A stretch of 58,043 bases of DNA from Thermoplasmatota archaeon (GTDB taxonomy: Archaea > Thermoplasmatota > Thermoplasmata > Thermoplasmatales > Thermoplasmataceae): contig JAMCPG010000044.1 of NCBI GenBank assembly GCA_023379845.1, positions 1 through 58,043 on the forward strand, in the 5' to 3' direction. Position 1 is the stretch's first letter. Every line of letters starts with the position of its first letter. Both the position numbers and the translations under genes were made by a program. Positions 1 to 58,043 of the stretch are shown here, one piece after another. The notes under the pieces are model-generated. The model was not told the DNA's origin and searched no databases. It worked only from the letters and a program-made list of their open reading frames with translations.

Positions 1-105
1 CGTATCCTTGTATAGATAGTGGGAATTGCCTATCTTCTTGACCTCGACTGGAATACCACGATCCTCACCTATCTTCTTTGCTATCTCCCTGATCCTTGGA
101 TCCAT
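1..105 (-). CDS. Transposase N-terminal fragment (partial, runs off the window)
   Basis: The minus strand from ATG 105-103 stays open to the window edge for 35 codons, beginning MDPRIREIAKK and ending in VKKIGNSHYLYKD. A short charged start followed by a K-I-x-x-S-x-Y-L-Y segment is typical of the N-terminus of archaeal IS4-superfamily transposases of IS1634 type. The rest lies outside the window, so neither integrity nor family can be confirmed. It is a different sequence from the complete transposase at 46353. Confidence 0.45.
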   Translation of the reverse strand, partial: MDPRIREIAKKIGEDRGIPVEVKKIGNSHYLYKDT

Positions 106-628
106 ATATACAGTAATAACGTATACAACAATATAAAGAATTCTATTATCAAAACCGGTAAAATATTGAATACAAGAATGATCTTAATAATTATACCCTA
201 GAAAATTGAGGAGTTAAGATTGTAAATTTTATTCAAAGCTTATGATCATACAAACAACCAAAGTTTCTCATGCTCAAAAACTCATGGAAAAACTCTGCTC
301 CCCAACAGTGAGTACCTTGGAATGACCTTCAGATTCATTCAAACCAACAATGATTAACAGCTAGACGAACCAATCTTATAGAAAGGATATCTATTTGTAA
401 ATTAACGTATGCCTTACGCCGGAATGATGAGTGCACAAATAAGAATTTGAGTGTATCATGCTTTTAAACCCATTAATCCTGTTTTACTCGATAAAATAAT
501 AGAAATGCCTTTTGAACCAGTTTATTTTGTTTACTGAACTACACACATTTAAGCTAAATCATATGATTCTATTGCACAACCACGATGCTAACTTAAGTTC
601 ATATCAAGTAAGCAATTATGAATTAACC
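106..628. other. Gene-less stretch between transposase end and treX
   Basis: This AT-rich stretch has no convincing ORF on either strand. The only open frame (19-201, plus) runs antisense through the transposase fragment and has no coding character. Its right part holds AT-rich boxes, for example around 488-502 and 520-535, that could be the treX promoter, but none is spaced clearly enough to assign. No hairpin or repeat stands out. Confidence 0.5.
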
Positions 629-2743
629 ATGATTGAGGTAAAGCCGGGGAATCCGTACCCACTAGGCGCCACTTTAACGGAAGAAGGAGTTAATTTTGCC
701 GTATATTCTGAAAACGCGCAACAGATAAACCTTGAATTATTCAAATCCATATATGATTCCGAGCCTTTTGAAATCATAGAACTGAAAGAAAAGACTGAAC
801 AAGTTTGGCATGTATTTGTTCCTGGTTTAAAGAGTGGCTCACTGTATGGATATAGGGCATTCGGACCATATGATCCTGAAAGAGGATTGAGATTTAATAA
901 AAATAAGCTTCTTATCGATCCTTATGCCAAATCCATCGGGGGCAAGATTAACTGGAGTGATGCACTTTTTGGTTATAAGATAGGGGATGAATTAGAGGAC
1001 CTTACATTCAGCGATGTTAGTGATACGGGAAACATACCAAAATGTGCTGTAGTGGACGATGCCTTCGAATGGGGAGATGTTCAGAGACCTAATACGCCAT
1101 GGTCTGAAACTATTATTTATGAAACCCATGTGAAGGGTTTAACCTATCTGAGGAAAGACTTACCAGAATATCAGAGAGGAACTTATTTGGATCTCAGCTC
1201 CAAAAGCATGATTGACTATTTTCATGACCTGGGAATTACTGCAGTTGAGATCATGCCCGTGCAGCATAGAATTGACAATAAAATGCTAGTAGATAACGGG
1301 CTAAACAATTACTGGGGGTATAATACAATAGGTTTCTTTGCGCCTGACATACGCTTTTCTTCGCAAGACACACCTTTAGGGCAAGTAAGGGAGTTCAAGC
1401 AGATGGTTAAAAACCTCCATGATAACGGCATTGAGGTCATAATGGATGTAGTTTACAACCATACAGCAGAAGGGAATCACCTTGGCCCAACTATATCCTT
1501 TAGAGGCCTGGATAATTCAGTCTATTATAGATTGAACGAAGAGAATCCACGCTTCTACGACGATTTCACCGGAACCGGGAATAGTCTTAACGTCAGGCAT
1601 CCTCAAGTCCTCCAGTTGATTATGGACAGCCTGCGCTACTGGATTACTGAAATGCACGTAGATGGTTTCAGATTTGATCTTGCTTCCGCCCTCGCTAGGC
1701 AGTTCTACGCTGTTGATCGGTTATCAGCATTCTTCGACGTGATCCACCAGGACCCAGTTATTTCTAAGGTGAAGCTGATCGCAGAGCCCTGGGATGTTGG
1801 ACCAGGCGGGTACCAGGTTGGAAATTTTCCAGTAAAGTGGGCAGAATGGAATGGAAAATACAGGGATTCGGTTCGCAGGTTCTGGCGTGGAGATGATGGG
1901 CTTACAGGCGAATTTGCGACTCGGCTCTCGGGTTCTCCGGATCTTTATGAAAATTCAAACAGGAAGCCTCATGCCAGCATTAACTACATTACTTCACACG
2001 ATGGTTTCACACTACTTGACCTTGTAAGTTATCTGAACAAACACAACGAGTTGAATAAAGAAAACAATGCAGATGGAACAAACGAGAACTATGGAGATAA
2101 TTTTGGAGTCGAAGGTCAAACGGATAATCCTGAGATCATTAATAAGAGGATAAGGAGGATCAAGAATCTTCTAACCACCCTTATGGTATCGCAGGGGGCT
2201 CCGATGATATTGGGAGGCGATGAAATATTAAGGACGCAAAGGGGAAATAATAACGCTTACTGCCAGGACAATGAAATCAGCTGGTATAACTGGTCTCTTA
2301 ACGGCAGTTCCGAACATATTCGATCATTTATGAAAATGCTGATTGCATTGAGAGCGACAACCCCGTGTCTTAGGAGAAAGGAGTTCTTCTCTGGTGACGT
2401 GATAGCTGAAACCGGCACTAAGGATGTGCACTGGTTTAATCCAGCAGGGAAAGCAGTCAGTCATTCTGAATGGACTAACCCTAGCTTCAAGGCCCTTTCT
2501 GTATATATTTCCGGCATGGATTCAGAATCGAATCCGGACAAAGCGGTCTCTCCCAGTATACTTCTCTTCTTTAATGCAGGCAAAAACACCGTAGATTTTT
2601 CCATTTCTGATTCAATAACAGATGAGTGGGAAATGGTTGTCAATTCCTTTGATGCTTTGGAGACATTTCCAGTCAAGTTTGCTGAAAAAAGAATATCCAT
2701 GCCACCAGATTCTTCCGCAGTTCTCAGATCAATTATGCACTGA
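629..2743 (+). CDS. treX: Glycogen debranching enzyme TreX (isoamylase type, GH13)
   Basis: This enzyme hydrolyses alpha-1,6 branches of glycogen-like glucans in the cytoplasm and releases linear malto-oligosaccharides for TreY and TreZ. An N-terminal CBM48-like domain (PGNPYPLGAT, VNFAVYSENA) precedes the GH13 barrel with DVVYNH (about 273), DGFRFDLAS with nucleophile D350, AEPWD with acid E386, and TSHDGF with D458. The frame opens at a TTG at 512, but homology begins only at ATG 629. From that start the catalytic residues sit a constant 13 positions before those I recall for Sulfolobus TreX, and the 704-residue length fits the family. The 3' end overlaps treZ by 15 bp, tail to tail. Confidence 0.9.
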   Translation: MIEVKPGNPYPLGATLTEEGVNFAVYSENAQQINLELFKSIYDSEPFEIIELKEKTEQVWHVFVPGLKSGSLYGYRAFGPYDPERGLRFNKNKLLIDPYAKSIGGKINWSDALFGYKIGDELEDLTFSDVSDTGNIPKCAVVDDAFEWGDVQRPNTPWSETIIYETHVKGLTYLRKDLPEYQRGTYLDLSSKSMIDYFHDLGITAVEIMPVQHRIDNKMLVDNGLNNYWGYNTIGFFAPDIRFSSQDTPLGQVREFKQMVKNLHDNGIEVIMDVVYNHTAEGNHLGPTISFRGLDNSVYYRLNEENPRFYDDFTGTGNSLNVRHPQVLQLIMDSLRYWITEMHVDGFRFDLASALARQFYAVDRLSAFFDVIHQDPVISKVKLIAEPWDVGPGGYQVGNFPVKWAEWNGKYRDSVRRFWRGDDGLTGEFATRLSGSPDLYENSNRKPHASINYITSHDGFTLLDLVSYLNKHNELNKENNADGTNENYGDNFGVEGQTDNPEIINKRIRRIKNLLTTLMVSQGAPMILGGDEILRTQRGNNNAYCQDNEISWYNWSLNGSSEHIRSFMKMLIALRATTPCLRRKEFFSGDVIAETGTKDVHWFNPAGKAVSHSEWTNPSFKALSVYISGMDSESNPDKAVSPSILLFFNAGKNTVDFSISDSITDEWEMVVNSFDALETFPVKFAEKRISMPPDSSAVLRSIMH

Positions 2744-4483
2744 GGTATGAACAATTGAGCCTGGCTCTTCAATAGTTCCCAGATCCATGTTTTGCCCTCC
2801 GTATTTTGTGCAGGATGTGTTTAGCAAGACCTCTCCTTGGACTTTTATACCCTCAGATCCAAAATTGTGAGTCACTGTTATTCCTGTTGGTTCGTACACT
2901 ATTTTTATAACAGATCCATCAATGGATACGTTGTAGTTGTTGCGGACAGGCTTTTTAAGGTATCGCTTCCTGATCAAAATAAGGTCCTTGTATAGGGAAA
3001 GCATTTGCCTGTTCCTGCTGTCAAAATTCCATTTAAGTTTGGATTGCATGAATGCTTCTTCACTGCTCGGATCTATTATTTTTCCCTGCCAGTTGAAATC
3101 CTTGAATTCACTTCTCCTTCCAAAGTCGACTTTTTTTGCAAATTCTTTATCATCTGACTGCATGAAGAACCAGAACGGGGAGGTTTCGCCGTATTCTTCT
3201 CCCATAAAAATCATCGGTGTAAATGGAGTTAGAATAAAAACGGACGCTCCCAGCTTGATCTCTTCAAAAGAAGCCAGAGTTGAAATCCTCTCTGCAAGTC
3301 GCCGGTTCCCTATCTGATCATGATTTTGTAAGGCAACAACCAGCGAGGATGGATTCTCACCGGAAAAGTGTGTTCCCCTATTATTTTTTAAGTATTTCGA
3401 ATATTTCCCATCGAAAAGGAAGCCATGCTCAATAGTGTATGCGATGTCCGACAGGTTACCATAGTCTGAGTAATATCCATTTTTTTCTCCCGTTATGTAA
3501 GAGTGAAATGAATGGTGCAGATCATCTGCCCAGACGCAATCGAATCCCATACCACAAGCATCCTTCGCTCTAACGATATTAGCGTCATTTTTATCTGACT
3601 CCGCAATCATTAAGATTTTACTGTCCAGCTTGGTCGAGAGTGCTGCGGCATGATCGGTCAGTTCGGAGAGAAAATGTTTCGGGGATGAGTCATAAATATT
3701 CTGCGTGGAGTCGAATCTAAAACCATCAAAATGATATTCCTCAACCCAGTAGCTTAAATTGGAGAGATACATTTCTCTCACGCCATTGGAATACGGTCCA
3801 TCAAGGTTGATAGCTTCGCCCCATGGAGTTGAATATTTTTTTGAAAAATAAGGAGCTAATGATGGAAATACGTTTCCAATTGGTCCCATATGGTTATAGA
3901 CAACGTCAAGCAAACAGGAGAGACCTGCCAAATGGCACTTATCAATGAAATGTGCAAGATCTGAAGGTGAGCCGTATGAATATGCCGGGGCGAATGGAAA
4001 AACCCCATCATATCCCCAATTCCTGCTACCATAAGACTGAGAGAGAGGCATTATTTCAAGCGCATCGACTCCGAGATCCTTCAGATACGCTATTCTGTTT
4101 TCGGCGTCCCTATAGGTGCCCTTCCTGGTAAAGGTCCCAATGTGAACTTCATACAGGACAGTATCTTCTGTTGATTGGGTTTCCCTGTGATAGGAAGACC
4201 ATTCAAACTTTGTAGTGTCAATGAGCATTGAGGGGCCGTCAACACCTCTCGGCTGGAATCTTGACAGCGGATCCGGAAATAATTTCCCGTCAACGTTCAG
4301 CCAATAAAGATCTCCACTCTTGACTCCTTGAAGCTCCGCAGAAAAGTAGTCTCCTTCCTTTTCCATTTGGACTTCTCTCCCAGCTAATGGATGGTAGAAG
4401 ATTTTTTCGTGCAGCGGAGCCCATACAGTTATCTTCCATTTGTCTCGATCAAAATATGCACCCAATTCACTGTGGTCCCTCAA
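2729..4483 (-). CDS. treZ: Malto-oligosyltrehalose trehalohydrolase TreZ
   Basis: TreZ cleaves trehalose from the maltooligosyl-trehalose made by TreY. The 584-residue protein has the N-terminal E-set domain (SELGAYFD, ITVWAP), VLYEVHIGTFT, LDVVYNHMG, DGFRFDSTQ with nucleophile D258, the TreZ-type acid motif IAESDKND (E295), and LQNHDQIGNR. The start is a TTG two bases after the treY stop; a GGAGGT nine bases upstream supports it over any later ATG. It is the last gene of the minus-strand operon DUF5752-treY-treZ. Confidence 0.92.
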   Translation of the reverse strand: MRDHSELGAYFDRDKWKITVWAPLHEKIFYHPLAGREVQMEKEGDYFSAELQGVKSGDLYWLNVDGKLFPDPLSRFQPRGVDGPSMLIDTTKFEWSSYHRETQSTEDTVLYEVHIGTFTRKGTYRDAENRIAYLKDLGVDALEIMPLSQSYGSRNWGYDGVFPFAPAYSYGSPSDLAHFIDKCHLAGLSCLLDVVYNHMGPIGNVFPSLAPYFSKKYSTPWGEAINLDGPYSNGVREMYLSNLSYWVEEYHFDGFRFDSTQNIYDSSPKHFLSELTDHAAALSTKLDSKILMIAESDKNDANIVRAKDACGMGFDCVWADDLHHSFHSYITGEKNGYYSDYGNLSDIAYTIEHGFLFDGKYSKYLKNNRGTHFSGENPSSLVVALQNHDQIGNRRLAERISTLASFEEIKLGASVFILTPFTPMIFMGEEYGETSPFWFFMQSDDKEFAKKVDFGRRSEFKDFNWQGKIIDPSSEEAFMQSKLKWNFDSRNRQMLSLYKDLILIRKRYLKKPVRNNYNVSIDGSVIKIVYEPTGITVTHNFGSEGIKVQGEVLLNTSCTKYGGQNMDLGTIEEPGSIVHTSVHN

Positions 4484-4485
4484 GA

Positions 4486-6882
4486 CTAAGATACCTCCAC
4501 AACAGCAAATGGATATTCGCTCATAATTTCAGCAAGATCAATAGTATTGGCCTGCATTCCAGTAATAAGATTTTTCACATTTTGCACTGGTTGTGCCAAG
4601 CCTCTTAGCTTAGTTCCCTTCCAGCATTCCGGCTCATAACTAAAGCCGTTGAGAATTGATTGGTGATGTCGGCTTACGATAATTAACATGATCCGATCTC
4701 CAAGTGAATAGGAGAAACCGAAGAGACTGCCAGAATTTATGCCCTCGAATTCAAGTGGATTGTAACTGCCATTCATGAAGTAAGAATAAAAACCAGACCT
4801 GATCGATAGAAGCTTTGATGTTATCCAGAGCTTAAGATCGCCGCTGCAAATGTTTTCTAGATTGAGTGCGGGCATGGTCGAATAAATGTTTTCAAGTCTT
4901 TCTGATATGCTTTTAAAATCAACGGGCCTTCTGTTGTCTGGATCCACAAACGACAGGTTCAAGGATTCACTGCCCTGGTATGTGTCAGGTACTCCGGGAG
5001 CCATAAACTTGATAACTGTTTGTGAAAGACTGTTAAGACCGCCCAGGTACTGTATTTTAGATATCAGTCCGTTCCATTCTTTTTCCAGTATATCGACTGA
5101 TTTATTTGCAAATTCAAGGCACAATTGCTCGTATTTCGCCGATGGGTATTCCCAGTTTGTATTTTCTCGCGATTCTCTTAGCGCCTTTGTTATGTAAGAA
5201 CGTAATCTTTCTATGTATTCTTCGTCATAATTATAAAAAGTACCCAGAATAACCTGCAATATCCGGTATTTATCATATTCTTTTATTTCAGATTTTACCG
5301 AAAATGATTTCAATAAACATTCCCAATCGCCTATCATATCGCTCAGGGTATTGAACCTTGCAATTGCGTCTTCGCCAAATTTAGTGTCATGTGTTGAAAG
5401 AGTAATCATTGGCTTTTTTCCTGAACGTTGCAGATTACTGAAGAAATTATGCACTTCTATGTCTTCGTATCTATCTTCAAACGGCATGAATCCTACAATG
5501 CATGTCGAAAGCAGGGCCGTGTAGCGATAGAAATAACAGTCCTCCATGGATTTGGCCATTACCGCCCCGGTAAATTGTTCAATCCTTTTCAGAATTAGAA
5601 GAGATTTGGTGTCCACACTTGCAAGATCTATAAAGAAGTTGATGCATGACAACTCCCTTGAAAGTGGAGGAAAATACTTCATTGCCCTCTTTGTCGCTTT
5701 TTTCCATTTGCGAGTTTCTACTCTGTTGATTTTAGAATACGTGCGGTATTGATCCATGCACGCAATGGTTGCGTTCAAGGCATCCGATATCGCTTCGACG
5801 GAGACACCATGAATTCCACTTGCAGTGAACCTTCCCTGAATCAAGCGCGAATATTTTTTGAGATCTGAAAGAAAGAGGGTTTTTGAAGTCTCTGTTTTTA
5901 AAAAGACCCTGTATTTCTCACCTTCATAACTATCACCACCATATCTTCTAAATAGCTTCCTTATTCGATTTAGGTTGTTACCATCAATAAATACTGAATT
6001 GATTCTGGCTCTTGCGGAATATCCCGTATCACCTTCAACCTGCCAATCCTCCTGAAGTATCTCATCCCGGGCGAGTATCTTCTCCACCCAGACGGGCAGA
6101 TCGCCTGCAATCTTATGCAGTCTTCGCAGATATGTAACCGGATCGTATAGTCCATCTATATGATCAATCCTGAGACCATGGATCATGCCTTTTGAAATGA
6201 GTTGATTGACTTTTGCATGAAAACTGTCAAAATTCTTCTTTTTTTCTATCCTAATTGCGATAAGATCGTTTACCGCAAAGAACCTCCTGTAATTGACAAG
6301 CCTGAAAGCCTCCTTCCAGTAGGTTAAAATGTAAAGCTGCTCGCCTATCAACGTGGCAGTCGCTTTTCTTTTATTCCAGCTTCCTGAGAGAATTGGGAAT
6401 TTCATTTTATCATTGTCGACCATTATGCTATCCCCAACAATTTGCAATCTATCCGGTTCTTGAAAAGGATAAAAATCAAGCAAAGGAAATATTATCTTTC
6501 TTCTGGACTCTGGGGAATCTAGATCGACGTCGAATAGTTCTCTAAGAAATGACTTTTTACCCTTTCTCAGATAATCGATCATAAACCTGTTGAGGACTGT
6601 CATGTGATTCGGGACAATGTCCAGTATCAACCCAATTCCTGAAGCTGAGCATCTTTCTGCTAGCGATTCGAGGCCTTTATCACCTCCAAGGACTTCACTT
6701 ATTGATGTATAATCAAAGGTATCATAGAAATGGGTACTCCCCTTTGCGGCTTCCATAATTGGGGACAGGAATAGGTGAGAAACGCCGAGTTTCTTAAAGT
6801 ATGGAACCGTGGCTTCTAGATCGGAAAACGTGAATTCTGAATTCAGCTGAACCCTGTACGTGGAATATGGAATTTTGCGCAT
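4486..6882 (-). CDS. treY: Malto-oligosyltrehalose synthase TreY
   Basis: TreY is an intramolecular transglucosylase that turns the reducing-end alpha-1,4 bond of malto-oligosaccharides into the alpha,alpha-1,1 bond of a trehalose end. Diagnostic motifs are PYSTYRVQLN at the N-terminus, DIVPNHM, GLRIDHIDGL with the nucleophile Asp, WVEKIL with the acid Glu, the TreY-specific STHDTK...EDAIAR, and MAPGVPDTYQGSE near the end. At 798 residues it is somewhat longer than typical archaeal TreY. The ATG at 6882 directly precedes the conserved N-terminus. It lies 34 bp after the DUF5752 gene and 2 bp before treZ, so all three are probably co-transcribed. Confidence 0.93.
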   Translation of the reverse strand: MRKIPYSTYRVQLNSEFTFSDLEATVPYFKKLGVSHLFLSPIMEAAKGSTHFYDTFDYTSISEVLGGDKGLESLAERCSASGIGLILDIVPNHMTVLNRFMIDYLRKGKKSFLRELFDVDLDSPESRRKIIFPLLDFYPFQEPDRLQIVGDSIMVDNDKMKFPILSGSWNKRKATATLIGEQLYILTYWKEAFRLVNYRRFFAVNDLIAIRIEKKKNFDSFHAKVNQLISKGMIHGLRIDHIDGLYDPVTYLRRLHKIAGDLPVWVEKILARDEILQEDWQVEGDTGYSARARINSVFIDGNNLNRIRKLFRRYGGDSYEGEKYRVFLKTETSKTLFLSDLKKYSRLIQGRFTASGIHGVSVEAISDALNATIACMDQYRTYSKINRVETRKWKKATKRAMKYFPPLSRELSCINFFIDLASVDTKSLLILKRIEQFTGAVMAKSMEDCYFYRYTALLSTCIVGFMPFEDRYEDIEVHNFFSNLQRSGKKPMITLSTHDTKFGEDAIARFNTLSDMIGDWECLLKSFSVKSEIKEYDKYRILQVILGTFYNYDEEYIERLRSYITKALRESRENTNWEYPSAKYEQLCLEFANKSVDILEKEWNGLISKIQYLGGLNSLSQTVIKFMAPGVPDTYQGSESLNLSFVDPDNRRPVDFKSISERLENIYSTMPALNLENICSGDLKLWITSKLLSIRSGFYSYFMNGSYNPLEFEGINSGSLFGFSYSLGDRIMLIIVSRHHQSILNGFSYEPECWKGTKLRGLAQPVQNVKNLITGMQANTIDLAEIMSEYPFAVVEVS
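4493..4498 (-). promoter_or_regulatory. Shine-Dalgarno deciding the TTG start of treZ
   Basis: GGAGGT on the minus strand lies inside the last codons of treY, nine bases before the TTG start of treZ. It supports both the unusual start codon and translational coupling to treY. Confidence 0.75.
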
Positions 6883-6916
6883 TTCTTTAATGTGTCAAAA
6901 ACATATTTGTTCGGGC

Positions 6917-7240
6917 TTACATCCTCTTTTGAGAGGTGTTCCTGGGTCCGGCTTTTCGTCCTGAACTCTTTCCTGAGTTCTGTCCTGCTTTTGGAGTTTT
7001 TGATGGTCTTGATAATACCCTTATTGTCTCCTCGATTGACATGCTGGGCTTAATTGCATCCGCAAGCTCTTTTTTACCGGTGGCAGCCAACCACATGGAT
7101 ATGTGCCCCTCTTTTATGTGATAAAGAACGGCCGATGGATCCTCCACTCTCAATCTTTCGAGTTCCCTCTTCATTTCGTCTAAGTTTTCTGCCTTTCCTA
7201 TAACCATATCATAACGCTTGAAGTAAAAAGGCTCAGTCAT
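6917..7240 (-). CDS. DUF5752-like small protein heading the treYZ operon
   Basis: This is a 107-residue protein whose core FYFKRYDMVIGKAENLDEM...AVLYHIKEGHISMWLAATG...LADAI follows the pattern I associate with DUF5752: a short beta-alpha domain with a conserved Y-H-x-x-x-G-x-x-x-x-W-L motif. The last 25 residues are a basic, low-complexity tail rich in K, S, G and R. The function of the family is not known to me. Its place as first gene of the treY-treZ operon suggests a role in alpha-glucan or trehalose metabolism. The start ATG lies about 24 nt after a TATA box, consistent with a leaderless mRNA. Confidence 0.6.
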   Translation of the reverse strand: MTEPFYFKRYDMVIGKAENLDEMKRELERLRVEDPSAVLYHIKEGHISMWLAATGKKELADAIKPSMSIEETIRVLSRPSKTPKAGQNSGKSSGRKAGPRNTSQKRM

Positions 7241-7258
7241 AAGTATTTATTACATGAT

Positions 7259-7268
7259 CTATATTATA
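7259..7268 (-). promoter_or_regulatory. TATA box of the DUF5752-treY-treZ operon
   Basis: A TATAATATAG-like box on the minus strand is centred about 24 nt before the ATG at 7240. That is the archaeal TATA-to-start distance and implies a leaderless transcript. Confidence 0.6.
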
Positions 7269-7391
7269 GTTACCGAATTTTGAATATAATTTCAGGAAAT
7301 TTCAAAATTGGCTATAGCATGTGCTTTGTGAATAACCAGAACAGATTAGTGACTCATATATTGACCGCATTATATGTTTAACAGTAATACC

Positions 7392-7400
7392 TTATTAATA
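7392..7400 (+). promoter_or_regulatory. Probable TATA box of the thrB operon
   Basis: TTATTAATA is centred about 39 nt before the thrB ATG. Initiation some 26 nt downstream would leave a leader of about 13 nt. It lies in the divergent region shared with the trehalose operon. Confidence 0.5.
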
Positions 7401-7434
7401 AAAGAAGAAATATCAACCCGCCATCGCAGGCGAA

Positions 7435-8352
7435 ATGATAAGAGTTACCAGCTGTGCCTCTTCTGCGAACCTTGGACCTGGATATGATTCCGTTTCCGTC
7501 GCTCTTGATGCTTTTCATGAAGTTCTTGATATTGATTTCTCGCATAACAAATCTACAGGCTCAGTAAATGTGCTGGATGCAAACAATATGAAGATAAGGG
7601 GAACACCCCAGCAGGCAGTTGCTGAGGCGATGTTACGTGAATATGATCCTGAATCTCAAATACTGCTTAGGTCACATGGTAATATTCCATGGGGTTCTGG
7701 GCTGGGAAGCAGCGGAGCATGCTCTGTGGCTGCTGCACTAGCCATTAACGAGTTTTTGGGTCTCCACTTAAAAGAGGATTCTATTATCAATTTCGCTGCT
7801 ATAGGGGAGCATTCAGTCACCGGAACTGCCCATGTTGATAATGTAATAGCTTCTCTCGTTGGCGGACTCGTGATTATCGAGTCGTCAGAGCCACTTAAAT
7901 GGCACAGAGCAAAAATACACCCTGACCTGAAGCTTGCCATTATAAATATACGCCTTAACATAGAGGAGAAGACGAAAAAATGCAGGGCTGTAGTTCCTCG
8001 ACAAGTTCCAATTGGTTCTGCCATATCAAATGCAAGAAATTTGGCCATGCTCTTGCTCGGGTTGAAAGCGTTTGACGTAGAACTAATCAAGGCTGGCATG
8101 AATGATGCCATTGTGGAGCCCGCAAGATCTGTAATCTACCCATTTTACTCCGATCTCAAGAAAAAACTTACGGCGAATGGGGTTCTGGGCGTGGCTCTGA
8201 GCGGTGCCGGCCCTTCTGTTCTCTGTATTCTTGAGGAAGATAGCATATTGACTAATATTAAATTGGCAGCATCTGAAGTCCTTGGCAGTTTTGGCATTGC
8301 GTTCGACCTTATCGAAACTGGTGTTTGCGGAGGTGCTGAAATTGCGAGATAA
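7435..8352 (+). CDS. thrB: Homoserine kinase (GHMP family)
   Basis: This kinase phosphorylates L-homoserine with ATP to O-phosphohomoserine, the precursor of threonine and, in some lineages, of cystathionine. The 305-residue GHMP kinase shows the N-terminal SSANLGPGYDS, the phosphate-binding PWGSGLGSSGA, ITG-type TGTAHVDN, and the C-terminal ALSGAGPSVL. It heads an operon with a cystathionine gamma-synthase, aspartate-semialdehyde dehydrogenase and aspartate kinase. Its 3' end overlaps the next gene by 11 bp. Neither threonine synthase nor homoserine dehydrogenase is in the window. Confidence 0.9.
   Translation: MIRVTSCASSANLGPGYDSVSVALDAFHEVLDIDFSHNKSTGSVNVLDANNMKIRGTPQQAVAEAMLREYDPESQILLRSHGNIPWGSGLGSSGACSVAAALAINEFLGLHLKEDSIINFAAIGEHSVTGTAHVDNVIASLVGGLVIIESSEPLKWHRAKIHPDLKLAIINIRLNIEEKTKKCRAVVPRQVPIGSAISNARNLAMLLLGLKAFDVELIKAGMNDAIVEPARSVIYPFYSDLKKKLTANGVLGVALSGAGPSVLCILEEDSILTNIKLAASEVLGSFGIAFDLIETGVCGGAEIAR
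8329..8334 (+). promoter_or_regulatory. Shine-Dalgarno deciding a TTG start of the cystathionine gamma-synthase gene
   Basis: GGAGGT inside the end of thrB lies seven bases before TTG 8342. It favours that start over the GTG at 8333, which overlaps the GGAGGT itself, and over the far upstream opening of the frame at 8282. Confidence 0.65.
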
Positions 8353-9478
8353 GACGAGGTTTGTAAGGGAAGATAACGAATTCAGCCATTCACCCCTGAC
8401 TACGCCAATATATCAGACAAGCGCTTACGTGATGCCTGAAGGGGCATCTTTCAGATATACCAGGGAGGCAAATCCTACTGTAAACCAGTTGAATGCTGTT
8501 ATTTCCAAGCTGGAAAATGCTGGCGCAGCTGCTTCCTTCAGTTCAGGAATGGGAGCAGTCACTTCGGTATTGCTGCACCGCTTAAGGCCTGGCATGACCG
8601 TGCTGATTCACTGTGATGTTTTTGCAAGAACTCTTAAGTTCCTGAAGGATGTCATGAGCCTTTATGGAGTGAGGACCACTGTCGCAGGCCCGGGCACTGA
8701 CTCTTTACTGAAGATGTACAATGGACACGATATAGTCTATGTGGAATCAATTTCAAATCCCACCCTCAGGGTACAGGACCTTAGGAGGATCAGGGAGGAG
8801 ATAAAGCCTGAGTCCATCCTTATATCTGATTCAACCTTTGCAACCCCCGTCAACCTGAAAACGCTCGATTCAGGTGCAGATATAGTTATACATAGTGGAT
8901 CCAAGTTTATTTCCGGTCATAATGACGTGATTTCCGGTGTCGTTGCAGGCAGCATCGAAGATATAAAGGGCCTTGACGACTTCAGGAAGACAATTGGAGA
9001 AACTCTCGATCCGTTTGCAGCCTATCTTATGCTTCGTGGAATCAAGACATTGCATGTAAGAATGAAGGATTCTGGAGAATCAGCGCTGAAAATTGCGTCT
9101 GAACTGAATAAGATGCCGGGAATTGCAAAAGTCATGTTTCCCGGACTACCGGATCATCCTGATTACGCGATTGCGTCTAAGATGCTAAAAGGCTTCGGAT
9201 CAGTAGTTTCTTTCTCCATTGATAAGAAGGGTCCAGATCCGGCTGCTTTCATGAAGAGGCTAAAGATAATCACGCCAGCAAATACACTGGGTGGGGTAAA
9301 TACAACAATCTCGCACCCTGCAACCATGTCCCATCGTGGGTTTTCTTCTGAAGAGCGGAGAATTGCGGGAATAGATGATTCGCTTTTCCGCCTATCGGTG
9401 GGCCTTGAGGACCCAGAGGATATAATTGAAGATATTGCCGCTTCGATCAAGAATGTAACTCATAAGGGAGGCGATTGA
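8342..9478 (+). CDS. Cystathionine gamma-synthase / Cys-Met metabolism PLP enzyme
   Basis: A 378-residue fold-type I PLP enzyme of the Cys/Met metabolism family. Seen: LTTPIYQTSAY, the PLP phosphate loop FSSGMGAVTSVL, YVESISNPT, the Schiff-base segment IHSGSKFISGHND, and the C-terminal LGGVNTTISHPATMSHR and FRLSVGLED. Members act as cystathionine gamma-synthases, gamma- or beta-lyases, or acylhomoserine sulfhydrylases. Sitting directly after homoserine kinase, it may use O-phosphohomoserine, as the plant enzyme does; that is inference. The TTG start is chosen from the GGAGGT seven bases upstream. The stop codon abuts the asd ATG. Confidence 0.85.
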   Translation: MRDKTRFVREDNEFSHSPLTTPIYQTSAYVMPEGASFRYTREANPTVNQLNAVISKLENAGAAASFSSGMGAVTSVLLHRLRPGMTVLIHCDVFARTLKFLKDVMSLYGVRTTVAGPGTDSLLKMYNGHDIVYVESISNPTLRVQDLRRIREEIKPESILISDSTFATPVNLKTLDSGADIVIHSGSKFISGHNDVISGVVAGSIEDIKGLDDFRKTIGETLDPFAAYLMLRGIKTLHVRMKDSGESALKIASELNKMPGIAKVMFPGLPDHPDYAIASKMLKGFGSVVSFSIDKKGPDPAAFMKRLKIITPANTLGGVNTTISHPATMSHRGFSSEERRIAGIDDSLFRLSVGLEDPEDIIEDIAASIKNVTHKGGD

Positions 9479-10474
9479 ATGGATCGCCTTAAGGTCGCTG
9501 TCGTGGGTGCAACAGGTCTAGTAGGCAGGGAATTAATCCGGCTTCTTGATGACCATCCATTTTTTGACCTTGAAGCGATTTATGCTTCGCAGAGCTCCAT
9601 TGGCACTATTATTCCTGTTTCCAAAAAAGGCCATAAGCTGGAGGTTAAGCACGCAGAAGCGGAGGAGATAAGCAGGCGGCATTTTGATTTCGTATTCAGT
9701 GCCGTGAGTGAACAGAGCGCGGCACTTCTGGAGAGAGAACTAATGCAAAATGGAAACCGCATAATTACAAATGCTTCTGGTAACAGGATGCTTCCGGATG
9801 TTCCTATTGTTGTTCCGGAAATAAATTTCAATGAGATAGCTAAGCTTCATCATAATTATATAATAGCCAATGGCAACTGCAGCACTATCGGGTTAGTACT
9901 TGCCCTAGCACCACTTGTAAAGTTTGGAATAAGGAGCGTTAATGTAACAACTCTGCAGGCAGTGAGCGGGGCGGGCTACGCGGGCACTCCTTCAATGGAC
10001 ATTCTATCCAACGTTATTCCATATATTCCAGGAGAAGAGGAGAAAATGGTCGCTGAAACTCATAAAATACTTGATCCGTACAACAAACGGAACTTTCAAT
10101 TGACTGCGACGTGTACCAGGGTGCCTGTTATAAATGGCCACCTTGAGTCAGTGACCGTAAACCTTGGTTCCGAAGTATCGTTGAACGATATAGTGGATTC
10201 ATTCAGTACATTTCGCAATACTGATCTGCCTAGGGATTTGCCAACGCTTCCTGATAAACCTATCATTTTTCATGATGAAAAGGATCGCCCTCAACCCAGA
10301 CTAGATTCCATGAATCAGGGAAAACTTCAAGGAATGCAGGTGTCAGTTGGAAGGGCAAGGATAAGCGGTGGTATCCTACAGTTCGTGCTGGTTATCGATA
10401 ACCTTATACGCGGTGCTGCCGGCTCAACATTGCTGAACGCAGAAGTCGCAGCCAGGATTGGAGGATATATATGA
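9479..10474 (+). CDS. asd: Aspartate-semialdehyde dehydrogenase
   Basis: This NADP-dependent enzyme reduces aspartyl phosphate to aspartate-4-semialdehyde, the branch point to threonine, methionine and lysine. The 331-residue protein starts with the Rossmann motif VAVVGATGLVGREL and has SAVSEQSAALLE, the catalytic cysteine in NGNCSTIGL, the archaeal/yeast-type AVSGAGYAG, and ATCTRVPVINGH. The ATG follows the upstream TGA directly and has a GGAGG seven bases before it. Its stop overlaps the next start (ATGA), so translation of asd and the kinase is probably coupled. Confidence 0.93.
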   Translation: MDRLKVAVVGATGLVGRELIRLLDDHPFFDLEAIYASQSSIGTIIPVSKKGHKLEVKHAEAEEISRRHFDFVFSAVSEQSAALLERELMQNGNRIITNASGNRMLPDVPIVVPEINFNEIAKLHHNYIIANGNCSTIGLVLALAPLVKFGIRSVNVTTLQAVSGAGYAGTPSMDILSNVIPYIPGEEEKMVAETHKILDPYNKRNFQLTATCTRVPVINGHLESVTVNLGSEVSLNDIVDSFSTFRNTDLPRDLPTLPDKPIIFHDEKDRPQPRLDSMNQGKLQGMQVSVGRARISGGILQFVLVIDNLIRGAAGSTLLNAEVAARIGGYI

Positions 10475-11373
10475 CGGATGCAGTCCGTTTTTACAAGATT
10501 GGGGGTTCATGCCTCACTGGATCCGAGGCACTCAGAAACCTTGACGATATAGCACAAAGGGCTTCCAAAAGCGTCTTTGTGGTGAGCGCTTTTGAAAAAG
10601 TTACTGATTCCTTACTGCAGTGTTATAGTCGAGACAGGAAAGGGATCGTAGACCTGGTGAATGATCTTGTTTCACTGCATGCAAGATGGTTGGCAAACGC
10701 CCTTGGACACTATCCGATGGATGTGTCGCTGAAACTGCTTTCTGTTTCCGTGAATCCGCATCCGGGGAGAATGGAGGCATGGGACGAGAGATTGCTTAAC
10801 GCAGAGGATCTGCCTGAAATACTTTCAATAGGGGAAAGGCTTTCAGCAGCAACTTGCACGGCTTATCTTAAGGAGAGAGGGCACGCAGCTATGTTTGTTC
10901 CATCGGATCTGCTCGGCTTGGTCGCAAACCTGACTGAATCCGGATACCTTCCGGACATTCAGGCATCATCGCCGGAAATAAGAAGGAACGTCGATAATGC
11001 GCTTTCTGACTGTGATGTCCTTGTAACAACAGGATTCTTTGCTCCGGACTCACAGGGAAAAATAAGGACGTTCGGGAGAAACAGTTCTGACCTTAGCGCT
11101 GTGGCTTTCGCAGGAGCATATGGTTCCTCCCACATCACGCTTTACAAGGATGTCAACGGCATATACAATGTAGATCCGAAGACCTTAGCAGAGAGGGCGT
11201 TCCTGTATGAAGTGCTTTCACATGATGCTGCAATCTCTATTGCCAGCGGCGGTTCCAGGATAGTCCATCCCGCCGCAATTGAACTTGCCAAGAAACTGTC
11301 TCTAGACATAAGGGTCAGAAACTTCGTTCATGGGAGCACGCCGGAAGGTACGCTGATCACAAGCAACTGTTGA
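10471..11373 (+). CDS. Aspartate kinase, catalytic domain only
   Basis: This kinase phosphorylates L-aspartate in the first step of the pathway. The 300-residue amino-acid-kinase fold shows FYKIGGSCL at the N-terminus, ILSIGERLSA, TFGRNSSDLSA (GRGGSD in most aspartokinases), YKDVNGIYNVDP and the C-terminal RIVHPAAIELAK. It ends where ACT domains normally begin (usual length about 450), so the allosteric part that binds threonine or lysine is absent from this chain. It overlaps asd by 4 bp. Its stop and the stop of the convergent exporter gene form one TGATCA hexamer with no base between. Confidence 0.88.
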   Translation: MTDAVRFYKIGGSCLTGSEALRNLDDIAQRASKSVFVVSAFEKVTDSLLQCYSRDRKGIVDLVNDLVSLHARWLANALGHYPMDVSLKLLSVSVNPHPGRMEAWDERLLNAEDLPEILSIGERLSAATCTAYLKERGHAAMFVPSDLLGLVANLTESGYLPDIQASSPEIRRNVDNALSDCDVLVTTGFFAPDSQGKIRTFGRNSSDLSAVAFAGAYGSSHITLYKDVNGIYNVDPKTLAERAFLYEVLSHDAAISIASGGSRIVHPAAIELAKKLSLDIRVRNFVHGSTPEGTLITSNC

Positions 11374-13155
11374 TCATAGGAGGTCATTATCCGCCTTCTG
11401 GTATTTGTAAAGCTGGGCGAATTTTCCATCCTCTGCCATGAGCTGGTCAACGTTTCCCTGCTCGACGAGCTTGCCATGATCAAGTACTATAACCTCATCC
11501 ACGAGGCGAATTAGGGAGAAACGGTGGGTTATGAGAACAAGCGTCTTTCCCTTTAAGAACTTTTCAAGTGCCACCATTATGATCTTTTCAGAAGCAGGGT
11601 CTATCTGGGAGGTTGGCTCATCCAGGATCAGTATCTCAGGATCCAGAATGAATGCCCTGAGGAGGGATATGGCCTGTCTCTGGCCTTCTGAGAGGTTACG
11701 GCCCATTTCGCCCACTTCACTGTCTATGCCATTCGGCATCTTTTCAAAAAGGGCATGCAGCCCGAACCGGTCGATCGCGGTCAGGATCTGTTCCCTTGTC
11801 GTAGAGGGATCGGCAAACAGGATATTTTCCAGCACCGTTCCACGGAACATGAACGGATCCTGCAAAACTGGAGCTATCAGCTTTCTGTAGGATCCTGTAG
11901 ATATGTCATCGAGATTCTTTCCATCTATCAGTATAACCCCTTTTGTAGGATGGTAATACTTCATTATCAGATTAGATATAGTGGTCTTTCCCGCACCGGT
12001 ATGACCAACGATACCAACTTTCTCGCCTTTCCGTATGTTGAAGGATATTGATTCAAGCGCATTATCGCCGCCATATGAAAAAGTCACGTCCCTGATCTCA
12101 ATCTTGTCAACGAAATCTTCGATCTTGATAGAATCCGCGGAATCTTTGTCCTTCTCGCTGTCTATTATACCATATATTCTGACTAAGCCAACCATGGCAG
12201 ATTGATATGAGTTATATGTCTGCGAAAGCTGCACAACTGGGTCAAAGAATTCCTGTACGTAAAATACAAACGATACAAGAATACCGACTGTAATCAGGCC
12301 GCCGAGGGCCATTATGCCACCTTCTATGAGCACGATTGCGATGCCTACTGCCTCTATTATCCTGACAACCGAACCGTATGATGATGCGAGCCTGGAGGCT
12401 TTCATGTTGGCCGCATAGTTTGCGGTGTTCAGCTTGTCAAAGTTTCCCTCAACCCTGCCTTCGACATTAAAACTCTTGATTGCCCTCATCGCATTGATGT
12501 TTTCGCTCAGGTTACCAGTAATCGCCGCAATCGTCTTTCTCGTTCGAAGATAGTTCCTCTTCACCCTTGGTTGAAGCGAAAACGTGAATCCTATAAGGAG
12601 AGGTATAACGATAAACGAATAAAGTGCAAGCTTTGGGGCAAGAATGAGCATGATTGATGCAGAGATGATGACTGTGGTTATTCCTGAGACTACCAGTGGC
12701 ACCTGGAATGTCAGGAATTCGCTAAGAGACTCGCCGTCGTTGCTGATCCTGCTGATAAGGTATCCCGTCTTGACCTTACTGTAGAAAGAGACGGGTACTT
12801 TCTGGAGGTTTTTGAACGCCTTGTCCCTCAGGCTCTTGATAGTGTACTGCGCCAAATATGTTGAGCTAATTGTTCTCACACGGTTTGAGAAGAACTGTAC
12901 GAGATAAACTGCAAAAAATAGCGACGCATAAATGGCAAGAAGGATTGCGCTCTTTTGGATAAGAATTGCATCAATCGCAAGACCTATTGAAAGAGGGTAT
13001 ATTGTGCCCATCGCAGCAGTGACTATGATCGAAATGCCAAGTTTTGCTGACTCCCTTCTCTGCGACAGCATTTCACCCATCATTCTTTTGAAAGATGCGA
13101 AGCCCTTGCCACCCTTGATCAGTTCGTCCTCGACTTCCTCGTAGGTCTTTGGCAT
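11374..13155 (-). CDS. Heterodimeric ABC exporter, canonical half (membrane-fused ATPase)
   Basis: A 593-residue half-transporter with a six-helix exporter domain (about residues 35-320) and a C-terminal nucleotide-binding domain: Walker A GHTGAGKTT, signature LSEGQRQAISLLRA, Walker B ILILDEPTS with catalytic Glu, and H-loop LITHRFSLI. The signature and Walker B resemble the TM288-type subunit of heterodimeric exporters. The upstream gene is the degenerate partner and its stop codon lies two bases before this ATG, so they are made together. The substrate cannot be read from sequence; lipid or drug export is typical of the family. Confidence 0.9.
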   Translation of the reverse strand: MPKTYEEVEDELIKGGKGFASFKRMMGEMLSQRRESAKLGISIIVTAAMGTIYPLSIGLAIDAILIQKSAILLAIYASLFFAVYLVQFFSNRVRTISSTYLAQYTIKSLRDKAFKNLQKVPVSFYSKVKTGYLISRISNDGESLSEFLTFQVPLVVSGITTVIISASIMLILAPKLALYSFIVIPLLIGFTFSLQPRVKRNYLRTRKTIAAITGNLSENINAMRAIKSFNVEGRVEGNFDKLNTANYAANMKASRLASSYGSVVRIIEAVGIAIVLIEGGIMALGGLITVGILVSFVFYVQEFFDPVVQLSQTYNSYQSAMVGLVRIYGIIDSEKDKDSADSIKIEDFVDKIEIRDVTFSYGGDNALESISFNIRKGEKVGIVGHTGAGKTTISNLIMKYYHPTKGVILIDGKNLDDISTGSYRKLIAPVLQDPFMFRGTVLENILFADPSTTREQILTAIDRFGLHALFEKMPNGIDSEVGEMGRNLSEGQRQAISLLRAFILDPEILILDEPTSQIDPASEKIIMVALEKFLKGKTLVLITHRFSLIRLVDEVIVLDHGKLVEQGNVDQLMAEDGKFAQLYKYQKADNDLL

Positions 13156-13157
13156 GA

Positions 13158-14792
13158 TCAGCCACCCCCTACAAGACTGTCTTTTCTGGATGAATCGATA
13201 AGGTCCTTTCTTGAATCTGTGGCTTCCTGGAGATTTCCATTGTCGACAATGAGAACACGATCGGCAAACATTAACCCTGTTTCCTTCAGGGATATTATGA
13301 TCACCGAAGTTGAACGAAGCTTGCTTCTTATTGAATTGAATATCTCCAGTTCTGTTTCTGCATCAAGGCTTGAGGTGGCATCATCAAAGATGAGGACCTC
13401 AGGTTTCATTATGACGGCCCTGGCAATGGCAACCCTCTGCTTCTGTCCTCCAGACAATGTTATTCCACGTTCACCGACAATTGTCTCATATTTGTCCGGC
13501 AGGGACTCTATAAAATCATCTATATGTGCAATCTTCGCCGCCTCGATAACTTCCTGATCTGTAAATTCTCCCTTGCCGAACGCTATGTTTTCCCTTATAG
13601 ATCCGGAAAGAAGGCTTATCTCCTGGGGAACGACGGCTATTCTCTCCCTTATTTCTGGAAGGGTAAATTTGTCATAAACTACCCCGTTATAGGAAATTGT
13701 CCCTGAATCCGGATCATACAACCTTGGTAGCATGTTTATAAGAGTGCTCTTGCCGCTCCCGGTTGTACCGGTTATGGCGACAAACTCTCCTTTCTTGATG
13801 TGAAAGCTCATTCCGTTAAGTATTACCTTTGAACCACGGGAAAAGCTGATGGCACTAATCTCGGCCGGAGGGGTCAACGGATTCTTAATTTCACCGGATA
13901 CTGCTTCCTCATCCTGGCCGTCTATGATGGTGTCAATACGATCTATTCCGGCCTTGGCATTCTCAGAGAAAACGATCAATCTTCCGATAAAGCTCACAGG
14001 AAAAGCCATGGTATTGAAGATGTTGACAGCGGCTGCAAGGTTCCCTATCTGAGCTCCCGTTATAAGTGAAGTGTATCCACCATATAGTATAACGCCGGTT
14101 GCTGCAGCGCTTATCAGCAGGGGCATGAGGTTGTTATACTTTCCCCTGAGCCTGGCCACTAAGTTATATTCCTGAAAATATGTGTCAGTGGTTTCAGTGA
14201 ACCTGTCCACTTCCCTGTCTTCTCCAAGAAATCCGCGGACAACCCGCTGACCGGTTATATTCTCCTGGAGGCGTTCATTCATTGTACCATAGGTATCCCT
14301 TATTATTCGCCAATGGCTCCTTTGTTTTCTCTGGAAAGTTATACCAAGATATATCAGGACCGGAACTACAACGAGAAAGAAGAGTGAATAGATCACATCA
14401 AGTGTGATGAGAAAGTAGAATGCTATTGCTATGAGAAAGATTGTTGGTATGAGTTGCGACAATACGTTCAGGACAAAGTTTCTGGTTGCCTCAATATCCA
14501 TTGTGGATCTTGAGAGTAGGTTCCCTGAAGTCTGGTTTTCAAAGTATCTGAATTTCTTGTTAAGAAGGTGATGAAAGACATCCTTTCTCAATTCATACGC
14601 ATATCTCTGCGATAGGTACTGGGATCCATAATTTACGACAAACGATGCGATTGCACTCAGGCCAGACACGATAAGTATCAGGACTACAAAATGTTCCGCA
14701 GCGGCAAAGTCGGTGCTCTCTACCGAGTTTACAGCGTCTCCAAAAAATATTGGAACAAGAAGCCTGAATACAGCAGAGAGGACAGCTATCAC
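13158..14792 (-). CDS. Heterodimeric ABC exporter, degenerate half (N-terminus uncertain)
   Basis: The membrane domain is followed by a nucleotide-binding domain with Walker A GTTGSGKST, signature ITLSGGQKQRVAIARA and Walker B VLIFDDATSS. Asp replaces the catalytic Glu, and the H-loop His is replaced (IIISLKETG). This matches the TM287-type non-catalytic half of heterodimeric exporters. GTG 14792 is the first start in frame, but coding-like sequence (IRQLFSVFGPLV...LKKERK) continues upstream in frame to about 14895 without a start codon. A GTG at 14923, about 34 nt after a TATA-like box, opens a second frame (SIETAFEGADLKSR) that leads into it. One extra A in the A-run at 14885-14888 would join the two. 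Confidence 0.85.
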   Translation of the reverse strand: MIAVLSAVFRLLVPIFFGDAVNSVESTDFAAAEHFVVLILIVSGLSAIASFVVNYGSQYLSQRYAYELRKDVFHHLLNKKFRYFENQTSGNLLSRSTMDIEATRNFVLNVLSQLIPTIFLIAIAFYFLITLDVIYSLFFLVVVPVLIYLGITFQRKQRSHWRIIRDTYGTMNERLQENITGQRVVRGFLGEDREVDRFTETTDTYFQEYNLVARLRGKYNNLMPLLISAAATGVILYGGYTSLITGAQIGNLAAAVNIFNTMAFPVSFIGRLIVFSENAKAGIDRIDTIIDGQDEEAVSGEIKNPLTPPAEISAISFSRGSKVILNGMSFHIKKGEFVAITGTTGSGKSTLINMLPRLYDPDSGTISYNGVVYDKFTLPEIRERIAVVPQEISLLSGSIRENIAFGKGEFTDQEVIEAAKIAHIDDFIESLPDKYETIVGERGITLSGGQKQRVAIARAVIMKPEVLIFDDATSSLDAETELEIFNSIRSKLRSTSVIIISLKETGLMFADRVLIVDNGNLQEATDSRKDLIDSSRKDSLVGGG

Positions 14793-14923
14793 GGAAACAA
14801 GAGTCAGTACTTTTCTCTCTTTCTTGAGGTACCTGAGTGCAAAGACGAGCGGACCGAATACACTGAAAAGCTGCCTTATCTTGATTTTAGATCCGCCCCT
14901 TCAAAAGCAGTTTCTATACTCAC

Positions 14924-15211
14924 ATACCTGGCGTAAAAATCAACTTGAACTTTGTTATAATCCGCACCTGCAATCATAATCCTGAGTATCGTTAATTATC
15001 TTAAAAGCTTTAGCAGTAAAGTATAGTACCAATGTCATGAGACTCACTAAAATTTTGGAAGGAAAAGCGAAACTAGATAGTGATCTGATGCAGGATGGTT
15101 TTCCTTGTCTATCTTATCTCTCCTCTGGACATTTTCATAATTATTATTACAAAAATCAGGTCATTCTGATATGAAAACATCATATTGCTATTTATTTTAC
15201 CTGTAGTGCTG
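14924..15211. other. Divergent intergenic region
   Basis: This region lies between the exporter operon (minus) and the membrane-protein gene (plus). A minus-strand TTATAA at 14955-14960 could drive the exporter operon. A 45-codon plus-strand ORF (15037-15174) has no homology I recognise and is not called as a gene. No hairpin or repeat was seen. Confidence 0.5.
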
Positions 15212-16318
15212 ATGAAATCGATACTAAAAGTGATGGCGCTTATTCTGGTTGCTCTCATGGCAATCCTTCTTGGAATTATATTCTATTTCGAGTTCCGATT
15301 CTATCTTCGCTTACCTTTCATAAAGGCATCAGACTTTCTTCTCTTTTATGAGGAATTCTTGCTTTCTGCGCTTCCTGCGCCCTTTATCGCAGTACTTTTC
15401 CTGAAGGGACAGTCTAAGATAAAAGAATCTGGATCAAGGACTTTTCTCAGGCTGGCCCTTGGCATTATGTGGATACTCGACGCGATATTGCAGGTACAGC
15501 CTGAGATGAATAATCTCTTTGCACAGTATAACCTGATTCCGATGCTTACAATGGGCTTTCCGGTTACACAGGTGATCAGGCTAAGCGTGAACGTCTGGAA
15601 CCGCAACCCACCTTTAATGGATCTTGCCGCAGCAGTCATCCAGCTTTATATCGGGGTCCTGTACCTTACCACAAAGAAAGGAAAGATCTTTTATTTTATC
15701 CAGGCTGTTGCGATAGCATGGTGCGCAGTCATCTGGGTCTTCGGCGAAGGTTTTGGCGGTGTTTTTACACTCGGTTCATCGTTCTTGACTGGACTCCCGG
15801 GTTCAGTAATCTTCTACCTGGTTGGAGCGGTCGTCCTGATCCTGACCGCCGGTGATGGAAACAGCACTAGGGCGGAAAAGACTATCAGATATGTAACTAT
15901 AGCGACACTGCTGATTTCACTGGGCTTTCAGGTTTATCCTGCAGATGGTTTCTGGTCCTCTCTACCAGTAAATTACTTTCCTTCCCCTTTTGGTTTTTTG
16001 GGCTTTGCCATTTCAGCCGAGATCAGGATATCAGCTTTTTCCAGCCTGCTGAATATTCTCTTTGTGGTAGTAATTGTTGCAGGAATCGTCCTCTGGGTAT
16101 TCAAAAATACATACGCGCCAGCGGTTACTCTGTGTTTTTCAATATTTGCATGGATTATATACCAGGGGCTAGGTATAGTTGCGCAGTTCAGTACTGACTC
16201 TAATACAGGGCTTATCCTTGGAATCCTCATGGTAGCGTACATGCTGAATGCTCAGGAAATCAAAGCTTCAGGTAAAAAAACACTTTCCCTGAAGCCTTCT
16301 GCAGCAGGAGGCATGTAG
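15212..16318 (+). CDS. Polytopic membrane protein of unknown function
   Basis: A 368-residue protein with about nine or ten hydrophobic segments, short loops and a basic tail, placed in the cytoplasmic membrane. Recognisable conserved-looking stretches are LRLALGIMWILDAILQVQPEM, split by a membrane helix, and WVFGEGFGGVF followed by LTGLPGSVIFY. I associate these patterns with uncharacterised membrane proteins also found in Actinobacteria. No transporter or enzyme signature is visible. The frame opens at TTG 15185, but ATG 15212 (MKSILKV) is preferred because it precedes the first membrane helix. Confidence 0.6.
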   Translation: MKSILKVMALILVALMAILLGIIFYFEFRFYLRLPFIKASDFLLFYEEFLLSALPAPFIAVLFLKGQSKIKESGSRTFLRLALGIMWILDAILQVQPEMNNLFAQYNLIPMLTMGFPVTQVIRLSVNVWNRNPPLMDLAAAVIQLYIGVLYLTTKKGKIFYFIQAVAIAWCAVIWVFGEGFGGVFTLGSSFLTGLPGSVIFYLVGAVVLILTAGDGNSTRAEKTIRYVTIATLLISLGFQVYPADGFWSSLPVNYFPSPFGFLGFAISAEIRISAFSSLLNILFVVVIVAGIVLWVFKNTYAPAVTLCFSIFAWIIYQGLGIVAQFSTDSNTGLILGILMVAYMLNAQEIKASGKKTLSLKPSAAGGM

Positions 16319-16323
16319 TCTTC

Positions 16324-17172
16324 CTACTTGCCTCTTCTAGTCTTCATTACATCCCAGAGTGAATCGGGCATTTCAGAAAGCATGTTAAACTGTCCTGCGC
16401 CCTTAAGCCATTCACCGCCATCAATCGTGATTACCTCACCGTTTATGTATGAAGCCGCATCTGAGATAAGGAAAGCAGCCAGGTTCGCAAGTTCAGAGGG
16501 CTTACCAAGGCGAAGCATTGGATTCCTTGCTTTCATTAAATCCTCGAATGCATTATCCGGAATCAGATTTTTCCATGCGCCTTCGGTCGGCATGGGACCG
16601 GGAGCGATCGCAATACTTCTTATCCCCTTTGGACCCCATTCTACGGCGAGAGACTGTGTTAATGCCAGCACACCTGCCTTTGATACTGCCGATGGCACTA
16701 CATACGCAGAGCCAGTCCAGGAATATGTTGCAACGATGTTCAGGATCGTTCCCTGCATACCGGATTTGATCCACCTTTTTCCCATTTCTAGCGAGAAGTA
16801 AGACGACCCCTGAAGAACTATTCCTATTACGGTATCAAAAGCTTTTGGCGATAATTGTTCGGTTCTGCTTATGAAGTTACCTGCCGCATTATTCACAAGC
16901 ACGTTTATTGGACCGAGTGTTTCCTCAAGTTTCGAAACCGATTCGCTGATTTGGGAAGGATTTCTGACGTCACATACCTGATAGTCTGCCTCTATACTCA
17001 TTGCCTTCAGATCGGCGCATGCTGCCTCGAGATTCTCCTTTTTTCTGCTGACTATTGCTATTCGAGCGCCGAGATTTCCAAATTCAACACTCATTGCCTT
17101 TCCAAGGCCTGTGGCTCCACCTGTGATCAATACGGTTTTTCCCTTCAGAAGGTTATCTGTGAAAATTGGCAT
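16324..17172 (-). CDS. SDR oxidoreductase, 2,4-dienoyl-CoA reductase-like
   Basis: A 282-residue short-chain dehydrogenase. Seen: the NADP-binding GGATGLGKAM, an Arg/Lys-rich segment after the second strand (VSRKKENLE), LVNNAAGNF, and LNIVATYSWTGSAYVVPSAVSKAGVLA followed by IAPGPMPTEGAW. In this subgroup the usual Tyr of YxxxK is not at its normal place (PSAVSK), and the PGPxPTEG segment is characteristic of 2,4-dienoyl-CoA reductase-like SDRs. The likely role is NADPH-dependent reduction of an enoyl or ketoacyl thioester. It is convergent with the upstream membrane-protein gene, five bases apart. Confidence 0.75.
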   Translation of the reverse strand: MPIFTDNLLKGKTVLITGGATGLGKAMSVEFGNLGARIAIVSRKKENLEAACADLKAMSIEADYQVCDVRNPSQISESVSKLEETLGPINVLVNNAAGNFISRTEQLSPKAFDTVIGIVLQGSSYFSLEMGKRWIKSGMQGTILNIVATYSWTGSAYVVPSAVSKAGVLALTQSLAVEWGPKGIRSIAIAPGPMPTEGAWKNLIPDNAFEDLMKARNPMLRLGKPSELANLAAFLISDAASYINGEVITIDGGEWLKGAGQFNMLSEMPDSLWDVMKTRRGK

Positions 17173-17265
17173 TGTTAAGCATGCATCGGACCGTTATGTT
17201 TTTTACACTTTTAGTAAGAGCGTAAATAGAAAAAGAAATTAAGAATTAAAGCAATTGGCTCATCA

Positions 17266-17940
17266 ATGCTCAACATAATTATAGCAGACTCAGAACTCGA
17301 AATGGTTCCCAAAGAACTTTGGAGCTTCCCTGACGCAGTCTCCTATTCGAAGAGAAGATCAAAGAAGCTTTCCGAGGTTCTACTGGATTCCAACTACATG
17401 CACAGGGCAATCGACTCAGTATTTCCCGGGGAATCTACAAGACGTGGGCGACCGGACATTATACACACTCTCCTGCTTGCATGTCAGGAAAGCATCCTGA
17501 ACAAGGCTGGCCAACTGCTGGTCTTCATACATACAAGGGAAAACAAAGTTATAACTGTCAATCCTCAAACCCGCATTCCAAGATCATTCAATCGTTTTCA
17601 GGGTTTGATTGAGGATCTTTACATGAAACGAACGATACAGAACAATGATCAAGTTCTCCTTGAAATAATTGATTCCAACCTTAAAGAATTCATTTCAAGG
17701 AATGGGTTAAAGAATGTACGAATCTTTTCTCCAGAAGATAGGATAAGCAGCGTTTCTGAAGCCGTTGGAGATTCTACTGATACCACGCTTATAATTGGTG
17801 GATTCTCCGAAGGAAAATACAGGACAGACATGGAGGGCTTGGGAAATAAGTACTCAATATATCCAGAAGAACTCACGATCTGGACCGTGGCAATGGAAGC
17901 TATCTGCACATATGAGAGGCTTCATAAAGTTATAAGTTGA
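17266..17940 (+). CDS. nep1: rRNA pseudouridine N1-methyltransferase Nep1 (SPOUT)
   Basis: Nep1/Emg1 methylates a pseudouridine of 16S rRNA during small-subunit assembly. The 224-residue protein has the family signature DSVFPGESTRRGRPDIIH near residue 52, the substrate-binding NPQTRIPRSFNRFQGLI around 104, and a C-terminal SPOUT knot with IIGGFSEGKY and SIYPEELTIWTVAMEAI. The ATG at 17266 precedes LNIIIADSELE, as in other archaeal Nep1. It is followed by the S15-RecJ gene pair, so this is a translation/replication neighbourhood. Confidence 0.92.
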   Translation: MLNIIIADSELEMVPKELWSFPDAVSYSKRRSKKLSEVLLDSNYMHRAIDSVFPGESTRRGRPDIIHTLLLACQESILNKAGQLLVFIHTRENKVITVNPQTRIPRSFNRFQGLIEDLYMKRTIQNNDQVLLEIIDSNLKEFISRNGLKNVRIFSPEDRISSVSEAVGDSTDTTLIIGGFSEGKYRTDMEGLGNKYSIYPEELTIWTVAMEAICTYERLHKVIS

Positions 17941-18108
17941 CCAACTTAAAGAAAACGGCACCCTGCGGTATTTTAGGTTACTTGTTCTCTTTTCACCTTA
18001 ATCTCAATAAGACCGAGAAACAACTTGCATCAAAATGAATTTGCAAGATGAGCCAGACATAAAATAGATTAATAACTGACCAATTACGGTTCCAGCGGAG
18101 AATACAAA

Positions 18109-18546
18109 ATGGCCAGAATGCACACCAGAAAAAAAGGTAAATCAAGATCACATAGGGACAGGTATACGGCGAAGCCGACCTGGATCAAAGCCTCAGGCGA
18201 TGAAATTGTAGACAATATAGTGCAGTTGAAGAACTCAAAACTAACTTCATCGGAGGTTGGAATCAGGCTGAGAGATCAGTATGCAATTCCGTCCACAAAA
18301 CTGGTTCTTGGAAAGAAGCTCAATAAAATTCTTGAGGAGAAGAAGCTGAAGCCAGAAATTCCAGATGACTTGCAGAGTCTTATTACCAGATACAAGAAGG
18401 TTAGTGCGCATCTGGCGTTGAACACGAGAGACAAGAGCAATGAGAGAGGCAGAACACTAGTTATGGCTAAGATCCTTAGACTCATCAAATACTATAGAAG
18501 GACAAACGTTCTTCCTGCCGGCTGGAATCTAGACAAAGTTCTATGA
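18109..18546 (+). CDS. rps15: 30S ribosomal protein S15 (uS15, archaeal type)
   Basis: The 145-residue archaeal/eukaryotic-type S15 carries an N-terminal extension (MARMHTRKKGKS, HRDRY, KPTWI) and the conserved C-terminal KILRLIKYYRR...LPAGWN. It binds 16S rRNA in the small subunit. A GGAG about eight bases before the ATG and a TATA-like ATTAATAA at 18067-18074 suggest a short-leader mRNA. The stop codon overlaps the next ATG (ATGA); the archaeal S15-DHH nuclease pairing is recurrent. Confidence 0.96.
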   Translation: MARMHTRKKGKSRSHRDRYTAKPTWIKASGDEIVDNIVQLKNSKLTSSEVGIRLRDQYAIPSTKLVLGKKLNKILEEKKLKPEIPDDLQSLITRYKKVSAHLALNTRDKSNERGRTLVMAKILRLIKYYRRTNVLPAGWNLDKVL

Positions 18547-19895
18547 GTCCTGTCCAGAAGGTTATCGGCCAGGATTTATATAATAAGCTTTCTGATGCTG
18601 CAGAGTTAACAAAAACTGAACCATTCGTAAGAGTGGTCGCACATTACGACGGAGATGGAACCAGTGCTGCCATTATTATGCTTAAAACGCTGATGCGTTT
18701 GAAAAAGAGGGTTCATCTCACATATATCAAAAGCCTTCTGGGGGAGGACTTCCGTAACGTTGTCCTTGAATATCCTGATTCATTGACTATTGTCGTTGAC
18801 GCAGGCTCCGATCAGGCACAGTATGTTCCTGAGCTTGAAAAGCTGATAATTCTCGATCATCATTTTTATAAAGCGTCTCCTTCGAAGGCAATGAACATAA
18901 ATGCAAGGGATTTTGGAATTGATGGGACAAGAGAGGCGTGCGGCTCAACTATGGCAATGATTTTTTCCCTCGTTTGTTCAGAACGGAATTCGGATCTTAT
19001 ACCCTACTTTGTATCCGGCATGATAGCAGACAAACAGGATCTGGGCGGCATATCTGGATTGAATAAACTCCTACTCGATGAGTACTCAAATCTTTTCAGT
19101 AATGAGAGATCAATAAGCCTTGAAGGTGAGACTCTCCTTGATTCTCTGGTCTATTCAACAGATCCTTTCTTTAACGGCATCACGGGAAAACCGGATGGTG
19201 CAAAGAAGGTACTGGACGACTGCCATCTAGGTTACGATCAGTCACCAACATCGATGAACGAGGACCAGAAGCGAATGCTTGAAAAGAAGCTTGCTGCCCA
19301 TCTGATATCCCAGAAATGCGGTCTGGAGGCCATAAAGTACCTGGAGTCAGACATGCTGAGATTCAAGGACATGGATTTTACTTCGAAGGAGCTGAGCAGC
19401 ATCATAGACGGAAATGCGAGGGTTGGAAAAAATTCGGTCGCAGTCCAGTATTTTCTTGGAGATTCGGCTCTGAAAGGTGAAATGCTTGCAGCGTGGAGAA
19501 CTTATAAGACCAAGCTTATAGACTATGTCTACCGAACGGTGAAGGAAATTGGAAGCATGTCTCACCTGCAGTATTTTTACTCACCTGAATCAGAAATGGC
19601 AGGAAAGATAAGTGATCTCTTGATGCTATACCTGGCTGATCAGAGCAAGCCCATCATCGGCTTTAACGTAGGTGACAAGAACACCAAGCTTTCAGGAAGA
19701 GGGACGATTAAACTGGTAAAAAAAGGGCTGAACCTCTCCACAGTTTTGAAGAGCGCCTGTGACCAGGTAGGAGGCTCTGGCGGAGGTCACGACGTCGCTG
19801 CCGGTGGCGTGATACCCAAAGGGAAGGAAAAAGAGTTCGTGGAACTGGTAAACAGAATATTGAAGGAACAGGGCAAACCTGATTCTGGTTCTTAG
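18543..19895 (+). CDS. RecJ-like single-strand nuclease of the DHH superfamily
   Basis: A 450-residue DHH/DHHA1 protein. The N-terminal metal-binding motif is VVAHYDGDGTSAA (about residue 33), followed by IVVDAGSD, the eponymous LIILDHHFY and GMIADKQD. The C-terminal DHHA1 motif is GGSGGGHDVAAGG. Archaeal relatives are RecJ-like exonucleases; one of them, GAN, associates with the GINS part of the replisome. Whether this copy binds GINS cannot be read here. It is translationally coupled to rps15. Confidence 0.88.
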   Translation: MSPVQKVIGQDLYNKLSDAAELTKTEPFVRVVAHYDGDGTSAAIIMLKTLMRLKKRVHLTYIKSLLGEDFRNVVLEYPDSLTIVVDAGSDQAQYVPELEKLIILDHHFYKASPSKAMNINARDFGIDGTREACGSTMAMIFSLVCSERNSDLIPYFVSGMIADKQDLGGISGLNKLLLDEYSNLFSNERSISLEGETLLDSLVYSTDPFFNGITGKPDGAKKVLDDCHLGYDQSPTSMNEDQKRMLEKKLAAHLISQKCGLEAIKYLESDMLRFKDMDFTSKELSSIIDGNARVGKNSVAVQYFLGDSALKGEMLAAWRTYKTKLIDYVYRTVKEIGSMSHLQYFYSPESEMAGKISDLLMLYLADQSKPIIGFNVGDKNTKLSGRGTIKLVKKGLNLSTVLKSACDQVGGSGGGHDVAAGGVIPKGKEKEFVELVNRILKEQGKPDSGS

Positions 19896-19948
19896 GCAGC
19901 AAAAACACGATAAAGATATTAAACGGATATCCATTTAACATGCCGTAA

Positions 19949-20596
19949 ATGAAAAGAGTAGGCATCTACACTCATAATTTCAGGTTTTATCATGAAGTTG
20001 TCAATGTCCTTAAATCCTGGCACATAAAGTCTGTTTCTATCGATAACATTGACCATCTGCCATCCGATGTTAGCATAATCCTGAGTTCCAACAAGGATGA
20101 GAAGATCGTGGAAGCACAGATCAGGACTGACAGCGCGTCTGAGGCTGTCAGATGGGCAATCCCATTTTTGCTGGGTAAGGATAGGTTCAGTTCACTGATA
20201 ATAGGTATCGATCCAGGGCCCAAGCCAGGCATTGCAGTTATAGGCGATGATATATTGCTTGAGGCATTTGAGGCACCCGGCATAGATTCACTTATCAGAT
20301 CAATAGCCACGATTTCAAAGGGCTACAGGTATTCTTCCCGTACGGTGAGGATAGGTGATGGAGATGTCCCTAATAGGGACAGTATCATTGGAAAGCTGAA
20401 GGCAATAGGAATAGTTCCCGAAGTAGTTGATGAGACAAATACGAGCCAGCCCCACAAGATACATGACAACGCCGTTTCAGCTGCAAGAATAGCTGGAGGT
20501 GTAACTTCTTTCCCAAATCCTAAAATCCAGAATTACAGAAGAAGAGATATTCTAGACCATGAATTCACCACACTGCAGAAAGCAATTACAGCGTGA
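19949..20596 (+). CDS. RNase H/RuvC-fold-like protein of unknown function
   Basis: A 215-residue protein. Residues 1-75 form a small alpha/beta domain (VGIYTHNFRFYHEVVNVLK). From about 84 an RNase H-like fold begins with IIGIDPGPKPGIAVIGD, has an acidic strand end VRIGDGDVPNRDSII, and finishes with DETNTS and a helix HKIHDNAVSAARIAGG. The D-PG-x-x-GIAV strand, the GDGD and the HD-N-A helix place acidic residues where RuvC-like nucleases hold metal, but I cannot assign it to a named resolvase. It follows the RecJ-like gene by 53 bp, which suggests a DNA or RNA processing role. Confidence 0.55.
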   Translation: MKRVGIYTHNFRFYHEVVNVLKSWHIKSVSIDNIDHLPSDVSIILSSNKDEKIVEAQIRTDSASEAVRWAIPFLLGKDRFSSLIIGIDPGPKPGIAVIGDDILLEAFEAPGIDSLIRSIATISKGYRYSSRTVRIGDGDVPNRDSIIGKLKAIGIVPEVVDETNTSQPHKIHDNAVSAARIAGGVTSFPNPKIQNYRRRDILDHEFTTLQKAITA

Positions 20597-20611
20597 ATTG
20601 TATTTACAGCA

Positions 20612-21373
20612 TTATTTTTTCCATTTCGGTGATTTTGGGATGGATCTCCTTCCTGCACTTACTGCGAGGAATATCATGAAGGCCACAACCACTGCTGCAA
20701 TATAGTATATCCATGTATAGTTCGGAGGCGTGCCATAATAGAATGTCGAGTCACCGCTCACTACGGCACCTGGAGTGCTGGCGAATACCTGGATGGTATT
20801 ATCGCCTTTATTGATCAGGGAAAATGCAGCCGAGTCGATAGAAATAACCTGCGTGGAATATGGTGCGAGGCGTGGTATCACGATTTTGGAAACGTTGTTT
20901 CCGTTAAGTGCAAACGTGACTGTGACATTATACATGATAAACTGGGTTGGATTGCTGACAGTAGCCTGCATCTTGATCGGGCTCACAACTGTAAGCTCAA
21001 CCGTTGTCCTGTATTGCATTATTGTTGTACCACGCGCTGAAGTCATCACTAATATTGATAATGTTCCGGGATTGGACGGTGCTGTTATGTTAAATACTAA
21101 ATCAGGGGTTGTCTGGTTCCGTGATAGGACGGTTGTTCCTGGTGCCATCCCGCTGAGATTCTGACCGGAAAATACCAGCACAGCGGTATAGTTGTTAAAA
21201 CCATATGTTGAGTTGACATAAATTGAGAAGTTTTCGTTTGTAAAGACCGTCCCATACGACAGGGTACTGGTAAATATGGATGGATATGCTGTACCGGCAT
21301 CCGACACTGTGGCGGCAAGAGGCATCATTATGAACATAATTCCTAATGCCATCAACGCGATCTTGGCTTTCAC
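20612..21373 (-). CDS. Secreted, C-terminally membrane-anchored beta-sandwich protein
   Basis: This is a 253-residue protein with a signal peptide (residues 1-26: basic start, hydrophobic run, A-x-A-type end), about 190 residues of Ser/Thr-rich beta-strand sequence with several N-x-S/T sequons, a membrane helix near 226-245 and a basic cytoplasmic tail. It resembles the small archaeal surface proteins with CARDB or Ig-like folds. The GTG start overlaps the aglB stop (GTGA) and has a GGAGG 11 bases upstream, so it is translated with the oligosaccharyltransferase. It could be an accessory subunit or a substrate. Confidence 0.6.
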   Translation of the reverse strand: MKAKIALMALGIMFIMMPLAATVSDAGTAYPSIFTSTLSYGTVFTNENFSIYVNSTYGFNNYTAVLVFSGQNLSGMAPGTTVLSRNQTTPDLVFNITAPSNPGTLSILVMTSARGTTIMQYRTTVELTVVSPIKMQATVSNPTQFIMYNVTVTFALNGNNVSKIVIPRLAPYSTQVISIDSAAFSLINKGDNTIQVFASTPGAVVSGDSTFYYGTPPNYTWIYYIAAVVVAFMIFLAVSAGRRSIPKSPKWKK

Positions 21374-24300
21374 CTGTTCCTGCGCCTCCCTCTTGAAGAA
21401 GCAACTACAAGACCAATGATAACGGAAGCTGCAATAATCACAACGCCTATAATTATGGTCAGCTCAGGGTCACCTGTAAAGTGTGTTATTTCGGTTCCGG
21501 AAATTGTCGGTTTCAAGTTTATGTTATTCGGCAGTTTGACAGGAACGTTAAGGTAAGTCGATATGTTTGTGCTGGTGGTAATGTTTAATGTGAGGTCCCC
21601 TGTCAAGAAGAGGCTCTCACCAGATATTGGCGTCACGTTCACATATATGGTCTTGGACGAGAAAGCTGAAAGCTTTGCACTGTAATAGAGACCGGTACTG
21701 ATGTTACCAATCCAGTTATGGTTGGAAAGGTTGTCAGGATCCAGGGCGACATACACAGTCATCAGTTCATTGCCAGTATTAGAAAGAATAACCGGGATGC
21801 TTCCAGTATTTAGATAGACCGAGTTCTTTGCAGGATTGAGATAGGCGATGAACGACGGGCTAGGAGAGACGTTTACACTCAACTGGATGTTGTATACACT
21901 CGAGCCGTAAGTCCCGTTTATCTGCAGGGTATCAATTCCAGCCAGCATCTTTCGCGGCAGGACTAGATTTGCGGAAATTGATATATTTTGGCCTGGAGCG
22001 ATCATAACCTTGCTTCTGTTGAACGAAGCGGTCAGTCCAGACTCGCCAGAACTGAATGTCATGTTCACGAATGTATTTCCTGTATTTACAACATAGAATG
22101 ACAAATTAGTAACGTTTGATCCTTCCTTAACCGTCCTAACAGGAGATATCAATCCTGATGAGAATTGATAGACATCTACCCTCAATAGCTGTACGCTAAC
22201 ATATGTGTTCTGAGCTGCTATGTTCTGCGTTACAGATGAGCTATACGTTATATTCATATTCGAACCTGTGTAGTTAGCTTCGCGAACTGTAAGATTTCCT
22301 GAGAATGTGTATGTTCCACCAGGAAGTGCTATACTACCTTCAGACGTATTGAAAAGCAGCAAAATTGGTCCAGAAGATATTGAAACATTGGCCAGAAGCA
22401 ATATGTTGCCCTTTGTTTCAGTGATAAACACTTTATATGAAGGAACCAGTGAAATATTGAGTGATTCTGGTGTGCCGAATGGAGTTACTGCAAGGTTTGT
22501 TAATGCTGCTTCTTTATCTGCATTGTTAATCGCATATACCGTGTATGATCCACCGTAGAGTTGTACACTATAGTTTCCATAAGCGTTGGAAATTGATGAA
22601 CCCACTAAGTATCCTGTGTTGTTATAGAACATGACGGTTGTGTATGGCACTGGAACACCATTATTGAATGTAGCACCCCTAATAGTAGTCTTACCTGGAG
22701 CCACTGAAACTGGCACATTTACTGATTTTGAGGCAGAAGTGGAAATCAATGTTGATCCAGAAACGGAAATATCAACTCCGTTTCTCGTATAATTATAATA
22801 GTAACTCACATCATAAGTTCCCAGTGGAAGAATTGTTGTGTTGTTGGATGTTGATATTATTCCCGAGCTTGATGAGATGAAATATGTACCGGAGGTATAG
22901 CCCAGAGTGTTTGACAGGGAAACAATTGAACTTGTCTGAAGAACCGGCGAGACCGTGGTATTGCTTCCTAGATAAAGACTTGTTATGTTTGATTTTAAGC
23001 CACTCTGTGAATACACTGTGTAGAAACCAGCAGCAAGGAAAGTGCTACCTATTTGGATACCGTTTTTGTAAACTGAAAATGATGTTGCAGTGCTTGAAAG
23101 AGAGAAAAGCTGGCTGGCTGCAGTGCTTGAATAATATGAACTCTTGATTGGAACTGCAATAACACTGCTTGCAGAATTTACTGCGGCAGAGGTAGAAAAT
23201 ATTGAAACAGAATACAGACCAGGAGTTAAAATACCGCTTGCAGTCATATTACTAATCTTGAAGAGATATGACTGTAAACCCTGAAGGGAAACATAGCCAG
23301 ACAGGGCCCCACCAGCAATAGTGCTCAGATTAAGATTAAAAGTCGTTAGTATAGGAGTAACATTAAGCTCGACTGCAGCACTATTATAATCCGCGGAACT
23401 GCTAGAATTGAGGAATCCAGGGCTGTACAAATAGAAAGAATAGGTGCCCACTAGAGTCTTAGGATGGATCACTGTCGCTCCTCCAGTAGCTAAAACAATC
23501 GAATAGTATATAGGAATGTTCCCTGCATACTCAATCACAACGCCACTAGTTACCTGTGGCACTGCGGCTCCAGAACTGGACTGATATGTATCAGATGTCG
23601 AGATAGAGACGTTTGTCTGGAATGCCAGTTTCATTGTGAAGGATAAGTTTCCAAGAACTTGTATTGTCCTGAATGCTCCATAGTTCAGGCCAGCGTGTGC
23701 GACCGAGGCTGCGAAACTGTAAGTTCCTCCCGGCAGGAAGAAAATGTAATAAGTGGAAAGAGAGGTCGCAGATTGCAAAGACATCCCGTTGGAAAGAGCC
23801 TCAAAGGAACCGGTTCCATTGGTAAAGGCCGTTGTAGTGGATGAAACGTTCACGTAATATCCTCTGGATAAAACGACGGATATGCTTGTATTGTCAGTTA
23901 CCAGCAAGGAGTGAGCATAAACATTGTATCCACTCTTGGCATAAGCAGTATAATAGCCAACAGGAAGCGATATCGAGAATTTTCCGTCGACCACTGATGC
24001 ATTATAAGCTTTCGAGAGGTTTCCATTTGAAAAGAAGCTTATCTCTTTTACACTATTTGTAGCAACATTACCTGATACTTCAGCCGACAGCACTGGCGCG
24101 GCCAGAAAAGTGGTGTTCAAACCCCATGTGCTGAATTCAATCTGTTCTGCCACTGAGGCAAAACCTGGGCCAGATACATATACGTTATAGTTACCAGGAA
24201 CAACTTGCAAAAGTGCTATACCTGAACTGTTAGTATAAGCAGATGTATTGAACCTTCCTGACGTAGCGGTGAATTTAACTTTCAGTAATGATATGTTGCC

Positions 24301-27300
24301 AGCGAAGGCTGATGCATATATTGTGTCCATCTGGACAAGCAGATTCTGTGTGATGTTATTGTTTGTGCTAATGGTGACTGTTGAAAAGTCTTCGTAGGTC
24401 TTGTTGTTTGCTGTAAGTGATACATTGTAGCTCTCAGGTGATACGTTATTAAGTGAATAGTTGCCTGATTTTATAGAAACATTGTAAGTCTGACCCGATG
24501 TAGTGTTTGAGAAAGTAAGTATACCGCTATTGACGGCCTCCTTCTTTGTTGTGTTCTTTGTTACCTGGTATTGAAAATCTATGCTGCCCCTGATTCCCCC
24601 GGAAGATGCAACAAAGTTCTTCGTGATCTCATAACCTGGTAGCCCGCCAGATGCCATTTGTGGCACTTCTCTGTCGGCCTGTGCATTTGTTATCACAATT
24701 GTTGTGTTATTTAGCAGCGTTGACCCTATAAGATACTGAGGATTCAGGGCTCCTGAAGTAACGTAAATAGAATCATTTCCAGGTATGGCTGTAAGGTTAT
24801 AGTACCCCTGGGAGTTTGTTTTAACGACATCATGTGGAATTCCATACTGGTCAAAGAGAGTAACATGTGCGCCTGCAACCGGGGTTCCAGAGCGAGTAGT
24901 CACTCTTCCATGTATGATGGCTCCAGGGTAATATGCAACTATAGGGTCAAATTCAGCCTGTACGCTTGACAGAGTTGGAAGCAGGATCGTTGTCCCGTAT
25001 CCTTCCTTCTGGTATTTGTATGCGGTCTGGATGGGAACAACAGTCCAAGCAGCACTGTGGTTCTGGTAATCAGTATATGGATTCCATGGAACTCCGGCAT
25101 AAACCAGTTCAAAGTTGCTCATGTTCCACGCTGGCATGACTGGTGCAGTTGTCTGGTTGACTGTTAGGCCAGGAATCCCCTGAGACGATCCAACAGCGGA
25201 CGGGGGATAACCTACGGTGAATCTGTAAATCGTTGAATTGTAGAATGCAGGATTGTAAAATATCTCATAATTTGTCACAATAGCAGTTGTTGGTGTCTGG
25301 TTAAGTTGGTAGGTCTGGTTTGCAGTTACGGCGTATATCTGGTAATATGGATAGGGAACTATTTCACCTTCGTACGTGTACGAAAGGCCGTCGGTAAGAT
25401 ATTCAGGAGCGTAGAATATCCCGGGATCAGTTCCAGATACCGGGAAGAGGCTGTGATCAATGCCCACATATTTAATATTATACCCAGTTTCAGAAATAAG
25501 CTTAGTGTACAGGTCATTGAGAACTGAAATCGAATAGTGTGCAGGGAGATATCCGCTAAATATCGCAAATTGCGCGTTAGCTGGCGTCAATGCGCTAATA
25601 TAACTTCCATAGATTGACGGATTGTTGAGAACGGTTGAAACATAGTTCCCTGGATTCTTGATGTCTCCGGCCAAGAATGACGCACCATTTGATCCAAGAC
25701 AGTTAACCAGCGTCTGGTAGACATTCGAAGGGAGGGCGTTGCTGTTGTTCTGATATGAGCCTTCGAGAACTCTCGCTATAAAGAGAGAAACTATCTGGCT
25801 CTGGTTCTGAGCCATGAGGACCTGCCCGGCTACCTGATATCCCTGCTGGAAGTCGTCTGCAACAGTTGGGTGCTGACCCTCTACAATTTCCTGGAATCCA
25901 TAATCCCACCATGAAACAAAGGCGGGCCTATCCTGGACAGGGACGTTTGTATCTTGTGTTGCAAGCCAGGTAAACGCCTGATTAAGCGGAGTGGACTGGT
26001 TAGTTATACCAAAGCCGTATGTTCCAACAAATTGATCGTTCGAAGCCGAATAATTTACCAGTGGCTTCAAGAATGAGGGCATGGAATTATAAATCTCCTG
26101 GTTCACGGCACCGGCGTTGTTTGCCGGAACTGCAGCGTTCATTACGCCAAATCCCGAAGGTATGATTAAGAGTATAACAACTGCCATAACTACGGTGAAT
26201 GAGGCAAAAGAGATGTTACCTTTCAGTGATTTTCTTACGTTAAGTGATTCCATTGGGGTTCTGTGCCTTATTTCGTTTGTCTTTGCCAAGTCGGCAAAAC
26301 GTGCAAGAACGGCACCGCCCATCGCGGCGTAGGCTGGAGCTGCAGTAATATTAAACCTAGCTGCAACAAAGCTCATGTAAATTGATACGAGAGCAAATAC
26401 CATGAAGAGTAGAAAATAGTCTTTCTTAGTCTTGAAATATAAATAAACTGTAAGTATAATGCCGGAAATGCCCAAAAGGAATTGTGCTATGCCAAAACCT
26501 GAAATATATTGACCTAGTTGTGGTGCAGCCGCCTCGGCTATTGTCTGGTACACTCTTGTTTTGATAAAATAACCTTCTCCGGCGAGAATGCTGGCAAACG
26601 TAGAAGGATCAAATAAATAGAAGGCAAAAATGCCAGCTGCTGCGAGTATAATAAGAGAAGGGACCGTGATTATCCAGGGCCTTCTTCCTATTATATTAAC
26701 AACTATAGAAGATGCAACAGCAAGAACTGCTATGTAAAAACCATCAATAAACCAAGGGGAAACCTCATGAATGACAGAGTAGTAATAATAACTCATTACA
26801 AAAGGCAATACGAAAAAGAGTAGGGCGAGTACAGTTATGTAACCAGTCGGTTTTTTCAGTAAAAGGTTAACAACAAGCTGGACAATGATGTATATTGCTA
26901 CAATAGCCTCAATGTATGCATAACCCTGCCAGGAAAGCATCAGTGCGCCCAGGGAAGCTGCAGCTAAAAGCGCGTAGATGCTCCCAATCCTATTCTTCTG
27001 CAGGTACTTCCTGACTTCATACAATCTTGATTTTGGATGGAGAAAAGACATTTCGGAAAATATCTGTCCCTTTTTCAATTCCTTTACAGCCTTGATAAAG
27101 AAATAGATAACGAAAAAAGCAAAGAATAACTCAGGAGTATGCATCCTCCCATCAGACAGGATTCCTGCAGAAAGATTGCTGGGCATTAGAGTGTACAGGA
27201 TGGCTGAAAGCATTCCTGCCTTCTTTCCAAACACTTCCCTTGTGATAAGATATACCGGTATTATAAGAAGGGCGCCAAAAACTGCATCGAACTCAAGGAA

Positions 27301-27666
27301 AGAGAATTTTGTGATAGTAAGCATGTTGTAGAAAGGGCTTCCCAAAACACCTACGTAGACGAGGAGGATATGGAAGAACGGATTCCTTGGATTGTATGTC
27401 CCTAGTGGATAGTTAATGGATGAATCGTAGACCATCCAGTGTTTGGTAGTTATAAAATATGTGATTGACCTGAAATTGTAATATGGATCACTTCCTCCTG
27501 AAAAGTTCTGCATACCACCAACGAACGTTGCAGACCAAGCAAAATAGTTTGCAATAAACAGGTATGCCAGAATCAGGATTATTAGCAGCGAGAACTCAGG
27601 TGTTGTTCTTAAGTATGCCTTGAGGCGCTGTGTAATTGTTTCAGGTGTGTCTGTGGTTGAACTCAT
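21370..27666 (-). CDS. aglB: Giant oligosaccharyltransferase AglB (STT3 family)
   Basis: This enzyme transfers the lipid-linked glycan to Asn in N-x-S/T sequons on the outer membrane face. Residues 1-510 are polytopic, with the first-loop acidic motif GSDPYYNFRS (D60) and the DGRMHTPELFF loop. The catalytic STT3 signature WWDYG lies at about 586-590 and is followed by FQEIVEGQHPTVADDF. A carboxypeptidase-regulatory-like beta domain (GRVTTRSGTPVAGAHVTLFD, about 905-970) follows. About 1,000 further residues of Ser/Thr/Asn-rich beta-sandwich repeats lead to a final membrane helix (about 2070-2092) and an RGRRRNR tail. At 2098 residues it is about twice the usual archaeal length. The frame is unbroken. 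Confidence 0.9.
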   Translation of the reverse strand: MSSTTDTPETITQRLKAYLRTTPEFSLLIILILAYLFIANYFAWSATFVGGMQNFSGGSDPYYNFRSITYFITTKHWMVYDSSINYPLGTYNPRNPFFHILLVYVGVLGSPFYNMLTITKFSFLEFDAVFGALLIIPVYLITREVFGKKAGMLSAILYTLMPSNLSAGILSDGRMHTPELFFAFFVIYFFIKAVKELKKGQIFSEMSFLHPKSRLYEVRKYLQKNRIGSIYALLAAASLGALMLSWQGYAYIEAIVAIYIIVQLVVNLLLKKPTGYITVLALLFFVLPFVMSYYYYSVIHEVSPWFIDGFYIAVLAVASSIVVNIIGRRPWIITVPSLIILAAAGIFAFYLFDPSTFASILAGEGYFIKTRVYQTIAEAAAPQLGQYISGFGIAQFLLGISGIILTVYLYFKTKKDYFLLFMVFALVSIYMSFVAARFNITAAPAYAAMGGAVLARFADLAKTNEIRHRTPMESLNVRKSLKGNISFASFTVVMAVVILLIIPSGFGVMNAAVPANNAGAVNQEIYNSMPSFLKPLVNYSASNDQFVGTYGFGITNQSTPLNQAFTWLATQDTNVPVQDRPAFVSWWDYGFQEIVEGQHPTVADDFQQGYQVAGQVLMAQNQSQIVSLFIARVLEGSYQNNSNALPSNVYQTLVNCLGSNGASFLAGDIKNPGNYVSTVLNNPSIYGSYISALTPANAQFAIFSGYLPAHYSISVLNDLYTKLISETGYNIKYVGIDHSLFPVSGTDPGIFYAPEYLTDGLSYTYEGEIVPYPYYQIYAVTANQTYQLNQTPTTAIVTNYEIFYNPAFYNSTIYRFTVGYPPSAVGSSQGIPGLTVNQTTAPVMPAWNMSNFELVYAGVPWNPYTDYQNHSAAWTVVPIQTAYKYQKEGYGTTILLPTLSSVQAEFDPIVAYYPGAIIHGRVTTRSGTPVAGAHVTLFDQYGIPHDVVKTNSQGYYNLTAIPGNDSIYVTSGALNPQYLIGSTLLNNTTIVITNAQADREVPQMASGGLPGYEITKNFVASSGGIRGSIDFQYQVTKNTTKKEAVNSGILTFSNTTSGQTYNVSIKSGNYSLNNVSPESYNVSLTANNKTYEDFSTVTISTNNNITQNLLVQMDTIYASAFAGNISLLKVKFTATSGRFNTSAYTNSSGIALLQVVPGNYNVYVSGPGFASVAEQIEFSTWGLNTTFLAAPVLSAEVSGNVATNSVKEISFFSNGNLSKAYNASVVDGKFSISLPVGYYTAYAKSGYNVYAHSLLVTDNTSISVVLSRGYYVNVSSTTTAFTNGTGSFEALSNGMSLQSATSLSTYYIFFLPGGTYSFAASVAHAGLNYGAFRTIQVLGNLSFTMKLAFQTNVSISTSDTYQSSSGAAVPQVTSGVVIEYAGNIPIYYSIVLATGGATVIHPKTLVGTYSFYLYSPGFLNSSSSADYNSAAVELNVTPILTTFNLNLSTIAGGALSGYVSLQGLQSYLFKISNMTASGILTPGLYSVSIFSTSAAVNSASSVIAVPIKSSYYSSTAASQLFSLSSTATSFSVYKNGIQIGSTFLAAGFYTVYSQSGLKSNITSLYLGSNTTVSPVLQTSSIVSLSNTLGYTSGTYFISSSSGIISTSNNTTILPLGTYDVSYYYNYTRNGVDISVSGSTLISTSASKSVNVPVSVAPGKTTIRGATFNNGVPVPYTTVMFYNNTGYLVGSSISNAYGNYSVQLYGGSYTVYAINNADKEAALTNLAVTPFGTPESLNISLVPSYKVFITETKGNILLLANVSISSGPILLLFNTSEGSIALPGGTYTFSGNLTVREANYTGSNMNITYSSSVTQNIAAQNTYVSVQLLRVDVYQFSSGLISPVRTVKEGSNVTNLSFYVVNTGNTFVNMTFSSGESGLTASFNRSKVMIAPGQNISISANLVLPRKMLAGIDTLQINGTYGSSVYNIQLSVNVSPSPSFIAYLNPAKNSVYLNTGSIPVILSNTGNELMTVYVALDPDNLSNHNWIGNISTGLYYSAKLSAFSSKTIYVNVTPISGESLFLTGDLTLNITTSTNISTYLNVPVKLPNNINLKPTISGTEITHFTGDPELTIIIGVVIIAASVIIGLVVASSRGRRRNR

Positions 27667-27691
27667 GCCAAGAAAACGTAATGGAATCTCG

Positions 27692-27701
27692 GTATAAATA
27701 A
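27692..27701 (-). promoter_or_regulatory. TATA box of aglB
   Basis: TTATTTATAC on the minus strand is centred about 31 nt before the aglB ATG, giving a leader of only a few bases. Confidence 0.5.
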
Positions 27702-27811
27702 GTGATACACGTCGCTGCCTTTCAACTAATATATTTTACCATATACTGTATTGCCGTCCATAGAGAGCTAAAATCACAATCCTGACAGATCATTGCTCTC
27801 CTTGATCTGCT

Positions 27812-27821
27812 ATTAATTATA
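27812..27821 (+). promoter_or_regulatory. TATA box of the wHTH-binding-protein regulator
   Basis: ATTAATTATA is centred 27 nt before ATG 27844, a leaderless arrangement. Confidence 0.55.
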
Positions 27822-27843
27822 CTCGCTCCCTTTATAGCATGAT

Positions 27844-28869
27844 ATGAAATCCTACCTATCTCTCAAAGATGAAATAATTGACATTTTGAAACAAGAAGGC
27901 CGGCAGGGATTTCTGCAGGCTGATTTTCATTCCAAAAATGGTTTTTCAAAATCGAGAGTTTCTGAGATTTTAACTGAGATGTCAAGTCTGGGGCAGGTAG
28001 TTGTCAGGAAGGAGGCTGGTAGGAGTAACAGAGTTTGGCTTCCAGAATACTTCCCAGGAAAAGTTTCTGGAACGCTCAGGGTTGGGATGCTACCCTCTGT
28101 TGAATATTTATATCACCTAGCAGCGATAAAGGATTATTGCGACGATAATCGAATAAACTTTTTGCTGAAACTGTACCAGAAATCATCTGATATATTGGAG
28201 AACCTTATCGCAGGGACACTCGATTTAGCATTCTCACCCCTGGTATCCTTCCTTATACATCCAGACAATTCGGAGCTGCGAATTGTTAGTGAGGTTGCGT
28301 CTGGGGGATCATCGATATTCGAAAATCCAATGTGCTCAAACAAGAAAATAATGTCAAGTGAATTTTCTTCTATGGCAATGTTGACGAAATCGTTCCAAAG
28401 AATTTCAGGCCAACTTGAGGTTGTTGCCTCTAATTCTCCAGATTCTTCTATATCTTCATTTCTGAGCGGCAATACCAGATACATAGCAATATGGGAACCT
28501 TTTGCCATGCTGTTGAGGAAGAGTTCAACCGCAAATGAGGTGTTCAAATTCTCGGATGCAATGGACGGCTTGCCATGCTGCTGTCTCGGAACTACATCAG
28601 GAAGGCTTAAAGAAAGCTCCTCGCAGATCCAGCAGATACTGAACATGATAAAGAAATACCTTCAAAGGAGCAAAGAGGAAGCGTTTGTTCATGAATATGT
28701 AAAATATTTTTCATCTCTTTTAGGGGTCGAAGAAAGTATAGTGGCCAAGTCTCTCTCAGAATACGCCTTCCTTTCCGGTGTCAATGAAAGTGTAATTCAC
28801 AACTTTCTGGAAAAGCTTGGTATATCTATCTCCGGTGTGACTATAAAAAAGATGATATCATTCCAGTGA
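27844..28869 (+). CDS. wHTH regulator fused to a periplasmic-binding-protein-like domain
   Basis: The 341-residue protein has an N-terminal winged helix (about 1-70) with KNGFSKSRVSEILTEM as recognition region and a wing GRSNRVWL. From about 78 it continues as a type-2 solute-binding fold of the NMT1/SsuA kind: GTLRVGMLPSVEYLYH, LIAGTLDLAFSPL, YIAIWEPF and a cysteine triplet GLPCCCLGTT where relatives often have HPCC. It has no signal peptide, so the binding domain works inside the cell, probably as the ligand sensor of a DNA-binding regulator. The ligand is unknown. Its 3' end overlaps the convergent small wHTH gene by 12 bp. Confidence 0.65.
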   Translation: MKSYLSLKDEIIDILKQEGRQGFLQADFHSKNGFSKSRVSEILTEMSSLGQVVVRKEAGRSNRVWLPEYFPGKVSGTLRVGMLPSVEYLYHLAAIKDYCDDNRINFLLKLYQKSSDILENLIAGTLDLAFSPLVSFLIHPDNSELRIVSEVASGGSSIFENPMCSNKKIMSSEFSSMAMLTKSFQRISGQLEVVASNSPDSSISSFLSGNTRYIAIWEPFAMLLRKSSTANEVFKFSDAMDGLPCCCLGTTSGRLKESSSQIQQILNMIKKYLQRSKEEAFVHEYVKYFSSLLGVEESIVAKSLSEYAFLSGVNESVIHNFLEKLGISISGVTIKKMISFQ

Positions 28870-29088
28870 TTTTGAATAACAGTAGAATTTTCGTCTGGCA
28901 TCGTTCAAGCAGATACGGACATTGACGAGTTTAAGTTCAATTAGCGTCTTGAGTGCAAGTTGAACTGTTCTGGTAGGTAACCCTGTGTCCTGCGTCAATG
29001 CATTAAGGGTACAAATCTTGCTTCTTGATATTAAATCAAACACTTTTCTTGAAGAAGCTGTCATCTTTGGCAGATTTGTCTGTTCCAC
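28858..29088 (-). CDS. Small winged-helix transcriptional regulator
   Basis: A single 76-residue winged helix: SSRKVFDLISRSKICTLNAL, a second helix-turn-helix segment TGLPTRTVQLALKTLIELKLV, and a wing with NDARRKFYCYS. The layout is MarR/ArsR-like. The GTG start lies about 27 nt after a TATA box; an alternative ATG at 29064 would give 68 residues. It is divergent from the CBS-domain gene across 99 bp and may regulate that promoter, but no operator was recognised. Confidence 0.75.
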   Translation of the reverse strand: MEQTNLPKMTASSRKVFDLISRSKICTLNALTQDTGLPTRTVQLALKTLIELKLVNVRICLNDARRKFYCYSKSLE

Positions 29089-29109
29089 TTAAGCTAAATA
29101 ATCGTTGCA

Positions 29110-29119
29110 TACATATACT
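29110..29119 (-). promoter_or_regulatory. TATA box of the small wHTH gene
   Basis: AGTATATGTA on the minus strand is centred 27 nt before the GTG at 29088, supporting the GTG as a leaderless start. Confidence 0.5.
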
Positions 29120-29159
29120 AGATGTTACCATAGTGACTACATAAGCGCACCACTAATGC

Positions 29160-29167
29160 TTTAATAT
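29160..29167 (+). promoter_or_regulatory. TATA box of the CBS-domain gene
   Basis: TTTAATAT is centred about 24 nt before ATG 29188. The spacing favours the ATG over the GTG six bases earlier. Confidence 0.5.
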
Positions 29168-29187
29168 CTGTAAATTATGGAGTGCGG

Positions 29188-30027
29188 ATGCCAACTGTAT
29201 CTAGCGTAATGACTAAAAACCCTGTTGTTTGCGTTGTTCCAGGCAATGTGGAATCTGTTGTTAAGACACTTACAAAGAAGGGCTTGACAGGAATGCCGGT
29301 AGTGAATGCCGATGGAAAATACGCCGGTGTCATAAGCAGGAGGGATATTTTCAGTAATCATGAGGAAGCCCAGACCGCAATGGTAATGAGGTCACCTGTG
29401 CCTGTAAGAGAAGATGAGGATGTCTCGCTCGCTGCGAAGCAGATGGTTGATCAGGGAAAGAGACATATAGCAATCGTGGACGCCAATAACAAGGTAGTTG
29501 GTATCGTTACTCCACAGAATCTTCTCAAGATCGCCCAGGAAAAGTACGGTGAAAAAAAGATATCAGAGGTTCAATATTCAAGGGTGATCCCGATTTGGGA
29601 GAAAACCCCTCTGAAGGTAATGTTCAATGTCATGAATATTTCCTCAATTTTCGTATATGTTGTTATTGATGATAATGGAAAAATGATAGGCCTCATCACG
29701 GATCGAGATATTTTCGATAAGATAAATGTGAGAAGGGATGTTGTATCTTCGGAGCGCGGTATGGATGAGGATGAAGATCCATGGAGCTGGACTGGAATGC
29801 GTAACTTTGTCCAATACGCGGTCCAGAAAAACATGGTAGAGATTCCTTCGACGCCTCTATCTGAAGTTATGGTCAGAGAACCAAAGGTAACTTACAGGAC
29901 ATCCAAGCTAAAGGATGCAATACAGGTATTGCTGGATGGAAATTTCAACCAGATACCGGTTTTAAGTGCAAACGGAAAACCCAGCGGAATGCTGTATGAT
30001 CTCGATATAATGAGATTGTTTGTCTGA
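29188..30027 (+). CDS. Four-CBS-domain protein
   Basis: About 279 residues made of two Bateman modules: CBS1 (VSSVMTKNPV...GVISRRDIF), CBS2 (MRSPVPVREDEDV...VVGIVTPQNLL), CBS3 (ISEVQYSRVIPI...MIGLITDRDIF) and CBS4 (LSEVMVREPKV...MLYDLDIMRLF). An acidic linker (about 190-215) with DEDEDPWSWTG joins CBS3 and CBS4. CBS pairs bind adenine nucleotides or S-adenosylmethionine; without an effector domain it probably acts as a stand-alone sensor or adaptor. It converges with the suf operon, 16 bp between stops. Confidence 0.85.
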   Translation: MPTVSSVMTKNPVVCVVPGNVESVVKTLTKKGLTGMPVVNADGKYAGVISRRDIFSNHEEAQTAMVMRSPVPVREDEDVSLAAKQMVDQGKRHIAIVDANNKVVGIVTPQNLLKIAQEKYGEKKISEVQYSRVIPIWEKTPLKVMFNVMNISSIFVYVVIDDNGKMIGLITDRDIFDKINVRRDVVSSERGMDEDEDPWSWTGMRNFVQYAVQKNMVEIPSTPLSEVMVREPKVTYRTSKLKDAIQVLLDGNFNQIPVLSANGKPSGMLYDLDIMRLFV

Positions 30028-30043
30028 TTCTTGAATAAAATTA

Positions 30044-30418
30044 TCATACATTTTTAGTCGAAATGGCTTTCTTTAAGGCGTTTAAAGAGAGCAGAGCACA
30101 CTTCTCCCTGTTTGGACCCAGACGTATGCCCAGTATCTTCAGAAAATCGGCATCAGTTATTGCCTGAACTTCTGCTACGCTTTTGCCCTTCACGAGTTCA
30201 GTGAGTATTGAAGCTGCACCCTGGCTTATTGAGCAGCCTTGACCGACAAATTTTATGTCCACTATCTTGCCACCTTCAACTTTAAGCGAAAAATGTACAG
30301 TGTCTCCGCACAAGGGGTTGTGCTCTGTAATCTGTGCAGATGGATTCTCAACACTTCCGTAGTTTCTTGGCGATCTGTAGTGATCCAGGAGTATTTCTGT
30401 ATAGACTTCATCGTTCAT
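30044..30418 (-). CDS. sufU: Fe-S scaffold/transfer protein SufU (IscU-like)
   Basis: A 124-residue protein starting MNDEVYTEILLDHYRSPRNYG. The cysteine ligands and Asp lie in NPLCGD (C37, D39), GQGCSIS (C62) and EKCALL (C107). The longer spacing between the second and third cysteines is typical of SufU rather than IscU. SufU accepts sulfur from SufS, or acts as scaffold. The ATG overlaps the sufS stop (ATGA) with GGAG upstream, so the longer open frame to 30439 is not used. It is the last gene of sufCBDSU. Confidence 0.9.
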   Translation of the reverse strand: MNDEVYTEILLDHYRSPRNYGSVENPSAQITEHNPLCGDTVHFSLKVEGGKIVDIKFVGQGCSISQGAASILTELVKGKSVAEVQAITDADFLKILGIRLGPNREKCALLSLNALKKAISTKNV

Positions 30419-31686
30419 CTTGCCATCTCCTTCCTGCAATTTGAAAGCGCATCAAAGAATAAATCAAGTTCTCTTTCGTCATTATATATGTATGGCGAGA
30501 CTCTTGCTGTTGATGAAACACCCATTCTTCCCATAAGAGGCATTGCGCAGTGATGCCCGGATCGCACGGCGATGTTATTTCTATCAAGAAAGGCAGCGAG
30601 ATCATGCGGATGTATAGAATGAGATATCGCAAATTTCGTGTTTGACTGGTTAAGAAGGTCGAACGGCTTGACGTCACCTATGTTAAAACTGAACACGCCG
30701 CCTCGCTTCCCAGAATCCATCGGGCCAAACTGCCTCAAGTCACCGATAGTATCCATTATCTTGAAAATGTGATCTATCATGGATCGCTCATGTTCGCGAA
30801 CAGAATCCATTCCGATTGATTTCAGGTAATCTATAGCTGCAGAAAGTCCTACAGCTCCTTCAACGTTCTGAGTCCCTGCCTCAAACTTCCAGGGGACGTC
30901 TGCGTAGGTTGCGCCGTTATAGTCTACTTCGCCAATCATTTCTCCGCCTCCAAGGAATGGATGCATTCTGTCCAGCAGATCCTTGCGACCATAAAGGACG
31001 CCTATTCCTGCTGGGGCAAGCATCTTGTGACCCGAAAAAGCCAGGAAGTCGCATCCTATCGCTCTTACGTCAACCGACATATGTGGAACGGATTGTGCAG
31101 CATCCACTATGGATATTGTGCTATTTTCCCTGCACATGTTGCTAAGTTCCCTCACATCATTTATTGTACCCAGGACATTAGAAACCTCCGTGAAAGACGC
31201 AATCACCGTTCTTGTGTTTAGCTTATCCTGGAAATCTTCGTAATCTAGCGTGAAATCAGCTTTCATCTTAGCAAATTTTATCACGATTCCGGCTTCCCGC
31301 AGAAAATACCATGGTACCAGATTGGAATGATGTTCCATCTCTGTCAGCAGTACCTCGTCGCCCTTCTTGAGTTTCCTGCCCAGCGTGTATGAGAGAAGAT
31401 TGATTGCCTCTGTTGTATTCCGCAAGAATACAATTTCCGCAGGTTCCCTGGCACCTATGAATTCAGATACCTTCTTCCTTGAACCCTCGTACATCTCTGT
31501 CGCCTCTTCAGATATCTTGTAGACGCCTCTATGCACGTTGCTGTTTATGGTGGCGTAATAATCAGAAACCGCCCTTATTACCGATGATGGTTTCTGTGTT
31601 GTGGCAGCATTATCCAGGTAGATGAGATCTGGATTGTTGGAAAAAATGGGAAAGTCCTTCTTTAACCGCTCAGGGTTGACGCTCAC
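30415..31686 (-). CDS. sufS: Cysteine desulfurase SufS
   Basis: This PLP enzyme releases sulfur from cysteine for Fe-S cluster assembly. The 423-residue class II desulfurase shows LDNAATTQKP, TEMEHHSN, VDAAQSVPH, the PLP lysine in FSGHK (K221), and the active-site cysteine in VRSGHHCA (C380). The GTG start lies within the sufD end (17-bp overlap) with GGAG about eight bases upstream. Coupling to sufD and sufU by overlaps points to one transcript. Confidence 0.94.
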   Translation of the reverse strand: MSVNPERLKKDFPIFSNNPDLIYLDNAATTQKPSSVIRAVSDYYATINSNVHRGVYKISEEATEMYEGSRKKVSEFIGAREPAEIVFLRNTTEAINLLSYTLGRKLKKGDEVLLTEMEHHSNLVPWYFLREAGIVIKFAKMKADFTLDYEDFQDKLNTRTVIASFTEVSNVLGTINDVRELSNMCRENSTISIVDAAQSVPHMSVDVRAIGCDFLAFSGHKMLAPAGIGVLYGRKDLLDRMHPFLGGGEMIGEVDYNGATYADVPWKFEAGTQNVEGAVGLSAAIDYLKSIGMDSVREHERSMIDHIFKIMDTIGDLRQFGPMDSGKRGGVFSFNIGDVKPFDLLNQSNTKFAISHSIHPHDLAAFLDRNNIAVRSGHHCAMPLMGRMGVSSTARVSPYIYNDERELDLFFDALSNCRKEMAR

Positions 31687-32914
31687 GAGTTATCTCCTCG
31701 GAGTAAGCATGTACTTTGTCTATAAGTATTTCGCTAGATGAGTTCTCAAGATTCGCGAGAAGAAAACCCTCTGTCAGCATGCTGCGAGCAACTGCCTCCG
31801 AAATACCCCTTGATCTGAGGTAAAACACCTGTTCCCGATCGAGGCTGCTGATGGCCGATGCATGCTTTGATTTTGTGTTGTTGTTCCTTATGATCAAACC
31901 CGGCTTGCTGTTGGCATATCCATCCTTGGACAGCAGAAGAATCCTAGAATCGTAAAATCCCGTCGACTTGATGCTCTTTTCCTCAATGTCTATGTTCCCC
32001 CTGTGAATGGTGAGACTCTTCCCCTTGACGACCCCCCTTACCTTTATGTCAGCAGAACTTGCAACTCCAGTCTGAAAACTGCTGTCCCTTATATCGAATT
32101 TCTGGCTGGCGTCGCTGTAACTTACACCGTATGTTTTGAAGTTTGAACCTTCACCTTCCATATAGGATGTGTTGGAAAATAGAACTCTTGAAGCTCCTCT
32201 ATTCACATGGTAGAAGGTAAAGTTTGCGAATTCGGAAAGAAATGACTTCACAAACGCTATGTCGAGGACCTCACTCTCTTTTTCCTGCAGGTAATTATAT
32301 TTTAACGTGGATCGCTTCCCAACATATAGGTAGACAGTTTTTCCATGGGTGCCCTGCCCATTTCCAAAGGATCTGTAAACATCGTTTATTTCTACAGAAG
32401 AATCATCGCCGCAAATTATTACGTTCTTCGAACCAATAGATTGAGAGGCATCTGAGAATGATTCGATGTTTATAGTCAGGCCCCTAATCCCTTCGGGAAC
32501 ATAGATGACGAAACCGTTCTTCCAGGCAGCATTTATGATATATTCTTCTTTTTCTGATCCGAAATAAGAATTCAGGAAAGGCTCAATCTCCTTATTATCG
32601 GCAGATACGGCTGAAAGATAGTCAAGAATGAGCACACCTTTCTTTTTAGCGTCGTCTGAGACTGAAACAATCCTGTCATCAAGGATACGAACCTGGGAAT
32701 CAGGAGAAAACTGTGGATCTTCTTTTTCACTGATGTCTGATTCGATGAGCATGCTCTCGAGTTCTTCGCTGCTTATCTCAACATAGTCCTTGACGGTGGG
32801 GCTTTCCTTGAAGGTTCGTAAGGGACTTTTCAGGTATTCCCTGAAAGCCTTGGCCCTGTAGTCGAACGAACTGTCGTTGAACCTCTTTTTTATTACGTCC
32901 TCGTACTCTTCCAT
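31670..32914 (-). CDS. sufD: SufD-like subunit of the SUF scaffold
   Basis: The 414-residue SufB/D-family protein has the C-terminal parallel beta-helix (FKTYGVSYSDASQKFDIRDSS, VRGVVKGKSLTIHRGNI) and the family end SSLDREQVFYLRSRGIS. It is shorter than SufB, lacks its N-terminal cysteine-rich part, and follows SufB, so it is called SufD. It should form the SufBC2D complex on which clusters are built. The ATG is four bases after the sufB stop. Confidence 0.88.
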   Translation of the reverse strand: MEEYEDVIKKRFNDSSFDYRAKAFREYLKSPLRTFKESPTVKDYVEISSEELESMLIESDISEKEDPQFSPDSQVRILDDRIVSVSDDAKKKGVLILDYLSAVSADNKEIEPFLNSYFGSEKEEYIINAAWKNGFVIYVPEGIRGLTINIESFSDASQSIGSKNVIICGDDSSVEINDVYRSFGNGQGTHGKTVYLYVGKRSTLKYNYLQEKESEVLDIAFVKSFLSEFANFTFYHVNRGASRVLFSNTSYMEGEGSNFKTYGVSYSDASQKFDIRDSSFQTGVASSADIKVRGVVKGKSLTIHRGNIDIEEKSIKSTGFYDSRILLLSKDGYANSKPGLIIRNNNTKSKHASAISSLDREQVFYLRSRGISEAVARSMLTEGFLLANLENSSSEILIDKVHAYSEEITRERQP

Positions 32915-32918
32915 TGGA

Positions 32919-34361
32919 TCATCCTACGGCGCCGAGCTTGTTCATTTCCAGCTTGATGAGCCTGTTCATCTCTACAGCGAATTCCATAGGAATTTCACGC
33001 ATGACGTCATCCAGGAAGCCAAGTACTATCATCGAAGATGCCTCGTCCTCCGTAAGACCGCGCGATCTCAGATAGGTAAGTTCCTCAGTCCCTATCCTTC
33101 CAACGGATGCTTCATGCGAGAAGGTGGCTGTAGGATCATATATCTCATCATGAGGGAATGTCAGTGATGCTGACTCATCGTTTATGAGGAGAGCGTCGCA
33201 CTGTACCCTGCTCTTTGAGTCTATAGCGCCCTTATTTATTCTCAACAGGCCACGATAGATCGCTTTTCCATCTTCAATACTGATGCTCTTTGCAACGATT
33301 TTTGATTGTGTGTAAGGCGCCAGATGGATTGCCTTAGCACCCGTATCTTTCACTGTGCCAGGTCCCGCAAGCGATATATTGAGATTGGAAGATGTCGCCC
33401 TTGGACCTCTAAGGTATGATGATGGATATAGCATCGTAACTTTTGATCCGAGAGATCCGCCAACCCATTCCATGTTTGCGTTTTCATCAACCCATGATCT
33501 CTTTGTTGGCATGTTATAGACGCTCTTGGACCAGTTCTGGACGCTGGTATACCTCGCCTTTGCATTTTTCTTAACATAAATTTCCACTATCGCACTGTGA
33601 AGCGAGTTCTTCTCGTATCTGGGTGCGGTGCAGCCTTCAATATAGTGAACCTTGGATCCCTCGTCTGCCACAACGATAGTGTGCTCGAACTGCCCCGTGG
33701 ATTCACCATTCATCCTGAAGTATGTCTGTAGGGGCATGTCAATCTGTACGCCCTTTGGCACATAGAGGAAGGAACCTCCACTCCATACGGCTCCGTTGAG
33801 GGCCGCAAACTTGTTGTCGCTGGCTGGAACTGCCCTGCAGTAATAATCCTTCACAAGATCTGGATATTTTTGCACTGCTGAGTCCAGATCCATGAATACT
33901 ACACCCTTATCTTCCCACACCTTCTTGAGGTTGTGATAGACGCCTTCGCTGTCGTATTGCGCCACCGAACCGGCAAGATACTTCTGCTCCATCTCAGGAA
34001 TCCCGAGCTTTGTAAATGTATCCTTTATCTGGTCGGGAACATCCTCCCAGTTGTTTGTCGTTCGCTCATCTGGCCTGTTGTAATATGAGGTGTTTTCCCA
34101 GTCAATTCCAGAAAGATCCGGTCCCCATGTTGGGACAGGCTTTGACTCGAAGATCTCGAGTGCCTTGAGACGAAGACGCCTCATCCAGTCTGGTTCCTTT
34201 TTTATCTCGGATATCTCCTCAACAACCTTTTTGTTTAGACCCTTTCCTGTTGAGTAGACGGAGTTATCCTTGTCGTGGAATTCCCAGTCTGATGTCTTCA
34301 CAGTCTTCAGTTCATGTACCAAGCGTTCCAGTTCCTCTTCTCTTGAATATTCTACAACCAT
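32919..34361 (-). CDS. sufB: SufB, core of the SUF Fe-S scaffold
   Basis: This 480-residue SufB has KEPDWMRRLRLKALEIF, TWGPDLSGIDW, LNGAVWSGGSFLYVPKGV, VHYIEGCTAPRY, WVDENANMEWVGGSLGSK and the C-terminal GRIGTEELTYLRSRGL. It forms the cluster assembly site with SufC and SufD. The frame opens at a GTG at 34370 overlapping sufC; the ATG at 34361 is one base after the sufC stop, with AGGTG upstream, and is preferred, though either start is possible. Confidence 0.94.
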   Translation of the reverse strand: MVVEYSREEELERLVHELKTVKTSDWEFHDKDNSVYSTGKGLNKKVVEEISEIKKEPDWMRRLRLKALEIFESKPVPTWGPDLSGIDWENTSYYNRPDERTTNNWEDVPDQIKDTFTKLGIPEMEQKYLAGSVAQYDSEGVYHNLKKVWEDKGVVFMDLDSAVQKYPDLVKDYYCRAVPASDNKFAALNGAVWSGGSFLYVPKGVQIDMPLQTYFRMNGESTGQFEHTIVVADEGSKVHYIEGCTAPRYEKNSLHSAIVEIYVKKNAKARYTSVQNWSKSVYNMPTKRSWVDENANMEWVGGSLGSKVTMLYPSSYLRGPRATSSNLNISLAGPGTVKDTGAKAIHLAPYTQSKIVAKSISIEDGKAIYRGLLRINKGAIDSKSRVQCDALLINDESASLTFPHDEIYDPTATFSHEASVGRIGTEELTYLRSRGLTEDEASSMIVLGFLDDVMREIPMEFAVEMNRLIKLEMNKLGAVG

Positions 34362-34362
34362 T

Positions 34363-35103
34363 TCATGCACCTCTTATCCAGTCATATCCATCTTCTTCAA
34401 TTCGTATTGAAATATCATTTCCGCCGTCCATTACCACTTTACCGTCAACCAGGATATGGACAAATCCTGGCTCAATGTTTTTCAATATTCTCTGGTAATG
34501 TGTAATAATAAGGAATCCAACTTCATCGGAAAAGTATTTCTTGATCTCTTCCGCTACCATTTTCAGCGCATCGACATCAAGCCCAGAGTCTATCTCATCC
34601 AGGATCACGAATCTTGGTTTGAGCATCATCATCTGAAGTATCTCGACGCGTTTCCTCTCGCCTCCTGAAAAACCTTCATTAACCGATCTGGACATGAATG
34701 TCTCGTCAAGCCCAACTTTATTGAGGTTCCTCTTTAACTCTTCGTAAAAATCCTGTATCTTCATTTTGGAATCCGGGTGCAGCTGATTATATGCCATTCT
34801 GAGGAAGGTAGAAAGTTTTACTCCCTGGACAGCCACCGGCGTTTGATATGCGAGGAAAAGTCCTGCCTTTGCCCTCTCTTCCGGAAGCTTATTGATCAAT
34901 TCTACACCATCCAGCTTTATGGATCCATTAGTAACGACGTAATCTGGATGCCCGATCATAACATATCCAAGTGTGCTCTTGCCTGCCCCGTTAGGGCCCA
35001 TAAGAGCGTGTATTTCCCCACCATGCATGGTGAAAGAAACGTCCTTCAAGATCTGCTTCCCGTTTATTGAAGCCGCAAGGTTCTTTACTTCAAGTGTTGT
35101 CAT
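34363..35103 (-). CDS. sufC: SufC ATPase
   Basis: SufC is the ABC-type ATPase that drives SufBC2D. The 246-residue protein has Walker A GPNGAGKST (36-44), the SufC-type signature FSGGERKRVEILQM, Walker B FVILDEIDSGLD and H-loop FLIITHYQR. It is the first gene of the operon sufC-B-D-S-U; its ATG lies 28 nt after a TATA box and faces the SufR-like regulator gene. Confidence 0.95.
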   Translation of the reverse strand: MTTLEVKNLAASINGKQILKDVSFTMHGGEIHALMGPNGAGKSTLGYVMIGHPDYVVTNGSIKLDGVELINKLPEERAKAGLFLAYQTPVAVQGVKLSTFLRMAYNQLHPDSKMKIQDFYEELKRNLNKVGLDETFMSRSVNEGFSGGERKRVEILQMMMLKPRFVILDEIDSGLDVDALKMVAEEIKKYFSDEVGFLIITHYQRILKNIEPGFVHILVDGKVVMDGGNDISIRIEEDGYDWIRGA

Positions 35104-35126
35104 ATACCATCAGTGATGCTACATTC

Positions 35127-35136
35127 GTATTTAAAC
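35127..35136 (-). promoter_or_regulatory. TATA box of the suf operon
   Basis: GTTTAAATAC on the minus strand is centred about 28 nt before the sufC ATG, consistent with a leaderless operon mRNA. The 82-bp region also holds the divergent sufR promoter. Confidence 0.6.
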
Positions 35137-35160
35137 ACTTTTTAATGTTTTAAGTGACTA

Positions 35161-35171
35161 AATTATAAATA
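35161..35171 (+). promoter_or_regulatory. TATA box of the SufR-like regulator
   Basis: AATTATAAATA is centred about 20 nt before ATG 35186 and 35 nt before ATG 35201, so either could be the true start. Two nearby TTTTTAA / TTTTAAG half-sites between the two promoters might be operator material, but no clear palindrome was found. Confidence 0.5.
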
Positions 35172-35185
35172 CTATCCAGTACTCT

Positions 35186-35875
35186 ATGCTTGTAGGGAAG
35201 ATGTTGGAAGAATATTCTGTTGATAAATCCCTGACTGAGCTATTTGGTCCAGTTAGAGGAAGGGTACTGCAGGAGCTGAGTTACAGTTCCAAATCGATGG
35301 ATGATCTTTCAGAGTTACTGGGCATAAATAAGAATGCAGTAAAGGAACACATGGATTCACTTATTGCCAAGGGGTATGTCAAATACGACTTCAGGCATGC
35401 ACAGGCAGGGAGACCGAAGAAGGTCTTTGATCTCACTGAGAAGGGAATGGATCTCTTCCCCAAAAGATATGCTGCGCTTGCTTCGCTCCTGATGAATGAA
35501 ATCAGGGGTGAGATGGGGGACGAAACACTTAACCGTCTTCTTGCAGGAGTTGCAGATAAGCTTGTCAAGAGCTATGCTGTTAGCGATTTGAAACTGAATG
35601 ATGGGACAAGCGAAGAAAAGAGGCTGGACAAACTTCGTATATTCGTCGAATCCCTCAATAAGATGGGTTATTCGGCACGGCTTGTCGTCGAAGATGGTTC
35701 TGTCAAGATAGTGAGGTACAATTGTATATTCTATGATCTAGCCAAGGAGAATGCCGGAGCAATCTGCGGTTCCCTAGGAATGAATATTGTAAAGGGAGCC
35801 CTGGGTGAAAGCTTCAGCATTAAGGAAAAGTTTTCGACCGGGGACAGAAAGTGTGTAGTGGAGCTTAAGCTCTGA
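35186..35875 (+). CDS. SufR-like Fe-S-sensing transcriptional regulator
   Basis: The 229-residue protein has an N-terminal winged helix (20-90: GPVRGRVLQEL, LLGINKNAVKEHMDSL, GRPKKVFDLTEKG) and a C-terminal domain with three cysteines, YNCIF (C180), AICGS (C194) and RKCVVE (C223). Spacing and context match the cluster ligands of cyanobacterial SufR, a repressor that senses Fe-S status. The gene is divergent from sufCBDSU across 82 bp, so it probably controls that operon. The start could also be ATG 35201. Confidence 0.82.
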   Translation: MLVGKMLEEYSVDKSLTELFGPVRGRVLQELSYSSKSMDDLSELLGINKNAVKEHMDSLIAKGYVKYDFRHAQAGRPKKVFDLTEKGMDLFPKRYAALASLLMNEIRGEMGDETLNRLLAGVADKLVKSYAVSDLKLNDGTSEEKRLDKLRIFVESLNKMGYSARLVVEDGSVKIVRYNCIFYDLAKENAGAICGSLGMNIVKGALGESFSIKEKFSTGDRKCVVELKL

Positions 35876-36014
35876 AGCTTGAAGGTTATCTAAAAACACA
35901 CTATTAACGATTTAAGAAGGCACCGTAAAGTTAAAAGGTACACATTCTCATGGTTTCATAGTTACATTCAGCTGTCATTTCTTAAAAAGACATTTGGCGT
36001 TCTGATGGGCAAGA

Positions 36015-36024
36015 TTTTTATATA
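36015..36024 (+). promoter_or_regulatory. TATA box of the small-ORF / pterin dehydratase transcript
   Basis: TTTTTATATA is centred about 29 nt before ATG 36049. Transcription would begin at or just before that ATG, not at the dehydratase start 89 nt further on. Confidence 0.6.
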
Positions 36025-36048
36025 CCTCTGTTAATCAAAGTTACGTTT

Positions 36049-36141
36049 ATGACCACTGGTAAAAATTTGTTCATTGATACGAAATATGTTCTGGTGCAAT
36101 ATTTTGAACGACAATTGAACCAGCAGGTGCTCTACTTATGA
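36049..36141 (+). CDS. 30-codon ORF coupled to the pterin dehydratase gene
   Basis: A short frame, MTTGKNLFIDTKYVLVQYFE and ten more residues, ends in a TGA that overlaps the next ATG (ATGA). Its ATG sits at the expected distance from a TATA box for leaderless translation. I recognise no homologue. It may be a real microprotein, or a leader ORF whose translation delivers ribosomes to the downstream start. Confidence 0.4.
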   Translation: MTTGKNLFIDTKYVLVQYFERQLNQQVLYL

Positions 36142-36431
36142 CTCTTTTGGAAGAGGAGGCCATAAAACTAGAATTAGCAAGGCTTAAAGGATGGAAGATC
36201 AGAGAAGGTAAGCTTTACAGGGAAGTGCAGTTTGGAAGTTTCAAGGTGGCACTACGGTTCATGAAAGATATCGAAATTATTGCTGAAAGAATCAATCATC
36301 ATCCAGATATATGCGTCTATTACGACAGGGTTGTAATAGAATCAGTGACGCATGACGAGGGGGGGATTTCTGAAAAGGACTTTGAGATTGCCCATGAGAT
36401 CAATGCCCTGACAGACCGTCTAAAGATATGA
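36138..36431 (+). CDS. 4a-hydroxytetrahydrobiopterin dehydratase (PCD/DCoH family)
   Basis: A 97-residue protein with the family motif INHHPDICVYYDRVVI, preceded by the GWKIREGKLYREVQFGSF strand region. The family dehydrates 4a-hydroxy-tetrahydropterins; in archaea it is thought to serve pterin or molybdopterin-related chemistry. The ATG overlaps the stop of the upstream small ORF. The 3' end overlaps the convergent Lon-like ATPase gene by 12 bp. Confidence 0.85.
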   Translation: MTLLEEEAIKLELARLKGWKIREGKLYREVQFGSFKVALRFMKDIEIIAERINHHPDICVYYDRVVIESVTHDEGGISEKDFEIAHEINALTDRLKI

Positions 36432-37919
36432 CCTGTCTTCATTGTAGTTGTGATAAGTCATTTCGTACTGGTTCCCTTTTTGTGATAGCGAGTTCTCGAT
36501 GTCATATGCAGCTCCCATGTTGCCATATACCTTTTTGATTTTTTCCTCTACTGGCACATAGATCTTGAGAGCCTCCTTCATGTGCGCAGACGTTATAAGT
36601 TTCGACCCCTCGGTTTTAGCTATATCACCGGCTGCCCTGATAAGGCCTCCAAGCTCCCTTAGCCTCAGCGTAAGAGAGTTATCCCTGTGATCTACCTCTT
36701 TGGCCCGCCTCTTGCCTTCCTCGATGACAAGTTCGCATGCTGGGATCTCCATCTGGGGTATCTTCCCATCTGAGGTTATCTCCTGGCTTATAAACTGTAT
36801 GTATTTCCTCCTGTTCTCCGGGGTATCTGGAATTGTGGTATCCATGAGGACTTCGTAACCGCTTCCGAGTATCCTGGATCTCAGCGGACTCAAGATATAT
36901 TGAAGATCGTTAATGTTGCATGCTGCTACAAGAATAAAGTTGCATGGAACCTTGTCCATCCTAACGCTTGCACCGGCACTCTGTGGATTTCTTCCCGTAA
37001 TGGGAAAGACTTTTTCCTGCATTGCCGTCAGGATATATCTCTGGATATAGCCAAGATGGCTTATCTCATCGATGAAGAGAACGCCCTGGTGTGCATCATG
37101 TATCGAACCTGCCACAACTCTTTCGTAAGGTAGGGTGCCAAGGTGTGGATGTCCTCCATATGGATCATGACGGACGTCTCCCAGCAGTTCTGTCTCGCTC
37201 GCACCAGTAGCCAGTACAAACGGATTCCTGTCCAATGGAACAATGACCTTACTCGGGCTCCTCTTTTCAAGCTTTCGTTTCTTCTCCAGAGCCCTTTCGT
37301 CAAGCACTCTTATCTTGTCACCGGAGCGTTCGTAAATAACGACTTCTTCCTTGTCCCCCACGCGTCTGGTTGAAGTTACCCTGTCAGTGTTGTTTTGAAC
37401 ACCAAAAGCTGCACCAAGAACGTTGAAAACGTCACCAAAAGGACCTGTTTGTGAAACCTGTGTCTTTGGTGCATTGCAGTTTGGGCAGACTGTATCAGTA
37501 TAGGCGGAAATAAAGCCGCATCTTGGGCACCTGAACCCCAGTCTCTCCGCTGCAAATGGAGGAGCATCCTTCGGATCGAGAACCTGCTCCTCGATTGCTG
37601 ATTCCTCATCTTTTTCCGCAAGAACCTCCGCAGCCGACTTGATCTCGACAAATGGCCTTTCTGGCCTCAGAGGGTTGTGAACCGCCCTTATCTCCTCTGT
37701 TGGCCTGGGTATGTAGAAGGACATCGCCTGCGCAATCATTGACTTTCCAACACCAGGTGGCCCTACAAGTAAAAGATGCCTGGCCTGAACTGCCGCGATC
37801 TTCGCCAGCCGAACGGCCTCTGCCTGGCCAATAATCCTGTCAAGCGGAGATGAAGGTATCTTCACCTGAGAAGTATCAACTAAATCTGTGTAATCGACAT
37901 TTACGAACGACGATCCCAT
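36420..37919 (-). CDS. LonB-like AAA+ ATPase with zinc ribbon and no protease domain
   Basis: This 499-residue ATPase has IIGQAEAV, Walker A GPPGVGKS (53-60), an inserted zinc ribbon with CPRC/CPNC (C131, C134, C145, C148), Walker B VLFIDEISHL, a sensor region FILVAACN and an arginine-finger region LRSRI. It aligns with the ATPase part of archaeal LonB but ends about 80 residues after the AAA lid. The Ser-Lys protease domain is absent, and so are the LonB membrane helices. It may act as a remodelling or MoxR/MCM-like ATPase. It overlaps dnaG by 19 bp. Confidence 0.8.
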   Translation of the reverse strand: MGSSFVNVDYTDLVDTSQVKIPSSPLDRIIGQAEAVRLAKIAAVQARHLLLVGPPGVGKSMIAQAMSFYIPRPTEEIRAVHNPLRPERPFVEIKSAAEVLAEKDEESAIEEQVLDPKDAPPFAAERLGFRCPRCGFISAYTDTVCPNCNAPKTQVSQTGPFGDVFNVLGAAFGVQNNTDRVTSTRRVGDKEEVVIYERSGDKIRVLDERALEKKRKLEKRSPSKVIVPLDRNPFVLATGASETELLGDVRHDPYGGHPHLGTLPYERVVAGSIHDAHQGVLFIDEISHLGYIQRYILTAMQEKVFPITGRNPQSAGASVRMDKVPCNFILVAACNINDLQYILSPLRSRILGSGYEVLMDTTIPDTPENRRKYIQFISQEITSDGKIPQMEIPACELVIEEGKRRAKEVDHRDNSLTLRLRELGGLIRAAGDIAKTEGSKLITSAHMKEALKIYVPVEEKIKKVYGNMGAAYDIENSLSQKGNQYEMTYHNYNEDRSYL

Positions 37920-39244
37920 TCAACTACCTTCAAATCTATCGGTTTCTTTGTAAGATTGGATACCTTTATTCCGTAAATCTGCCTGACTCCCTGTTCATGC
38001 GCAATATCCACCATCCTTTGGGAAACCACGCCGCCGGTGAGTATTGCGAAGGCAGATTTCACCTCCGAAAGTCCATCAAACGCTTCAGAGAGCTGGAACG
38101 ACGAAAGAACCTCTCCGTCCTCGTTGAAAACCTCGGTAAGTTTTTCTTTTTGAAGTGTCGATAACCGCCGCTCAATAGCAGCACTGTCCTTGAGATCAAC
38201 TTTTGTTCCGTGCTGGTCTGGTTCGACTATCTTGGCAACTGCCACCTGCACCGACTCTTCTGGCTTTTCTTTCAACACCTGGTTTCCAGAAGAATGCTCT
38301 GGCTTTGGTTCTCCCCTTGGCTCGTGCCTGTTCTCAGCGAGTTTCTTTGGAGTTTCATCCTTTTCCGCTGCATTCTTCTCCTGGAGTTCTTTGAGTTCCT
38401 CTGTCATGCCCTTCATAGCAAGATACTGTGCCACTGGGGTCTTGTATTTAAGTGCCTTGAACAACTGCTTATAAGTCAGCTCCTCGACCTCGGTACCCGG
38501 AGGTGCCCTGGCAACGAAGTCAACTTCAGCAACCTGAAGCATCTCCTTCAATATCAGGTCTCCTCCCCTGTCTCCGTCAAGGAACACAGTCACTGTTCTC
38601 TGCCTGGAAAGTTCCTGAACCGTCTTCGGTATGTTTGTCCCCTGAACCGCAATTGTATTTTTTATTCCATACTTAAGGAGGTTCAGCACATCACTTCTGC
38701 CTTCGACAACGATGATTGAATCGGAATCCTTGATTGCGGGCCCAGCAGGAAGCTTTTCGTCGCCGTAAGATAATATCTCGCCTTTCTCGACCTCTTCCCT
38801 CACTGACTGCACAAGGCTTTCACTTACATTTTTTGACCCCTGGTTCATCTTCTTGTAAAGGTTCTGTGCCCTCTCAACTATTTTCTGTCTTCTCTGAATA
38901 CGGACATCCTCAACGGATTCAACGTCGACCTTGGCTTTGCATGGACCTATTCTGTCTATTGTTTCCAAAGAAGCTGCCAGAATAGATGTCTCCACCTGAT
39001 CCAAGCCAGATGGAATTAAAACCGAGCCTTCGGTGCGTCCCTTCTTGCTGTCTATTTCTACTTCTATCCGCCCTATCTTTCCTCCTTTCTGGAGGTCCCT
39101 AAGATCTAGCTCGTCTCCAAGAAGTCCTTCTGTTTGGCCAAAAATTGCGCCGACAACGTCGGGCTTCTCAACCACCCCATCTGCCGTAATCTTTACTTTG
39201 ATCATGTACTTTGTTAGATTTGGATCTACATTCATTTCTGTCAC
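37901..39244 (-). CDS. dnaG: Archaeal DnaG-like primase
   Basis: A 447-residue TOPRIM protein with the archaeal DnaG N-terminus (MIKVKITADGVVEKPDVVGA), catalytic IIVVEGRSDVLNLL (E181) and VFLDGDRGGD (D223, D225). A Lys/Glu/Pro-rich linker (about 285-330) leads to a C-terminal domain ending VVEWDRRS. It synthesises primers in vitro in some archaea and associates with the exosome in others. GTG 39244 is 23 nt after a TATA box, so it is preferred to ATG 39235. It overlaps the Lon-like ATPase gene. Confidence 0.93.
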   Translation of the reverse strand: MTEMNVDPNLTKYMIKVKITADGVVEKPDVVGAIFGQTEGLLGDELDLRDLQKGGKIGRIEVEIDSKKGRTEGSVLIPSGLDQVETSILAASLETIDRIGPCKAKVDVESVEDVRIQRRQKIVERAQNLYKKMNQGSKNVSESLVQSVREEVEKGEILSYGDEKLPAGPAIKDSDSIIVVEGRSDVLNLLKYGIKNTIAVQGTNIPKTVQELSRQRTVTVFLDGDRGGDLILKEMLQVAEVDFVARAPPGTEVEELTYKQLFKALKYKTPVAQYLAMKGMTEELKELQEKNAAEKDETPKKLAENRHEPRGEPKPEHSSGNQVLKEKPEESVQVAVAKIVEPDQHGTKVDLKDSAAIERRLSTLQKEKLTEVFNEDGEVLSSFQLSEAFDGLSEVKSAFAILTGGVVSQRMVDIAHEQGVRQIYGIKVSNLTKKPIDLKVVEWDRRS

Positions 39245-39261
39245 CTATTAATTTAACAGTG

Positions 39262-39271
39262 GATATATTAA
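39262..39271 (-). promoter_or_regulatory. TATA box of dnaG
   Basis: TTAATATATC on the minus strand is centred about 23 nt before the GTG start of dnaG. Confidence 0.5.
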
Positions 39272-39487
39272 AAGCATTATTGTTTTTCTTTCCTTCCACC
39301 ATCCGTTTAATATGTATAATAGATATATAATGGATTCGGTATATTTTACATGATGAAAGTCGTTCATGCCGTATAGTATCATGTGAATGATGTCCGGAAC
39401 TTCTCATGAGTCGCTATCCAAGACCTCCCGGAACCCAGCCGATCTTCGACATAAACAGTTCTATTACCCAATAAAAATACAGACAAG

Positions 39488-39520
39488 ACACTCTTGCTTA
39501 TTGACAGTGGGCAAGAGTGT
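39488..39520 (+). repeat. Perfect 10-bp inverted repeat (hairpin) upstream of the acyl-CoA dehydrogenase
   Basis: ACACTCTTGC and GCAAGAGTGT are exact reverse complements separated by 13 bases. No T-run follows, so it is not a typical terminator. It ends 27 bp before the TATA box of the next gene, a position suited to an operator. Confidence 0.6.
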
Positions 39521-39546
39521 GCTATGAGTCACCTGCCTGGACAACA

Positions 39547-39556
39547 TTATAATTTA
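39547..39556 (+). promoter_or_regulatory. TATA box of the acyl-CoA dehydrogenase-nmd3 operon
   Basis: TTATAATTTA is centred about 26 nt before ATG 39577, favouring that start over the TTG at 39559, which lies next to the box itself. Confidence 0.6.
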
Positions 39557-39576
39557 TATTGACATGTCTGGGATGC

Positions 39577-40731
39577 ATGATTACCGAAAGAGAAGAGTCG
39601 CTTAAAATGATAAGGGAAACCGTTAGGGAATTCTCCCGTAAGGAACTTGGGCCCATCAGCTCAAGGGTGGATGAAGATGATTACTTCCCACTGGAACTGT
39701 TCAGGAAGCTAGGAAGCCTTGGGTTTCTTGGAATAACGGTCCCAGAAAAATATGGTGGCTCTGGCCTTGGATATGAGGCACAGGCCGTCGTCACAGAGGA
39801 ACTGGGCTATGACTCCGCATCTTTTTCCTTATCATATGGAGCTCACAGTAATCTGGTTGTTGATTCCATCTATCGTAACGGGTCCGAATATATCAGGAAA
39901 ACCTTCCTTCCAAAGCTTTGCAGTGGGGAAATGATTGGATCCCTCTGCCTGACGGAACCGGGTTCGGGATCCGATGCTCTTGCCATGAAAACACATGCAA
40001 GAAGGGAAGGGGATCACTTTATTCTAGACGGTAGCAAGACTCTCATTACAAACGCCCCTTATGCCGATCTTATGCTTGTATACGCAAGGACCGGTGAATC
40101 TTATACGGCATTTGTTGTCCTTAGCAGCGACAAGGGTGTATCGAAGGGTAAGAAATTCTCGAAGATGGGTATGCGAGGTTCCCCAACAGGAGAGATTTAC
40201 TTTGATCGTGTGGAATTGCCTGCTGATCGTGTACTGGGAAAAGAGGGAGATGGAAAGGAGATAATACTTAGCGGATTGAATGCAGAGAGAGTTATCCTGT
40301 CTTTCATTTTCGTGGGTCTGGCTAGGAAAGCGCTTGAAGCTTCGCTGAGATATTCAATGGAGAGAAGGCAATTCGGCAGGAGCATAGCTGAATTTGAGAT
40401 GATAGAGGAAAAGCTTTCCAATATGTATACAAGATATCAGGCAAGCAGGCTTCTCTGTGAAAAGGCACTCGTCGAAATACAAAATGACAGGATGAATGCA
40501 ATAGACTCGGCTGCTTCGATCCTCTACACAGCAGAATCTGCTGAATATATAGCAAGGGAGGCACTGCAGATCCACGGTGGTTATGGTTATGTCAAGGATG
40601 CTGGAATTGAGCGCCTGCTTAGAGATGCGATACTGGGACAGATTGGAGCAGGCACAACAGAGATAAGGAAACACCTGGTGGCCTCCAATCTTGTAAAATA
40701 TTTCAGGAAAAACAAGAGTCTTCCAAAATGA
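39577..40731 (+). CDS. Acyl-CoA dehydrogenase, isovaleryl-CoA type
   Basis: A 384-residue FAD-dependent acyl-CoA dehydrogenase: VPEKYGGSGLGY, CLTEPGSGSDA, FVVLSSDKGVSKG, RRQFGRSIAEF and ALQIHGGYGYVKD. The catalytic base appears to be Glu in LNAERVILS; the C-terminal position used by medium-chain enzymes reads IGAGTTEIR. That pattern is shared with isovaleryl-CoA and long-chain dehydrogenases, which suggests a branched-chain (leucine) substrate. ATG 39577 is preferred on TATA spacing. The stop overlaps the nmd3 start (ATGA). Confidence 0.88.
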   Translation: MITEREESLKMIRETVREFSRKELGPISSRVDEDDYFPLELFRKLGSLGFLGITVPEKYGGSGLGYEAQAVVTEELGYDSASFSLSYGAHSNLVVDSIYRNGSEYIRKTFLPKLCSGEMIGSLCLTEPGSGSDALAMKTHARREGDHFILDGSKTLITNAPYADLMLVYARTGESYTAFVVLSSDKGVSKGKKFSKMGMRGSPTGEIYFDRVELPADRVLGKEGDGKEIILSGLNAERVILSFIFVGLARKALEASLRYSMERRQFGRSIAEFEMIEEKLSNMYTRYQASRLLCEKALVEIQNDRMNAIDSAASILYTAESAEYIAREALQIHGGYGYVKDAGIERLLRDAILGQIGAGTTEIRKHLVASNLVKYFRKNKSLPK

Positions 40732-41744
40732 ATATCAAATGCATAAAGTGTGGAAAAAACGATGCTGTATCAATGGGCCTGTGTGACGATTGCATGACAC
40801 AGGCACTGATGCTGAAGTTGCAGCCAATTCAGTTAACAACATGCAGGAAGTGCAACGGAGTTATGGTTGGAAAGCACTGGATATATAATTTTTCACCTAA
40901 GGATGCCGAATCTCTGGCAAAAAAATCGGTTTCGTTGAACGAATCTAAATTTGAACTTGACTCCGTTAATCTAATCGATCTGTCCCTGGAGAGAGAGACA
41001 GCAAGGGGAGTCGTTTCATATTCTGGCAGCGACGGAGTACATGGAGAACAGGTTGTTGATATACCCGTCTTAATAGGAAGCATCAGTTGCCCGAGATGCA
41101 ATAAGATTTCAGGTTCTTCATACGAGGCAATCGTCCAGGTTCGTCCCTCCTCTGGAAAAATGTCCCAGATCTTCGAGCAGGCACTTGCCTTGACTATAGA
41201 TTTTGCAAACAAATCTGCAAACTCAAAAAGTAATAGGTACATTATGAAACAACATGACGTCCAGGGAGGTTACGATATGTACCTGGGAAGTAAGAGTTTT
41301 GCTGAAAGCATCGTAGGCAGGGTGACAAGCAGTTTCTTCTGCGAGGTCACAAAGACCAAGAAGATGTTTGGGAGGGAGGGAGGATACGATACATACCGGT
41401 ATACTTACTTAGTGAAAATAATTGATTATGAGCGTGGAAGCGTTCTTTATATTAACGACCATGAATATATTGTCTCCTCCATATCACAGTCTGCAATTAA
41501 AGTGATATCTATCGATGACGGAATGCCAATCCAGTTTACCAGGAGTGAGTTTCTGCACTCGAGGGTAAGGCTTTCTGAAATGAAGGCTGAGGTATCAGAA
41601 TACATCGTGATTACTGCAAACCAGAACGAGGCGATTCTCATGGATGAGGCTGGAAAGCAGATCACGCTGCAGATTAGTGTAACCGGCAAGGAAAACGTTG
41701 CGCTTTTCAAGTATAAGGAAAAATATTATTATACCGAACAATAG
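40728..41744 (+). CDS. nmd3: Archaeal NMD3 homologue
   Basis: The 338-residue protein starts with cysteine-pair zinc motifs, IKCIKCGKND...GLCDDC and TTCRKCNG, followed by SCPRCNKISGSSYEAIVQVR, the NMD3 core. A shorter C-terminal OB-like region ends NVALFKYKEKYYYTE. In eukaryotes NMD3 is the 60S export adaptor; in archaea it is probably a large-subunit maturation factor. It overlaps the acyl-CoA dehydrogenase gene by 4 bp, an unrelated partner. Confidence 0.85.
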   Translation: MNIKCIKCGKNDAVSMGLCDDCMTQALMLKLQPIQLTTCRKCNGVMVGKHWIYNFSPKDAESLAKKSVSLNESKFELDSVNLIDLSLERETARGVVSYSGSDGVHGEQVVDIPVLIGSISCPRCNKISGSSYEAIVQVRPSSGKMSQIFEQALALTIDFANKSANSKSNRYIMKQHDVQGGYDMYLGSKSFAESIVGRVTSSFFCEVTKTKKMFGREGGYDTYRYTYLVKIIDYERGSVLYINDHEYIVSSISQSAIKVISIDDGMPIQFTRSEFLHSRVRLSEMKAEVSEYIVITANQNEAILMDEAGKQITLQISVTGKENVALFKYKEKYYYTEQ

Positions 41745-41761
41745 GTAACATCGTAGTTTTT

Positions 41762-43030
41762 ATGTCCGTAAGAACAGAATGGAATAATCTTCGGGAAGTC
41801 ATAATGCACAGGCCTGGGGTGGAGATTGATTATGCTATGCTGGCGCCTAAGCCTTTTCTCTTCGAAAGGCCTTACAAGACTACCATGGCGGTAAAGGAGC
41901 ATGAGAAACTTGAGCGCTATCTCAAGGAGGCTGGCGTCAGGGTTAAGCTCCTGAAAGATGTAGTAATGGATATGTTTGAATCTTCCGGGAAGTTTCGTGA
42001 GATTTTCCTCGATAAGATCCTGAAGATTGTCAGGTATGAAGGAGACAAGGAATCAGTAGCCAGGGAGGAGAAAGCCTTCAGGGACAACATAAGTGTTCTG
42101 GATTCTTCCACCCTTTTCAACCTTATGCTGATAGAGCCATCTGTTCTGCTGAAGTCAGAAGGAGAAAATGGGCCCGACTATCCATCAGTCAATTCAAACC
42201 TTCCGCTTGCAAATCTTTATTTCATGCGTGACCAACAGGCTGTTTCAAACGGCGGTATATTCTTCGGACGAATGAGGATGCGGCAACGTCAAAAGGAGAA
42301 CAGCATCACTGAGTTTATCCTGAGATCTGTTTATGAAAACAGGGAACAGTTCAAATCGATTAATGGTTCAGGCTACTTCGAGGGCGGTGATTTCATGCCT
42401 GCAGGTGATTATGCGATCATTGGCACTGGTTCGAGGTCAGACCTTGACGGCGCCTTAGCTTTTATCAATTCAGGCATTTCGTCTGCCAAGGAGTTCCTTG
42501 TTGTTGAGAACCCCATTTATGATTTCATGGAGAAGGAACCCAGGGACCAGATGATCAATATGCATCTGGATACTTATTTCAACTTTGTTTCCAAGGATGC
42601 CGTGGTAACTTCTCCAGTCCTGGCAAAGAAGGCTAAGGGTACTATTTATTCTCATTCGGATGGAGTACCCAAGAAGGTTTCCACTACCACGCTTTCCGCA
42701 TATCTCAAATCTAAGGGTGTAGAGATTATCCCCCTGAGTATCGCGGAACAACTCAGTTATTCATCTAATTTCCTGACTTTGAAAGAGAATCATCTACTAG
42801 CTGTAGACTCTTCTAAAGTATTGAGAAAGCTGATATCCCAGAATGTTTTCTCACCATCAACTTTGGCGGCCATTGACCACGTCATGAACGTGGAGGACGG
42901 AAGCAATATGTTTCCAAGGAGCAGAGCTGCAAAAGATTATGGTCTAGATTTTGTGACCGCTAACTTATCGGAATTGACCGGCGGATATGGTGGAGCACAC
43001 TGCATGACTGCCTCTATTATTAGGGGATGA
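41762..43030 (+). CDS. arcA: Arginine deiminase
   Basis: Converts arginine to citrulline and ammonia. The 422-residue guanidino-modifying enzyme has LREVIMHRPG, ANLYFMRDQQA, the EGGD motif in YFEGGDFMP, HLDTYFNF and the catalytic cysteine in GGAHCMTASI (C414). No ornithine carbamoyltransferase or carbamate kinase is nearby. At low pH the ammonia can help neutralise the cytoplasm; without a complete pathway in view this is inference. The gene begins 17 bp after nmd3. Confidence 0.9.
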   Translation: MSVRTEWNNLREVIMHRPGVEIDYAMLAPKPFLFERPYKTTMAVKEHEKLERYLKEAGVRVKLLKDVVMDMFESSGKFREIFLDKILKIVRYEGDKESVAREEKAFRDNISVLDSSTLFNLMLIEPSVLLKSEGENGPDYPSVNSNLPLANLYFMRDQQAVSNGGIFFGRMRMRQRQKENSITEFILRSVYENREQFKSINGSGYFEGGDFMPAGDYAIIGTGSRSDLDGALAFINSGISSAKEFLVVENPIYDFMEKEPRDQMINMHLDTYFNFVSKDAVVTSPVLAKKAKGTIYSHSDGVPKKVSTTTLSAYLKSKGVEIIPLSIAEQLSYSSNFLTLKENHLLAVDSSKVLRKLISQNVFSPSTLAAIDHVMNVEDGSNMFPRSRAAKDYGLDFVTANLSELTGGYGGAHCMTASIIRG

Positions 43031-43158
43031 TGTTGCAGGAAAGTTATTTTTCGCTGCTCTATAAGCGTTCCCCACGTATTTTGGGAAGACATCGAAAGCT
43101 TTAATTTGCTTCTTAAAATACTCGTCGCCTGAAGGTTAATCATATACAGAGGTAAATA

Positions 43159-43785
43159 ATGGCTACTGAAAGACAACAGAAAAAGGGAAAAGACAAGTGG
43201 AGAGAGAAGGTCTGGTACTCAATACTAACGCCAGCTTATCTGGGAGAAAAAGAGATTGCTACGAGCCCAGGAATAGATCCCAAAAGCATGGTTGGCAGAA
43301 AGATTGAGATGCCGGTTTCTGACATGACAGGAAATTTCAAGAAAACAAACCTGAAGATGGTTTTCAGGGTCGAAGATTGTCAGGGAAATAGGTGTTTTAC
43401 ATCATTCGTTGGAAGCTATGTCAGCGATGATTCCATAAGAAGGATGGTAAGAAGAAGGAAAGAGCGCATTGACGTGATAGAGAAGGATTACACTCATGAC
43501 GGTTATCTCCTTGCAGTCAAGGTGGTAGGAGTTTCTGACGTTAAACTCATCTCAAACAAGAGGGCCGACATTAGGGTTGCACTTGGAAAATTCTTGAAGG
43601 AGAAAATATCAACGTCGAATCTTCAGGATCTTGTTTCGTATCTCATTGGCGATGAAGTCCTGAATGAAATGTCGAGAGAAATTAGACAGATATACACAAT
43701 GAAAAAGCTTGAGATACGAAAGACAGAGGTTCTTGGTTTCAAGAAGCCTGAGTCTGAACACGTAGTTGCCGAAGTCGTGGCCTGA
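43159..43785 (+). CDS. rps3ae: 30S ribosomal protein S3Ae (eS1)
   Basis: A 208-residue eS1 protein: DKWREKVWYSILTPAYLGE, GRKIEMPVSDMTG, DYTHDGYLLAVKVV, REIRQIYTMKKLEIRK. It is a small-subunit protein of archaea and eukaryotes. A GAGGT six bases before the ATG, with a TATA-like CTTAAAATAC near 43113, indicates a short-leader mRNA. The tRNA-Met gene begins four bases after the stop. Confidence 0.95.
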   Translation: MATERQQKKGKDKWREKVWYSILTPAYLGEKEIATSPGIDPKSMVGRKIEMPVSDMTGNFKKTNLKMVFRVEDCQGNRCFTSFVGSYVSDDSIRRMVRRRKERIDVIEKDYTHDGYLLAVKVVGVSDVKLISNKRADIRVALGKFLKEKISTSNLQDLVSYLIGDEVLNEMSREIRQIYTMKKLEIRKTEVLGFKKPESEHVVAEVVA

Positions 43786-43789
43786 TCCT

Positions 43790-43877
43790 GCCGGGGTGGC
43801 TCAGTTGGTAGAGCGTCGGACTCATAAGCGCAAGCTGAGAAATCCGAAGGTCTTGGGTTCGATCCCCGATCCCGGCA
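43790..43877 (+). tRNA. Elongator tRNA-Met (CAT) with a 15-nt intron
   Basis: The 88-nt gene folds into a cloverleaf: acceptor GCCGGGG with TCCCGGC, D arm GCTC/GAGC, anticodon stem TCGGA/TCCGA, T arm TTGGG TTCGATC CCCGA, and discriminator A. The anticodon CAT is at 43823-43825. Acceptor and anticodon stems match archaeal elongator tRNA-Met; initiator features (A1-U72, three G-C pairs in the anticodon stem) are absent. CCA is not encoded. An intron interrupts position 37/38. Confidence 0.95.
43827..43841 (+). other. tRNA-Met intron in a bulge-helix-bulge motif
   Basis: The exon-intron boundary folds as GGA/TCC outer helix, a four-pair central helix CTCA/TGAG, three-base bulges TAA and AAA, and an inner GC/GC helix closed by GCAA. 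Cutting after the second base of each bulge removes exactly 15 nt and restores a 7-base anticodon loop CTCATAA. Confidence 0.9.
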
Positions 43878-43880
43878 TAC

Positions 43881-43890
43881 ATTTATTTTT
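43881..43890 (+). terminator. T-rich probable terminator after tRNA-Met
   Basis: ATTTATTTTT begins four bases after the mature tRNA end. Archaeal RNA polymerase terminates at such T-rich tracts without needing a hairpin. Confidence 0.4.
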
Positions 43891-43980
43891 ATAATACCTG
43901 CCTGCATGTACAATGATAGTTACCTCATAATTTAATAAATGATTAAAAAGGGTGAAATAAGATAAGAAACTCAGTGTTCC

Positions 43981-44355
43981 ATGGAAAGGGGAGTGGAAAT
44001 TGCATTCCAGCTCTCAAGCGGATCTGAAGACCGTGCGCTTGTAGCTGCAATGGCCAATATTGTCGGGAACGAATTGAGAAGTGAACTGGAACTCCAGTGG
44101 CGAATATTCCATGTCACGCTTGGACAGGATAAATATTTCAGGATACTTTATGCTGGCCCTCATGTGGGTAAAATGCATCCACACAATGAGAAGAGGATAA
44201 AGGAGCGATTTGACAATCTATCACACCAGAGCTATGAGCAGGTTATGCATGAATATGAAACAATGAAGAAAGACAAGGATTTTGTAGCACAGGAAATTCA
44301 GGAAAAGAAGGAAGAGTATGATCTGTGGGAAGACCGGTTCTGGACCTACTTTTGA
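43981..44355 (+). CDS. Hypothetical protein with a helical C-terminus
   Basis: A 124-residue protein I do not recognise. Residues 1-65 look alpha/beta (VEIAFQLSSGSEDRALVAAMA, WRIFHVTLGQDKYFRILYAG), and 70-124 are strongly charged and helical (KRIKERFDNLSHQ, MKKDKDFVAQEIQEKKEEYD), likely a coiled coil, ending in aromatics. It is soluble, with no signal or metal motif. An AT-rich box near 43938-43946 could be its promoter. It sits between tRNA-Met and glycyl-tRNA synthetase. Confidence 0.55.
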   Translation: MERGVEIAFQLSSGSEDRALVAAMANIVGNELRSELELQWRIFHVTLGQDKYFRILYAGPHVGKMHPHNEKRIKERFDNLSHQSYEQVMHEYETMKKDKDFVAQEIQEKKEEYDLWEDRFWTYF

Positions 44356-44526
44356 GTCAACTTCCTTGCTAGACAATTTTCATGGTACGTTTTTGCTTGT
44401 GGGATTTGGCTCAGAATTACTTATCAATAAGCCTGGACTAAGTTTATCTGCTTATTCTAAATTATTATATTGCATGTAGAGGAGGAAGTAGATAATATTA
44501 AACCTGAGTCGATACGGAAAGCTGAA

Positions 44527-46002
44527 ATGAATATAGAGGACCTACTTGGTTATGCCCGCAGGACTGGAATGTTCTGGCCTGCTGCGGAAATATATGGCGG
44601 CTCTGCCGGATTGTTTGATTATGGGCACATAGGCGCTATGCTTAAGAGGAGGTTTGAGAATATATGGCTCTCATATTTCGTGGAGAGAAACCAGAACTAT
44701 TTCCTTATCGACGGAACAACGCTCTTTCCAGAAAAACCACTGATAGCTTCGGGACATGCCGAGAGATTCAATGATATCCTTATCGCATGCAAGAAGTGCA
44801 AAACATACTACAGGGCTGATGTCCTGCTTTCCGATCTTGGCGTCCAGCTGAACGAGGGCGCAACTCCATCAGAAGTTGATGCTGCTGTTACTAAGAACAG
44901 CCTAAAATGCCCGAAGTGCGGCGGACCCCTGGGTGAGGCAAAACCATTCAACATGATGATAGATGTGGCTCTCGGACCGGATAGATCTGACCATGGTTAT
45001 CTGAGGCCTGAAACTGCACAGTCAGCCTACCTGAACTTTTACAGAGAATACAACCTGCTCAGGCAGAAACTTCCCCTTGGGCTTGCAATAATTGGCAGGG
45101 CATATCGTAACGAGATCTCACCCCGGCAGGGATTGTACAGGTTGAGAGAACTCATACAGGCAGAACTGCAGATATTCTTTGATGACCAGTCATTTCTTCC
45201 AGATTTTTCGGGATTTTCAGAAACCAGGATAAACGTAGTCCCGTATGTGACAGGAAAACTGGAGGCTCTGACACCAAATGAACTCATATCAAAAGGTTAT
45301 CCAGCTTTTTATGTGTATCACATGGCAATTATAGACAGATTTTACCGGAAAATTCTTGGAGTGCCGGATAGCAAGTTCCGTTTCCTCGAAAAAGGTGGTG
45401 AAGATAAGGCATTCTACAACAGGATACATATGGATATTGAAATTGAAGTCGAGAGCTGGGGAGGATTCAAGGAGGTTGGAGGGCTTCATTATCGCGGGGA
45501 TTATGACCTAACATCGCACACTAAAGGGTCAAACAAAAGCATGGCTGCAAAGTCGGGCGATAGAGAGTTCATTCCACATGTCCTTGAGCTATCCTTTGGC
45601 GTAGACAGGAACATTTGGGCTCAGGTGGACCTTTTCTATAGGAGTTCGGACAACAGGCAGCTTCTTTCCCTAAAGCCTTACCTTGCACCCTATTCGGCTG
45701 CTATCCTGCCTCTCCAGAATGACGATGCAATCAATGCAAAAGCAAAGGAAACATTTGTTCAGCTTGCAAGAAAGTTCAGGGTTTTCTTCGATTCGTCAGG
45801 TTCCATAGGAAAAAGGTATGCAAGGATGGACGAAATAGGCACTCCATACTGCATCACGATAGACTATGATACTATTGACAGCAAATCTTCAAATTTTGGA
45901 AGTGTCACCGTGAGGAGCCGGGACAGTCGTGAACAGATACGGGTGAATATTTCTGAGCTGGAAAATTACCTTACGTCTTCCATAAATGTTATGTTGGAAT
46001 AA
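44527..46002 (+). CDS. glyS: Glycyl-tRNA synthetase (class II)
   Basis: The 491-residue archaeal/eukaryotic-type enzyme has ARRTGMFWPAAEIYGG and GLFDYGHIGA (motif 1 region), a zinc-binding insertion with CKKC and CPKC, FNMMIDVALGP, RPETAQSAYLNF, motif 2 GRAYRNEISPRQGLYRLRE, motif 3 LELSFGVDRNIWA, and an anticodon-binding domain (AAILPLQND, RYARMDEIGTPYC). The frame opens at TTG 44470, but ATG 44527 (MNIEDLLGYARRTG) matches where the family normally begins, so it is chosen. Confidence 0.93.
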   Translation: MNIEDLLGYARRTGMFWPAAEIYGGSAGLFDYGHIGAMLKRRFENIWLSYFVERNQNYFLIDGTTLFPEKPLIASGHAERFNDILIACKKCKTYYRADVLLSDLGVQLNEGATPSEVDAAVTKNSLKCPKCGGPLGEAKPFNMMIDVALGPDRSDHGYLRPETAQSAYLNFYREYNLLRQKLPLGLAIIGRAYRNEISPRQGLYRLRELIQAELQIFFDDQSFLPDFSGFSETRINVVPYVTGKLEALTPNELISKGYPAFYVYHMAIIDRFYRKILGVPDSKFRFLEKGGEDKAFYNRIHMDIEIEVESWGGFKEVGGLHYRGDYDLTSHTKGSNKSMAAKSGDREFIPHVLELSFGVDRNIWAQVDLFYRSSDNRQLLSLKPYLAPYSAAILPLQNDDAINAKAKETFVQLARKFRVFFDSSGSIGKRYARMDEIGTPYCITIDYDTIDSKSSNFGSVTVRSRDSREQIRVNISELENYLTSSINVMLE

Positions 46003-46212
46003 TTCAAGTTTCAATTTTAACCATAAATACTCTTATGTTTGATATCTTGTGAAATATCTTGCACAATACTTATTGGAAGGAGTTCACAATTTCCTTCGCT
46101 TCAGTTACCCATGGATAAAAAATTATAGTTTCCATTCAATTTCATTTTTTTGTCTAAATTATCATCAAATAAATTTTAGATGTATCTATTTATTCAGCGA
46201 ACTCATTATTTA

Positions 46213-46232
46213 AACTTGACTTCCGCATGACA
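46213..46232 (+). repeat. Left terminal inverted repeat of the IS
   Basis: AACTTGACTTCCGCATGACA, exact reverse complement of the right end at 47990-48009. Confidence 0.9.
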
Positions 46233-46299
46233 GGTTCTATCACGGTTTGTTATTAAGGTCCTTGTTTACTTCGTTTCCGAGTATTTTATCTGTTTTATG

Positions 46300-46322
46300 T
46301 ATGTGCATATTGGATGCACATA
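46300..46322 (+). repeat. Palindrome upstream of the transposase gene
   Basis: TATGTGCAT and ATGCACATA are perfect 9-bp inverted repeats around a five-base spacer, about 30 bp before the GTG start. A related GTGCACATAC occurs at the very end of the transposase gene. It may be an operator or a transposase binding site. Confidence 0.6.
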
Positions 46323-46352
46323 CTCTTAAATACTCTGCCGTGATTCTATTCT

Positions 46353-47927
46353 GTGTTCCTCAGATTTACAAAGGTCAGGAGAGGATCTGCTGTACTTGAA
46401 TATGCATCGATCGCCGAAAGGACCATAGTGGATAATAAACAGAAAACCACCACGGTGAAATATCTTGGTCCTGTAAAATCCAATGAAGACAGGGAGAGAT
46501 ATAACAGCATATTTGAGGAATACAGAGATGCCATGAAGAAATTCTCCCTTGACGACCTGAAGGTCATGCCAACACTGTCCTTTGGTCTGTTCTATGCCTC
46601 CAGGAACATAATGGAGAGAAATGGAATACTTGGAGTTCTGGGAAGGCATACCGGATCATATGCGGAAATCCTTTCCTTCATGATCATTTCCAGAATATTT
46701 GATCCGTCATCGGATCTTGAGTTGACCGATCTGGCAGGGAGGGTATTCTATCCATGGCAATTACACCTGAGTGAAGATAATGTATATCGATCGCTTGATT
46801 CCATCATTGAAAAGAAGGATCAAATAGAGGTGGAAATATTCAAGGCACTGAAACCTGATACCTCATCGGTTCATTATGATCTCACATCATCATATTTCGA
46901 GGGGAGGGAGGATAATGATCTTGTTCTCTTTGGATATTCCAGGGACAAGAAGAGAGGAAAGGAACAGATTGTTATAGGACTTGTGATGGCTGACGGCATA
47001 CCAATACATCATGAGGTGTGGCCGGGAAACACAATAGATCCAAAGACGCTTGGACCAACAATATCAGCACTGAAGGACCGTTTTGGAATACGGAATGTGA
47101 CCTTCATTGCCGACCGGGCGTTTGGAAGATCGAAGTCGCTTGATCTTCTTGATCAAAACAGGTATATCACCGCAGCATACCGGTGGGATCAACCATATCG
47201 TGATATATTGATGGATACCGATTTCACCGATGCAATTGCAATGGATAAACTCCTCATAAAAAGGTTGGCGATAAATACAGACGATATACTGGATGATGAT
47301 TCCACCGAGGATCAGCGGAAACTCGCCGAAAAGAGAAAATACACTGCGGTATACAACAGGGAAAGGGAAGAGCTTGATCTGAGGGATCTTGACGACAGAA
47401 TCAGCGTGATAAAGAAGAAAATATCAGAAATTCATGATCAGGCAGAACTGAAGAAATCTCTTGGTAAGATGAAATCACTGGTGAAGTTCACAAAGAATGG
47501 TACAGTACTGAATGAGAATAGAATCAATATACTGAAGAAAATTGCAGGAAGATTCCTGATCGTTACCAATACCGATCTACCGGAAAGTGAAGTTGTATCC
47601 GCATACAAGGAACAGTGGGAAATAGAACGCTCATTCCGCACCATAAAATCATTCATTGAGATAAGACCGGTATATCACAGGAAATCGGAGAGGATCAGGG
47701 CCCATGTGTTTGTGTGTGTACTGTCTCTTCTCCTCTCACGGATCATGGAAAAACGTACCGGAAAAACAATAGAGATGATACGAAGGTCCTTGAACAGTCT
47801 GGATGTTGTTCCGGTTAATGTTGATACGAGGAATATATACATTTCATCGGAGAGCCGGGAAGCTTCCCACATTCTGAAAACACTGGGTCTGCCATATCCC
47901 AGAATCCGTGAATGTGCACATACATAA
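46353..47927 (+). CDS. IS1634-type transposase (DDE)
   Basis: A 524-residue transposase of the IS4 superfamily. The N-terminal part (VKYLGPVKS, about 40) precedes the DDE fold: first Asp in VHYDLTSSYFEG, second in VTFIADRAFG, and Glu in the YREK-like segment YKEQWEIERSFRTIK. The C-terminus IRAHVFVCVLSLLLSRIM is the usual helix of IS1634. The start is GTG 46353, since an in-frame stop lies 12 bases upstream. The frame is intact, so the element may still be active. Confidence 0.9.
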   Translation: MFLRFTKVRRGSAVLEYASIAERTIVDNKQKTTTVKYLGPVKSNEDRERYNSIFEEYRDAMKKFSLDDLKVMPTLSFGLFYASRNIMERNGILGVLGRHTGSYAEILSFMIISRIFDPSSDLELTDLAGRVFYPWQLHLSEDNVYRSLDSIIEKKDQIEVEIFKALKPDTSSVHYDLTSSYFEGREDNDLVLFGYSRDKKRGKEQIVIGLVMADGIPIHHEVWPGNTIDPKTLGPTISALKDRFGIRNVTFIADRAFGRSKSLDLLDQNRYITAAYRWDQPYRDILMDTDFTDAIAMDKLLIKRLAINTDDILDDDSTEDQRKLAEKRKYTAVYNREREELDLRDLDDRISVIKKKISEIHDQAELKKSLGKMKSLVKFTKNGTVLNENRINILKKIAGRFLIVTNTDLPESEVVSAYKEQWEIERSFRTIKSFIEIRPVYHRKSERIRAHVFVCVLSLLLSRIMEKRTGKTIEMIRRSLNSLDVVPVNVDTRNIYISSESREASHILKTLGLPYPRIRECAHT

Positions 47928-47989
47928 CAACTGATGATCTACAGAAAACATTGTCAAACACAGATTCTGCATGAAACAATGCTATAGTT

Positions 47990-48009
47990 TGTCATGCGGA
48001 AGTCAAGTT
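47990..48009 (-). repeat. Right terminal inverted repeat of the IS
   Basis: A perfect 20-bp match to the left end in inverted orientation. Confidence 0.9.
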
Positions 48010-48016
48010 CGAAACA

Positions 48017-48026
48017 TTTTAGTATA
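48017..48026 (+). promoter_or_regulatory. TATA box of the peptide transporter operon, abutting the IS
   Basis: TTTTAGTATA is centred 26 nt before ATG 48047, preceded by a BRE-like CGAAAC at 48010-48015. The IS right repeat ends at 48009, directly next to the BRE. Confidence 0.65.
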
Positions 48027-48046
48027 ACAATTGTTTTCCAGACCTA

Positions 48047-49870
48047 ATGTCAAAACGTTATTCTGTGAAATCTAGAGCAATAATTGCAATTGCTTTTTTA
48101 GCGGTTGTATTAATGATCTTGGGAGGAACTGGGAATTATATAGTCGGGGAATCAACTGCGAAAACAATAGCTAAGGTTAATCCGACAGGCACGTTCATTT
48201 TTGGGTCTGTACAAGGGCCGCTTACAGATTTAAATCCAATTACTGCAACAAGCACTGCTAGCGACATAACAAGTTTGCTATACAGTTCGCTGTTATATCC
48301 TGGATCAAGCGGTGGTTTGATACCTTGGCTAGCTAAGTCGTACAACGTATCGAATGATGGGCTGACGATTACCTTCAACTTGGTAAGCAACGCCACATGG
48401 AGTAATGGTGCCAAAGTAACTGCCAGTGATGTGAATTTCACATTCCAATCGATCCTAAAGTACCCAAGCATAGATTTCAACTCTTATAATAGATACATCA
48501 ACAATATAGATATTCTAAATAACTACACTGTTGTATTCCACCTTAAACAATATTACAATCCTCTCATATACGAAATAGGGACAGAACCAATAGTCCCGGC
48601 TGTCTGGGGAAACAATCCTTATACAGCAAATCTGTCTAGTTTCACGAATTATGCATCTAACATAACCTCAGGCTCATATTCTGCATCCAATCTTATCACA
48701 GATGGCCCTGTGATACTTACGAGCATGACTACAGCTGGAGGGGCGGTTTTTAAGACGAACCAAAACTTCTTTAAAGGAGCACCAGACTATTCAAAAATGA
48801 TATGGGAATTCTTTGCAACCACATCTGATGCTACAGCAGCTCTGGAGAGTAAAAGTATCGACGCATTCTGGGGACCATACACAGATAAAGGCCTTTTTGC
48901 TAAACTAGGATACCTCACAAGTGTTAGTGCCCCCTCTTCATACATATTTTACGTATGGTTTAATGATAAAATCGCTCCATTTAACAACACTGATTTAAGA
49001 AAAGCCGTTGCTTATGTGTTAGATAAACAATACCTAAATGATGTAGCTTTAGTTGGGGCTGGATTAAATGGTTCTAATGGTGGACTTCCATACTTATTTA
49101 AGAATCAAATACCATCCGGCCTACCTTATTACCATCATAATCTTACGGCTGCCACTAATATGATGATCTCAGGAGGCTTTATAAAGACAAATGGTGAATG
49201 GTACTATCCAAACGGTACACAGTTACAAGTCACACTGATTGAGCCCCCACTCGCAGACTGGGTGACAGCTGGACAGATCGTAGCCCAAAACCTGACTTCA
49301 TTTGGAATCAAGACTACTTATGTTTCCGACACGTTCGCAACATGGAATAACAACGTAGGAGATGGTGATTTTCAAATAACATACTTCGGCTACACTGGAT
49401 ACGCCCCAACGGCATGGTCTGTTCTAGACACATTGTTTAATGCAAACTCAAGTGCACCAATGGGTCAGACTGCATGGACGCACGGATGGAACGTGGAAAG
49501 GTACAACAGCTCTACGGTAAACATGCTTCTTGCGGAAGCTGCCTCGACACCTAATGCCTCACAAGAGCAACAATACCTTAACCAAGTGCAGGCTGTGATA
49601 GCAAATCAGCTACCACTTCTAATGATAGATGATCCTCCAACGTTTTTTACTTACAATAACTATACGATTGTTGATAACACACCGAGTTATAACATCGCTT
49701 GGATGATCAGTGTTGAGAACATACAGGTCTTAGAACATCTGAACCAAACTTCTTCCAATACATTGCTGTATGTCCTAGGTGGCATTTCAGCGGCTATAGT
49801 TATTGGAGGGGTGGCAGCGGCTGTAGTCCTTAGAGGCAAGAGGCTGAAGAATTCTAGGAAAGAGGACTAG
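48047..49870 (+). CDS. ABC transporter substrate-binding protein (peptide/oligosaccharide type)
   Basis: A 607-residue SBP_bac_5-family protein. A hydrophobic signal or anchor (about 9-30) is followed by the family core FIFGSVQGPLTDLNPITATS, WLAKSYNVSNDGLTITFNL, WSNGAKVTASDVNFTFQSI and LRKAVAYVLDKQYL. There are many N-x-S/T sequons, a C-terminal membrane helix (about 575-597: LLYVLGGISAAIVIGG) and a basic tail. Double anchoring outside the cell and glycosylation fit archaeal binding proteins. Binding specificity within the family (peptides, oligosaccharides) cannot be read. Confidence 0.87.
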   Translation: MSKRYSVKSRAIIAIAFLAVVLMILGGTGNYIVGESTAKTIAKVNPTGTFIFGSVQGPLTDLNPITATSTASDITSLLYSSLLYPGSSGGLIPWLAKSYNVSNDGLTITFNLVSNATWSNGAKVTASDVNFTFQSILKYPSIDFNSYNRYINNIDILNNYTVVFHLKQYYNPLIYEIGTEPIVPAVWGNNPYTANLSSFTNYASNITSGSYSASNLITDGPVILTSMTTAGGAVFKTNQNFFKGAPDYSKMIWEFFATTSDATAALESKSIDAFWGPYTDKGLFAKLGYLTSVSAPSSYIFYVWFNDKIAPFNNTDLRKAVAYVLDKQYLNDVALVGAGLNGSNGGLPYLFKNQIPSGLPYYHHNLTAATNMMISGGFIKTNGEWYYPNGTQLQVTLIEPPLADWVTAGQIVAQNLTSFGIKTTYVSDTFATWNNNVGDGDFQITYFGYTGYAPTAWSVLDTLFNANSSAPMGQTAWTHGWNVERYNSSTVNMLLAEAASTPNASQEQQYLNQVQAVIANQLPLLMIDDPPTFFTYNNYTIVDNTPSYNIAWMISVENIQVLEHLNQTSSNTLLYVLGGISAAIVIGGVAAAVVLRGKRLKNSRKED

Positions 49871-49904
49871 TGTAGTACCGGATTAACCCTTATAAAAGCA
49901 AGCA

Positions 49905-49912
49905 TTTTTTTT
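49905..49912 (+). terminator. T-run between binding-protein and permease genes
   Basis: Eight T residues 34 bp after the stop codon could partly terminate transcription and keep the binding protein more abundant than the permeases. A TATA-like CTTATAAAAG at 49890-49899 could restart it. Confidence 0.35.
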
Positions 49913-49953
49913 AAAAACTTGTTTTTAACCTCTTTCATTACTTGGTGATACAT

Positions 49954-50946
49954 ATGATAACAAGGAGATATTTGATTCGGAGACTTATTAATGTTCTAAT
50001 TATTGCGTACGGTGCAATAACAATTAATTTCATCTTGCCCCGTATTATTCCTGGAAACCCTGTCATGACCAACCTATTTGCTGGAGGTGGAGGGCAGATA
50101 GGTAATCCTGTTGTTATAGCTAGACTAACACAAGAATTTGGTCTTAATAACCCGAATCTATTTTATCAGTATTCTTTGTACCTCACCCAGCTAATTCATG
50201 GTAATCTTGGTATTTCCTTCTACTATTACCCACAGACAGTTTATTCGGTCATAATGGAGAGATTACCATGGACCTTACTTCTTGCAGGATCTGGAACGCT
50301 GATTGCTGCAGGATCTGGAATTCTTGTAGGTATTTACCTCGCTTGGAAAAAAGGGACAATACGTGACTCTTTCTTTTCGTCAGTTGGCATGATGATATCG
50401 TCAATTCCATATTTCTGGATAGGAATGATTTTTCTGATATTGTTTGCTGTAGACATAACAATATTTCCTGTCGCTCACGCTGTCACACCTGGTGTGACAT
50501 ATCATAATATTTTTTCATACATGGGAGATATTCTTTATCATGCATTTCTTCCCATCACTACATTGGCGGTGGCACTTTTGCCTATTTACGCCTTGCAGAT
50601 GAGAAATACTATGGTTACTGTTATGCATGAAGACTTCATGAAGACAGCTATAGCAAAGGGGCTACCAGACTCGGTAGTAAAAATGAGATATGCTGCTAGG
50701 AACGCTGTCCTACCAGTTACGACACACGTTGGATTATCGCTTGGCTATGTTGTAGCTGGAGCACTAATGATAGAATATCTATTTGCTTACCCTGGAGTAG
50801 GTTATACTCTGTTCATCGCCATACAGAATGAAGATTACCCATTGATGCAGGGCATCTTCCTGATCATAAGCCTGATGGTTATAGCAGCTAATTTTTTGGT
50901 AGATATCTTGTACACCTATCTTGATCCGAGGGTGAATCTACGTTGA
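49954..50946 (+). CDS. ABC transporter permease, DppB type
   Basis: The 330-residue permease has an N-terminal helix (YLIRRLINVLIIAYGAITINF) ending in RIIPGNP, and the EAA loop region TAIAKGLPDSVVKMRYAARNAVLPV. Six membrane helices and the C-terminal YTYLDPRVNLR are typical of DppB/OppB. ATG 49954 is preferred to the upstream TTG 49942; a GGTGA lies five bases before it. It overlaps the next gene by 4 bp. Confidence 0.92.
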   Translation: MITRRYLIRRLINVLIIAYGAITINFILPRIIPGNPVMTNLFAGGGGQIGNPVVIARLTQEFGLNNPNLFYQYSLYLTQLIHGNLGISFYYYPQTVYSVIMERLPWTLLLAGSGTLIAAGSGILVGIYLAWKKGTIRDSFFSSVGMMISSIPYFWIGMIFLILFAVDITIFPVAHAVTPGVTYHNIFSYMGDILYHAFLPITTLAVALLPIYALQMRNTMVTVMHEDFMKTAIAKGLPDSVVKMRYAARNAVLPVTTHVGLSLGYVVAGALMIEYLFAYPGVGYTLFIAIQNEDYPLMQGIFLIISLMVIAANFLVDILYTYLDPRVNLR

Positions 50947-51836
50947 ATAATGGAAGGGTAGATATTGCATTGCAAGAAAACAATGCAATCATTGCAAGTA
51001 GAGCGAAACGAGTAACAGTGGCACTCTTCAAGAGTAAGAGAACCACATTTGGCGTTGCAGTACTTGCCTTTTTTTTGATTCTTGCCATATTAGGTAGATT
51101 CATAGCGCCATACAATCCGCTTATACAGTCTGGCCCATTGTGGAGTCCACCATCTGAGTCTCACTTATTCGGCACGAATTACCTAGGACAAGACGTTCTT
51201 TCGTGGTTTATTATAGGTACTGCCACATCATTGTGGGTCGGAGTTTCTGTTGCATTTTTCTCAGCACTCATCGGTGTATCTGTTGGCCTTACTGCAGGAT
51301 ATTTTGGGAAGTACACGGATGAGGTACTCATGAGATTTGTAGATATGCTGCTTGTCATTCCGGCCTTCCCACTTCTCGTAATTTTATCGGCATATCTACC
51401 TCCTACAACCAACTCTACAATACTAATACTTTCAGTTCTGTCATGGCCTTTCATGTCGAGGGTAGTCAGGTCTCAAGTACTCTCGCTGAAGGAAAGGGGA
51501 TTCGTTACTGCATCAAAGCTAGCAGGTGAGAGCCGTTTAAAGATTATGTTCAAGGACATTCTGCCAAACATGCTGCCAATCATCTTCATCAACATCATAT
51601 ATCTAGTAATCGGAGCTATCGTAGCCCAAGCTGGTCTTGCCTTTTTTGGCCTTGGCAACATAAATTCAATAAACTGGGGAACAATGCTCTACTGGGCCCA
51701 GATAGAGGACGCAGCAATACAAAATGCATGGTGGTGGATAATACCACCTGGATTGGCAATTGGAATTCTTGGTCTTGGTCTGAACATGCTTGCCAATGGA
51801 ATATCAGATATGATACTTCTAAATCAAGGGAGGTAA
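50943..51836 (+). CDS. ABC transporter permease, DppC type
   Basis: The 297-residue partner permease: the N-terminal helix near 38-58 and the DppC-type segment FIAPYNPLIQSGPLW...HLFGTNYLGQDVLS, then a membrane core with the EAA loop VTASKLAGESRLKIMFKDILPNM. The start is a TTG overlapping the dppB stop (TTGA) with an AGGGTGA upstream; no other start lies close. It forms the channel with the preceding gene product. Confidence 0.92.
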   Translation: MNNGRVDIALQENNAIIASRAKRVTVALFKSKRTTFGVAVLAFFLILAILGRFIAPYNPLIQSGPLWSPPSESHLFGTNYLGQDVLSWFIIGTATSLWVGVSVAFFSALIGVSVGLTAGYFGKYTDEVLMRFVDMLLVIPAFPLLVILSAYLPPTTNSTILILSVLSWPFMSRVVRSQVLSLKERGFVTASKLAGESRLKIMFKDILPNMLPIIFINIIYLVIGAIVAQAGLAFFGLGNINSINWGTMLYWAQIEDAAIQNAWWWIIPPGLAIGILGLGLNMLANGISDMILLNQGR

Positions 51837-51842
51837 AATGAG

Positions 51843-52844
51843 ATGAGTGTGCTTGAAATTGAGAACTTGAACGTTTATTACATAATGAATTCCAGGAGGA
51901 TTCATGCAGTAAGGAATCTATCCATTAAAATAGAAGAAGGAGAAGTCCTTGGCTTGGTCGGTGAAAGTGGTAGCGGAAAATCAACATTTGGTATGTCCTT
52001 GTTAAGGATTCTACCCGAATCAGCTAGAATAACAGCAGATAAAATGGTATTTAAACGGGTAAATTCAAACGGACAGATTTTAGATTCGGATATCTTAAAG
52101 TTGTCGGAAACCAATTTGAGGAGGCTTAGGTGGAACCACATTTCCATGATATTTCAGAGTTCCATGAATTCTCTTAACCCGGTTGCACGCATAGAGGATC
52201 AACTTGCAGACGCCCTGTTCTGGCATGGATACAAAAAGGGCATTATAGATGAACGCATAGACAACTATCTAAGGCTTGCAGAGCTTCCCGAATCTGTTAG
52301 ATATTCCTTCCCTCACGAGCTGAGTGGAGGGATGAAGCAACGAGTCGCTATTGCAATGTCACTAATCTGCAATCCGGAACTTGTAATTGCCGATGAGCCA
52401 ACAACTGCGCTTGATGTTGTAGTGCAGAGAAAAATACTGAAATTGCTAGTGGAAAGCAAGAGCAAGCTCAAGCTTTCTGTTATATTTATAACACATGATA
52501 TCTCCTTACTTGCTTCTCTTGCCCAGAGAGTTGGTGTGATGTACGCTGGCTCTCTTGTAGAACTTGCACCGGCAAACGAACTTTTTAAGAGCCCCCTACA
52601 TCCTTATTCAATAGGTTTGATGGCTACAATTCCGAAACTGGAAGATGTAAAGGATGAACTTTTTGAGTTGCCCGGTTCTCCCCCGGACATGTCAAAGGAG
52701 GTAGTTGGTTGCCCCTTTACAGCTAGGTGCAAGTATGCAAGTCAAATATGTATATCTCAGACACCTGATCTAAGACAAATTGCGCCTGGGCATTTTGTGT
52801 CCTGTCACAACGCGGAGGTTATAAAAAATGGAATCAATAATTGA
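51843..52844 (+). CDS. Oligopeptide ABC transporter ATPase, DppD type
   Basis: The 333-residue ATPase has Walker A GESGSGKST, Q-loop MIFQSSMNSLNP, signature LSGGMKQRVAIAMSL, Walker B LVIADEPTTALD, H-loop FITHD, and the C-terminal oligopeptide-transporter domain with four cysteines (GCPFTARCKYASQIC...SCH). GGAGGT lies nine bases before the ATG. It overlaps the next gene by 17 bp and pairs with it to energise import. Confidence 0.93.
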   Translation: MSVLEIENLNVYYIMNSRRIHAVRNLSIKIEEGEVLGLVGESGSGKSTFGMSLLRILPESARITADKMVFKRVNSNGQILDSDILKLSETNLRRLRWNHISMIFQSSMNSLNPVARIEDQLADALFWHGYKKGIIDERIDNYLRLAELPESVRYSFPHELSGGMKQRVAIAMSLICNPELVIADEPTTALDVVVQRKILKLLVESKSKLKLSVIFITHDISLLASLAQRVGVMYAGSLVELAPANELFKSPLHPYSIGLMATIPKLEDVKDELFELPGSPPDMSKEVVGCPFTARCKYASQICISQTPDLRQIAPGHFVSCHNAEVIKNGINN

Positions 52845-53817
52845 AGTGAGAGACCTCGTGAAATCATTTAGAGCTTCTAGAGGAATTTTTAGAAAAAACC
52901 AATACACACAAGTCGTTGAGGCTGTTGCCAAGGTCTCATTCTCAATCAAGCCAAAAGAAATAATATCGGTTGTGGGTGAGAGCGGATCTGGAAAAACAAC
53001 GCTTGGAAGACTTATTGTCAGACTCCTCGAACCTAACTCTGGGAAAATTCTCTTCAAGGGGCAAGACATTTTTACTCTGAAAACAAACGATATGCTGAAC
53101 TTTAGGAGGAATGTCCAGATGATCCTCCAAGACCCTTACGACTCACTGAATCCACTTTATTCTATTGAAACAAGCGTTGTTCAGCCACTCAATATCTTCA
53201 TGAAGAACATGTCAAGGAAGACCAAGCGAGAGATTGTTATCAAGAATCTTGAAAAGGTTGGCTTAAATCCAGCAGAGCAATTTCTGCAGAAAAGACCAGG
53301 TGAGTTAAGTGGGGGTCAGAGACAACGCGTGTCAATTGCAAGGGCCATGATAATGGATCCGAAGTTAGTTGTTGCGGATGAGCCTGTTTCAATGCTTGAT
53401 GCTTCTCTCAGAGCAGAGATATTAAATAAGATGAAAAAACTGAAGGATACCAATGACGTATCGTTCATGTTTATCACTCACGACATTGCCACTGCCAAGT
53501 TCATGGGAGACAGGATTTTGATATTTTATAAGGGAGCAATAGTCGAACAGGGAAATACAAGTGCTGTAATTAATAATCCAAGTCATCCATACACCAGATT
53601 GCTAATCGATTCAGTCCCACCAATTAATCCCGAAAAAGCAAGGGATTACCTATCTTTTAAAGAGGAAGCCGGGATTGAGGACCAGATTTCCACCAGCAGT
53701 GCGGGATGCAGATTCGCGAATAGGTGCCCCTTTGTTATGGAAAGGTGCAGAACCAATGCACCAAACGAAGTCGATATTAGTTCCGATCATAGAGTTTCTT
53801 GCTTTCTTTACGGGTGA
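52828..53817 (+). CDS. Oligopeptide ABC transporter ATPase, DppF type
   Basis: The 329-residue second ATPase has Walker A GESGSGKTT, Q-loop MILQDPYDSLNP, signature LSGGQRQRVSIARAM, Walker B LVVADEPVSMLD and the C-terminal cysteine motif GCRFANRCPFVMERC...SC. A GGAGGT precedes the ATG by eight bases. It is the last transporter gene. The next gene, murQ, continues in the same reading frame beyond the single TGA at 53815. Confidence 0.93.
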   Translation: MESIIEVRDLVKSFRASRGIFRKNQYTQVVEAVAKVSFSIKPKEIISVVGESGSGKTTLGRLIVRLLEPNSGKILFKGQDIFTLKTNDMLNFRRNVQMILQDPYDSLNPLYSIETSVVQPLNIFMKNMSRKTKREIVIKNLEKVGLNPAEQFLQKRPGELSGGQRQRVSIARAMIMDPKLVVADEPVSMLDASLRAEILNKMKKLKDTNDVSFMFITHDIATAKFMGDRILIFYKGAIVEQGNTSAVINNPSHPYTRLLIDSVPPINPEKARDYLSFKEEAGIEDQISTSSAGCRFANRCPFVMERCRTNAPNEVDISSDHRVSCFLYG

Positions 53818-53898
53818 TATATAATTAGGGAAAATGAAGATTGTTACAGCCATCTCGAGACAGAGGAAATATCTAATAGCTTTTCTAGGCTTGACACT

Positions 53899-54741
53899 TT
53901 GGACACCGTAAAATTACTACATATTATAAATAAAGAGGACAAAATAGTTCCTGAGGTAGTGGAAAAATCCATTCCGGAAATTATTGGAATAGTCGAGGAA
54001 GCAACAAAACAGATAAGTAAGGGAGGAAGAATGATATATGTTGGCGCTGGAACCGCTGGGAGACTTGGTGTTCTTGACGCAGCCGAGTGCGTGCCTACTT
54101 TCGGCGCGTCTCCAGAAACTGTAATCGCAGTAATAGCTGGGGGCTATAATTCTATTAGTCATCCAACTGAGGGAGCGGAAGATAGCTTTTCATCAGGTGA
54201 AGCCGAGATGGACAGAATTGCAGTTGGAAGAGACGATATCGTGATAGGAATAGTTGCGTCTGGAAGGGCACCGTACGTCATGGGTGCTCTTAAGAGAGCT
54301 GGCGAACTCAAGGCCGTAACTGCAGCAATAGTTAACGTATCAAACCCAGCTGTTCGAAAGTATTGTGATCACTTAGTAACATTGCTTGTTGGGCCAGAAG
54401 TTATTGCTGGATCTTCAAGAATGAAAGCTGGAACCTCGGAAAAACTTGTTTTAAACATGATCTCAACTGCCGTTTTTGTGAAGCTTGGAAAGGTGTATGA
54501 TAACCTAATGATAGATATTCGTCCGGTTAATGAAAAGCTCAAGGAAAGAATGGTAAATATAGTTCGAAAAATAACCGATGTTAACCGCGACTCCGCTCTC
54601 TCAGCTTTGATTGAAGCAGATTGGAACATAAAGGCGGCAATAATCATGGTTTTAAACCCAATGTCACTGGAAAATGCAAAAAATATTTTAGCTTTATGTA
54701 ATGGAAATCTCAGATGTGCATTATCTAAATTTAAAAAATAA
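53899..54741 (+). CDS. murQ: MurQ-like N-acetylmuramic acid 6-phosphate etherase
   Basis: This SIS-domain etherase splits MurNAc 6-phosphate into GlcNAc 6-phosphate and D-lactate in bacterial cell-wall recycling. Seen: INKEDKIVPEVVEK, the sugar-phosphate loop MIYVGAGTAGRLGVLDAAECVPTFG with the Glu that corresponds to the catalytic E83 of E. coli MurQ, HPTEGAEDS, VGIVASGRAPYV, GPEVIAGSSRMKAGTSEKLVLNM and GKVYDNLMID. Only a TTG at 53899 is available. Homology-like sequence (LETEE...LDTLDT) continues in frame upstream for about 16 codons without a start, so the N-terminus is uncertain. It follows the peptide transporter directly. Confidence 0.82.
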   Translation: MDTVKLLHIINKEDKIVPEVVEKSIPEIIGIVEEATKQISKGGRMIYVGAGTAGRLGVLDAAECVPTFGASPETVIAVIAGGYNSISHPTEGAEDSFSSGEAEMDRIAVGRDDIVIGIVASGRAPYVMGALKRAGELKAVTAAIVNVSNPAVRKYCDHLVTLLVGPEVIAGSSRMKAGTSEKLVLNMISTAVFVKLGKVYDNLMIDIRPVNEKLKERMVNIVRKITDVNRDSALSALIEADWNIKAAIIMVLNPMSLENAKNILALCNGNLRCALSKFKK

Positions 54742-54851
54742 ATATGTTTCCTCTACTTTTGTCTAGAGTGTTTTGAAGACTCTGTGAATTGTTCACTCAT
54801 CTTTGGACAATTTGGAGAATTATCTTAGCGTCCAGAATTATAGTTAATTAC

Positions 54852-55071
54852 CTACAATATTATATTTTTGTTTAGGAATTTCCCCCCCATCTTTTTTGAA
54901 AATGTCAGCCTTCTGATAACTTCGGGAAACTTTTTTATTGTATCTTTTAGTTTCTCTTCAGATCTATTGCCTCCACGGATAAGACTCTCCCTGCGCCCTT
55001 CCGGATCAATTCTATTGGATTCAAATCAGTAGAATAGGAGGCAGGAATACCAGCTTCATATTCGTGTAATA
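54852..55071 (-). pseudogene. IS630-type transposase remnant (C-terminal part)
   Basis: The minus strand shows MKLVFLPP and, after a frame change, YSTDLNPIELIRKGAGRVLS. After another break it continues EEKLKDTIKKFPEVIRRL and FSKKMGGKFL. The FLPPYS-x-x-LNPIE box is diagnostic of the IS630/Tc1 C-terminus. Two frameshifts make it non-functional. It joins directly to a fragment of another transposase. Confidence 0.7.
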
Positions 55072-55262
55072 GCCGAAGTCAAGTATCAGTTTCTCCTTAG
55101 ATGGCTCACTGCTAGGATGAATGATATTCTTTGTGACATGATCAACCTGGTCAAGATGCCTGCTCTTCTGTGCAGGTCCCTTGTTCATCCTGTCATAATA
55201 AGATGAGACTTCATAGGCATAATCCTTGTTGCCAATCCTCTGATCGGATCCGTAACAACAGA
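55072..55262 (-). pseudogene. Transposase N-terminal remnant (IS1634-like)
   Basis: The minus frame reads YGSDQRIGNKDYAYEVSSYYD, HLDQVDHVTKNIIHPSSEPSK and EKLILDFG. This is the pattern of N-terminal domains of IS4-superfamily archaeal transposases. It breaks off into IS630 sequence at its 3' side and into an oppositely oriented C-terminal fragment at its 5' side. Confidence 0.55.
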
Positions 55263-55535
55263 TACCCCTACCTGAGGGATGACGATTCCCTGCGGGGATA
55301 TCTTTTTGTTTCATTCATTTCTCTCATTGCATATTACCGCATCCTGAGTCTCCTGAAGAAAAAAGGTATCAATGATCGTATCAGTGTGAAGGATGCGATC
55401 CTTCAGCTGTCAAAGATCTATCTGACAGATGTTGGAAACAGATCAATTCTGGCAGAGATGCCAAAGAAGGTCCGTGAACTTGCGGAACTGCTGGGCATGG
55501 AACCATATCAGTTCCCTAAAAGTGTTCCGAGTTAA
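55259..55535 (+). pseudogene. Transposase C-terminal remnant (IS1634-like)
   Basis: The plus strand reads YLRDDDSLRGYLFVSFISLI, YRILSLLKKKGINDR and MPKKVRELAELLG, the typical end of IS4-superfamily archaeal transposases. The catalytic part is absent. It lies head-to-head with the N-terminal fragment, implying an inversion or two insertions followed by deletion. Confidence 0.65.
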
Positions 55536-55683
55536 GGTTAGAAAGGGAAAGATTTTATGCCGAAGTTACCATTGCAGTATAAATGAGCATTCAACGCTTC
55601 AGTTGCTCTGTGATATGCTGTTTGCTTTTTATATAAGTGCTTTTAATTAAAAAGGATTTTTAATGATAAGTCATTGATTGCTT

Positions 55684-56934
55684 ATGAAAATTACGAACAA
55701 AAGGAAATTTGTAATTTGTGCAGGAGTCTTACTAATAGCTTCGATGTTTTTGTTTACATCTTTTAGTATGTCTGTTTTTACATTGTCAGAAAACTCGAGC
55801 CAAGCGACCGCAGTCTCCTCATACAGCATAGTAGCACCGACAAAAACGCTCACTTCCCAGGACAAGTATCAGTCAATGATCTGGATATGCCAGTTCTGTG
55901 GCAGTCAGGTAAATTATACTAAAATGATAGAGAAATATCATGGTTTGATAACCGATCTATCGTTTGAAGATTATTATCTTGCATCAAATGAAACTTTTCA
56001 AAGTTTGGGGCTTAATCTCCCTCTACAGTTAGCGCATAGATACCATCTAAGTACATTCCCAATGATCGCATCTCACTTACCAGGTGAGATGCATATTCTG
56101 TTCACGAATAGTTCAGTTCAATCTGCATTTATATCAAGCGCAGTAAAGGCCGCTTTGACTAATGATTTTACAGGGTACAATATTGATTTTGAAGTACCAT
56201 ACTACAGTGATTCGCATGCAGTAACAGAGTTTGTTGAAAACTTTTCAAACGCGTTGTTGGCTGTCGGTAAAGAATTAACCATTGATGTACCTGGTGTCAC
56301 TGGACTTTTCAGCCCAAGCGTTCATGGAGCCGCCTACAATTATTCCGCTTTGGCTAAAACCTCTGTTTCCCTTATAGTTGTGATGGATTACTTTTCAATC
56401 GGCGACTTTTATAATGCAGTAAACTATTCAGTTGCTAATGTCCCCCTTAATAAGCTAATGATTGCACTGCCTGACTACTCTTATTCATTCTATGTGAATG
56501 TCACATCTAATTGTCCATTCCCTAACAACCTTGTTCCGCCCTATGTAAATCACTCCTTTAAAGGCATGTATGGTGCCCTGAAGTCCATTCTCCATAACGC
56601 AAGAAAGGATCATGCCAAGATATCGAACCATTTTAGCTCATTCTATGGAGAGCCTTACTACGAGATCATATATCCTCAGAACAAGACCCTTGGGGTTGAG
56701 TTTTACTACATAAACAACAAAGCAATGTCTCTACGCCTGAATTACCTTGAGAAGCTAAACATTGACATGGTTGCAATGTGGAGAGCGGGGGCAGTAGATC
56801 CCAACCTTTTCTCCTCAGTAAAAATGTTTTATGTGCATACTGCTATACATGCACTTGAGGAGACAGTTTTCCAGATGGTTCTGAACATTGAAAACAACTA
56901 TCCAATGATGATGTCTTCGAGAGAATCGTTTTAA
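55684..56934 (+). CDS. Secreted GH18-like protein (YaaH/SleL-related)
   Basis: A 416-residue protein with a basic N-terminus and hydrophobic signal (about 8-32). The TIM-barrel cues of GH18 are the fourth-strand motif TGYNIDFE (about 163-170; general acid Glu kept, first two Asp replaced), the MDYFS strand (about 234), and the end VEFYYINNKAMSLRLNYLEK with MVAMWRAGA, as in YaaH/SleL enzymes that cut N-acetylglucosaminyl bonds in peptidoglycan. Several sequons suggest glycosylation. ATG 55684 is preferred to TTG 55678. Activity is not certain given the altered motif. Confidence 0.68.
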   Translation: MKITNKRKFVICAGVLLIASMFLFTSFSMSVFTLSENSSQATAVSSYSIVAPTKTLTSQDKYQSMIWICQFCGSQVNYTKMIEKYHGLITDLSFEDYYLASNETFQSLGLNLPLQLAHRYHLSTFPMIASHLPGEMHILFTNSSVQSAFISSAVKAALTNDFTGYNIDFEVPYYSDSHAVTEFVENFSNALLAVGKELTIDVPGVTGLFSPSVHGAAYNYSALAKTSVSLIVVMDYFSIGDFYNAVNYSVANVPLNKLMIALPDYSYSFYVNVTSNCPFPNNLVPPYVNHSFKGMYGALKSILHNARKDHAKISNHFSSFYGEPYYEIIYPQNKTLGVEFYYINNKAMSLRLNYLEKLNIDMVAMWRAGAVDPNLFSSVKMFYVHTAIHALEETVFQMVLNIENNYPMMMSSRESF

Positions 56935-57209
56935 ATATAATACGATGAAATAAACCATCCATTTTCATTTTTTGGTAAAAGAAGTTGCTATGCTGTATGG
57001 GCAGAAATTTCAAGGACATAATTCATAATTGCGATAAGTGAGAAAAATTCTTGTCAATCGCATTTTCCGGGTCCATTGAATATCAGTACGGTGCTGGTCT
57101 CCCTCGCAAAATCGAAAATCTTCTTCTCTTTCATTAAAGAGCATTATATATGACGGCAAAAACATTTGTCGCATGCTTGTAACTGGTCAGTCTGATGTGC
57201 TCGATCCCA
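56935..57209. other. Stretch without a recognisable gene
   Basis: This stretch lies between the GH18 gene and the IS66 remnant. A 26-codon minus ORF at 57054-57134 (MKEKKIFDFARETSTVLIFN) looks like the beginning of a truncated protein, perhaps a transposase, but cannot be assigned. Confidence 0.4.
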
Positions 57210-58043
57210 TCAGCCGGGTCTAGCCCCTCCCCTCATAATGTATGGTGTATCTGTAATGAAATTCTTACCTCTCAGCTTTGATGTATAATATACGGAATAT
57301 ATCCTCGTATATATCTCAGCACCTCTCTCAGATCTGGATCCACCTGAGACCTTCCTGTATATCACGGAAGGTCTGAGAGCCCTCTCTGCCCTGTTGTTCG
57401 TCTTTTCAATGCATGGATCCATAACAAAGCCAAAAAGCCATTCCTTCTTGCGCTTCAGAAGGTTGTCCACAAACCTCCTGGATCTCTTATGCTCTTAATC
57501 GGAATCCAGTAAGAATACGAGCCTGTGATGGAGTGATCTGCGCCCCTTAATCCTGGACACTCAATATGACTACTGTAGATTCAAATTCAATAGGAAAACA
57601 GTGGATTTGATTCAAGCAATGGTATCATTCCTGAATAATACATTTAACGTTATATTGGATAGCTACAGAACTGTTGGGTCTGTCGTTGAATCTATCTTAA
57701 AAGATGCAATTTACATAAATGTAAATGCCGCACAGCGTCAGAAAGGCCAATATAACTATAGGATGATAATTATAATATCTCATTAATACCGTCCAAAGTT
57801 AAAGGGAGCACATCATGGAGGTTCTTCACATTTTGCATGGTACCATGGCCTCTGAAAGCCTTCGCCTCATCGAATACTGCCTGAAGGGATCTCTTTATCC
57901 TTGTACCCTCATCGCCATAGAAATCCTCCAGTTCCTTTGCATCGCATATGATGTGTGACCAGCAGTACTGCTGGTCATTGTTTGTTCTGGATGCCAGGGT
58001 TTCGAATGCGGAATGTCGATCATGTATATCGGTACCTTTGTGT
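57210..58043 (-). pseudogene. Broken IS66-family transposase (continues past the window)
   Basis: A minus-strand piece at 57770-58043 reads HDRHSAFETLAS, QQYCWSHIICDAKELEDFYG and VFDEAKAFRGHG, the IS66 DDE region with its C-W-x-H motif. A second piece at 57210-57560 reads HHRLVFLLDSD, a stop at 57495-57497, then RRFVDNLLKRKKEWLFGF, EKTNNRAERALRP and RKVSGGSRSERGAEI, the IS66 C-terminus. About 200 bp of unrelated-looking sequence separates them. The in-frame stop and the interruption mean it is not functional. Confidence 0.8.

Follow-up and report, generated by a model that had tools for sequence, protein, structure and literature searches.

A MurQ operon and bacterial-type gene clusters suggest peptidoglycan scavenging by wall-less Thermoplasmata archaea

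What might explain why an archaeon without a bacterial-type wall carries a gene for N-acetylmuramic acid 6-phosphate etherase behind a peptide importer? The window, by which we mean the whole stretch of 58,043 nucleotides analysed (contig JAMCPG010000044.1, assembly GCA_023379845.1), comes from a Thermoplasmatota draft assembly that is 84% complete (G000). It contains one directional gene run (48047-53817) encoding an SBP_bac_5 protein, two BPD_transp_1 permeases and two ATPases with oligo_HPY, which agrees with the original prediction of a complete peptide-type ABC importer. Judged from their sequence, positions 48047-54741 form an ABC operon of the peptide type (SBP-5/Dpp), the last gene of which we assign to a true MurQ (Table 1). 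The binding protein, with an N-terminal signal-like segment and a C-terminal membrane anchor (both read by eye), is by sequence certain to belong to the SBP-5 family. It is 66% identical to the binding protein adjoining murQ in the relative G056 and 71-73% identical to L086, which adjoins MupG. Its nearest solved relatives bind chito-oligosaccharides, glutathione/heme or peptides, the match to MppA being weaker, a result that is neutral towards the proposed muropeptide specificity, and its AlphaFold model (pLDDT 50) was too poor for use.

Table 1. Features of the window locus, with the evidence for each assignment
Feature	Coordinates	Strand	Evidence
IS1634-family transposase, 5' border of locus	46353..47927	+	NCBIfam NF033559 313 bits, cutoff 100
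Extracellular solute-binding protein, SBP family 5	48047..49870	+	PF00496 182 bits
ABC permease, DppB/OppB type	49942..50946	+	PF00528 130 bits; 75% identity to G056 operon gene
ABC permease, DppC/OppC type	50943..51836	+	PF00528, OppC_N; NF045476 Opp4C 211 bits
ABC ATPase, DppD/OppD type	51843..52844	+	ABC_tran + oligo_HPY
ABC ATPase, DppF/OppF type	52828..53817	+	ABC_tran + oligo_HPY
murQ1, predicted N-acetylmuramic acid 6-phosphate etherase	53824..54741	+	TIGR00274 325 bits; Glu83/Glu114; start alignment
Decayed C-terminal remnant of an IS1634-family transposase, separating murQ1 from GH18	55170..55535	+	NF033559 33 bits, model 399-482
Secreted GH18 protein, YdhD/YaaH/SleL branch, putative endo-beta-N-acetylglucosaminidase	55678..56934	+	Profile matches, motif

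The first contig scan, with a single MurQ protein as query, gave no match. The MurQ-like etherase with catalytic glutamates that had been predicted is borne out by family models: MurQ1 exceeds the TIGR00274 cutoff of 302 bits, and among solved structures it matches H. influenzae MurQ best (266 bits, versus 91 for glucokinase regulatory protein). Glu83 and Glu114, which we take to be the catalytic residues of E. coli MurQ, are present in each of the 16 archaeal sequences compared (five MurQ1 proteins, that of the window included, and eleven MurQ2 proteins). The MurQ2 paralogue falls below the TIGR00274 cutoff at 263.8 bits and exceeds those of PRK05441 (304.5 over 168) and PRK12570 (270.9 over 255). 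In the tree the archaeal MurQ1 proteins group in one clade and the archaeal MurQ2 proteins in another (support 100/99), both separate from the bacteria sampled; the topology test neither establishes nor rejects a single origin of the two (p-AU 0.45). Models, structures, glutamates and tree thus place the SIS protein with MurQ etherases rather than with non-etherase SIS enzymes.

Is murQ1 a working gene? The mechanically called ORF, starting at TTG 53899, would encode a truncated MurQ. The additional in-frame codons, reaching back to an ATT at 53824, can be aligned to the N-terminus of the relatives, which have ATG there; the stop codon of the DppF/OppF-type ATPase lies 6 nt before this start, with the same spacing in relatives, and the Shine-Dalgarno-like GGGTGAT is kept, as is its spacing. 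By this alignment the ATT upstream of the TTG is really the start of murQ1, and it may lower murQ1 expression. One could therefore view murQ1 as decaying or poorly expressed beside transposable elements: ATT has replaced ATG, the locus is flanked by an IS1634 element and a transposase remnant, and MurQ1 is absent from five other genomes of the genus. ATT is a legal but rare start codon, however, the reading frame is unbroken over 300 residues and retains every catalytic residue, and the importer upstream is wholly intact, so that we regard decay as unlikely, if the most serious of the alternatives; it would mean that a second cluster, on contig C27 of the same genome, alone matters, and is compatible with peptidoglycan scavenging by the organism as a whole. 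A composite transposon around the locus was considered and rejected, as the upstream IS and the downstream remnant have no similarity detectable by blastn or tblastx. The best reading is that the window holds a second, accessory, IS-bordered copy common to Sysuiplasmatales-type relatives, the primary pathway being that on C27.

The C27 cluster encodes an M19 dipeptidase, NamZ, an L-Ala-D/L-Glu epimerase, a NagZ-like GH3 protein, a beta-lactamase/PBP4B-type protein, MurQ2, NagA, a SIS protein resembling glucosamine-6-phosphate deaminase, an NlpC/P60+SH3 protein and AnmK, followed by its own Dpp importer genes. NamZ has both of its domains (NamZ_N, PF07075, 198 bits; NamZ_C, PF20732, 99 bits), NagA scores 255 bits against a TIGR00221 cutoff of 226, and among solved structures the epimerase comes closest to dipeptide epimerases, one of them an L-Ala-D/L-Glu epimerase (1jpm). 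The original prediction had lacked a MurNAc kinase and proposed a search of the rest of the genome for one and for NagA/NagB; C27 closes that gap with AnmK, NagA and the SIS-type deaminase-like protein, and a NagK/MurK-like kinase gene lies on contig C45. No signal peptide is visible in NamZ, NagZ or NlpC/P60, and digestion accordingly seems to be intracellular. Could these enzymes recycle the organism's own wall? Among 14 genomes none has a MurA over cutoff and each has at most one Mur_ligase_M protein, of folate-ligase size, which rejects this explanation.

AnmK matches PF03702 at 255 bits and PRK09585.3-2 at 372 bits, below the cutoff of 387; its sequence identity is 35% with E. coli AnmK against 30% with levoglucosan kinase, and it has the motif DTGPGN where levoglucosan kinase has DTGPGT. 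The C45 kinase matches Sulfolobus hexokinase (89 bits) slightly better than it does a MurNAc/GlcNAc kinase (80 bits), and MurQ-negative relatives also have kinases of its type. Its pocket residues, placed by eye, are ND and SGW, like those of the solved MurNAc/GlcNAc kinase 8zo3 (ND, GGW) and unlike those of T. forsythia MurK (T94; S133-P134-L135), and in most loci a kinase gene adjoins NamZ, NagZ or MurQ.

The same neighbourhood recurs in other Thermoplasmata: the importer and murQ form one operon in the Sysuiplasmatales-type genomes G056, G040 and G072. Across 200 Thermoplasmata genomes, TIGR00274 at 1e-3 matches 163, mostly through other SIS proteins, and only 12 have a strong match. All nine genomes with AnmK, all nine with NamZ and all four with MupG are among these 12 MurQ-positive genomes, with chance probabilities, ignoring kinship, of about 2e-13, 2e-13 and 8e-6, respectively; the AnmK of G089 lies outside its cluster. 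Clusters were found in more than 20 genomes, their synteny is kept within the genus, and dN/dS is 0.03-0.2 where dS is unsaturated. Relatives add to the clusters MupG (PF19200, 209 bits), TIGR00502 NagB, a DppA-type D-aminopeptidase, an S13 protein and a NagK/MurK-like kinase, and, for the stem peptide, diaminopimelate decarboxylase LysA (TIGR01048, 386 bits over 298) and an S66 LD-carboxypeptidase. A GlcD/Fe-S D-lactate dehydrogenase-like pair, found in six clusters, was rejected as a marker for the MurQ product because each of the 22 genomes tested has homologues, even those without MurQ.

The GH18 protein had been predicted to be a secreted YaaH/SleL-type enzyme belonging with murQ; branch and signal-like segment hold, and the link to murQ is weakened. 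Its Pfam score of 28.2 bits is just below the cutoff of 29.6, and a five-sequence profile matches the structures 4q6t, YdhD (46 bits), YaaH (43 bits) and SleL (35 bits). The GxNxDFE motif, with the DxE expected for catalysis, is invariant, the likely start is ATG at 55684, and a hydrophobic N-terminal signal-like segment was read by eye; the AlphaFold model (pLDDT 40) was too poor for use. About 0.9 kb, holding the IS1634-family remnant, separates it from murQ1. Close homologues (46-51% identity) occur only in G056, G040 and G072, about 12-18 kb from murQ in the first two. With importer and murQ in one operon and GH18 at this distance, co-occurrence in relatives is strong; membership of GH18 in the operon is only moderately supported.

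How might these proteins work together? From their sequences we infer the following reactions, import substrates and nutritional role. The murein of bacteria that have died or lysed would be cut by secreted enzymes, for which the putative GH18 endo-N-acetylglucosaminidase is a candidate. The resulting MurNAc-GlcNAc and muropeptides would be taken up by the window and C27 SBP-5/Dpp importers. In the cytoplasm NamZ, NagZ, the beta-lactamase-fold amidase/carboxypeptidase and NlpC/P60 would break these down, and in relatives a kinase and MupG would split phosphorylated MurNAc-GlcNAc. AnmK, acting on anhydro-MurNAc, and the NagK/MurK-like kinase, acting on MurNAc, would produce MurNAc-6-phosphate at the expense of ATP, so that no PTS would be needed. 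MurQ would then remove D-lactate to give GlcNAc-6-P, converted by NagA and the SIS-type deaminase to fructose-6-P, and the stem peptide would be used through the epimerase and dipeptidases, joined in relatives by LD-carboxypeptidase and diaminopimelate decarboxylase. Almost the whole bacterial import and digestion toolkit in a host without a bacterial-type wall suggests feeding on bacterial neighbours. It is quite probable that this archaeon scavenges bacterial peptidoglycan through a bacterial-type catabolic pathway, the muropeptide-scavenging reading of the original prediction having gained a true MurQ, a conserved operon, the C27 genes and strict co-occurrence. It is also fairly likely that several Thermoplasmata lineages are peptidoglycan-degrading heterotrophs that import muropeptides by ABC transporters and use wall sugars, D-lactate, D-amino acids and diaminopimelate as food.

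The same genes might instead serve defence, detoxification, muropeptide sensing or the harvest of self-killed prey. Bacteria-killing archaeal peptidoglycan hydrolases are known (PMC12352652) and a secreted thermopsin-family protease adjoins the C27 cluster, but the clusters showed no canonical secreted muramidase, and a pathway reaching fructose-6-phosphate, with stem-peptide enzymes and importers, points to catabolism, making these roles improbable. The chance is slender that MurQ, NamZ and AnmK have been repurposed for a non-murein amino sugar (chitin, N-glycans or other GlcNAc polymers), as might be thought from the chito-oligosaccharide-binding relatives of the binding protein, from levoglucosan kinase being a member of the AnmK family, from GH3, NagA, SIS deaminase and kinase serving GlcNAc equally well, and from the non-murein role that the discoverers of MupG proposed for archaeal MupG-like proteins (PMC6262408). 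All four families, MurQ, AnmK, NamZ and MupG, deal with murein sugars and are found strictly together, the 16 archaeal MurQ sequences compared all have both glutamates, and epimerase, diaminopimelate decarboxylase, LD-carboxypeptidase and NlpC/P60 suit the murein stem peptide, with no other obvious target. Contamination of the metagenome bins with bacterial DNA, suggested by the draft assembly and the bacterial type of the enzymes, is largely refuted and scarcely credible, since archaeal-type genes surround the locus on the window contig, the cluster is present in closed chromosome CP009479.1 and single-contig genome G067, and the archaeal MurQ clades stand apart from sampled bacteria.

Peptidoglycan scavenging would mean that Thermoplasmata recycle bacterial necromass and that murein sugars are not a currency of bacteria only. 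No peptidoglycan-eating trophic mode in archaea was described in the literature searched, which was mostly without subscription papers. Strock et al. 2025 (PMC12352652) asked whether bacteria are food or only adversaries for archaea with peptidoglycan hydrolases. An intracellular pathway for murein catabolism, conserved among archaea that have no wall, would answer the genetic half of this question and name candidate genes. It would also speak against the non-peptidoglycan role expected in the MupG paper (PMC6262408), at least in Thermoplasmata with MupG beside MurQ.

Known MurNAc recycling operons include murR-murQ-murP-yfeW of E. coli, mupG-murQ-murP-murR of S. aureus and murQRP-amiE-nagZ-namZ of B. 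subtilis. Like these, the archaeal loci combine MurQ with NagZ, NamZ, MupG, a PBP4B/AmiE-type beta-lactamase-fold protein, NagA and GlcN6P deaminase, and in bacteria murQ also adjoins the gene for MupG or N-acetylglucosamine kinase, or stands in the Deinococcus order SBP-murQ-beta-lactamase-fold-SIS. Unlike in the bacterial operons, the archaeal host has neither murein nor MurA, an SBP-5/Dpp ABC transporter replaces the MurP PTS, phosphorylation is predicted to depend on AnmK and a NagK/MurK-like ATP kinase, digestion is seemingly intracellular, and there are two MurQ paralogues. The GH18 protein shares profile matches and GxNxDFE with the YaaH/SleL/YdhD cortex and peptidoglycan glucosaminidases; it differs in being archaeal, with no LysM domain found, and its activity is putative. 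Tannerella forsythia murTKQ (PMC10465942) likewise serves a user of external murein MurNAc, with an ATP-dependent MurNAc kinase (putative here) and MurQ, although Tannerella is itself a peptidoglycan-building bacterium, whereas the archaeal product can only be catabolised. The archaeal peptidoglycan hydrolases of Strock et al. 2025 (PMC12352652), such as the A. boonei GH25, also act on bacterial peptidoglycan, and that study found OppBCDF-MppA importers enriched and suggested uptake; MurNAc catabolism is absent from it, its main text containing neither 'muramic' nor 'recycl', and its hydrolases are secreted, whereas here an intracellular pathway is present.

How might a wall-less archaeon employ a MurNAc-6-phosphate etherase? 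The route from MurNAc to fructose-6-phosphate appears complete on paper in the window's genome (84% complete), because AnmK, NagA, a SIS-type glucosamine-6-phosphate deaminase-like protein and a second etherase, MurQ2, are encoded on contig C27 and a NagK/MurK-like kinase on contig C45. Enzymes of the AnmK family convert anhydro-MurNAc and ATP into MurNAc-6-phosphate. The original prediction saw no MurNAc kinase and proposed looking elsewhere in the genome for one and for NagA/NagB; these genes would fill that gap. The C27 cluster (L031) runs M19 dipeptidase, NamZ, L-Ala-D/L-Glu epimerase, NagZ-like GH3, CocE/S15 hydrolase, PBP4B-type β-lactamase-fold protein, MurQ2, NagA, the deaminase-like protein, NlpC/P60 with SH3, AnmK, dppFDCB and another SBP. 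It is syntenic in G203 and G204, of the window's genus, with dN/dS of 0.03-0.2 where measurable, and in most relatives a homologue of the C45 kinase lies inside the cluster.

The neighborhood search that had been suggested recovered the same gene set, reshuffled in order, in >20 Thermoplasmata genomes, including the window's family, a Sysuiplasmatales-type family, an Aciduliprofundum-labelled MAG (L095), the closed genome CP009479.1 and others. Relatives add MupG adjoining murQ1 (the window's murQ type), NagB, D-aminopeptidase, S13 carboxypeptidase, diaminopimelate decarboxylase (above cutoff) and S66 LD-carboxypeptidase, and in locus L086 MupG lies together with the kinase and an SBP of the window type. 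A 320-residue protein without a match in Pfam or NCBIfam adjoins MupG in each of the loci listed for it below and is a candidate new murein-sugar pathway enzyme. The MurQ reaction releases D-lactate, and several clusters contain a GlcD/GlcF-like D-lactate dehydrogenase pair, a placement that alone is suggestive because homologs occur in all Thermoplasmata tested.

In a fixed set of 200 class members, 12 had a strong MurQ match (E of 8e-36 or better), and every genome with AnmK (9/9), NamZ (9/9) or MupG (4/4) fell among them, overlaps with chance probabilities of ~2e-13, 2e-13 and 8e-6 if kinship is ignored. Kinship alone does not explain this co-occurrence, since both of the families that hold the 12 positives also have many negative members. 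Phylum-wide, MurQ was found in 14/390 genomes from five families. Bacterial contamination is ruled out by the closed genome, the single-contig relatives and the separate archaeal clades. The organisms make no murein of their own, because MurA was not found in the genomes examined and none of them has more than one protein of the Mur-ligase type, which is the size of a folate ligase.

The window's SIS protein belongs by family, as predicted, with the MurQ etherases rather than with a non-etherase cousin: it scores 325 bits against a curated equivalog cutoff of 302, keeps both catalytic glutamates, and matches the nearest solved structure, Haemophilus influenzae MurQ, with 266 bits compared with 91 for glucokinase regulatory protein. 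The mechanical ORF from TTG 53899 omits the conserved N-terminus; the in-frame upstream extension to ATT 53824, IRENEDCYSHLETEEIS, aligns with MKEFEGKYSHLETEEIS of a relative. This ATT, ATG in three relatives, lies 6 nt 3' of the dppF stop and is preceded by GGGTGAT or AGTGAT, common to relatives. On this alignment the start needs moving to ATT 53824, leaving an intact gene with a rare start codon.

MurQ1 and MurQ2 each form one clade (100/99), and the window sequence clusters with Sysuiplasmatales-type sequences. An IS1634 transposase lies 5' of the operon, and MurQ1 was not found in five other genomes of the window's genus, all incomplete. Tree position, absence from congeners and IS elements together suggest that the operon moved between Thermoplasmata lineages, in a direction and at a time that we can only infer.

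The predicted locus of importer, murQ and GH18 holds in part: the complete peptide-type importer shares one operon with murQ, and the secreted GH18 gene is separated from murQ by a transposase remnant. GH18 homologs (~46-51% identity) occur only in G056, G040 and G072. Their presence on the murQ1 contig in G056 and G040, 12-18 kb away and near a NagZ-like GH3, and a more distant homolog adjoining NlpC/P60 and an SBP in L083, support, without proving, a role in the murQ pathway. On murein, an endo-glucosaminidase yields MurNAc-GlcNAc, the NamZ substrate type. Were the GH18 such an enzyme, its product would feed NamZ and, once phosphorylated, MupG, whose substrate type is phosphorylated MurNAc-GlcNAc (PMC6262408).

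Features of the window and of related loci
Feature	Location	Remark
tRNA	window 43790-43877	Rfam match 57.9 bits; missed by ARAGORN
SBP-dppB-dppC-dppD-dppF-murQ operon	window 48047-54741	single direction
GH18, YdhD/YaaH/SleL branch	window 55678-56934	
Thermopsin-domain protein, 1360 residues	L164:52-4134 (C27)	probably secreted; upstream of C27 cluster
MurQ2 subfamily, example	L031:9019-9867	~25-30 residues shorter at C-terminus (end of lid region) than MurQ1 and bacterial MurQ
320-residue MupG neighbor	L032:7185-8147, L033:13540-14550, L034:7105-8067, L043:4969-5931, L086:4404-5378	
GlcD/GlcF-like pair	L036:16123-18977, L037:13922-16747, L089:5354-7902, L169, L170	
Type I phosphodiesterase, sulfatase, DUF3604-type genes	L055:9868-11799, L056:7794-16096, L057:947-10000, L033:14662-18093	Sysuiplasmatales-type, near GH18 and GH3 gene; perhaps for other bacterial wall polymers
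AnmK-family protein of G089	L058:3619-4902	not in a murein cluster; N-terminal motif (SGSSVDS) is divergent; perhaps a kinase for a different anhydrosugar

Direct observation covers which genes are present, how they cluster and co-occur, and which residues are conserved. The substrates, the direction of flow and a nutritional purpose are what we infer from this; the weakest points are how specific the SBP is, whether the kinase is specific for MurNAc, the link to GH18 and the expression of murQ1. Published work describes peptidoglycan hydrolases of archaea and an enrichment of Opp-MppA importers among the archaea that carry such enzymes (PMC12352652); no report of archaeal MurNAc catabolism was found in the literature searched, subscription journals lying mostly outside its reach. 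All enzyme families of the pathway are already known from bacteria, and the novelty would lie in a wall-less host for this bacterial pathway. A possible parallel for scavenging of MurNAc by a cell that lacks a wall is the wall-less bacterium Mycoplasmopsis cynos, in which a MurQ-annotated gene adjoins nagA (L181). The same kinase family adjoins murQ in bacterial loci of Abditibacteriales (L140) and Planctomycetota (L150); the L150 locus includes NamZ and a PBP4B-type protein as well. Unlike the PTS-based bacterial MurNAc pathway, the archaeal set has ABC import and ATP-dependent kinases in place of the PTS.
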